DNA of 34,582 nucleotides from positions 1-34,582 of IMG/VR virus record IMGVR_UViG_3300020478_000028; one strand, 5' to 3'. The notes under the pieces were generated by a model that saw only the letters and a list, made by a program, of their open reading frames with translations, searched no databases and was not told the DNA's origin. Below, piece after piece: positions 1 to 34,582 of this stretch (position 1 is the first letter of the stretch; each line of letters opens with the position of its first letter). This DNA comes from a virus. Both the position numbers and the translations under genes were made by a program.

Positions 1-2
1 AA

Positions 3-1166
3 ATTTATGAAGAAGAAATCTACGAAGAAGGACAGGAGCTTCTTGATGATGTCATTGTGGTACTTGAAGTGGCAGATGACGATGAACTTGAAGAACTCGA
101 AATTATTGAACTTACTGAGGAAGAGATACTTATTCTTGAAGAGGAAATGGAGGCTGACGCTAAGGAGCTTGAACTCTTGGAAGAAGAACTTGAGTTTATT
201 GAAGATTTATCAGAGGAAGAACTAGAAGAGTTTGTTGAAGTAATCCTTGAGGTAGAAGAATATATAGAAGAGCTGGAAGAGTTTGAAGAAATAGAAATTA
301 TTATTGAAGAAGATATAGACTTAATAGATGTATTAATAGCTAATGATATATTTCCTCCTGACCCAGAGGATGTATTAGAAGATTTAAAAGAGGTACAAGA
401 TGAACTCATCGAAGACGAGATTGATATTGAGGAAGAGATACTTGAAGACGATGTTGAATTATTGGAAGATGAAGAACCTATTGAAGAAACTGTATTTGAA
501 GTACTTGATATATTCGATACAGAAGATGAAGAAGAATTATCTGAAGAAGTAATTGAAGAAGAAGTTGCTGAACTAGAAGAAATTATTGATATACCTGTAG
601 TTGAAGAAGATTTATCTGAAGAAGAAGTTGTTGAAGTTATTGAAGAATATGTTGAAGAACTTGAAACAGAAGAAGTTGTTGAAGTCTTAGAAGAAGTTAA
701 TGATATTGGTGTACAGAATCTATCCGAAGCTACAGAGGAAACACAAGAGGTAGTACAGGCTGTAGTTGAAGAAGCTATTGAAGAGATAGAAGAACTTACT
801 GAAGAACAGGTTGAAGTTGTTGCTGAAGTATTACAAGTAGAAGCTGAAGATGTTGAGATTATTGCTGAAGCTGTTAAAGAAGATGAATCAGTTGCTACTG
901 CTGTTGAAGAATATGTTGAGAGAGCTGTAGAAAATAAGGATGTAGAAAACTATACACTTGCTGATGTTGTTACTGAGGTACAGTTTGAAGAGTTTATAGA
1001 AAATCCTATAGAAAGTTTAACTGATATAAATATACAAGAGATAAGTATAAGTAACATAGGTTCTGACATGACTAATGACCAGAAGGAAAAAGCTCAAGAA
1101 GTTGTAGTCCCAGTTATTTTAACTAGAATAGCTAGTATGGCAGCATTTATAATGAGGAAATCATAA
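3..1166 (+). CDS. Glutamate-rich acidic repeat protein, 5' end outside window
   Basis: The frame is open to the left edge, so the N-terminus is missing; the GTG at 57 is not needed as a start. About 388 residues are visible. The bulk is low-complexity sequence dominated by Glu, with Val, Ile, Leu and Asp spaced as in amphipathic helices, and many short variants of E-E-V-x-E and V-E-E-L-E. The last 90 residues or so (from about nt 930) are ordinary in composition and end in a basic hydrophobic tail, AAFIMRKS. The repeated GAA codons create a serine-rich mirror frame on the minus strand, which is a shadow. The stop overlaps the next start (TAATG), so the two are probably coupled. No family is recognised. 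A virion or decoration role is possible but only inferred from its place just before the lysis genes. Confidence 0.75.
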   Translation: MYEEEIYEEGQELLDDVIVVLEVADDDELEELEIIELTEEEILILEEEMEADAKELELLEEELEFIEDLSEEELEEFVEVILEVEEYIEELEEFEEIEIIIEEDIDLIDVLIANDIFPPDPEDVLEDLKEVQDELIEDEIDIEEEILEDDVELLEDEEPIEETVFEVLDIFDTEDEEELSEEVIEEEVAELEEIIDIPVVEEDLSEEEVVEVIEEYVEELETEEVVEVLEEVNDIGVQNLSEATEETQEVVQAVVEEAIEEIEELTEEQVEVVAEVLQVEAEDVEIIAEAVKEDESVATAVEEYVERAVENKDVENYTLADVVTEVQFEEFIENPIESLTDINIQEISISNIGSDMTNDQKEKAQEVVVPVILTRIASMAAFIMRKS

Positions 1167-1387
1167 TGTTAAAAAAAATATGGAACTGGTTTATAGAGAT
1201 AATTAAAGAAACTTTAAATTTAAGCTGGACACTCGTAGGTTTGGTAATTGCGACCCTTACGCTTACTGGGAGTGCCCAGCAGATTACAGGTCTTGCAACT
1301 TTAATTACATTAGTTATATGGTTATTAACCATAGGATTCAGGAAGGATAAAACTAACAATGCAACCAAAAAAAATAGTAGTAGATAA
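1166..1387 (+). CDS. Small membrane protein, two hydrophobic segments
   Basis: This 73-residue protein starts within the stop codon of the acidic protein. It has an N-terminal amphipathic stretch with Trp residues (IWNWFIEIIKETL), two hydrophobic segments at about residues 20-35 and 42-57 separated by a short polar turn, and a basic tail rich in Lys and Asn. That is the shape of small phage inner-membrane or holin-like proteins. A better holin candidate lies at 2131-2412, so this could be an accessory lysis or membrane protein. No family is assigned. Confidence 0.7.
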   Translation: MLKKIWNWFIEIIKETLNLSWTLVGLVIATLTLTGSAQQITGLATLITLVIWLLTIGFRKDKTNNATKKNSSR

Positions 1388-1463
1388 TAATTGTGAAACA
1401 TTTAAACATGAAAACGGCTATACTAATATAACTATATGTAATTGTAGGTATGGACATAGATAA
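1359..1463 (+). CDS. Possible 34-residue Cys-containing micro-protein
   Basis: The ATG at 1359 lies inside the end of the small membrane protein gene and follows AGGAAGGA by 11 bases. The product has Cys at about residues 12, 27 and 29 plus two His, so weak metal binding is conceivable. Nothing else supports it, and it overlaps another micro-ORF at its end. It fills a gap in an otherwise packed gene row, which is the main argument for it. Confidence 0.3.
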   Translation: MQPKKIVVDNNCETFKHENGYTNITICNCRYGHR

Positions 1464-1572
1464 GGAGGACCATGTTTGGATTCTACTTAATGATGGTTCA
1501 AGAGTTCATATCTCTTGGTTAGAAAGCGAGGATGAAATTGAAGCTACAAGTAATAAGAACACAGTTCGGTAA
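1450..1572 (+). CDS. Possible 40-residue acidic micro-protein
   Basis: The reading frame encodes a protein-like sequence with a probable beta-hairpin (VWILLNDGSRVHISWLESED) and an acidic end, and it runs 41 bases into the DUF5675 gene. The ATG at 1450 has only a poor ribosome site. A strong AAGGAGG at 1462-1468 lies inside this ORF. It sits 4 bases before another ATG (1472) that opens a 16-codon ORF in the frame of the DUF5675 gene, ending at 1522. One of the two short ORFs may act as a translational leader for the downstream gene; I cannot tell which is expressed. Confidence 0.4.
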   Translation: MDIDKEDHVWILLNDGSRVHISWLESEDEIEATSNKNTVR

Positions 1573-2131
1573 AGACGCAACTAATGGGATGCTGTTTATA
1601 AATGGTGTTTTTGAATGTTATACATTAGAAGACCAATACCAAGCAGTAAAGGTAATGCATGAGACTTGTATACCTGAAGGAACTTATGATATTAAGTTCA
1701 GAAAGACTGGTGGTTTTCATGCTAAGTATTCTGATAGATATAAGAATGCACACTATGGTATGTTACATATACAAGATGTACCTAACTTTACCTATATATT
1801 AATTCATAGTGGGAATACAGACGAGCATACCTCTGGTTGCCTGATAGTAGGAGAGACTCAGCAAGACTTAGACTTAAGTGATGATGGTTTCATAGGTCAT
1901 AGTGGCACCGCTTATAAAAAAATGTATTCTAAAGTAGCTAATCAATTACTACAAGGGAAAGAAGTTACTATTGAATATACCACTATTGATAAACTATTAA
2001 ATAAAAAAGAACTATCTAATAAATCAACTGATGATGTAATACTTACAAGCACAGTAATGGAGAAATTACAAGAGATTAATGGGAATGTATTAACAGGTAA
2101 TGCTATGCTTAAAGGAAGGTTAATAAACTAA
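1532..2131 (+). CDS. DUF5675 family protein
   Basis: The first 150 residues or so match the DUF5675 family as I know it. They begin with a short beta-strand run, followed by F-x-C-Y-T-L-E-D, I-P-E-G-T-Y-D-I, and a late motif IHSGNTDEHTSGCLIVG in which His, Ser and Cys sit together as in L,D-transpeptidase-like folds. DUF5675 proteins are common in phages and prophages close to lysis genes, and their exact reaction is not established to my knowledge. A lysine- and asparagine-rich tail of about 45 residues follows. The start has only a weak GCGAGG site, and the next gene begins within its stop codon. It lies directly before the holin, so a role in lysis or cell-wall modification is the best inference. 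Confidence 0.8.
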   Translation: MKLKLQVIRTQFGKDATNGMLFINGVFECYTLEDQYQAVKVMHETCIPEGTYDIKFRKTGGFHAKYSDRYKNAHYGMLHIQDVPNFTYILIHSGNTDEHTSGCLIVGETQQDLDLSDDGFIGHSGTAYKKMYSKVANQLLQGKEVTIEYTTIDKLLNKKELSNKSTDDVILTSTVMEKLQEINGNVLTGNAMLKGRLIN

Positions 2132-2412
2132 TGTTTGTAAAATTTAAAAGAACAAGAAACTCTGATGGGACATTTAAGAAGGATGTGGCGTGGACCCCTT
2201 GGAACGAAGCATGGAGTTATAAGATGAGTGAAGACTTAAAAGATATGATTGAGCGAACAGCTTGGACATTCGTTGAAGCCTTTATTGGTGCCTTAACAGT
2301 TGCTCCTCTAGTTGGTGTAGAAGCTGAAACAATTCAGTTAGCTGCATTAGCTGGTGGTGGTGCTGCATTAGCAGTAGTTAAGACATACGCTAAAAAACAA
2401 ATCAGTAAATAA
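2131..2412 (+). CDS. Probable r1t-type holin
   Basis: This 93-residue protein has a charged N-terminal half ending in W-x-x-x-M-S-E-D-L-K-D. The segment IERTAWTFVEAFIGALTVAP follows, then a short acidic turn and a second Ala/Gly-rich hydrophobic segment before a Lys-rich end. This is the layout of r1t-like holins, in which an E-R-x-x-x-T-F-V-E segment leads two transmembrane helices. That holin family is frequent in phages of Gram-positive bacteria, including actinobacteria. It would make the membrane hole for lysis. The neighbouring DUF5675 gene, coupled by TAATG, supports a lysis cassette. It ends directly against the opposing gene with no gap. Confidence 0.6.
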   Translation: MFVKFKRTRNSDGTFKKDVAWTPWNEAWSYKMSEDLKDMIERTAWTFVEAFIGALTVAPLVGVEAETIQLAALAGGGAALAVVKTYAKKQISK

Positions 2413-2676
2413 TTAGTTTAGATTAAAAGAATAAGTTTGACCTTCTTCTACATTGTAGTTTGTTGTATCACTTTTTATTAATCTATATTTCCATTGAGTG
2501 TTTTTATGCTCGTGTAAATCACAACGCTCTTTAACTATATCCCATTTCTTTTCATGTCTTAAATTAAATATATGACCACCAAATCTTGGGATATAATGTT
2601 GTAAGAATGTTGTACCACATACACCTCTTCTATTTTCTATAAGTAATTCAGCTATTGTTTTCTCTTGAGACATCAT
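2413..2676 (-). CDS. Small winged helix-turn-helix protein
   Basis: The 87-residue protein matches the pattern of the small phage wHTH family sometimes called HTH_39. It has an initial helix (TIAELLIENRRG), a C-G-T-T-F-L-Q turn-helix, then G-G-H-I-F-N-L-R-H-E as recognition helix and wing entry, and a W-K-Y-R-L strand. Such proteins are small DNA-binding factors near phage recombination genes. GGAGAAAGG lies 5-6 bases before the ATG at 2676. Its stop abuts the stop of the convergent holin gene, so the two messages must either overlap or terminate inside each other's genes. It is the last gene of the minus operon running from 5809. Confidence 0.65.
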   Translation of the reverse strand: MMSQEKTIAELLIENRRGVCGTTFLQHYIPRFGGHIFNLRHEKKWDIVKERCDLHEHKNTQWKYRLIKSDTTNYNVEEGQTYSFNLN

Positions 2677-2782
2677 TCATCCTTTCTCCGAATGCCCTTT
2701 CACATTGGTTACACATACCTCTATATGCTTGTATTCTATGCCAGTAGGTTTTGTAACAATCTATACATGTAACAAGAAACAC
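2648..2782 (-). CDS. Zinc-ribbon micro-protein, about 44 residues
   Basis: It encodes two CxxC knuckles (CIDC and CNQC) 18 residues apart, the layout of a small treble-clef or zinc ribbon. I chose the GTG at 2782 because AAGGGA precedes it by about 7 bases and it then starts just after the methyltransferase stop. An in-frame ATG at 2806 would add eight residues but overlap that gene. Its end overlaps the next gene by 29 bases in another frame. Its function is unknown. Together with other Cys-rich micro-proteins in this genome it may bind nucleic acid or a host protein. Confidence 0.6.
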   Translation of the reverse strand: MFLVTCIDCYKTYWHRIQAYRGMCNQCERAFGERMNDVSRENNS

Positions 2783-2783
2783 T

Positions 2784-3542
2784 TTATCTTCCCTTTGCAA
2801 ATTCATAATAATCTTTATCTATCTCTATTCCTATGAAATCAAAACCTAATTCTTTTGCAACAAGACCTGTTGTTCCTGTTCCCATAAAGTTGTCTAGTAT
2901 GATTCCACTTTGTAGACTAGATATCTTTATACATTGTTCTACTAATTGTTTTGGAAATATTGCAGGATGTTTTTTGTTACCTTTTAATTTATTTACTGTT
3001 GACTTACTAACAGTTTCATAAGGTATAAACCAACTATTTACTGTTGGTCTATGTGTATATCCATATCTTTTTTGATTCTGTTTAGCCCATTTAGGATTAT
3101 ATGGAACCTCACTTGTCTTCTGGTCTATATCTGTATTACCTTCTTTAGTGATATGGAATACATACTCCCAACCATTAGCTATGTATCTATTACTTCTAGG
3201 TGCAAAGCTCTGCCCTTTAACATATCCATCTATAAGTAATGATTTATTCCATATAAATATATTTTGAACTTGCCATTCTAAATTTGAAACTATTTCGAAA
3301 GGCATAAAATAATTATTCCTAGTAGGTTGTATGTTTAAAAACAAATGTCCATTGTCTTTTAACTTTTTACAAACAGTATTCCATACTTCTATCTGCCAAT
3401 CAATATAATCTAATCTGTTATCTTTATATGTGTTGTATTTCTTATAGATATTATATGGTGGACTAGATATACATAGGTCAATATAACTATCTGGTAATTC
3501 TTTCATTACTTCTAAACAATCTCCATTGTAATATTTAATCAC
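2784..3542 (-). CDS. DNA methyltransferase, N6-adenine or N4-cytosine type
   Basis: The 252-residue protein carries the catalytic motif SSPPY at about residues 26-30. Near the C-terminus it has the S-adenosylmethionine-binding motif D-N-F-M-G-T-G-T-T-G, followed by F-I-G-I-E-I-D. The order, catalytic motif first and cofactor motif last, is that of beta-class methyltransferases of the N6_N4_Mtase family, and SPPY is more usual for N4-cytosine enzymes. No restriction nuclease is adjacent, so it is likely an orphan enzyme protecting phage DNA or altering expression. Its recognition sequence cannot be read from the DNA. The start is GTG, just downstream of the annealing-protein stop. Confidence 0.9.
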   Translation of the reverse strand: MIKYYNGDCLEVMKELPDSYIDLCISSPPYNIYKKYNTYKDNRLDYIDWQIEVWNTVCKKLKDNGHLFLNIQPTRNNYFMPFEIVSNLEWQVQNIFIWNKSLLIDGYVKGQSFAPRSNRYIANGWEYVFHITKEGNTDIDQKTSEVPYNPKWAKQNQKRYGYTHRPTVNSWFIPYETVSKSTVNKLKGNKKHPAIFPKQLVEQCIKISSLQSGIILDNFMGTGTTGLVAKELGFDFIGIEIDKDYYEFAKGR

Positions 3543-3544
3543 TA

Positions 3545-4426
3545 TTAGAAGGGAGCTTCGTTTTCTTTTATATCATCCATGCTTTTAGCTTTAGGCATTA
3601 CTACGCCATTGAGTGCTTGAACATAGTTAATCCAAGCCTTCGGTGTTTCTTTCCTGAAATCTACTATCCACCAAGACTTAGCAAATACTTTACCATCTAC
3701 AGTATCTCCTGCATCACACTGACCCATTTTACTACATCTAAAGTCTGGTCCTTTAGCGGATGTCTTCTCAGAATCAGGTATATATTTTACAACCCCCTTA
3801 CATACACACCATAGTCCATCCTCATCAATAGCTAGTTCTCCATTAGGATGTGTAACACCTTTCAATGGAAAATTAGCTTCCTCTAATAATGCTATTGGAT
3901 TATCTGCTGATGCAGAAGAAGCCTCGGTCTTAACGGCAGGAGAAAGGGAAACCTGCGACTTATCTGCATCTGATTTTACTGGAGCTGAGGCTGGTTTCAC
4001 CGCATCATTTTTTATTTTTTTTTCAGAAGTATCACTAGCATAGTGTTCCTCTTCTGTAGTGCCACCTGTCCACAGCTCTAAGCCTATTCCAAATCTCATG
4101 CAACATCTTTTGATTCCATCTGATACTGCTAGTTTAAGTATCTCGCTTTCGGTGATGTTTCTTTTAAGTGCATTCATATCAACATCTCCGACTTCCTCTA
4201 CTACACCTAGCTTATCTATTTCTAATTTACATTTAGCACCTACTATAGAGTTATCCTTACCTCTAATTACTTCATAAGAGAAGTTGTATTTACCTGGTAT
4301 AACATCAACAAGCCGTTGTGTATATATGTGATGAGGGACATAGTCCCCAAATTTTCCTTTAGGTGCAGGTTTAACTACACTCTTGGGAAAATCTTTAATT
4401 AATTTCTTATGTGTTTCCTTGTCCAC
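3545..4426 (-). CDS. Rad52-like single-strand annealing protein
   Basis: Residues 1-125 or so resemble Rad52/Rad22-type annealing domains. Features are a Y-V-P-H-H-I-Y-T-Q-R-L segment, a beta-hairpin with G-A-K-C-K-L-E-I, and the family-like helix end GIKRCCMRFGIGLELW. A low-complexity Ala/Ser/Lys linker follows at about 135-175. The C-terminal domain, about residues 190-265, carries C-V-C, C-S-K-M-G-Q-C and aromatic residues that suggest a small metal-binding or strand-binding module. It would pair complementary single strands during phage recombination and genome repair. The upstream metallophosphoesterase could provide the nuclease. The start is a GTG with AAGGAG five bases ahead. The family match is by recalled pattern and needs a profile search. 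Confidence 0.65.
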   Translation of the reverse strand: MDKETHKKLIKDFPKSVVKPAPKGKFGDYVPHHIYTQRLVDVIPGKYNFSYEVIRGKDNSIVGAKCKLEIDKLGVVEEVGDVDMNALKRNITESEILKLAVSDGIKRCCMRFGIGLELWTGGTTEEEHYASDTSEKKIKNDAVKPASAPVKSDADKSQVSLSPAVKTEASSASADNPIALLEEANFPLKGVTHPNGELAIDEDGLWCVCKGVVKYIPDSEKTSAKGPDFRCSKMGQCDAGDTVDGKVFAKSWWIVDFRKETPKAWINYVQALNGVVMPKAKSMDDIKENEAPF

Positions 4427-4435
4427 AATATCTCC

Positions 4436-4504
4436 TTATATATTTTTTCCTATTAATACGCCTACTAAGAATAGTAACAACCATTGGAATATAGTTTCTA
4501 TCAT
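4436..4504 (-). CDS. 22-residue single-pass membrane peptide
   Basis: The ATG at 4504 overlaps the metallophosphoesterase stop (TAATG), and the TAA is followed at once by the AAGGAG of the annealing-protein gene, so the frame fits exactly between two genes. The product is a short polar start (MIETIFQW), a hydrophobic core of about 11 residues and a GKNI end, typical of a tiny inner-membrane peptide. It is too short for standard gene callers. Its function is unknown; the exact fit in the operon is the evidence. Confidence 0.5.
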   Translation of the reverse strand: MIETIFQWLLLFLVGVLIGKNI

Positions 4505-5556
4505 TACTCTCCTTCTAGGTTTACTAAATACTCTGCTGTTACCCCTTTAGAAGGTTTAACAAATAAACAAAACTGAGATGGTCTACCCATACTAGCTAGT
4601 TGTTCAAGTGCATATCCATTATGGCTTTCTGTTGAGCCATTAACCCATAGCCTTACATCATTTAGATATAAGGAAGTAGGTGTATGGTAGTGTCCACATA
4701 CAGCATGTGTAAATTCTTCCATTAACTCTGCACTAGCTAAGGCTTTCCAACCTAATATTTTTTTATTGTAACCATAGAAAGGTAAGCCCATACTTCCTCG
4801 TATGTTATCTCCATGAAAACAAAAGAACTTAGCTTTGACACCTAAGTCTGCTATTGTATACCACTTCTTTTCTGGTATATGGAACTTCATTCTTGGCTCA
4901 TTTTTGAACATAGTTTCTAGAATCTTACCAAGCATTCTATCTGCGTTGCTTTCTGGGTTGTAATCCCTACGACTTCTACCACCTAAAGCACCATGATTAC
5001 CTATTACCCAATGACACTCAACTGTTTCAAAGTGGGATAGTAGTATATTAAAGAACTCATATAACATGCGTGGTCCATCTACAGTTACTTGTTTATAAAG
5101 TGAGCTATCTATTTCGTGTGCTTGTCCAGGAAATATTAACTCTCCTTCAACTATATCTCCTAATGCAAGGACAACACACCTCTTTATAGTGTGGTTTTCA
5201 CCCTGCAACTGAGAGAGATTCACGATTTTTTTTGCATACTTAACAACTCTCTTGTGTGCTACCTTTGAGTTGTATGTATCTGTATTTTTTGCGAGTTGAA
5301 TATCGCTTAATAAAGGGACGCATATTTCTTGTCCTTTAGATTTATTTTTTTTCGGCTTAACAGCTTTAGGTAATGTAACAGTAGACATACCATCTTTAGC
5401 ACCTTTGTATACTGCCTCTACTAAATCAGCTTTCTTATCCTTTAGTTTTTCTATTTGTCTAAGTAATCTCTTATTAGTATTTTTAAGTTCAGTTACTTTA
5501 TCGCTTTCAGCCTGTATTAATAGCTCAGCTAGTTTGTCCTGTTGTGTTTTTTTCAT
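4504..5556 (-). CDS. Calcineurin-like metallophosphoesterase, probable nuclease
   Basis: The 350-residue protein begins with about 55 residues of charged coiled coil, then a Lys-rich linker. The metallophosphoesterase core follows with its metal-binding series: D85 in L-L-S-D-I, GD at 133-134, GNH at 186-188, HGD at 248-250 and GHYH at 288-291. The set is complete, so the enzyme should be active on a phosphodiester. In phages this family often includes DNA exonucleases related to the SbcD/Mre11 type. The adjoining Rad52-like gene makes a recombination nuclease the likely role, but no DNA-binding subdomain is certain. AAGGA lies 6 bases before the start, and the gene overlaps the end of the upstream HTH gene by 32 bases. 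Confidence 0.85.
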   Translation of the reverse strand: MKKTQQDKLAELLIQAESDKVTELKNTNKRLLRQIEKLKDKKADLVEAVYKGAKDGMSTVTLPKAVKPKKNKSKGQEICVPLLSDIQLAKNTDTYNSKVAHKRVVKYAKKIVNLSQLQGENHTIKRCVVLALGDIVEGELIFPGQAHEIDSSLYKQVTVDGPRMLYEFFNILLSHFETVECHWVIGNHGALGGRSRRDYNPESNADRMLGKILETMFKNEPRMKFHIPEKKWYTIADLGVKAKFFCFHGDNIRGSMGLPFYGYNKKILGWKALASAELMEEFTHAVCGHYHTPTSLYLNDVRLWVNGSTESHNGYALEQLASMGRPSQFCLFVKPSKGVTAEYLVNLEGE

Positions 5557-5809
5557 TGGTTTCCTTATCCTTTAAGTGTTGTAGCCACCTGTTGATTCCT
5601 GCTCTTGATACTGAAAAATTAAACTCCTCTTTTAGTATCCTACTAACAGCAGTTGAGTTAGGTTTTTTACCTTGCTTTACGAGTAACTCTATACCCTCAA
5701 TAAAAGGTTTTACTTCCTCTGGTATCTGGAGATACCAAGCAGTAACACCTCCCTGTTTCTTATCATATGCCTTCTGTATAAGGTCTGATATGTTTTTATT
5801 ATTGCTCAT
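5525..5809 (-). CDS. Small helix-turn-helix DNA-binding protein
   Basis: The 94-residue protein has an N-terminal helical part, a conserved-looking I-P-E-E-V-K-P-F-I segment, and a C-terminal helix-turn-helix (about residues 50-80). In the latter, N-S-T-A-V-S-R-I-L-K-E-E-F is followed by F-S-V-S-R-A-G-I-N-R-W-L. Phage proteins of this shape act as small regulators or, less often, as terminase small subunits. It is the first gene of the minus operon. The start at 5809 lacks a good ribosome site, which suggests a leaderless or weakly translated message. The product could regulate its own operon. Confidence 0.6.
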   Translation of the reverse strand: MSNNKNISDLIQKAYDKKQGGVTAWYLQIPEEVKPFIEGIELLVKQGKKPNSTAVSRILKEEFNFSVSRAGINRWLQHLKDKETNEKNTTGQTS

Positions 5810-5816
5810 GTGGTAA

Positions 5817-5900
5817 TCATATCATTGTTCGCACTATATACAAGCATTAAAATAAATTATTTATATGTGGTGTTCATATGCATATGCATAATGCATAGTA
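5817..5900 (-). promoter_or_regulatory. Upstream region of the 5809-2413 operon with ATGCAT palindromes
   Basis: This AT-rich stretch lies between the first HTH gene and the terminator of the neighbouring operon. On the minus strand a TATATAGT sequence (near 5833-5840) could serve as the -10 box, but I see no convincing -35. Overlapping palindromes made of CATATGCATATG and ATGCAT occupy 5875-5897. The same ATGCATA word recurs in the control region at 11870-12280 and at 12900-12950, so it may be a phage operator. The promoter is inferred from position. Confidence 0.35.
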
Positions 5901-5943
5901 AAAAAAACAAAAAAAAATTCCCTCCTAATTAAAGGAGGGAATT
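5901..5943 (-). terminator. Intrinsic terminator of the 10444-6007 operon
   Basis: An 11-bp perfect stem (5916-5926 with 5933-5943, core CCCTCC/GGAGGG) with a 6-base loop is followed on the minus strand by a long run of T (5901-5917 on the plus strand is almost all A). This is a textbook Rho-independent terminator for minus-strand transcription, placed 63 bases past the stop of the VWA gene. Confidence 0.9.
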
Positions 5944-5949
5944 ATTTGT

Positions 5950-6007
5950 AAGCTAACTATTGTATCTATTGCTAGATACTTGGGCTATTGCTAGTCCTAG
6001 TTAGCTT
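5950..6007. other. Three-way-junction hairpin element in the operon 3' end
   Basis: A perfect 9-bp outer stem (5950-5958 with 5999-6007) encloses two hairpins. The first is a perfect 7-bp stem (5962-5968 with 5973-5979). The second is a 6-bp stem (5982-5987 with 5992-5997) containing one G-T pair. Both loops read TTGC on the plus strand and GCAA, a GNRA-type tetraloop, on the minus strand. It starts at the stop codon of the VWA gene and ends just ahead of the terminator, so on the minus strand it would be the 3' untranslated region. The G-T pair would be a valid G-U wobble only in a plus-strand RNA, so the sense is uncertain. Confidence 0.5.
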
Positions 6008-7737
6008 TAACCTATGAACTTAGCATACTGCTTAGCAAACTCTTTAACATGTTTTATATCCTCAATAGGAATTATGTTATTTATAGCCATGAATCTAAGT
6101 ATCGCATGTATTCTTTCAGTAGATAGTGTAAGAGAAGGTCTATGTTCCTCAGCACCATCTACACCTATTACTTGCATATCAGATACCCATATTCTAGGCT
6201 CTTCTTGTTTAGCTAACCACTTAAGAGCTTCTAAATCAATAGAGTTTGCACCATATTCTGTTAAGTTATCTATGGCTGACTCATCTAAGCGACCTTTTTG
6301 AGCGATAATTCTTATATCACCATCATGTCCACCTATAGAGTGACCATACCCTACATAACCAGCTATTGTACTAGCTGGTAAAGTATTAACTATTTCTTTA
6401 ATATCCTCATTATAAAAGCCCATACTACCAGAGCAATCAATCATCAAGCTACCACCTGCTATATGTTTTCTTCTCTTAAATACTTTCCTATCAGTTATTA
6501 TTCTATGGACTTGTCTTGGTTTAACACCATATTCTCCTTGAGAAACTGCTAGTTTTTTGAGTGCCTCTATAATAGGTTTAGTTCCTTTAAACCTTCTGTG
6601 TCTAGCTTTACCATGAACACCACCACCATCAGTTCTATAATTAACTCTATGCTTAGCACCTCTAAAATTCTGCTCAGCTTCTTTAGTTATAGAATCTTGT
6701 AGGGATTCACTTAAGTATTTAGGTAACATCATTTGTGGTATGTCATCTAATTCTTTATCATCATCAACAGGATTCAAAGAATCAGTATCTATATACACTT
6801 GGTTGTTACCAAAAGCGTTTTCTTTAATAGAGGGTAAACGCATAATATTATCCACCATACCTCTAACACCATAATAATAATTAGATGTATGAAGTGCATT
6901 ATAAACTCTCCTAGAATAATTAGTTGGTTTATAAAGAATCCTGCGTCTACGGAAACCTTCCTCTTGACTATCGTATACCCACTTATATTTTACTTTATTT
7001 CTATTAACAATATCTAAAGCATGTGATAATTTCCACATACATCTTTGTAATAGATTCTTTATTATATAAAGTTCCTCTGAAACTTTTTCCTCATCAATAA
7101 GTAAAAGACTTGGTAAGTGTCTTTGAATTGCACTCTTAATTACATAGTCTAATTCATTAGAGTCCACACCAAACTGACTATCAGCTTGTACAAAGCCAAA
7201 AGTTTTAATGGTATCATTTGATAAGGATTCAAGTATAACTTCTAAGTCATCACTATTTTTTAACCTAGTGTATAACTCATCTACCAAGTTATCTATATAA
7301 TACTTCTTACTAGCTGTGTTCATCTCTGGTAAGAGTTTCCCAACATTGTAATATCTAGCAGTGCTACCTTTGTATCCTTCCTCACTATCATACTTATCTG
7401 TATACTTACTAGCAGATTGAATCCTTTTCTCAATTACTTTATTAGCAACAGGTAGTACGCATAGAGTTTCAGCAATAGCCATTAAATCCCAATCAATATC
7501 TCCACGATATTTCTTTAAATAAAAATATTTCTTACGCAGGGTTTGTAACAAAACTGCCCTGTTAGTATCGTGGTCTGATTTATATGAAGACTTTGGAATA
7601 GGTATTCCATGTCTATCACTTGGATTTGTTTTACCTTCCTCGTAACTATATACTCTAACTTTATTACCTTGTAAAGCTAGGTTAGGTAAAGAATTAGGTA
7701 GCTTTCTTGCCTTACTTCTAGTCTTAAACAAGGACAT
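6007..7737 (-). CDS. VWA-domain protein, CobT/CoxE-like partner of the AAA+ ATPase
   Basis: The C-terminal third is a von Willebrand A domain with the metal-site motif MIDCSGSMGF at about residue 430, a later D-M-Q-V-I-G strand and a T-x-Y-G-A-N-S segment. The N-terminal 350 residues are helical, with a basic stretch (RRRRILYKP) and an acidic D-D-D-K-E-L-D-D linker before the VWA domain. VWA proteins paired with MoxR- or CobS-type ATPases form chaperone-like machines; CobT of cobaltochelatase has the same layout, and CobS/CobT-like pairs occur in marine phages. The start overlaps the ATPase stop (TAATG), which fits a complex made in fixed ratio. The substrate is unknown. A real cobaltochelatase role is unlikely because no other cobalamin genes are present. 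Confidence 0.8.
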   Translation of the reverse strand: MSLFKTRSKARKLPNSLPNLALQGNKVRVYSYEEGKTNPSDRHGIPIPKSSYKSDHDTNRAVLLQTLRKKYFYLKKYRGDIDWDLMAIAETLCVLPVANKVIEKRIQSASKYTDKYDSEEGYKGSTARYYNVGKLLPEMNTASKKYYIDNLVDELYTRLKNSDDLEVILESLSNDTIKTFGFVQADSQFGVDSNELDYVIKSAIQRHLPSLLLIDEEKVSEELYIIKNLLQRCMWKLSHALDIVNRNKVKYKWVYDSQEEGFRRRRILYKPTNYSRRVYNALHTSNYYYGVRGMVDNIMRLPSIKENAFGNNQVYIDTDSLNPVDDDKELDDIPQMMLPKYLSESLQDSITKEAEQNFRGAKHRVNYRTDGGGVHGKARHRRFKGTKPIIEALKKLAVSQGEYGVKPRQVHRIITDRKVFKRRKHIAGGSLMIDCSGSMGFYNEDIKEIVNTLPASTIAGYVGYGHSIGGHDGDIRIIAQKGRLDESAIDNLTEYGANSIDLEALKWLAKQEEPRIWVSDMQVIGVDGAEEHRPSLTLSTERIHAILRFMAINNIIPIEDIKHVKEFAKQYAKFIG

Positions 7738-8462
7738 TAGTATTGTTCCTCATCTGCTAATTCTGTATCAACACTTACTACTGTTAGTGCTTCGTATACT
7801 GTTTCAGCAAACTCAGGTTTATCCCCAAATACTGCCCAACAAGAGTCCTCTAAAGCAACACCTTGCTTATTAACTAACCTGTCAAGTTCCATGAAACTAC
7901 GAATTGAAGTGTCTGTGTTTTCTAAATCTAACATGACACTAGATATTTTAGGACTTAAACTCTCCACAGCTTTAGGGTGTATGTTCTCTATGTTTATCTT
8001 TATAGGGAACCTATCTCTTAAAGCCTCTGGTAAATCCTCTGGCTCTCCATTCATAGTAGCTATTACTTGGAATCCTTTATTAGGTCTAACAACTTCTTTC
8101 TCCTCGTTAGGAAGTGTTATCTCTGCGAACTCCACATCATCTAGCAATCCGTGTAGTATAGAACTAACATCTTGTCCAGCGTGGTCTATTTCGTTAAGCA
8201 CTAATCTACCACCTTTTTTCCACATCTCAATAGCAACACCATCATTCCATACCATACCATCATTACCTAGTAGTATGTAATGTCCTAACAAGTCTGTTGC
8301 TGTTGTTTCTGGTGTAAGAGTAATAGCTTTCCTACTACGACCTTTACGGATACCAAGTTTCATAGCTGAATAGGTCTTACCTGTACCAGGCTTACCATAG
8401 AGCAATATTCTTGGTGATTTAATTACTTTCTCAAGTAATTTCCATTGGTTTTTAGCTTTCAT
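7737..8462 (-). CDS. AAA+ ATPase of MoxR/CobS type
   Basis: The 241-residue protein shows Walker A LLYGKPGTGKT (about 20-30), Walker B R-L-V-L-N-E-I-D-H-A (86-94), and a sensor region VIATMNGEPEDLPEALRDRF (about 132-152) whose A-T-M-N and L-R-D-R-F are typical of MoxR, CbbQ and CobS ATPases. It is shorter than most MoxR proteins, with a reduced lid and an acidic tail. It should form a hexamer that remodels a target protein through the VWA partner encoded next. Its start overlaps the stop of the preceding gene (ATGA), and its end overlaps the VWA start. Confidence 0.85.
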   Translation of the reverse strand: MKAKNQWKLLEKVIKSPRILLYGKPGTGKTYSAMKLGIRKGRSRKAITLTPETTATDLLGHYILLGNDGMVWNDGVAIEMWKKGGRLVLNEIDHAGQDVSSILHGLLDDVEFAEITLPNEEKEVVRPNKGFQVIATMNGEPEDLPEALRDRFPIKINIENIHPKAVESLSPKISSVMLDLENTDTSIRSFMELDRLVNKQGVALEDSCWAVFGDKPEFAETVYEALTVVSVDTELADEEQY

Positions 8463-8968
8463 TCTTCTTCTTCTCCCTCTTTTTTAAGTAGACTCTCTAC
8501 TTCACTAATAAAATTAGAAGTAATAGAGTCCGTATCCATTTCTGTCCACAGCTCATAAGTTTCCTCATTAACTTGGACTACTTCAGGAACTTCTGGTAGT
8601 AAGTTAAATGCCTCAGCAGGTATATCTAGCATACCTGTATGGCTATTCTCATAGTCATCAGAGAAAACAAATTCCCATACTGTCCTGTAATGTACATCAG
8701 TTGGCTCTCCAGATTTATAATGATGTGGAACTACCAACCTTAGAAACACAGGGAACTTCCTGTCTATCTGCTTTTCCACTTCATCATCAAACAACCAATT
8801 TGGTAGACTTCTATTGTATTGTAAATCTACCGACAAGTCGTTTAGATATTCAAGAATATCCCTTGTGATAGCACAATGACTCTTAATCGTTGCATCACTA
8901 AGTTCTTTTCCTAAATTATCTAGTATGTCCTGTAATTCTGGATTCAATCCTTCATCACTATCTTTCAT
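8459..8968 (-). CDS. Unknown acidic protein of the ATPase operon
   Basis: The start is the ATG at 8968, which overlaps the upstream stop (ATGA) and has AAGGA a few bases ahead; a longer frame to 8998 lacks such a site. The product of about 169 residues is acidic, with helical N-terminal sequence, a central W-E-F-V-F-S-D-D-Y segment and an E-E-E tail. I recognise no domain. Because it is coupled to the AAA+ and VWA genes it may be a third component or adaptor of that machine. Confidence 0.65.
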   Translation of the reverse strand: MKDSDEGLNPELQDILDNLGKELSDATIKSHCAITRDILEYLNDLSVDLQYNRSLPNWLFDDEVEKQIDRKFPVFLRLVVPHHYKSGEPTDVHYRTVWEFVFSDDYENSHTGMLDIPAEAFNLLPEVPEVVQVNEETYELWTEMDTDSITSNFISEVESLLKKEGEEEE

Positions 8969-9312
8969 ACCTTTTCCTTTCCTATACAGCAAGGGCAAAA
9001 CATTTTACCCTCGTTTAAATAACCCTGTTCCTCGTATTTATCTATGCAATTACCACATAAAGCACGAGTTTGTAACCATAGATAAACTGAGATTGATTCT
9101 CCTTGTTCATCTACTACATTAATTTGGTCGTTACACATATCACATATCCAAAAGTCATCAGTTAAACCTGTGTCTAATAGAGTATCTATATATATAACAC
9201 CACTATCTTCATTCTGCTTACGCATTTTCTCTGCGTACTCTCTATCATTAGCCCTATGTAAGACAGGATTTGATACTATTAAATCAATTTCATCATCACT
9301 ATACATGGTCAT
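8965..9312 (-). CDS. Zinc-ribbon protein with three CxxC motifs
   Basis: This 115-residue protein has an acidic N-terminal half. Its C-terminal half carries CDMC, CGNC and CPCC, enough for one or two zinc sites. GGGAG stands 8 bases before the start. It overlaps the upstream small zinc-finger gene by 14 bases and the downstream gene by four. Its function is unknown. Ribbon proteins in phage operons often bind nucleic acid or act as protein adaptors. Confidence 0.65.
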   Translation of the reverse strand: MTMYSDDEIDLIVSNPVLHRANDREYAEKMRKQNEDSGVIYIDTLLDTGLTDDFWICDMCNDQINVVDEQGESISVYLWLQTRALCGNCIDKYEEQGYLNEGKMFCPCCIGKEKV

Positions 9313-9499
9313 GGTTACAACTCCCTTCCATAGGTACAGCTAATCTCTGTGTAGTAACATCTGAATCGCACCTCGTACACCTAATAATAATTTCCCCATC
9401 ACTAGAGAAAGCAACTTCTAATCTCTCTTTAGTGGTTACACCACTAGGCATAGTTCTAATACAATTCTTACAATGAATAAACATTATATTCTTAGCCAT
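9299..9499 (-). CDS. Small Cys/His zinc-finger-like protein
   Basis: The 66-residue product carries CKNC near the start, CTRC at about 41-44, and a final C-N-H-D-H. That pattern suits a zinc ribbon followed by a second metal-ligand cluster. It starts within the stop of the upstream gene (TAATG) and overlaps the next gene, so it is firmly embedded in the operon. No family is assigned. Confidence 0.6.
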   Translation of the reverse strand: MAKNIMFIHCKNCIRTMPSGVTTKERLEVAFSSDGEIIIRCTRCDSDVTTQRLAVPMEGSCNHDHV

Positions 9500-10086
9500 T
9501 ATTCTTCCTCGCTCTCTGTGTTAAGAACTTCCTTTATAAAGTCATCAACTGATGATGAATTTAGTTCCTCTACTAAATCACTATCAGAAGTAACTATCAT
9601 AGATGAGATAACATCTGGTTGTCCTAGCACAATAGCAATAGGAAAATCAATCTCGTGGTTGTCCATTAACTTAGCCCACTGCTTATCCTTTGTAATCATA
9701 TGGACACCAGATAGTAATACTTCTTTAAATACCTTTGCTATATCCTCATCAGATTTACAATCCTTTAAATTAACGACACCATCACTGATGCCTTCTGTGA
9801 ATACATCTGCTACAAAATGACACCAACTTTCTAGTATATGCTTAGTATTTTCCTCTACTAATTTCATAAAATAGTCGTGCATTAATTCAACAGGACTATT
9901 TTTAGGTGCAAATACTTTATCTCTTGTTACCATTTTTCCATCTTTTATATCAAAAGAGGTTAAAGCAAATATTCTAGGTGAGAATCCGTCATAACTTAAC
10001 AAAGGATTAAACCCAAGCTGTTTAGCTTTCTCTACCATTCTGTCAAAGCTATCTCTAAACTCATCAAAACCATCATCACTAGCCAT
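9499..10086 (-). CDS. Unknown protein, 195 residues
   Basis: It has GGGAGAG about 8 bases before the start. The N-terminus is helical and charged, the middle has beta-like segments (PRIFALTSFDI) and the C-terminal 30 residues are strongly acidic, like several other products of this operon. I recognise no motif. Its position suggests a job linked to the ATPase and VWA machine or to early takeover of the host. Confidence 0.6.
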   Translation of the reverse strand: MASDDGFDEFRDSFDRMVEKAKQLGFNPLLSYDGFSPRIFALTSFDIKDGKMVTRDKVFAPKNSPVELMHDYFMKLVEENTKHILESWCHFVADVFTEGISDGVVNLKDCKSDEDIAKVFKEVLLSGVHMITKDKQWAKLMDNHEIDFPIAIVLGQPDVISSMIVTSDSDLVEELNSSSVDDFIKEVLNTESEEE

Positions 10087-10102
10087 ATTTCACTCTCCCT
10101 TT

Positions 10103-10444
10103 CTACTGTTCCTCTTCATGAGCCATGCCTTCGTTCTCATACTTTATAAGAAGGTACACATATCCTTTAGCACCTTCTCTATAAGTAGAGCGAAACCTAT
10201 AGCCCGTATCAGAGAACACTTCTCTTAATTTAGTTACCCTCGTTCTTATACTTCCTTGTGAGTAAGAATTATCGGGCAACATATCCATAACAAACTCTTT
10301 GTTAGGATTTTTTCTAGCTTTATCTAAAATACTTTTGTTCTTTTTAAAGTATTTCAATCGCCTTTCATCATTTGTTAATGGAGTTCTACCTTTAATCTTA
10401 TTAATTCTAGGTTTGAACTCATTACCAATTTCTTTTGTACTCAT
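10103..10444 (-). CDS. Small basic protein, possible winged-helix DNA binder
   Basis: The 113-residue product is strongly basic in its first 50 residues. Around residues 55-100 it has N-S-Y-S-Q-G-S-I-R-T-R-V-T-K-L-R-E and then an R-F-R-S-T-Y-R-E-G turn with Y-V-Y-L-L-I strand, which looks like a recognition helix followed by a wing. It is the first gene of the operon, with AAGGAG six bases before the ATG. Directly upstream lies the large structured element at 10465-11084, which would be its leader if both are on one transcript. A regulatory role is plausible but unproven. Confidence 0.55.
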   Translation of the reverse strand: MSTKEIGNEFKPRINKIKGRTPLTNDERRLKYFKKNKSILDKARKNPNKEFVMDMLPDNSYSQGSIRTRVTKLREVFSDTGYRFRSTYREGAKGYVYLLIKYENEGMAHEEEQ

Positions 10445-10464
10445 GCTATCTCCTTCCTTTATAA

Positions 10465-11084
10465 ATAGCTAAGAGCGTACACTAACTTGAATCGCAATAG
10501 ATAATAAGGGGGATTATCTACAACAGCATACGCTCTTAGCTATCTACTTTCGGTCATCAGTTTGAAACAGGGCTGTAAATAACTGACTCCTACTCATAGA
10601 TAGCCCCGACTTGCTACATATAAGACACTATGCAAACAAAAGGGGTACTTAACAACCCTATAAACATGTGCCTCATAGATAGCCTAGAACAGACACTAAT
10701 CCATGAGATGTTGCCAAAGGTTTACTTCCAACTCGTATCTTCGCTTCCTGCTAACTTGTTGTTTATCTTTTAGGTGTAGTTGTTACACTACGGCTCACAT
10801 CAGGGTAGTCAATGTTTTACTTATAGCTATAAGTGTATCTGTTCTAAGCTATCTACCTTATAGATAGCACGATACTTACAACTTGTCCGAATAACTTTTA
10901 TAGGTTGCTTTGCAACAGAGAGAACATCAGCTCTTGTATAAGTATCGTGCTACCTACTAACCTTACGCAAGTGTCCAAACTTGTTATTACTTAGTAAGTA
11001 GCTGGGCTTAGCGTAGATTAACCACGCATACTCGTAGCTTTAACAATATAGCTCATAACTATATACGAGATATGGTTAAGCCCA
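10465..11084 (-). ncRNA. Candidate large multi-helix structured RNA, about 620 nt
   Basis: No credible ORF lies here, but the stretch is covered by stems. Pairs (plus coordinates) are: 11077-11084 with 11003-11010, 8 bp; 10991-11002 with 10949-10960, 12 bp; 10939-10952 with 10865-10878, 14 bp perfect; 10835-10855 with 10676-10696, 21 bp; 10665-10672 with 10624-10632, 8 bp with a bulge; 10597-10604 with 10539-10546, 8 bp; 10581-10587 with 10556-10562, 7 bp; 10529-10543 with 10465-10479, 15 bp perfect. The five imperfect positions in these stems are C-A on the plus strand but G-U on the minus strand, so the RNA is most likely minus-sense, like the flanking genes. Several helices abut with no gap. 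It could be a free RNA of the GOLLD/ROOL kind or a giant leader for the 10444-6007 operon. No promoter is clear. Confidence 0.6.
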
Positions 11085-11086
11085 AT

Positions 11087-11116
11087 AAAAAAGGTGCGTA
11101 TATACTACGCACCTTT
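11087..11116 (-). terminator. Intrinsic terminator after the Cys-rich gene
   Basis: An 11-bp stem (11090-11100 with 11106-11116, core GGTGCGTA) with a 5-base loop is followed on the minus strand by TTTTTTATT. It lies 24 bases beyond the stop of the 11140-11589 gene. It also ends three bases before the first helix of the large structured element, so it may instead be that element's first hairpin. On the plus strand the T-run after the stem is weak. Confidence 0.75.
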
Positions 11117-11139
11117 ATAGTTCTTATATATAAGGACTA

Positions 11140-11589
11140 CTAACAGTAGTCGCATACCATACTGTAAGGTAGCTTTAAACTACATGTCTTACAGTAAGGC
11201 TCAAACAATTCCTTATGACTAGAGCAACAACCTTCCTCTATCTCATGGTTGTATACACTATCCTCATATAGGAGTAGTTTGCTTTCATAGTCAGCATCAG
11301 TAACACTATCAGTATTACCTTCCTTTATAGAGTTATCCTTTATAGCAATCGTATCGTGAATACTAGCTAAGTATTCCTCGTGTTCCTTACTATCTACCTT
11401 AAAGTCTACCTCTCTACAAGAGTAACAAGCTCTAGTAGAGGAAGTATTCTTACGGCAGAATATACAAGTTCCTTCTGGACTTGGTATATCAGGTCTTATA
11501 GTAGGCTCTCTCATACTAGATATGGTAGAGCCTTCTTTATATACACCCTTAGGATAACCTGTAATCTTATCTATTTTCTTATTAGTCAT
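11140..11589 (-). CDS. Cys-rich protein with several CxxC pairs
   Basis: AGGGGA lies a few bases before the ATG at 11589, and a terminator follows the stop, so this looks like a one-gene unit. The 149-residue product has CIFC and C-Y-S-C pairs at about 42-58, an acidic middle part, and a C-terminal cluster with C-C-S-S-H, C-K-T-C and a closing CDYC. Two zinc-binding modules separated by a linker are likely. Its function is unknown. An overlapping plus-strand ORF (11380-11748) has no ribosome site and no protein-like features. Confidence 0.65.
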   Translation of the reverse strand: MTNKKIDKITGYPKGVYKEGSTISSMREPTIRPDIPSPEGTCIFCRKNTSSTRACYSCREVDFKVDSKEHEEYLASIHDTIAIKDNSIKEGNTDSVTDADYESKLLLYEDSVYNHEIEEGCCSSHKELFEPYCKTCSLKLPYSMVCDYC

Positions 11590-12046
11590 AGATTCCCCTT
11601 TATACTTTATGTGTATATGTATAAATACACCGAGATTTTTTCTCGCAACTTCAACCTAACACCTTCTACTATGTTTAGTAAGAGTATATACTTGAATGAC
11701 TTGACAACCCCTATGCGGTGTTACTATGCACATACGATATATATTTAAATATATAGATGAAAAAAAAATTTAATATTTTTTTTCTATATAGCCCTATGAA
11801 AGTATTAATTTGTTACTTCGCATTAAATCAATAGAGCTGAGAGGGGTTCACATTTTTATATATAAACATTATGCATACTCATAGACTATACATATTCATA
11901 GACTATGCATACTCATATGACTATACATAAGTAATAGGGCTGAGAATGATTGACTCGCATATGCATATTTATTGTGATTTAGAGCTGTTGAATTTTCCTA
12001 TGCGTAAAAAAAATTTTTTAGATTTTACCCTTATATACTCTATATA
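11590..12046. other. Gene-free AT-rich control region with iterons
   Basis: No gene is visible here. Items seen are a CGAGA/TCTCG hairpin (about 11631-11645), a TTGACA at 11701-11706 without a good -10 at the usual distance, and a run of eight A and T-rich tracts at 11760-11790. There are two partly similar blocks containing AGCTGAGA (11834) and GGCTGAGA (11938), the tandem iterons at 11871-11922, and AGCTGTTG-led sequence at 11983-12006 that recurs at 12873-12897. The mix of iterons, AT-rich DNA and divergent flanking transcription is what a replication origin or master control region would show, but no initiator protein is recognised in the window. Confidence 0.5.
11871..11922 (+). repeat. 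Three tandem 17-18 bp iterons
   Basis: Copies lie at 11871-11887, 11888-11904 and 11905-11922, with a partial fourth from 11923. The consensus is ATGCATACTCATAGACT, and copies differ from it at one to three positions. There is no spacer between copies, so this is not a CRISPR array. Direct iterons of this length usually bind a replication initiator or repressor. Confidence 0.75.
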
Positions 12047-12055
12047 TGGTATAAT
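12047..12055 (+). promoter_or_regulatory. Extended -10 promoter, TGGTATAAT
   Basis: A perfect TATAAT (12050-12055) is preceded by TG at the extended -10 position. There is no good -35, which extended -10 promoters do not need. The predicted start is near 12062, at the foot of a strong hairpin. No ORF follows on this strand before the terminator at 12291-12317, so it probably drives an untranslated RNA. Confidence 0.65.
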
Positions 12056-12061
12056 TAATTA

Positions 12062-12317
12062 TAGAGAAAAACCCAACAAAATTAGGCTTTTTCTCTGAGC
12101 GACCAAATAAGCCGATTTAAGACCTAGTTTTTGAATCTGGGCTACAACTACCCACAAAAGCCCAAGATATGTCTTAGAATCAATCCTCGCAGGGCTTAGC
12201 CCTATTCTGTAAGCAATAAAAGAATCTTAGATATATATTTTGATTAGGTTTATTTTATGCATTATGCATAGGGGCAGGGCATAAAAAAAAGCCCCTCTAT
12301 TCCTAGAGGGGCTTTTT
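12062..12317 (+). ncRNA. Candidate promoter-to-terminator small RNA, about 255 nt
   Basis: The stretch runs from an extended -10 promoter to an intrinsic terminator and holds no credible ORF. It can form a 5' hairpin (12063-12074 with 12085-12096, 11 of 12 paired). A long bent hairpin follows (12116-12123 with 12171-12178, then 12135-12143 with 12159-12168 around one bulged A), and then a small GGGC/GCCC hairpin (12191-12203). One pair, T12117 with G12177, is a wobble only in the plus sense, which agrees with the promoter. It is transcribed toward, and shares its terminator with, the opposing gene at 12326-12757. Its function is unknown: a regulatory RNA or an origin-linked transcript are options. 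Confidence 0.5.
12283..12317. terminator. Bidirectional intrinsic terminator
   Basis: A 9-bp GC-rich perfect stem, GCCCCTCTA at 12291-12299 with its complement at 12304-12312 and loop TTCC, is flanked by eight A on the left and five T on the right. It can stop the plus-strand RNA starting near 12062 and the minus-strand gene whose stop lies at 12326. Confidence 0.9.
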
Positions 12318-12325
12318 AGTTTAGC

Positions 12326-12757
12326 TTAGTAATCTAAAGGACTTCCTTTAAATTTAGCGTTCATGTAGGCTTTGCATTGTTTCTTAGTAGGGACTTGTCC
12401 TGCGAACTCTTTCGCAATTCCATCTCCACTAATCAACTTCATGAAAGTCGGGGACATTTGTCCATTCGCTAGGGGCTTTAATGCTTTCCTATTGAATGGA
12501 CTTGGGCTTACTTCCATAAGGGCTTTAAATTGCTCTACGCTCTCGTATTGCTTTAGCACCCCTAGAGGAATAAATTTTCCAGAGTCATCAAAGTTTCCTA
12601 TTATGTATCTGGTTTTCCCTTCGCTTTCCTCATCATAAAATAAAGAGTTATTACCCCTTACTTTAGTGATTCGCCAAGACCTACTCCCACTCGTATAGAC
12701 TGTTCTATACGTTTGGAAAAGGTCATCATGCTTTTTAGTCTTTTCTTTTTTAGTCAT
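12326..12757 (-). CDS. Unknown protein, 143 residues
   Basis: I start it at the ATG at 12757 because AGGAG lies 7 bases ahead; a GTG at 12775 in the same frame would include that ribosome site. The product has a basic N-terminus, a beta-rich middle (WRITKVRG, FYDEESEGKTRYIIGNF) and a C-terminal Pro/Lys-rich part. No family is recognised. It stands alone between a divergent control region and a bidirectional terminator, so it is separately regulated and may be an early protein. Confidence 0.65.
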   Translation of the reverse strand: MTKKEKTKKHDDLFQTYRTVYTSGSRSWRITKVRGNNSLFYDEESEGKTRYIIGNFDDSGKFIPLGVLKQYESVEQFKALMEVSPSPFNRKALKPLANGQMSPTFMKLISGDGIAKEFAGQVPTKKQCKAYMNAKFKGSPLDY

Positions 12758-12779
12758 GTGATTACTCCTAATCACTCAC

Positions 12780-12838
12780 GATTCAAGTTTTATGAATCTG
12801 TTAATTTTCAAATCTAACAGAATCTCAAATCTAGTCAA
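12780..12838 (-). promoter_or_regulatory. Probable promoter and operator of the 12757-12326 gene
   Basis: On the minus strand TTGACT (12833-12838) is a good -35 with TTAGATT-like sequence about 15-16 bases on as a weak -10. The stretch after TTGACT shares the AGATTT and AGATTCT words with the late promoter at 33801. An imperfect 10-bp inverted repeat (12794-12803 with 12815-12824, one mismatch) and a 6-bp one (12780-12785 with 12793-12798) lie between promoter and gene and could be operators or leader hairpins. Confidence 0.45.
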
Positions 12839-13004
12839 GCACCAATCGGACACCACAAGATTATTTTTTTAAAGCTGTTGGAATCTTTCTATGTGTAGTC
12901 GTGTATGCATAGGGGCTTGTGTGTGTAAATCGTTTCAATGCATAGGAATATATTTTCAATCAATAGTGGGACACATAGGGGCATATATGCACATACAGGC
13001 ACAT

Positions 13005-13043
13005 AATCTAGATGTAAAGTTTAGATTTAGATTTCCTATATAC
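13005..13043 (+). promoter_or_regulatory. Copy of the late promoter/operator element
   Basis: AATCTA, then TTTAGATTTAGATT and C-TATATAC occur here in the same order and spacing as at 33791-33828 ahead of the scaffold gene. Here the -35 hexamer is degenerate (GTAAAG in place of TTGACT) while the -10-like TATATAC is kept. It may be an activator- or repressor-controlled version of the same promoter, reading toward the terminase block. Confidence 0.5.
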
Positions 13044-13107
13044 GCTCACGCATTATGCGTATGCGTGTGTATGCGAGGGGGGATTTAACCTAGCTACCCC
13101 CTATATT

Positions 13108-13237
13108 TAATACGTAAGTCCTAAAAAATTATGTGGTAATTTGTCTGATTAGGAACTGTGGTGTAGCAGGTATATTACACGACAAGGAAGGTATAGTTGA
13201 GAACTACACCACCGTTCACTATGTCCTACTTTAACAG
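13108..13237 (+). other. Cluster of hairpins in the late-block leader
   Basis: A TCCTAA/TTAGGA stem encloses a perfect AAATTA-TGTGG-TAATTT hairpin. A 13-pair stem with one mismatch (13153-13166 with 13204-13217, core GTGGTGTAG) around a 37-base loop follows, and then a CTTTA-ACAG-TAAAG hairpin just before AGAGGAG. No start codon follows that ribosome-like site. The strand is set only by the promoter-like element upstream. It could be a structured leader or a small RNA; it does not fold as a tRNA. Confidence 0.4.
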
Positions 13238-13472
13238 TAAAGAGGAGTAAACACAAGCATTTTAAAAGTTCTTTTATAATGTGTAGTGTTTATGTGTTAA
13301 AAGTCTTTTCGTGCATTAGCGGACATATGCGTGTAATTTTTTGAAATTTTAATAAATTGTAATCCTTGGGTACTAGCCTTGTGGTAATCCCAGTCCTTAT
13401 CCTTGATAAGTAGCTAGCTTTTAGCCGTCCGATAGCTCCTTTACCTGTAAATACCTTATTAAAAGTTATTTG

Positions 13473-13478
13473 TATAAT
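13473..13478 (+). promoter_or_regulatory. Possible -10 box (TATAAT) of the 13502 gene
   Basis: TATAAT ends 23 bases before the ATG. The -35 region 17 bases upstream is poor. If used, the message would have a leader of about 15-20 bases with no clear ribosome site. Confidence 0.4.
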
Positions 13479-13501
13479 CACTATAACAGTAAGATATATA
13501 T

Positions 13502-13981
13502 ATGCAAGAATTAGGAAGGTTGCTTTTAAAGAGATGGTATGAGGATATCGTTGATTCAGATGGTAACTTGGTATATGTAGTAAGACCTACAAATGAAGAA
13601 GAGAAAGAGAAAGGTTCTGATTTCTTTGTAGTGTCTAATAAATTAGAATCTAAGTATCTTAAAATAAAAACAGATAAAGAGATTAAAGAAACTAACCTAC
13701 TTTCCTTAGAACTATATAAGGAGGGGGACAAACTAGAGATAGGGGAGGCTATGCAAACATTCCCAGATTACTTTTTCTACTGGGTTTACCCAACCGCAGA
13801 GCTCCTTTACTGGAATCCTACTGAGCTAAACCCCTACCTAATAAAACAGATACAAGAAATAAAAAATTTTTTTTCACGCACTATAAAGTTAGAGAAGAGC
13901 GAGTTGCTCGAAACAGGGCTGATACGCTCGCATATGGTAAGTCATAATCTATTAGATGATATCTTAGACAAAGTCAACTAA
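13502..13981 (+). CDS. Unknown protein, 159 residues
   Basis: It is the first gene of the late plus-strand block. The product begins with a basic helix (LGRLLLKRWYEDIV), has a beta segment (NLVYVVRP) and a charged middle, then an aromatic-rich part (FPDYFFYWVYPTAELLYWNP). The last 50 residues are helical, with E-K-S-E-L-L-E-T-G. The ribosome site at the ATG is weak. No family is recognised. Being upstream of an SNase and the terminase it may belong to DNA processing or packaging, but this is only context. Confidence 0.6.
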   Translation: MQELGRLLLKRWYEDIVDSDGNLVYVVRPTNEEEKEKGSDFFVVSNKLESKYLKIKTDKEIKETNLLSLELYKEGDKLEIGEAMQTFPDYFFYWVYPTAELLYWNPTELNPYLIKQIQEIKNFFSRTIKLEKSELLETGLIRSHMVSHNLLDDILDKVN

Positions 13982-13992
13982 GCTATCATTAT

Positions 13993-14169
13993 ATGAGTAA
14001 AATTATTGCAGTTTGCAAAAGCTGTAATGTAGCAATGCAGATTACTAGAACATTTAAGAAATGTACTAATCTAGGATGCTTAGAATATAATAAAAGAATT
14101 AGGAGGAGAATTGCCAGTAAGCAAATACGGAAAGAAAAAGAGATACAGCTCAAAAAGAAAAAAGACTAA
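13993..14169 (+). CDS. Basic zinc-finger micro-protein, 58 residues
   Basis: It has an N-terminal Cys set, C8-x2-C11 and later C24 and C29, consistent with one zinc knuckle, followed by a tail that is almost all Lys, Arg and Glu. A small zinc finger with a basic helix suggests nucleic acid binding. The frame fits between the 13502 gene and the SNase gene and contains a second, overlapping micro-ORF. The ribosome site is not obvious. Confidence 0.5.
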   Translation: MSKIIAVCKSCNVAMQITRTFKKCTNLGCLEYNKRIRRRIASKQIRKEKEIQLKKKKD

Positions 14170-14176
14170 GAAGTAA
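14111..14176 (+). CDS. Possible 21-residue very basic peptide
   Basis: A strong AGGAGG lies 4 bases before the TTG at 14111. The peptide would begin M-P-V-S-K-Y-G-K-K-K-R and consist mostly of Lys, Arg and Ser, a style seen in tiny phage basic proteins. It lies inside the zinc-finger gene in another frame and ends just before the SNase start. The ribosome site is the main support. Confidence 0.35.
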   Translation: MPVSKYGKKKRYSSKRKKTKK

Positions 14177-14178
14177 TA

Positions 14179-14526
14179 ATGAAATATTATTATGCAGTGG
14201 ATGTGCTTAAAGTAGTTGATGGAGATACAGTAGATGTCAGAATTGATTTGGGTTTTGATGTGTGGCATAAATGCCGTGTACGACTTATGGGTATCAATGC
14301 TCCTGAATCACGAACAAGAGATAAAGAGGAGAAGAAACGAGGGCTTGCTGCGAAAGAGTGGTTATCTAAAGAAATCTATGATGCAGTAGACCCAATAGAA
14401 TTAAAATCTCACGGAAAAGGTAAATTTGGAAGAATACTTGGTGAGTTATTTATAAACAATATTAATATAAACGAATTAATGGTAAACAGTGGACACGCTG
14501 TTAAATACGATGGAGGTAAAAGATAA
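14179..14526 (+). CDS. Staphylococcal-nuclease-like (SNase) nuclease
   Basis: The 115-residue protein is a compact SNase domain. V-V-D-G-D-T supplies the calcium-binding Asp pair (D14, D16), VRLMGINAPESR supplies catalytic Arg35 and Glu43, and K-F-G-R-I-L-G-E supplies the second catalytic Arg (R85). All catalytic residues are present, so it should cut DNA or RNA in a calcium-dependent way. There is no signal peptide, so it acts in the cytoplasm or is packaged. It sits between micro-proteins and the terminase and could degrade host DNA or trim phage DNA. The next gene starts within its stop. Confidence 0.9.
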   Translation: MKYYYAVDVLKVVDGDTVDVRIDLGFDVWHKCRVRLMGINAPESRTRDKEEKKRGLAAKEWLSKEIYDAVDPIELKSHGKGKFGRILGELFINNININELMVNSGHAVKYDGGKR

Positions 14527-14726
14527 TGCCAGGAAAGATAAAAAGTAAACCAAATATATTCTCAACACCTAAGAATTTAAAATCTTGGGCAATAGATTTA
14601 ACAGAGGCATGTGGTTCTGAGCTAATTAATAAGAAACATAATGTATCTAAGATAGATGCATTAATTGAGAAGTTTGTTTTTGATTACAATGAAAATATGA
14701 AACTCGTAGCAGGGGAAGAAGAGTGA
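14526..14726 (+). CDS. Unknown small helical protein, 66 residues
   Basis: The start overlaps the SNase stop (ATAATG). The basic N-terminal 20 residues (MPGKIKSKPNIF) are followed by two predicted helices and an acidic G-E-E-E end, which gives the ribosome site for the next gene. No motif is recognised. The gene lies between the nuclease and the terminase, the usual place for a small terminase or its helper, but it lacks a visible HTH. Confidence 0.55.
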   Translation: MPGKIKSKPNIFSTPKNLKSWAIDLTEACGSELINKKHNVSKIDALIEKFVFDYNENMKLVAGEEE

Positions 14727-14830
14727 GTCACCCAGTTCCAGGACAAACTTATTATTGTGAGGATTGTCAGGAACTATTAGAAGATGGACCTCATAGATGT
14801 ATACATGTAACAGGAAATATTTATGCCTAA
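14723..14830 (+). CDS. Zinc-knuckle micro-protein, 35 residues
   Basis: A GTG start overlaps the upstream stop (GTGA), with AGGGGAAG ahead, and the stop overlaps the terminase start by eight bases. The product has C12-x2-C15 and a later C26-x-H28, enough to hold one zinc ion. Tight overlaps on both sides are the main evidence that it is translated. Its function is unknown. Confidence 0.5.
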   Translation: MSHPVPGQTYYCEDCQELLEDGPHRCIHVTGNIYA

Positions 14831-16736
14831 TTTAGTTTGTGTATCCCCAGAATGTGATAACTCTTTACCTAAAGGTAAAAGAAAATATTGTTCAGATACT
14901 TGTAAATGGAGAGAACAAAAAAGAGTTCATAGAGGTGTTAAGAATAACCGTGAATATAAACCTGAAGAAAAGAAAATAAATCAATCAAAAGTAGCTACTA
15001 CTAGAAGGGGTGCCTTATATGATAAGTTTGTTGAAGAAGGTTATGCATTAGATTTAATTAATGGAACTATGAAGCGTAAACAGATAGCTAATTTACTCGG
15101 ATGTACACCAGCACATATTTCTAGATTACTAGGTGCTTATCAAGAAGATATAGAACAAGCAGCAGCAACAAAAAGCTGGAAGAAGTCAGAAGCAACTTTA
15201 CAAGCAGAAAAAGATTTTCAAAATTTTAGAGATATGTATTTTCAAACAGAAAAAGGAGAATTGTTTGAAACAGCAGATTTCCATAAGGCTTGGATAGATT
15301 CAATTATTAAAGCTATAGAGACAGGTGGACAACAAATGATTCTATCTCCACCTAGGCATGGAAAGACAGAATTACTTATACACTTTGTAGTTTGGCTTAT
15401 ATGTACAAATCCTAATATCAGAATTATGTGGGTAGGTGGTAATGAAGACATAGCTAAGAACTCTGTATCATCAATTATGGATACATTAGATAATAATGAA
15501 AAATTAAAAGAGGCTTATTGTGGACCAGGGGGAAGTTTTAAACCAGCAAACAGAACAGGCAAGTCTTGGTCTCAAAATCAATTCTCTGTAGCTACTAGAA
15601 CTATACCTGGTATTAAATCTCCAACAATGATAGGAATAGGAAGGGGTGGAAAGATTCTATCAAGAGACTGCGATGTAATTATTGCAGATGACATTGAAGA
15701 CCACAGCTCTACAATGCAACCTAAATCAAGAGAAAATACTAAACAATGGTGGACTACTACATTAGGTTCTAGAAAAGAAGAACACACAGCTATGGTTATT
15801 ATTGGCTCTAGACAGCACCCTGAAGATTTATATGCATCTCTTTTGAATAACAATGCATGGGAAACAATAGTTGAAGAAGCACATGATAGTATGTGTACTA
15901 TACCAGAGTTTGAAGAAGAGGAACATACTGATTGTATGTTATGGGGTAGCTTTAGAACTTTTAAATGGTTAATGAATAGAAAGAATGATGCATTAACTAC
16001 AGGAGGTTTAAAGAACTTTGAAATGGTATATCTAAATAAAGCTATAGCAGAAGGACTTAATATATTTAATCCAGAAGTTATAGAAAAATGTTATGATACT
16101 TCTGTTCCTTTAGGATATATACCTAAAGGAAGTTACCTGGTTGCTGGATTAGACCCTGCAGCAACAGGTTATCAAGCAGGGTTCTTATGGGCAGTAGAAA
16201 CTGAAGGTAATAAACCTAAATTAACAATGGTTGATTTAGAAAACCACCAAGGTGGTGGTCTAGATGAAGCATTAGAATTAATTAAGAAATGGTATGATAA
16301 ATATAATTGTTATCACTGGGTTATAGAAGAGAATGGATTCCAGAAAGCAATCAGACAAGATGATAGAATCAAAAAATTTGCAGCATCACAGGGAATAAAA
16401 CTAGAAGGACACGAAACACATAAAAATAAGTGGGACGAAAAATTTGGTGTAACTTCATTAGCACCTATGTTTCAAGAAGAAATAATAACATTACCATTTG
16501 GAAATGATGAAGGAATATCTAAATCAATATTATACACAAAGCAACTGACATATTTTGCTTCTAAAGGACAGGCTAATAGTAGAGCTGTTGCATCAGATAT
16601 TGTAATGGCTTCTTGGTTTCCAATGAAAACTGTTAGGACACTTACAAGATTAACATATGCTGATTTGTCCTATGATTACTCACCAAGTTACAATAAATAT
16701 GATACTATGGATTGGAACGAGTTACCTTGGAGTTAA
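14823..16736 (+). CDS. terL: Terminase large subunit with N-terminal zinc finger and HTH
   Basis: The 637-residue protein starts with a Cys4 finger (C6, C11, C23, C27). A helix-turn-helix follows at about 82-107 (M-K-R-K-Q-I-A-N-L-L-G then T-P-A-H-I-S-R-L-L). The ATPase domain has Walker A SPPRHGKTELL at about 174 and Walker B V-I-I-A-D-D-I-E-D at about 285. The nuclease domain has A-G-L-D-P-A-A-T at about 440, I-E-E-N near 500 and S-D-I-V-M-A near 591. It packages DNA into the prohead and cuts it to length. The extra finger and HTH look like a small-terminase-type DNA-recognition part fused to the motor, and no separate small subunit is recognised in the window. AGGAAA precedes the ATG. The portal gene follows directly. 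Confidence 0.93.
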   Translation: MPNLVCVSPECDNSLPKGKRKYCSDTCKWREQKRVHRGVKNNREYKPEEKKINQSKVATTRRGALYDKFVEEGYALDLINGTMKRKQIANLLGCTPAHISRLLGAYQEDIEQAAATKSWKKSEATLQAEKDFQNFRDMYFQTEKGELFETADFHKAWIDSIIKAIETGGQQMILSPPRHGKTELLIHFVVWLICTNPNIRIMWVGGNEDIAKNSVSSIMDTLDNNEKLKEAYCGPGGSFKPANRTGKSWSQNQFSVATRTIPGIKSPTMIGIGRGGKILSRDCDVIIADDIEDHSSTMQPKSRENTKQWWTTTLGSRKEEHTAMVIIGSRQHPEDLYASLLNNNAWETIVEEAHDSMCTIPEFEEEEHTDCMLWGSFRTFKWLMNRKNDALTTGGLKNFEMVYLNKAIAEGLNIFNPEVIEKCYDTSVPLGYIPKGSYLVAGLDPAATGYQAGFLWAVETEGNKPKLTMVDLENHQGGGLDEALELIKKWYDKYNCYHWVIEENGFQKAIRQDDRIKKFAASQGIKLEGHETHKNKWDEKFGVTSLAPMFQEEIITLPFGNDEGISKSILYTKQLTYFASKGQANSRAVASDIVMASWFPMKTVRTLTRLTYADLSYDYSPSYNKYDTMDWNELPWS

Positions 16737-16740
16737 ATAA

Positions 16741-18474
16741 GTGAAACCAGACCAGATATTAGACAGAGCTGTATATCTAAGAAATATGCATAAAGATGCT
16801 TTACCTGATAGATATAGATTTAAAAGTATTCTAAATGGTGGAGAAGATGGAATAGCACAATTACTTGGAACTAATAGTGCAGACAGTGGAAATTTACCTG
16901 CACCTAACTTAATGTTATCTGCATTAGATAGATTAGCTCAAAAGATTGGAAAGACACCTACATTAGATGTCCAGATAACTAATGCAAGAGATAGTAGTCG
17001 TAATAAAGTTAAAAAGGAAAAATTAGAAAGAATCATTACTTCATATGACCATATGCAAAAACTTGAGTTGCAACTCCCTCAAGTTGCTAGATGGCTACCA
17101 GGTTATGGATTTTGTGTATGGGTAATAACCTCTAAGAAAGATAGCAATGGAAATATATATCCATGTGCAGAATTAAGAAACCCTTATGATTGTTATCCTG
17201 GTTACCACGGTAATATGCAGGACCCACAAGAACTTGCTATCGTAACAAACATTCCTGTTAAAGAATTAATGAAAATGTATCCTGAATTAAAGTCATGGTA
17301 TAACTCTAGTGATAAAGATAAGAAGAGAGAGAATCAACCAGCAGCTTTATATGGACTAGGTAATAATGAAGCTAGCTGGGGTAATTCAAGTGATGATGGA
17401 GATGTCATTGTTGAATATATGAATCCTGAAGGAACTTATGTAGTTCATCCAGCTTCAAAGAAAATTGTAGATTTTATTCCTAATGTTCTTAAATCAGGAC
17501 CAGCATTTGTTGTTGCTAAAAGATTTAGCTTCGATAAATTACAAGGTCAGTTTGACCAAGTTATAGGTTTAATGGCAGCTATGGCAAAGATAAATATCTT
17601 ATCAGTTATAGCTATGGAAGATGCGGTTTTTACAGAAACAAATATAATTGGAGAAATAGAATCAGGAAAATATAGAAAAGGAAGACATTCTGTAAACTAT
17701 TTAGCTCCTGGTTCTCAAGTAGTTAAACCAGTAACTAATTTACCTTATCAATTATTTGAATCTGTAGGAAGACTCGAAAGACAATTAAGAGTAGTAGCAG
17801 GTTATCCAGTTCAGGATGATGCAATATCTCCCAATTCATTTGTAACAGGCAGAGGTTTGGAAGAACTAGAATCTGGCGTAGGTCAGATGGTATCGGAATA
17901 TCATACTATTTTAGAGTATGCCTTACAAGATGTTGACGCAAAGCGTCTTGAACTGGATGAAATTTTATTAGGTAATAAACGTAAACCTATGACTGGTACA
18001 TACAAAGGAGCATCCTTTGCAGAGTTCTATACTCCAGATAGAGATATTGATAGTAACTATATGACTAAAAGAAAATATGGTGCTATGGCTTCTTTTGATG
18101 CACCAAACAAAATAATTACAGGGTTGCAGTTACTTCAAGCAGGAATCATTGATAAAGAAACAATGCAACAAGAAATGGATGGACTAGAAAACATTGTTCA
18201 AATTAATGAAAGAATAACTAAACAAAAAACAGAGGAAATTTTATTTCAAATGTTATTACAACAATCCCAACAAGGAGATACTAAAGCAATGATGGCTGTT
18301 GTTGAGATATATAATAATCCAAAAAGTATTGGAGACATATTAGAGAAATTCTTTTCAGCAGCAGGAGAAGAACCTTCTCCAGAAGAACAAGCAATGATGC
18401 AACAAGCTGAATTAGCACAAGCAGCACAACAAGGTGGTCCACCAAATCTACAAGCATTGCTTGGTGGTGCATAA
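16741..18474 (+). CDS. Portal protein
   Basis: It lies directly after the terminase, with a GTG start five bases past its stop. The 577-residue size fits portals of this class. Recognisable features are the N-terminal R-Y-R-F region, P-A-P-N-L-M-L-S-A-L-D-R-L, the core V-E-Y-M-N-P-E-G strand, the long helix near 290-330 and the A-G-Y-P-V-Q-D-D segment near 355. A C-terminal part rich in Gln, Ala and Met forms the barrel and closes with a Gly-rich tail. The portal ring forms the DNA channel at one capsid vertex and binds the terminase. Identity rests on position, size and overall pattern. Confidence 0.85.
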   Translation: MKPDQILDRAVYLRNMHKDALPDRYRFKSILNGGEDGIAQLLGTNSADSGNLPAPNLMLSALDRLAQKIGKTPTLDVQITNARDSSRNKVKKEKLERIITSYDHMQKLELQLPQVARWLPGYGFCVWVITSKKDSNGNIYPCAELRNPYDCYPGYHGNMQDPQELAIVTNIPVKELMKMYPELKSWYNSSDKDKKRENQPAALYGLGNNEASWGNSSDDGDVIVEYMNPEGTYVVHPASKKIVDFIPNVLKSGPAFVVAKRFSFDKLQGQFDQVIGLMAAMAKINILSVIAMEDAVFTETNIIGEIESGKYRKGRHSVNYLAPGSQVVKPVTNLPYQLFESVGRLERQLRVVAGYPVQDDAISPNSFVTGRGLEELESGVGQMVSEYHTILEYALQDVDAKRLELDEILLGNKRKPMTGTYKGASFAEFYTPDRDIDSNYMTKRKYGAMASFDAPNKIITGLQLLQAGIIDKETMQQEMDGLENIVQINERITKQKTEEILFQMLLQQSQQGDTKAMMAVVEIYNNPKSIGDILEKFFSAAGEEPSPEEQAMMQQAELAQAAQQGGPPNLQALLGGA

Positions 18475-18653
18475 TGTTTGATGGCACAGAATTTGAATTT
18501 GCTGAAATAATAGCAAGAAACTTTCCTGAATATAATCCACCTATTGATTATATTGAGGAAACAATAGTTAATCATGTAACAATAGCTTATATACCTGGTG
18601 TAGGTAGATTAGATATGATTATTATTCCAGAAGGAGATGTATTTTATGGGTAG
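18474..18653 (+). CDS. Small unknown protein, 59 residues
   Basis: The ATG overlaps the portal stop (TAATG), and the end overlaps the next gene by eight bases. The product is acidic at the start, with a Pro-containing middle (YNPPIDYIEE) and a beta-like end (LDMIIIPEGDVF). It looks like a genuine small protein missed by length cut-offs. No family is recognised. Next to the portal it may be a virion or assembly factor. Confidence 0.65.
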   Translation: MFDGTEFEFAEIIARNFPEYNPPIDYIEETIVNHVTIAYIPGVGRLDMIIIPEGDVFYG

Positions 18654-18966
18654 AGGAGTTAAAGGTAAATATAAAGCAGAAAACTTTAAAGGAGAAGCTA
18701 AGGAATTAAAAACTCTTGAAGATTCCGCACCTATGGCAGGTGTAGCACCAAATATATCAGAAAATGAAATTGTACCACAGGGTGCAAGACCTAATCCAGG
18801 AGCTATACAAGATGCTACAAGATTTACAGAGAGACCTTTTGAATCACAAGATACACTATATCAGGAATCTATGATGACAGGAATGGACCCTGATATGATT
18901 TTAATGGGTATGTATAGGATATTACCGAGTAAAGAAATAGCAGCTTTAATGAGACATAATCGTTAG
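18646..18966 (+). CDS. Unknown protein following the portal, 106 residues
   Basis: I start it at the ATG at 18646 because AAGGAG lies nine bases ahead; the earlier in-frame ATG at 18637 sits directly against that ribosome site. The product has a Gly/Lys-rich N-terminus, a Pro-rich middle with E-R-P-F-E-S and repeated Met and Pro (MMTGMDPDMILMGMY), and a basic end. Small Pro- and Met-rich proteins of this kind often follow the portal in actinobacteriophages; I recall this only as a pattern. A virion role is likely. Confidence 0.6.
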   Translation: MGRGVKGKYKAENFKGEAKELKTLEDSAPMAGVAPNISENEIVPQGARPNPGAIQDATRFTERPFESQDTLYQESMMTGMDPDMILMGMYRILPSKEIAALMRHNR

Positions 18967-18974
18967 GAGGTCTA

Positions 18975-21900
18975 ATGTCAGAAATTAGATGGTGGTGGCA
19001 ACCTACGTGGTCTGAAGAGCTAGAAGAAGAAACTCAAAATGAAAGATTCTTGCAAGCTACTCAATTTGTAGATGCCTTAGAGTCTAATCCAAATATAGCA
19101 AGTAACTTAAAAGGTTTAATAGAAGAAAATTTTTATTTACCAAGAGATATATTAATTGGTTCTGCATTAATGGGATTAACTTCTGATTCCCCAGAATTAG
19201 CTCCATTAGTAGAGAGATGGTTAGATGTTGAAAAGACTTGGTGGGATAGAACTAAAGGTGCTATGAAAGGAGCTGTTAGGGGAGCATTTGTAGCATTTGA
19301 TTCTATACAAGATGAGCTAGTTAAGAAACCTATATTATCTACACAAAAATATTTAAATGATAGAAAACATCAAGATGGTCAAGGCTTAGTAACAGCAATG
19401 ACACAATTATTATTTGACAAAGAAGCACAATCAGAATGGCAAAAGACTAGACAACATCTGGGTCCTTCTGTAGGTAGGGAAGCAATTAAAAAAGCTCTAG
19501 CTGGTGAGAAGGTAAACTTAGGTGAAGGATTCTTTGGAAATTCAACATTAGCAGAGAATACAGATATTTATAAAGAAATGGTTGGTAGAGGTGCTGACCC
19601 AGAAGAAGTAAAGAAAATAGTTCAATCATACTATGGAGAAGATATAACTAATTCTGAACAAGCAAGGGATGAGAGTCTTACTATTAAATCTAAACATGGA
19701 ACAGTTAAACTTACTCCAGCAGCTCAGCTTTTTGCTAATATATTAGAACCTGGAAGCAAATCATATAATATATCAACAGGTATTGTTGATGGATTGTTTA
19801 CACTTGTTGCTGACCCAACAATACTTATTGGTGGATATTTATCTAAAGCTGGGAAAGTTACTAGGTCATTAAGCCAAGGCGAAGTTTTAAAAGGTGCTGG
19901 AATTGTTAATAAAGCTGTAAGAAAAACAGTTCATGTTCCTTCTGCAGTTGAATATGTAACAAGAAATCCAGGTGGTAGAAAAATTGTAGAGCAATTAGTT
20001 AAAGCAGAAGACTATGGAACTGTAGGTAGATTATTAGGTAAACGAGGTAGTAGTGGTGCTGACGCTATATTACATAAGAATTTAAAACTAGCAAAAACAA
20101 CTAGAGAAGTAGAAGACTTATTAGTAGCCGCTATTGAAGGTGGAGAGATTACTAAAAAATTAAATCCTACATCTTTAATGTTTAGAGGAAAAGTATCTTC
20201 TAAATTAGGAAGTGTTTTAGGTGGAGAATTAGGAGAAGCTATAGGTCTGTCTGGAGTAATCAGAAGAAATATGAATGATACTGCTTTAGGTAGAATCTTT
20301 GAAACATTTCCTGCACCTAAATTACAAGTTAATGATTTTAATCAATCTTTCTTTGACTTACAAGATTGGATGAGATTTGCAAGAGTAGATGATGTAGTAG
20401 CAGAAAAAGCCTTAGATGATTTAGCAGAGTTAGCTCTTTCTCAAAAAGGTGCTTCTTCTACAACTAAAGCTCAAGCTGTTAGGAACATGAATGAAATATT
20501 AAATATCTGGGATGATGTTCAAAGACATATTGCACAAAAGTTTGAGAACATAGGATTACCTCCTCAGTTAATGAAGGGAGTAAAAAATTGGATGGCTAGT
20601 ATAGATGAGACTCGTATGTATTTTACAAATACATTAGGAGAGCTTGAATATTTTCCTGGAAGTAAAATAGAAGATTTACCATTTATGACATTCTTTGCTG
20701 AACAATTAACAGATGATGAGGCTATGGGTCTTGTAGCAAGAGTATTAACTAGATACAGAAAATCTAACAAAATAGATACAGATGAATTAGATGCAATACT
20801 TGAAGATATAAAAAGTATATCTAATAATGCTACTACACCAGAAGATAGAGCATTAGTAGAGTATGTAACTGGTGGCTATTACGAAGGTGTAGAACAAGCT
20901 GGATTAAATATAGCAGAGGAAATAGGTATAAAAACAAGTGGTGCAGTTCCTTATGGTTATAGAGGTAAGGGTGGAACAATAGATGCACAAAGAATGAGGG
21001 AACTAGGACTAGATGATTTATCAGAAACAGAAAAAGCTAGACAATTAAAAAATCTTTCTAACGCTAGGCAGGATGCTTTATCAGAAATAGGCATGGAAGT
21101 AGCAAAACTTCCTAGAAAATTAAGAAGTAAAATGCAGAGAAATATGGAATCATTAGATGGTTTAGAGGTTTCTACACGAAATTTAACTGATAAAATTCAA
21201 GGCTTAAAAGTACAGATAGATGAAATAGCTAAACAATTTAAATCTTCACCAGAAAATATAAAAAAATATAAACAAGAATTTCCTGAATCAACAACTAAAG
21301 AAGCAAAAGAAGCTATAGCTGAACAATTAGAAGATGCTCTTAGACCAATTAAAGATGAGCTATCAACTTCTATTAAAGATAGAACAAGAGTTGACTCTGA
21401 GATAAGTAGATTAACTAATGAGATTCAAGATACTGTTCCTTCTTATAAAGGTTTATCAGAAGTAGAAAAGAAAAATTTATATGATGAAAAATTTTGGGAA
21501 CAAGATTTTGCAACAATGAAACTTGATAAACAAGAAATAAGTAGAGTATCAAGATATAACTTAGATAATGCAGATATGACAATAATATTTACTGGTGCTG
21601 CTAAAGGCGGTCAAGGTATGAAACAAGTTATTAATTACTTAGAAAAAGGAACTCATGTTATAGAAGAAGGTATAAAAGGATTAAAACCAGGTGTATATCA
21701 AGGACATAAACCATATGCAGTTGTAGATTTATCAGCAGGTTTTACAAAACAACAAGCAGAAGAAATACAAAGATTTGCTGAATTAAATAATATTAAAAGT
21801 ATTAATATTTCTGGACCTAGTGATTTCACAATAGCAGAAGAAGCATTGATGAAAACAGCAATGGAAGATATATTCTTTGTACAAAAACAATTTGATTCAC

Positions 21901-24900
21901 AACTAACAATAGGTAATGTTAAATCAGCTATTGATAATGCTTTAGATAATACTAAACCTGCAGATTTGTCATCTAGGTATGCAGATAAAACTAAAAGCGT
22001 AGCTCAAGATTTACAAGATGAAATCTCTAATAATACAGATTTACAAAAGATAGCTAACAATATAAAACCTAAGCCAACAGCACATCTAATCTCAGAATAT
22101 TTTGACCAAGGTGTGCTACCTATGCCTGATGCTAGATTATTTCTTAGAGTATTTAGACCTATGAGAGATTTAATGTTGAGATTATCTGGTAGAGCTGTAA
22201 GAGCTGGTGATGACTATGAAAGATTATTAGCTAAACCTGTAACTAATCTTGCTGAGTTAGCACTTAAAGATGATAAAACTGCAGTGGATACTATAAAGTT
22301 AGCTGTTAAAAAAGCAAGATTAAATATTAAGTTGAGTGGAAACGAAGATGAAGTAGCAGAAATAACAGAAGGTATATTTACAATGGTTGGTGATGGGTAT
22401 ATGCAAAGAATATGGAAACCAAGTATTCTTTTAAGACCAGCTTGGGTAGTAAGAGTTGTAGGTGAAGAACAAATTCGTATGTGGGCAGAAGGTTTAGATA
22501 ATGTATTTGCTCATCCATTTTCTGCTTTTGCATGGGTACTAGGTAGAAAACCAAGTAGAAATGCTAAATTTCTAAAATCACAAAGAGAAAAGTTAAGAGA
22601 TGATTATTTAGCCGATACTTTAAATTTAGGTAGAGGTGGTACAGATATATTTGATGAATCATTAGACCTAGCTTTAGAACATGCACAAGCAATGACAACA
22701 ACACATGGTGGTATGGTTATAGGTTTTGACCCTAAAAGAGCTAGAGGATTTACACAAGTAACAAAAACAGATAAAAGATTTTATGGAGGTGGAACAAAAG
22801 AACTTTTACAATTAGCAGATGACCCATTAGCTACTCGTATAGCTCAAATAGAATTTAATCCTGTTAGAGGTAAGGAAGATTTTAATTTACAACTACAAAA
22901 AATAAAAGATGATTTTTGGGATGGGAATTTAAGAGAGTGGAGAGAAGCGTTTATTAACAATACAGATGATTTGAGTAGAGGTCAAAAAGCTATAATAGGA
23001 AATAGTAGAGCACATGCAGATTCTTATATAGATTCAGTAGTTGCAAGGTTGCATGATAAAACAGGTGGTAAATATAGAGCTGTAGAATATACACCTGATG
23101 GTAAGTTTGTAGGAAACGTATGGGATGAGAACTCTATAAAACCTACTATTCAAAATGAAAACAATATTATTAAATATATAATAACACAATCTGGTGATGA
23201 AGAATTAATAGGTCATATTGCAAGAAATGAAAATCAGTTTATAAAGATATTAAATAACTCAGGTGAAGAAGTGAGTATGAAATTTACTAGAGAAATGTCA
23301 GAAAGTCAGTATAAGCAATATAAAGAATGGTTAGCAAAAAGAAAGAATGGTGTATGGGATGACACACATCACTTTAAAACATCAAGAACTGATGTTACTG
23401 GGGATGTAGTAGGAAAATATGATAGAGCATTAGAAACAGCATTTACTACTTTAATGGGTGTCCCAACAAATGATTTATCTCGTTCACCAGCATTTAGACA
23501 ATTTTACTGGAGATTTATTGAAAACATGTATGCAAATCTAGACAATGCTGCAAGAACTCAAGTATTTGCTCAAGCTAAAAAAATGATGGGTCGTTCTTTA
23601 CCTGGTAGTAGAGCAAGAAAATATCTTAAGAGCTTAGAAAATATGGGACAAGCTAATGCTTCTAAGTTATTAGGAGTAGACGATTTAAGACAAGTTGATG
23701 AATTAGCTAAAGCGTATGCTTTAACAGAAACTAAAAGTTTGCTATATGATTTAAATAAACGACATGTTATTACAGATATGGTTAGATTAGTGATGCCTTT
23801 TGCAGAAGTCTATCTTGAAATTGCTGGCACCTGGACAAGATTACTTAAGAATCAAAAGATGTTATTTGGAAGAAAAGTTCAAAGGACAGTAGAAGGTATG
23901 CGTAAACCTAGTCTTTTTGGTGAATATGAAGATGAAGGCTTCTTTACTACTGACCCACAATCAGGTGAAGAAATGTTTAATATGAATTTATTTGAGAATA
24001 TATTTAGTTTAGATAGGAGTTTAAATAATCCTAATCCAGATGCATTAGGGATAAATCCTATTACAGGTAGAGAAACAACAGAAGTTCCTGAAATAAATAC
24101 AAAACTTAGAGGATATGCTACTGGTTTAAATATGGTAGCAGGAGATATAATACCAGGTCTAGGACCTTTAGCTCAGATACCTGCTGCTGCAATATTACCC
24201 TCTACTCCTGATATAGATAGAACTTTTTTTCCTTATGGAAGACCAGAAGAAGGACTACCACATCTTGCTAATCCTATATATTATGCTAAACAAGCTATAC
24301 CTAGTTACTTTAGAAAAGTAATTTCTGCTGCTGATATTGAAGACCCAGAGTTTCAAAGAGCTTATGTTAATCAAGTAAAAGAAATACAAAGAGCTATGTT
24401 TATGACTAATACTTATGATGATTCTACACCTGAACAAGAGGTTGCATCATTAGAGAAAGCTAAGAAATTAGCTACACAAAGTTTATTACATAGAGCTTTT
24501 ATACAATGGATAGCTCCTACTGGTGCCGTTATACAATATGATTATCAAATAGGACCAGGAGGTAGAGCCTATCTAGACCCAAGAGAAACAGAAGGAGACC
24601 CAGAAGGTAAATACTTTGCACAAACATTATTAGCAGATGCTTATTATCAAATGTTAGCTAAAGCAAAAGGTGATAGAGTTGTAGCTATTGCACAATTTAT
24701 TAAAGTATTTGGTTTTGACCCTACAGCTTTATTAACTTCAAAATCTAAACAAATTAAAAAAGTTTCTTTTACAGACGAAGGTGGATACTTTAAGCAAGAG
24801 AATGAAGAAATATTTAAAAAGTATCCTGATGTTGCATACTATATGTATCCAGATAGTCCATTAGATGAATTTAATTGGCAAGCATGGAATGAAGCATTCT

Positions 24901-25466
24901 CTGATGGAGATAGAGTAGATTTAACTCCAGAACAATATAAACAAGCTGTGAGACAAGCTCAAGGTAGTTTAGCTTATGAACATGCTAGAAGAGTCATAAT
25001 GGATGGACCAATGTATGCAAGTCTTCCTTATCATAAAAGAGCTGAACAATTATATCTAATTAGATTACAATTACAGAAACAATTCCCTGGTTATGGAGAT
25101 ACTTCAACAGCTCCACAATCATTAACAACTGAAGCTAAAATAAAGCAAATAACTGAAATGATACAAAGAGATGGTGATTCATCTATTACATTACCTGATG
25201 GTTCAACTAAAAAATTAAAAGATATGCCTTCAATGAAAGGAATAGTTAAATATCTATCTGCAAGACAAAGAGTATTAAATATAATAAAATCAGAACATGG
25301 AATAAATGCTACACTAAGTAGAGCAGAGGCTTCTGAATATAGAAGTTATTTAAGAGGTTTTGCTCAAAAACTTATGTTAGAGCATCCTGACTTTTATTTT
25401 ATATACTTTGATGTGTTTAGAGTAGAGGTAGAAGAAGAGATGAGTTATTATGGAGAAGATATTTAA
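18975..25466 (+). CDS. Giant virion protein with a split cpYpsA/SLOG-like domain
   Basis: The 2163-residue product starts eight bases past AGGAGG. Residues 630-680 resemble the first half of the circularly permuted YpsA family of the SLOG superfamily: T-G-G-x3-G-V-E-Q-A-G, I-G-I-K-T-S-G and G-Y-R-G-K-G-G-T-I-D. After about 180 residues of charged coiled coil, residues 855-965 resemble the second half: R-Y-N-L-D-N-A-D-M-T-I-I-F, G-G-Q-G, P-Y-A-V-V-D-L, then I-N-I-S-G-P-S-D-F. The family normally has G-G-Q-T-G-x-D, and that motif is altered here. The rest is helical with amphipathic stretches and no other domain I can name. Position after the portal and size suggest an internal or ejected virion protein. 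SLOG domains bind nucleotides or related ligands. Confidence 0.75.
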   Translation: MSEIRWWWQPTWSEELEEETQNERFLQATQFVDALESNPNIASNLKGLIEENFYLPRDILIGSALMGLTSDSPELAPLVERWLDVEKTWWDRTKGAMKGAVRGAFVAFDSIQDELVKKPILSTQKYLNDRKHQDGQGLVTAMTQLLFDKEAQSEWQKTRQHLGPSVGREAIKKALAGEKVNLGEGFFGNSTLAENTDIYKEMVGRGADPEEVKKIVQSYYGEDITNSEQARDESLTIKSKHGTVKLTPAAQLFANILEPGSKSYNISTGIVDGLFTLVADPTILIGGYLSKAGKVTRSLSQGEVLKGAGIVNKAVRKTVHVPSAVEYVTRNPGGRKIVEQLVKAEDYGTVGRLLGKRGSSGADAILHKNLKLAKTTREVEDLLVAAIEGGEITKKLNPTSLMFRGKVSSKLGSVLGGELGEAIGLSGVIRRNMNDTALGRIFETFPAPKLQVNDFNQSFFDLQDWMRFARVDDVVAEKALDDLAELALSQKGASSTTKAQAVRNMNEILNIWDDVQRHIAQKFENIGLPPQLMKGVKNWMASIDETRMYFTNTLGELEYFPGSKIEDLPFMTFFAEQLTDDEAMGLVARVLTRYRKSNKIDTDELDAILEDIKSISNNATTPEDRALVEYVTGGYYEGVEQAGLNIAEEIGIKTSGAVPYGYRGKGGTIDAQRMRELGLDDLSETEKARQLKNLSNARQDALSEIGMEVAKLPRKLRSKMQRNMESLDGLEVSTRNLTDKIQGLKVQIDEIAKQFKSSPENIKKYKQEFPESTTKEAKEAIAEQLEDALRPIKDELSTSIKDRTRVDSEISRLTNEIQDTVPSYKGLSEVEKKNLYDEKFWEQDFATMKLDKQEISRVSRYNLDNADMTIIFTGAAKGGQGMKQVINYLEKGTHVIEEGIKGLKPGVYQGHKPYAVVDLSAGFTKQQAEEIQRFAELNNIKSINISGPSDFTIAEEALMKTAMEDIFFVQKQFDSQLTIGNVKSAIDNALDNTKPADLSSRYADKTKSVAQDLQDEISNNTDLQKIANNIKPKPTAHLISEYFDQGVLPMPDARLFLRVFRPMRDLMLRLSGRAVRAGDDYERLLAKPVTNLAELALKDDKTAVDTIKLAVKKARLNIKLSGNEDEVAEITEGIFTMVGDGYMQRIWKPSILLRPAWVVRVVGEEQIRMWAEGLDNVFAHPFSAFAWVLGRKPSRNAKFLKSQREKLRDDYLADTLNLGRGGTDIFDESLDLALEHAQAMTTTHGGMVIGFDPKRARGFTQVTKTDKRFYGGGTKELLQLADDPLATRIAQIEFNPVRGKEDFNLQLQKIKDDFWDGNLREWREAFINNTDDLSRGQKAIIGNSRAHADSYIDSVVARLHDKTGGKYRAVEYTPDGKFVGNVWDENSIKPTIQNENNIIKYIITQSGDEELIGHIARNENQFIKILNNSGEEVSMKFTREMSESQYKQYKEWLAKRKNGVWDDTHHFKTSRTDVTGDVVGKYDRALETAFTTLMGVPTNDLSRSPAFRQFYWRFIENMYANLDNAARTQVFAQAKKMMGRSLPGSRARKYLKSLENMGQANASKLLGVDDLRQVDELAKAYALTETKSLLYDLNKRHVITDMVRLVMPFAEVYLEIAGTWTRLLKNQKMLFGRKVQRTVEGMRKPSLFGEYEDEGFFTTDPQSGEEMFNMNLFENIFSLDRSLNNPNPDALGINPITGRETTEVPEINTKLRGYATGLNMVAGDIIPGLGPLAQIPAAAILPSTPDIDRTFFPYGRPEEGLPHLANPIYYAKQAIPSYFRKVISAADIEDPEFQRAYVNQVKEIQRAMFMTNTYDDSTPEQEVASLEKAKKLATQSLLHRAFIQWIAPTGAVIQYDYQIGPGGRAYLDPRETEGDPEGKYFAQTLLADAYYQMLAKAKGDRVVAIAQFIKVFGFDPTALLTSKSKQIKKVSFTDEGGYFKQENEEIFKKYPDVAYYMYPDSPLDEFNWQAWNEAFSDGDRVDLTPEQYKQAVRQAQGSLAYEHARRVIMDGPMYASLPYHKRAEQLYLIRLQLQKQFPGYGDTSTAPQSLTTEAKIKQITEMIQRDGDSSITLPDGSTKKLKDMPSMKGIVKYLSARQRVLNIIKSEHGINATLSRAEASEYRSYLRGFAQKLMLEHPDFYFIYFDVFRVEVEEEMSYYGEDI

Positions 25467-27184
25467 TGTCGAATGGTGAAAATAGTCAGTATACAGAAGA
25501 AGAACAAAGAATACTAGATGCAATTCTTGGTGTAGAAGTACCTCGTCCAGAAGTTGGTTGGGGTGGATTAGAGTGGAGTTTACCTGATAATCAACCAAAT
25601 GAATTTGATTCCGAGTTATTCAATGATTTTTTAAGTGTCTTTTTCTTAGGTCGTGAACAATTTGTAAGACAATTTGGAAGAGATGTAATAGATTGGTTTT
25701 CTAAAAGAACAACTGGAGAACTAGATACTTCTGAATTAGTAACACCAGATATTAGTTTGGCAGAATACCATTTGTATGCTGAAGCTGTTCTAGGTATTCC
25801 TTGGGATGAAATACCACAGGATTTAAAAGATACTATTCATGTTATGTATGAAACAATGCAAGTCGACATACCTGCATCAACAGAAGCTGCTGAAATAATT
25901 AAAGAAAGTACAGATGTATTAATAGCTTTACATGAGAAAGGAATTTTACCAGAAGAACTTTCTCATTTGAGTCCAGGTATTGTTGGTGCTGCTATTACTA
26001 ATGGATATAGTGACCAAGCAGATTTAGCTTATCAGGCTTGGATTGGTAGAGAAGCAAGAAACACAGAATATATGACTAAAGCAGCATATGAAATTGACCC
26101 TGTAAGTGCAGAAGAATTAAAAAATAAACTAGATAATAATGAAATAACAGCTCAAGAATATTTAGATGAGATAGATAGACTTATAGATTCTACTTATGGA
26201 TATAATTATGTTCAAGATTTTATAGAACAAGGAATCACTATGGGTGTTGGTGAAATGCCTCAACTTGATTTATCAGACCCAGTAGCTAAAGAACAAGCAA
26301 GAGTAAGAGGTCGTTTCCAATCAGGATTAGATTACTATGGATTAGGCACTTTAGACCTAGATGTATATAGTGATATGACTGCAACAGGCAAAATGCCGTT
26401 GTATCAAAATGGATTAGGTAGACTTTTGTTTGCTAATGCATCTCCTGAAGACATAATGGATACACAACTTTTATTAGTAGAAGCTGGTTTTTTGAGACCA
26501 TTTGATTTTGTTTATGGTGTCTTAGATGATAATGATGGAGGCACAATACAAGCTATTGAAGCTGCTATGTCTAGATTTAATTTGAATGGTGATGGAGTAT
26601 CTAAAGAAGATTTATATAGTATATTACTAGCACCAGGTAGCACAGCAGCTAATTTGAATGTATTTTTAAAAGAATTTTTTAAGGATACATTAGCAGATTA
26701 TGGTTATGGAACTGGTGCTTTTGAAACTAATTATAGTGGAGAAAATGCATACGAAAACATATTTCAATTTATCCAACCTAATTTTAGTGATGCAAAAAGT
26801 TATATTAGTGATGCTATAACAGAAGGATTAGGTAGACCACCTTCAGATGCAGAGTTACAAGTTTTCTTTGATGAGTGGTCAAAAGAAAGTTATGCATTAC
26901 AAAAACAAAATTTTGATATTAGACAAAGAAATATGCAAGCAGATTTAGAAGATGCAAGAAGAAGAAGGAACCTTGCAGGTCAAGGCAGAGTAGGAGAATT
27001 TACTCCTTCAGATAGAGAATCTACAGCAGATGTAGGTCTTGCAATGTCTAACAGTTTTGATGAGTTTATGCGAAATACGTATGGAGATATAATAACAGGA
27101 AGTCAAGCTGATGCTCAGTATAGGAAGTCTTTTGCTAGCCTTATGGGTAGCCTTGCCAATATCGCCAATCAACCAGGAAATTAA
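25466..27184 (+). CDS. Virion-associated protein of unknown fold, 572 residues
   Basis: It starts within the stop of the giant gene and ends one base before the lysozyme start. Features are an acidic N-terminus and helical repeats. A D-D-N-D-G-G and N-L-N-G-D-G-V-S-K-E-D pair near residues 353-385 resembles two EF-hand-like calcium loops. A Gln/Arg-rich coiled coil lies near 475-505 and a Ser-rich end follows. No enzyme motif is seen. It belongs to the run of large virion proteins; a structural or ejection role is inferred from context. Confidence 0.65.
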   Translation: MSNGENSQYTEEEQRILDAILGVEVPRPEVGWGGLEWSLPDNQPNEFDSELFNDFLSVFFLGREQFVRQFGRDVIDWFSKRTTGELDTSELVTPDISLAEYHLYAEAVLGIPWDEIPQDLKDTIHVMYETMQVDIPASTEAAEIIKESTDVLIALHEKGILPEELSHLSPGIVGAAITNGYSDQADLAYQAWIGREARNTEYMTKAAYEIDPVSAEELKNKLDNNEITAQEYLDEIDRLIDSTYGYNYVQDFIEQGITMGVGEMPQLDLSDPVAKEQARVRGRFQSGLDYYGLGTLDLDVYSDMTATGKMPLYQNGLGRLLFANASPEDIMDTQLLLVEAGFLRPFDFVYGVLDDNDGGTIQAIEAAMSRFNLNGDGVSKEDLYSILLAPGSTAANLNVFLKEFFKDTLADYGYGTGAFETNYSGENAYENIFQFIQPNFSDAKSYISDAITEGLGRPPSDAELQVFFDEWSKESYALQKQNFDIRQRNMQADLEDARRRRNLAGQGRVGEFTPSDRESTADVGLAMSNSFDEFMRNTYGDIITGSQADAQYRKSFASLMGSLANIANQPGN

Positions 27185-27185
27185 A

Positions 27186-28172
27186 ATGGAATTAACAGAA
27201 GAGTTAATTATCCACATTGAAGACTTGGAAGGATTTAAAGAAAAAGCATATTACGATTTAAACGGAACTTTAACTATAGGTTTTGGTCATACTAATGCTA
27301 CAGAAACATTTGACTTCAAAGAAGGTGATGTTATAGATAGAGAAAAAGCCCTAGAGATATTGCAATTAGATTTAAACCATGCAAGAGAAACTGTTGAAAG
27401 ACTTATAAAGAATAGTCCTAATGTTTCATTAGAAGATTATTCACAATCAGAATTAGATTATGCAACATTGATTTATTTCAATAGACCTTGGACTTTACGT
27501 AACCTAGAAGGTGAAGTGGGAACTTATGATGGTTTAGAACTAATAGCAGAAGGTAATCTAGATGCTATTATTGAAGACCAGGAAGAGAAAATAAAAAGGA
27601 AATATGATGGAGAAATTCCTAAGTTCTTACAAACTAGATTAACTAAAGAAAAAAATTATACAGTACTTGAAGACCCTCCACCACCTCCACCAACTGATGA
27701 TGATACAGAGGGTGTTACTCTATATGATGAAGAAGGAAAAGGAATTATAGTTGACCCTTCTATAGTAGATGATTTATTAAATTTAACACCTACTAAATAT
27801 TATTTAGAATCTCCTACTAAATACACTGGTAATTACGCTGGTAGTAATTATGAGGAAGATGAAGGTAATACAGATTACCCAGTAGATGAATTTAAATTTG
27901 TAGGAACAGAACTAATAACACCTGAAGCAACTAAAGAAGTATGGGCTAAAGTATTAAGAAAACTATATGGTGTTAATAATCCTTTTGAGGATGAGGTTAC
28001 TGTTTGGAAAAATAATATGGATAAAGAACGAGTAGCAAATGCACCTCTGTCTCAAAGATTTGGAAATGTATTTAGAGGCTTAGGTGGAAGAATTAAAACA
28101 CATATTAACGAAAAAATAGATGCACAGTTAGATTTTATGGAACATGTATCTAGTCAAGGTAAGGAAGAATAA
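27186..28172 (+). CDS. GH24 phage lysozyme fused to a virion domain
   Basis: I use the ATG at 27186, which follows AGGAAA and the preceding stop; a longer frame from 27111 only overlaps the upstream gene. Residues 1-150 match T4-type lysozyme (GH24): I-E-D-L-E-G-F with the catalytic Glu, Y-Y-D-L-N-G with the Asp, and T-L-T-I-G-F-G-H-T. A six-Pro linker at about residues 160-165 leads to an acidic region and a C-terminal helical part of 160 residues without known motifs. Within the virion block this enzyme should open the cell wall during DNA entry rather than at lysis. The next gene is coupled through TAATG. Confidence 0.85.
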   Translation: MELTEELIIHIEDLEGFKEKAYYDLNGTLTIGFGHTNATETFDFKEGDVIDREKALEILQLDLNHARETVERLIKNSPNVSLEDYSQSELDYATLIYFNRPWTLRNLEGEVGTYDGLELIAEGNLDAIIEDQEEKIKRKYDGEIPKFLQTRLTKEKNYTVLEDPPPPPPTDDDTEGVTLYDEEGKGIIVDPSIVDDLLNLTPTKYYLESPTKYTGNYAGSNYEEDEGNTDYPVDEFKFVGTELITPEATKEVWAKVLRKLYGVNNPFEDEVTVWKNNMDKERVANAPLSQRFGNVFRGLGGRIKTHINEKIDAQLDFMEHVSSQGKEE

Positions 28173-31100
28173 TGGATGAAGATTATTACAAAGCCATCAA
28201 AGCCTTAGATGAATTAGTTGAGACTGCTTTAAGAGAAACAGTTACTAATAGAAAATTTGACGGTCAAAATTTTTTAGATTTTGTAGGTAAAGATGTAGGC
28301 GATTATTGGGATACTTTGCCTAGAAAAGACGGTTTGTTAGTTTATGGTCCTTATGATTTAGAAGATTTAGTTGGTGTAGGAAGAAGTGACCTTAGTTTAG
28401 TTATCGATGTAATTACTGATGATGATATAGTTTCAGGGTTTAGTATATCTCTTATGGACCACAGCTCACAATCAGTAGGTGGACCTAATAGGTTTAGACC
28501 AGAAATTGATGAAATTTTTCATTTAGATTTAGGTGAATTTTCTACGCTAGAAGAAATGGAAAATTTATTTAATAAGACAATGGACTTTGGCGATGGAACT
28601 GCAAAGGTTTCATTAGTTGGTGATGCTTTAGATGAGATATTTCCTAACAGTCCTGCAAATATAGAAATGGCATTAACTAACAAAGGACCTGTTATTTCTG
28701 ATAGATTACGTAGAGATATAGACCGTGAGTTTCTTCCAGAATATGCAAAAGAAGCATTCGAAAAAGTTGACGCAGAACAAGCTGCACAATACAAAGAACT
28801 AGCAGGAGATGTAGAAGTTCCAGATACAGTAGAAGGTGCTGGTAAGGATACAGTTCCAGATGATTTATCTTCATTAGACACACCTACAAATGTAGTAGGT
28901 AAAGATAGTACTGGTTTAGATGTTAAATTATCAGTTAGTGATGATGGTTATGTTCAAATATGGAGAGCTACAGATGACCCTGGTAGATTAGTTATAAGTG
29001 ATTTTGAAAAAACAGGTGGTGGTGGTAGAAGTGGTCTTGGACAACAAAACTATTTTTCTGCAACTCCTGAATATGCAGATGAATATAGTGGTGGTAATAG
29101 AAAATTATTTCAATTTGAAACAAAAATTAAACCAAATGAAATATTAAATATTGATTTACCTTCTTTAAGAAATACACATCCTGAATTAGTTTCACTTTTT
29201 TATGATGTAGAAGCACCAGGTGGACCAATAAGACTAAAAGGAAATATACAGTCTAATATAGGTAAACTAAAAGAACTTGGTTATAAAGCTGTTGGAACTT
29301 CAGTAACAGGAAATCAAAGAGTTGGTCAAGTACAGTTTGAAATTATTCCTCTTATAGAAGATTTAGATGAAACTTATGGAATAAAAGCAATAGACACACC
29401 TACAAATGTAGTAGATGATATGACTTGGCTATATAAAAATCAATCTATTGCAGATTTACAAGATTTTTTAAAAGATAAATATGGAAATGTATTATATGAA
29501 TATGGAATATCTACTATGGAAGCAAGGTCAGGTCTATTATTAGAGGAACTATCAGATGGTAGTTTATATGTTGACACAATAAACATACGCCCTGGTTCAC
29601 AAGGACAAGGTAAAGGTCAAGAAATATTATCAATTATAAAAGATTGGGCTGATGTAAATAAAACTTCAGTATATATTAAACCTGCTGCTTTGCCAGATAA
29701 TCTTACATATAAAGGTCAACCAGTTTCTTCAGAACAACAGTTAGATAATTTGACTGAATTTTATAAAAAACAGGGATGGAAAGAAAATCCAAACTTTACT
29801 CTTCTTTCACCAGATGAAAAAGCAGCACAGATGTCTTTATCTGCAAATTATGATTTCGGTACTAAACCAACAGAATTATATAGTCCTTTAGTATATACAC
29901 CAGAAGGAGTAAATGTTTCTGAATTACCTCAAAACCCATACATAGATGACATTACAAGTTTTACAGATAAATTTAATAGAGAAGGTAAAATATTTTTAGA
30001 TGGTTACAATCAACCGATTGTAAATGAAGTAATAACAGAAACATTAAAAATAGAAGTTTGGTATGGTACATCTGGTTTTATAGATGAAAATGATTGGAAT
30101 CAAAGTAAATTCTCTGAAGTTGCTAAAGACCTAGAGGCTAAGGGATTACATCCAAATGATATAGTTAATGATTTATCTAAATATATACCTCCAGATAAAA
30201 TACCAACTCCTGCTGAAATATTTAGAGGAGGAGTAAGAAATGAATATTTTACTGATGCTATTGTTACTATGTTATCTGAAGGTTCAGGAAATTTTTATAT
30301 TGAAGATGTTGCTGGGGATGATTTATTTCCAGAAAATAAACCAAGAAGAAACTTAGGATTATATTACGCAATATCAGGAGAGACTCCAGAAGAAACTAAT
30401 GCAAGACTAGCTGACTATAAAAGGAAGCACGGAGATGTATTTACACCACAAGGACCTGAAGAACTCAAATGGGTTCAATACGCAGCAGAAGGTGAAAGAG
30501 TTATAGACACACCTACAAATGTAGGAGATGATGTAGTAGAAGGAACAGTTACAAGAATGGAAGAGTATAGGTTTAAAAAACTTATAGAAGAAGTAGAAGA
30601 AGCAACACCACCTGTTCATAAGATTACACCTGAACAAGCTAGCACAATAGACGATGCAATTGAAGAAACTATGGCTTTATTGAATAGAGAAAAGTTTGAA
30701 CTTATACAAGGTTCAAAGAACAGAACTTTTAAGAATGTAGATATAACTTATGAACAGGCTTTTAAAGTTATTAAAAATAAATTAATTAATATATTTGCTG
30801 ACGGTCTTACTTTAGTTGATGCATATGAATTAGGTTTAATAATTATGTCAATAACTGGAGCTGTAGATACAAGCCTAGAAGGTATAATAGATATTGTGTT
30901 CCCTAATGATACTAAAGATAATAGAAGTTTTCCTGAAAAGGTTATAGCTAACCTAGATGATTTAGCACCATACTCTCCTACTGAACAATTCCTAAGAAAG
31001 AATAAAGAATCTAGAGCAATGAAACTAAATCCTGAAGTAGTAGAAACAGCTAGAGACTCATACAATATAGGAGACATTACTTTCTTTGAACATATGGCAG

Positions 31101-31249
31101 TTCTTGACCAAGTTATAAAAGGTCAGAAAAGCTATGTATATGAAGAGTTAACTCCCAATATAGGTATGATACCAACTAAGATGATAGACCATGCAAATCC
31201 TCAATATGTATTCTATAATATAGGTGAAACAATTATAGGTAATAAATAA
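28172..31249 (+). CDS. Multi-domain virion protein with ART-like and GNAT domains
   Basis: The 1025-residue protein has units separated by a repeated D-T-P-T-N-V linker near residues 236, 408 and 779. Residues 255-395 resemble ADP-ribosyltransferase domains of phage polyvalent proteins: I-W-R-A, then G-L-G-Q-Q-N-Y-F-S-A-T-P-E-Y-A-D-E-Y, I-L-N-I-D, K-E-L-G-Y-K-A-V, and a late V-Q-F-E. Residues 430-550 look like a GNAT acetyltransferase: V-D-T-I-N-I-R-P, the cofactor loop QGQGKG near 476, and F-Y-K-K-Q-G-W near 529. N- and C-terminal parts are unknown. Such enzymes carried by virions would modify host proteins on entry. Substrates are unknown and both domain calls need profile tests. Confidence 0.7.
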   Translation: MDEDYYKAIKALDELVETALRETVTNRKFDGQNFLDFVGKDVGDYWDTLPRKDGLLVYGPYDLEDLVGVGRSDLSLVIDVITDDDIVSGFSISLMDHSSQSVGGPNRFRPEIDEIFHLDLGEFSTLEEMENLFNKTMDFGDGTAKVSLVGDALDEIFPNSPANIEMALTNKGPVISDRLRRDIDREFLPEYAKEAFEKVDAEQAAQYKELAGDVEVPDTVEGAGKDTVPDDLSSLDTPTNVVGKDSTGLDVKLSVSDDGYVQIWRATDDPGRLVISDFEKTGGGGRSGLGQQNYFSATPEYADEYSGGNRKLFQFETKIKPNEILNIDLPSLRNTHPELVSLFYDVEAPGGPIRLKGNIQSNIGKLKELGYKAVGTSVTGNQRVGQVQFEIIPLIEDLDETYGIKAIDTPTNVVDDMTWLYKNQSIADLQDFLKDKYGNVLYEYGISTMEARSGLLLEELSDGSLYVDTINIRPGSQGQGKGQEILSIIKDWADVNKTSVYIKPAALPDNLTYKGQPVSSEQQLDNLTEFYKKQGWKENPNFTLLSPDEKAAQMSLSANYDFGTKPTELYSPLVYTPEGVNVSELPQNPYIDDITSFTDKFNREGKIFLDGYNQPIVNEVITETLKIEVWYGTSGFIDENDWNQSKFSEVAKDLEAKGLHPNDIVNDLSKYIPPDKIPTPAEIFRGGVRNEYFTDAIVTMLSEGSGNFYIEDVAGDDLFPENKPRRNLGLYYAISGETPEETNARLADYKRKHGDVFTPQGPEELKWVQYAAEGERVIDTPTNVGDDVVEGTVTRMEEYRFKKLIEEVEEATPPVHKITPEQASTIDDAIEETMALLNREKFELIQGSKNRTFKNVDITYEQAFKVIKNKLINIFADGLTLVDAYELGLIIMSITGAVDTSLEGIIDIVFPNDTKDNRSFPEKVIANLDDLAPYSPTEQFLRKNKESRAMKLNPEVVETARDSYNIGDITFFEHMAVLDQVIKGQKSYVYEELTPNIGMIPTKMIDHANPQYVFYNIGETIIGNK
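28876..28898 (+). repeat. DTPTNV linker repeat, copy 1
   Basis: A 23-base sequence that encodes the D-T-P-T-N-V linker at the start of the ART-like domain. It is identical to the copy at 29392-29414 and differs at one base from that at 30505-30527, a degree of identity not required by the codons. Confidence 0.85.
29392..29414 (+). repeat. DTPTNV linker repeat, copy 2
   Basis: Second copy, located between the ART-like and the GNAT-like domain, identical at the DNA level to copy 1. Confidence 0.85.
30505..30527 (+). repeat. DTPTNV linker repeat, copy 3
   Basis: Third copy, before the C-terminal domain, with one base different from the other two near its end. Confidence 0.8.
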
Positions 31250-32691
31250 TGCCAGATGAAGTAACTATATATGGTCCAGATGGACAAACTCGAGAAGTTC
31301 CTTTTGAGGATGTTCATTTATGGACTGGTAATGAATGGAGTAGAACACCACCTGAAGCTGCGAAACCACAAGCTAACTGGTTACATAGTAATAAGTTAGT
31401 TGCAGATTATGTATATACAAAAAATGGAATAGTATATTTTGCATACGATATATCAGAATTAGTAGGTTATCCTGCTTATATTTCTTATGAAGCTAATGGT
31501 TTAGCTATTAATGATTACACAACTAATTGGGGTGTAGATTTAGCAGGTAATGATAGAAAAGGACCTGCAATGTCATACACACCTCCTCCAGGAGAAGTTA
31601 TAGAAGACCCTAGTTTAACAATGACAGGATTCTCAGTAGGCGGTTCTTGGGCTCCAACAAATTTTGGAATAGACCCTACTACTGGATTAAGAATAAATAA
31701 AAATGGTTTCTCAAGTTTTGTATTTAGTGGTTTTAGAGAATTAGAAACTTCTTATCCATGGTTGTTTGATGAGGTAAATGGTCAAGCAGTTGGTCTTACA
31801 TTATTATTTAAATCTCTAGCATTAGGAACTCCTTTAACTGCAGAAGAACTTAATAGATATGGATTAACTTCAGGTTATACACAAGGTCAATTAGATTATA
31901 TAAATGCAACAATACTTACAGGAGGAGATGACCCATTATCTTTTAATTTAAATGGTGATACTGTAACAAATCAAAAGTATGCAAAACTATTAGGCACAAC
32001 AAAAGAAAAATTAAATACTGCATTAGAAGATTTAGGTATTAGTGCAGAAGCATTTGAAAGAGAGAACGCAGAATTGTATGAAACTTTATGGGGACAAGTA
32101 ACAAGAGGTAAGGTTACAGATACTTTATTAGATGAATACTTAGGATTTGTTCTAGGTATTGAAGGATATGGCTATTCAAAAGATAGTGATTTCTATGCAA
32201 TATTCTCAGGTCCTAGAAATGAACTTAATAATATTGGATGGAAACAAGATACTTCATCTTTTACAATGGGTATAAATGGTAAGAGCTCTGCTATACAATG
32301 GATAGGATTATCAAGATGGAACGGTCTTTCAAAAGAAGAACAAAATAGTCTTATTGAATTATATGCAAATGACCAAACAGAATTTGATAGAAGATTACAA
32401 ACTATGTTTGATAACGACCCAGTATGGGGTGAAAGATTTGGAGGAAAGAATCTAAAGTATTCTCAAGTAGTAGGTCCATATAAGACTTTCTGGCAAAATA
32501 CCTTTGGTGAAGTAGCTGATGAAGAAGACGAAGCATTCCTAGAAGGACTAGGATTATCACAACTAGATGCAAGAAAAAATTATAGAACTTCTGCTTATAA
32601 TAAAAGGAATAAATATTTTATGAATACTATGGCTGATAATATAACAACAAGTTTAGGCGGTAATATTCAAGGAGGATATAGGATAACATAA
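31249..32691 (+). CDS. Virion-associated protein of unknown fold, 480 residues
   Basis: It starts within the stop of the ART/GNAT gene (TAATG). The N-terminal 100 residues are beta-rich with Tyr and Trp (VTIYGPDGQTREVPFEDV), a Gly/Ser/Pro-rich stretch follows, then a long helical part and a Gly-rich end. No enzyme motif is seen. The opening (V-T-I-Y then P-D-G) resembles that of the next protein (V-T-I-Y-R-Y-D-A-P-D-G), hinting that both begin with a similar small module. It is part of the virion block by context. Confidence 0.65.
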   Translation: MPDEVTIYGPDGQTREVPFEDVHLWTGNEWSRTPPEAAKPQANWLHSNKLVADYVYTKNGIVYFAYDISELVGYPAYISYEANGLAINDYTTNWGVDLAGNDRKGPAMSYTPPPGEVIEDPSLTMTGFSVGGSWAPTNFGIDPTTGLRINKNGFSSFVFSGFRELETSYPWLFDEVNGQAVGLTLLFKSLALGTPLTAEELNRYGLTSGYTQGQLDYINATILTGGDDPLSFNLNGDTVTNQKYAKLLGTTKEKLNTALEDLGISAEAFERENAELYETLWGQVTRGKVTDTLLDEYLGFVLGIEGYGYSKDSDFYAIFSGPRNELNNIGWKQDTSSFTMGINGKSSAIQWIGLSRWNGLSKEEQNSLIELYANDQTEFDRRLQTMFDNDPVWGERFGGKNLKYSQVVGPYKTFWQNTFGEVADEEDEAFLEGLGLSQLDARKNYRTSAYNKRNKYFMNTMADNITTSLGGNIQGGYRIT

Positions 32692-33791
32692 TGGTAACAA
32701 TATATAGATATGATGCACCAGATGGAGAAACATTTGATGATGATTTTGTTAAAAATAATATAGACCCTGAAATAAAAAAGTTTAAAACTGCAAAAGCCTA
32801 TGCAGACCATTTAGTAGCAACTGCAAGTTATACTTATTCTAAAAATGAAATTAAAGAACCAAATAAGTCTTCCGTTGTTTCAACTGTAACTGAAGAAGAG
32901 CCATTAAACCTTAGTCCTAATCAGGTTTACCTACGCTTACCTTGGCTTAAATCATATGCAGGTGGTAATGCAGATAAGTTAGTAGATTCTTATATAAAAG
33001 GATTTATAGAAGGTGATGGTTCATTAGATGCTGCATTAGCAACTATGAGAGAATTACCAGAGTATGAAACAGTTTTTCCTGGTATTGTCAATGTAGAAAC
33101 AGGAGCTATAAGAATGAGTGAGAGTTCTTATGTAGCAGGATTTGAACAAGTCAAAGCATCTTTAATAGGTCAAGGTCTTGGAGGGTATGCTAAACAAAAA
33201 GGTAAAGAAATATATGCAACTATGGTAGGTAATCAAGTAGCTCCTAATGAATATATAAACAGAGTTAAAACTGTTAGAAGTAAAATATTTGACAGAATGG
33301 ATGAAGATATGAAACAGAATATTGTATCAGCTTACAATGATTATTATTCAAGTGAGTTAGGAGAGTCTGTTACATTAGATGAATCATCTATACTTGCTTT
33401 AGCTATAGACCCTAATTTAAATAATGAGATACTACAGAAAAGATTAAATGCTTCAGAACTAGGAGCTGTATATACAACTGAAATAGGTGAAGATGTTTCA
33501 CTCGAAAGAATACAAGAGTTTACACAAGCAGGAATTACATTAGGTCAAGCTAGAACACAGTTTGCTACTGCTGCTACAACTGCAAGATTATTAGGTAGTA
33601 TGGCTAGAAGGCAAAATAGAACTACTACTGTAGGTTCAGCAGCAAGAGTATTGGAAGCATCTTTATTTAAAGATTCTGAAGCAATAGAACAAATACAAGC
33701 TATAGAAGCACAGAATAGAACAGGAAGTTCTACAGCAACAGGTTCATATAGAGCACAAACAGGAGAAGTTACAGGATTAACTGAAACATAA
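32691..33791 (+). CDS. Virion-associated protein of unknown fold, 366 residues
   Basis: It is coupled to the preceding gene by TAATG and is the last gene before the scaffold promoter. A short N-terminal module (VTIYRYDAPDG) is followed by a Lys-rich helical part. Next come L-R-L-P-W-L-K-S-Y-A-G-G, a central helical domain and a C-terminal region rich in Ala, Thr, Arg and Gln, like the tails of proteins that pack inside capsids. No family is recognised. It is probably an internal or ejected virion protein. Confidence 0.65.
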   Translation: MVTIYRYDAPDGETFDDDFVKNNIDPEIKKFKTAKAYADHLVATASYTYSKNEIKEPNKSSVVSTVTEEEPLNLSPNQVYLRLPWLKSYAGGNADKLVDSYIKGFIEGDGSLDAALATMRELPEYETVFPGIVNVETGAIRMSESSYVAGFEQVKASLIGQGLGGYAKQKGKEIYATMVGNQVAPNEYINRVKTVRSKIFDRMDEDMKQNIVSAYNDYYSSELGESVTLDESSILALAIDPNLNNEILQKRLNASELGAVYTTEIGEDVSLERIQEFTQAGITLGQARTQFATAATTARLLGSMARRQNRTTTVGSAARVLEASLFKDSEAIEQIQAIEAQNRTGSSTATGSYRAQTGEVTGLTET

Positions 33792-33829
33792 ATCTAAACC
33801 TTGACTTTAGATTTAGATTCTTATATACT
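33791..33829 (+). promoter_or_regulatory. Late sigma70-type promoter with overlapping palindrome
   Basis: TTGACT (33801-33806) and TATACT (33824-33829) are separated by exactly 17 bases. An 8-bp palindrome, AATCTAAA-N7-TTTAGATT (33791-33798 with 33806-33813), spans the -35 box and may be an operator. A near copy lies at 13005-13043. It should drive scaffold and capsid transcription. Confidence 0.8.
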
Positions 33830-33835
33830 AGATAT

Positions 33836-33996
33836 AGTGCCTGTCGAGGTCGGCACTCTAAATATAGGGTCGTAAAGCAGTTGGTTATCCAAGGTGTCCA
33901 ACTTGTACCATAAATCCCTTGTGACATCCCTTTTAATTACCTAGCGATTATTGTTATGGGATTTTTTATGCTAGAGAAAATGGAGAAGTAAAAATT
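33836..33996 (+). other. Structured leader of the scaffold-capsid message
   Basis: After the predicted start there is an AGTGCC/GGCACT hairpin (33836-33857), then AGTTGG/CCAACT (about 33878-33904), and then AAATCCC pairing with GGGATTT immediately before a run of six T (about 33913-33967). The last could act as a conditional terminator. AGAAAATGGAGAAG near 33975 supplies the ribosome site of the next gene. No ORF is seen. Function is inferred from position. Confidence 0.4.
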
Positions 33997-34485
33997 ATGA
34001 GTGAAAAACAAGTAAATGAAGTAGCAGTAGAGGAGGTTGAAGAAACATTGGATACTGATAATATTAAACAACTTAGACAAGAGTATAAAAAACTCAAAGC
34101 TGAGAATAAACAATTTAAAACACAAGCAATGGATTCTGCACTCACCTCGATGGGCTTATCCTCAGATAAAGGATTGGGTAAAGCTGTAACAAAATTGTAT
34201 GACGGAGACGTAACAGTTGAGGCTATACAAGATTTTGTTAATACAGAGTTTGGTGAAGATGTTATTAATACTGATACACCTGAACCTGCAGCTCCACCTA
34301 CAGAGAACGTAATTGAAGCTCAATCTAGAGTTGAGCAACTTAATAAACTGGGTGTAGATAACGAACCTGCAGATGCTCTGCAGCAAGCTGTTAACTATAT
34401 AAATGACCCAGATACTTCTGTAAAAAATTCCATTGGTGCAAAACTTGCAATGATGGACAAAATAAAAGAACAAGATAAACAATAG
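33997..34485 (+). CDS. Probable capsid scaffolding protein
   Basis: The 162-residue protein is acidic, with a strong coiled coil at about 23-47 (LRQEYKKLKAENKQFKTQAM), a helical middle part and a Pro/Ala linker near residue 100. A charged helical end (AKLAMMDKIKEQDKQ) closes it. Phage scaffolds usually combine an N-terminal coiled coil with a charged C-terminal capsid-binding helix and lie directly before the major capsid gene, as here. It would guide prohead assembly and then leave. GGAGAAG precedes the ATG. Its family cannot be read from sequence alone. Confidence 0.75.
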   Translation: MSEKQVNEVAVEEVEETLDTDNIKQLRQEYKKLKAENKQFKTQAMDSALTSMGLSSDKGLGKAVTKLYDGDVTVEAIQDFVNTEFGEDVINTDTPEPAAPPTENVIEAQSRVEQLNKLGVDNEPADALQQAVNYINDPDTSVKNSIGAKLAMMDKIKEQDKQ

Positions 34486-34519
34486 ATGTAGCAATATATC
34501 GGAATAGAGGTAAATTAAT

Positions 34520-34582
34520 ATGGCAGAAATAAGTGGGTTAAACGCAAGTACCCCAATATATGCACAAAATATTAATAACTTT
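34520..34582 (+). CDS. Probable major capsid protein, 3' end outside window
   Basis: Only the first 21 codons are present (MAEISGLNASTPIYAQNINN and one more). GAGG lies a few bases before the ATG, and the gene follows the scaffold-like gene, the normal place for the major capsid gene. The call rests on position; the short fragment carries no diagnostic motif. Confidence 0.55.
   Translation, partial: MAEISGLNASTPIYAQNINNF

Follow-up and report, generated by a model that had tools for sequence, protein, structure and literature searches.

The hairpins at which RNase III processes phage early transcripts (for example those of T7) are long, intergenic and on the coding strand, and lie just before ribosome-binding sites (RBS), ahead of unrelated genes. 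The put RNA elements of HK022 are phage-encoded, structured and thought to act in cis, largely independently of the genes that follow them, and integron or CRISPR-like arrays combine constant ends with variable contents and gain single units. GOLLD and ROOL, found in phages and prophages, are non-coding RNAs of large size and elaborate structure whose function is not established; GOLLD lies near tRNA genes, and ROOL is characterised by an oligomeric cage made of RNA only. GOLLD has a universally conserved 3' region and a variable 5' region, and its linkers can contain tRNAs (PMC12286853).

Here we analyse a stretch of viral DNA of 34,582 nucleotides (positions 1 to 34,582 of IMG/VR virus record IMGVR_UViG_3300020478_000028; hereafter the window) that appears to encode a new class of structured RNA on its minus strand, of a length comparable to that of GOLLD and ROOL, its nearest counterparts in size and setting. 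To our knowledge, no class described so far combines 8-bp constant ends with a 10-bp ruler that covaries, a fixed wobble, a linker hairpin that competes and swappable interiors, and a literature search by structure or sequence, of incomplete coverage, returned no description matching the RNA. The class belongs to an uncultivated phage clade and is absent from Rfam and from the isolated phages, plasmids and cellular genomes searched; the kind of function it serves, be it that of a processing site, an insulator, a switch or a particle, could prove familiar. It gives a clear search signature and comes with natural compensatory mutants (loci L078 and L079) and a natural knock-in pair (L061 and L007).

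A non-coding region of the window folds on the minus strand

The initial annotation had picked out positions 10465-11084, about 620 bases without a credible gene, as a minus-strand RNA with eight stems. Indeed, the longest open reading frame (ORF) touching this region has 57 aa and none is conserved; since relatives moreover differ by whole-hairpin insertions, a hidden protein-coding gene is ruled out. The structured RNA spans 10462-11084 (minus strand), a few bases past the original boundary. Folding of the minus strand yields -220.7 kcal/mol vs -168.2 ± 6.7 for shuffles (z -7.9), and the plus strand of the same region reaches z -5.5 against shuffles. Three inverted repeats (21, 18 and 18 nt; 90-94% complementary) follow each other and, counted with the remaining stems, make about eight in all, as had been proposed. 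The RNA has three long hairpins in succession (10956-10861, 10855-10676 and 10546-10462), with stems of about 20 bp and smaller stems between and before them. Their imperfect pairs are 7 C-A and 0 G-U on the plus strand, hence 7 G-U on the minus strand; the kind of mismatch had been correctly named and its number, given as five, was slightly low.

All long hairpins (H) begin UAGRUAGC and end GCUAYCUA, so that a fixed 8-bp base, whose 5' and 3' arms are called Y and X, encloses a swappable interior. From 5' to 3', the parts of the window RNA and the adjoining RBS are:

11003-11084, minus strand: 5' domain; closing helix GGGCUUA (11077-11083)/UAAGCCC and two internal hairpins, ending just 5' of the first X
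10949-11002, minus strand: linker hairpin L0; X0 GCUACUUACUAA (11002-10991) pairs with UUAGUAGGUAGC (10960-10949), which includes Y1
10861-10956, minus strand: hairpin H-A; Y1 UAGGUAGC (10956-10949) to X1 GCUAUCUA (10868-10861), 20-bp stem, U-G at pair 19
10676-10855, minus strand: hairpin H-C; Y2 UAGAUAGC (10855-10848) to X2 GCUAUCUA (10683-10676), stem of about 21 bp, 138-nt interior between the arms
10605-10675, minus strand: middle stem-loop region; loop CCCCUUUU (10645-10638), linker-like, Y degenerate
10539-10604, minus strand: linker domain K; X (10604-10597), loop-E-like AGUAGG..CCGAA pairing, covarying stem, conserved CCCUGUU (10572-10566), Y3 UAGAUAGC (10546-10539)
10462-10546, minus strand: hairpin H-D; Y3 to X3 GCUAUUUA (10469-10462), 22-bp stem
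10445-10459, minus strand: RBS AAGGAAGGAG (10459-10450), then GAUAGC (10450-10445), immediately followed by the ATG of gene 10103-10444

Only 5 nt separate X1 from Y2, and 17 nt separate the end of the last stem from the start codon (10444) of gene 10103-10444.

Relatives point to a single clade of uncultivated phages

With the terminase as bait, 75 loci were retrieved from IMG/VR; of these, six (L003, L004, L007, L036, L061 and L023) have an RNA whose homology is clear, located between the same genes or rearranged; the neighbour proteins 9499-10086 and 11140-11589, used as bait, gave no relatives. The modularity was recognised by comparing these six loci, which have constant ends, differing inner stems and loops, and hairpins added or missing. 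A wide scan with a single common stem, TAGRTAGCTTGTAGYACAY, matched at least 120 stretches of viral contigs; among the loci collected there are 203 hairpins (stem of at least 13) in 132 loci. Because scanning with one stem type biases stem-type frequencies, an unfiltered test of Y-X pairing and loci chosen by terminase only served as an offset. Among the latter, 20 of 24 have one or more hairpins of at least 15 pairs in the 10 kb upstream; without exception these lie on the minus strand (leftward), about 3.5-5 kb upstream of the terminase; such hairpins were found neither on the plus strand nor in reversed controls of the upstream regions of the 24 relatives and the window.

The H stem was not found in 84,980 cellular genomes, and searches for DNA relatives of the RNA among isolated phages and plasmids gave chance matches only. 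Relatives of window proteins are also encoded in 99 of 112 stem-scan loci (among the matches listed), and the terminase is present on 7 of 16 whole contigs, most of them from loci without window-protein relatives. On these grounds, gene content indicates that the RNA is a hallmark of one clade of uncultivated phages, which, judging by sample codes, are probably mostly marine.

No known family matches, and a fixed particle fits poorly

No Rfam family reached the gathering threshold in the whole window, and the GOLLD and ROOL covariance models, which the initial annotation had singled out for checking, gave no match at E<=5 in 10000-11700. Ten relatives were equally devoid of GOLLD, ROOL and other Rfam families, except for a tmRNA-like match in L133 outside the hairpins, and no tRNA genes were found in the window or in 20 relatives. 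The proposed identity with GOLLD or ROOL thus finds no backing in the models or in nearby tRNAs, and its companion suggestion, a new class, agrees with the missing Rfam match and with the modular architecture.

A trans-acting RNA of the GOLLD/ROOL kind, in which the whole 620-nt transcript folds into a separate, perhaps oligomeric, particle that has a function of its own during infection, would account for the similar length, complexity and phage location and for the conserved place 3.5-5 kb upstream of the terminase. It would also suit the tRNA- and tmRNA-like pieces of some relatives (L133 5415-5494; T-arm-like interiors), as GOLLD linkers can hold tRNAs (PMC12286853). We nevertheless consider it rather unlikely: a fixed particle would hardly allow the one (68 nt in L054) to four or more units, with unrelated interiors, that the relatives carry, the units stand before several different genes within one genome, and there is neither an Rfam match nor a tRNA island. 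Unlike in GOLLD, the conserved part is a repeated 8-mer base with its linker rather than a single 3' domain, unit number and interiors are free, and several intergenic copies occur in one operon.

RNAs of 75-81 nt that resemble only the tRNA-like domain of tmRNA occur in 5 of 50 related phage contigs (L133 5415-5494 (minus strand), directly after a hairpin; L201-L205); they have a GGGGGUG/CACCUCC acceptor stem with a G3-U70-type pair and a T-arm, and no mRNA part. Separately, one family of hairpin interiors (L082, L103, L104, L114, L119, L129 and L132) contains a hairpin resembling a tRNA T-arm, for example GUAGGUUCAAAUCCUAC.

The hairpin stems covary and wobble on one strand

We distinguished 22 stem types, in which pairs 1-8 are almost invariant, pairs 9-18 (ten pairs) vary freely through compensatory changes, and 18 of the 22 have U-G at pair 19. 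They contain 85 double-change cells vs 19.5 ± 4.3 when shuffled, with 99.1% of cells paired vs 22-46% in a slid register. Since the hairpins of this first set had been picked for pairing, we also tested unfiltered Y sites against the X that follows most closely downstream: leaving out the common type, the average was 10.2 of 12 inner pairs vs 7.0 ± 0.23 with permuted arms. Wobbles favour one strand by 605 to 21 across the 203 hairpins (among the matches listed), and 63 G-U stand against 2 A-C in the 22 stem types.

Close homologues tell the same story at the level of individual parts. Compensatory pairs amount to 4 of 63 and 9 of 34 in two comparisons. The 5'-domain helix is kept in the window, L003, L004, L036 and L061, with a compensatory A-U to G-C change at its end, and the inner GCGURG/CUACGC hairpin shows G-U/A-U compensation in the same five. 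H-A changes from U-G to C-G at pairs 161/230 and from C-G to U-A at 162/229, H-D has several pairs with compensatory changes among 4 sequences, and stem pairs of domain K (also present in L004, L007, L018, L023, L036, L061 and many others) change on both sides with pairing kept. L078 and L079 have flanks and interior ends in common and differ in their stems, which are changed on both arms; the interior ends of H-C recur in both with a different stem. The initial annotation had set its reading against two outcomes, homologues without compensatory changes and stems lost while an ORF is conserved; compensatory changes are present, stem pairs are kept and no touching ORF is conserved.

Altogether, the folding score (z -7.9), covariation above shuffled and permuted controls and compensatory pairs in close homologues argue for an RNA class, and the 605:21 wobbles assign its strand; we are nearly certain that this is a new, minus-strand class, as far as sequence comparison can tell. 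RNA structure is clearly under selection, as had been suggested for the minus strand, and wobble asymmetry and co-orientation with genes (below) agree with this. A DNA-level feature or chance (cruciforms, terminators, a composition artefact) might be invoked because inverted repeats are many in AT-rich DNA, but this would leave wobbles on one strand, no terminator flags or T runs at H, and none of these hairpins on the plus strand or in reversed controls; we hold it to be extremely improbable, and covariation refutes it.

The interiors measure 24-290 nt and are structured. They fall into 92 families among 165, some of them common to distant phages, while pair 19 stays U-G in 18 of 22 stem types, which suggests that interiors are tolerated.

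A linker hairpin competes for the Y arm

In 143 of 162 hairpins of the relatives, an X able to pair with Y lies upstream (2 with a control pattern), at a median of 53 nt before Y. The resulting linker hairpin, L, is about 50 nt long, and its stem extends past the shared 8 nt with 2.40 of 4 positions paired vs 2.05 ± 0.07 when permuted. A CCCY mid-loop, mostly CCCUGUU or CCCCUUU, occurs in 72 of 108 distinct linkers vs 12.1 ± 3.0 expected; the CCCC loop of the middle stem-loop region recurs in relatives' linkers, and the equivalent loop is replaced between L061 and L007. In the commonest linker form, the AGUAGG..CCGAA arrangement resembles a loop-E motif in sequence. Because the closing stem of L uses the same Y, L and H are mutually exclusive at the 8 Y bases. 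The frequency of the upstream X and the L-stem extension above permuted values favour an exchange of strands between the two; their overlap may in part be a by-product of copying one repeat sequence.

The competition could serve a switch of many registers assembled from interchangeable cassettes: each Y would have two equal partners, the upstream and the downstream X, branch migration would carry helices along the transcript, starting at the 5' domain and finishing at the last X, next to an RBS, and phages would rebuild the chain by whole-hairpin swaps at the 8-mers. We regard this as rather unlikely. Less probable still, indeed very unlikely, is a regulatory leader (riboswitch-like or a translational switch) in which register changes free or hide the RBS of the next gene. 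Two mutually exclusive helices do share Y, and in both the window and L004 a G[AG]UAGC that overlaps the start region can serve as a partner for the last X; from the window sequence, pairing of GAUAGC with X3 could hide the RBS if H-D opened (the alternative hairpin has -5.2 kcal/mol, z -2.7). Against this, just 11 of the 56 sites that can be compared have a G[AG]UAGC-type sequence (2 in the control), which led us to reject a universal RBS-hiding switch; the genes that follow are unrelated to one another, and we see no sign of a conserved pocket for a ligand.

Hairpins lie between co-oriented genes, just before start codons

Among the matches listed, and with crude ORF calls, 190 of 203 hairpins (94%) are intergenic vs 25% at random placement, and about 90% of neighbour genes lie on the strand of the RNA (166 of 184 downstream, 169 of 191 upstream). 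In many cases, the distance from the end of a hairpin to the start codon that follows is about 15-40 nt. Grouping the 50 downstream proteins gave many unrelated groups with no more than 5 members each, and several units stand before different genes within one genome. The large operon leader that had been considered therefore holds as to position, within an operon and ending just before an RBS, and fails as a leader tied to one gene, because downstream genes are unrelated and copies are several per genome.

The intergenic, co-oriented placement, the ends before start codons and the diverse downstream genes favour a role in cis within operons. We propose that the repeated unit X0-L-Y-H-X1 would act in cis in an early leftward polycistronic transcript. 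L would form first behind the passing RNA polymerase; once X1 emerges, the inner H stem would nucleate and Y would be handed from X0 to X1. The finished H would be a stiff rod of dsRNA, fixed in its length and constant at its ends. A protein specific for double strands, either host RNase III or a factor of the phage, would read it and process or insulate the transcript just upstream of the next RBS, and the interiors would be tolerated passengers or secondary functional modules. The cis-processing or insulation role is a tentative assignment that we would put below evens; the statement as a whole, a new RNA class with a cis-acting dsRNA ruler for processing or insulation, comes close to an even chance without quite reaching it.

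The ~20-bp intergenic stems before an RBS and the unrelated genes following recall the T7-type RNase III hairpins; the conserved 8-bp base, the fixed wobble at pair 19, the competing linker and the structured interiors set the present RNA apart. A simple processing site would not need shared, structured interiors of 24-290 nt or the conserved CCCUGUU/CCCCUU loop, which would be superfluous. HK022 put elements are alike in being phage-encoded structured RNAs thought to act in cis, largely independently of the next genes; they are much smaller and have no known sequence likeness, and there is no sign here of terminators placed after the element.

A scan for intrinsic terminators, whose G+C-rich stem is followed by a run of T, flagged no H stem, and no T runs follow H; its only call around the RNA, and outside it, was 11090-11116, a terminator-like hairpin that may block transcription from the preceding gene and, to that extent, counts against the operon reading. 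It is strong, ends on the minus strand in a U-rich tail, immediately precedes the RNA, and is present in L003 and L004 and absent from L036, L061 and L007. No sigma-70 promoter for the RNA was found in 10300-11140, and a repeated candidate phage promoter motif, TTATATAAGAACTA, was discarded, its frequency being not above chance.

No conserved RNase or dsRNA-binding protein was found tied to the RNA. A zinc-ribbon protein of ~47 aa (CDxCR..NVKSSV..CxTCGY; 26 loci including L018, L029, L031, L033, L036 and L061) is often the first ORF after the RNA and is absent from that place in the window; it was rejected as a dedicated partner, lying at most 80 nt from a hairpin in only 4 of 26 loci.

Units are gained and exchanged between phages

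L061 and L007 are near-identical, and L007 has exactly one extra hairpin unit of 86 nt, inserted at TAGG^TAGC, as well as a loop that is replaced farther along; L018 holds two identical hairpins. Such sequence comparisons show that phages gain and lose units and swap them with one another. Among the proteins encoded in the window are an exonuclease and one for single-strand annealing, and these could favour exchange wherever short sequences are shared.

These observations, together with interiors common to distant phages, are also what an array of recombining or mobile cassettes would give, with the 8-mers as exchange points, the interiors as cargo, and spread by annealing-type recombination between co-infecting phages. 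As the reason for the RNA, this is quite unlikely: it leaves unexplained the G-U-only asymmetry, the co-orientation with genes and the U-G at pair 19, and no integrase or transposase is linked to the RNA. Constant ends, variable contents and single-unit gains are shared with integron and CRISPR-like arrays; unlike there, the constant parts pair in RNA with G-U on one strand, both constant ends belong to one stem, and there is neither an integrase nor a uniform spacer length. Recombination probably accounts for the movement of units but not for their retention, for which the cis role proposed above is the reading we prefer.

Other observations in the window

Upstream of gene 11140-11589 lie about 700 non-coding, AT-rich bases (11590-12325) with a bidirectional terminator at 12286-12317. 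For the 2163-aa protein encoded at 18975-25466, the sole match was a weak one to a SLOG-type (cpYpsA) domain. A 29-nt imperfect direct repeat (79%) links 13005-13033 and 33791-33819, one copy lying at the end of gene 32691-33791. A 26-nt direct repeat (85%), possibly a promoter or operator, occurs at 2759-2784 and 14797-14822; the start codon of the terminase follows immediately on one copy.
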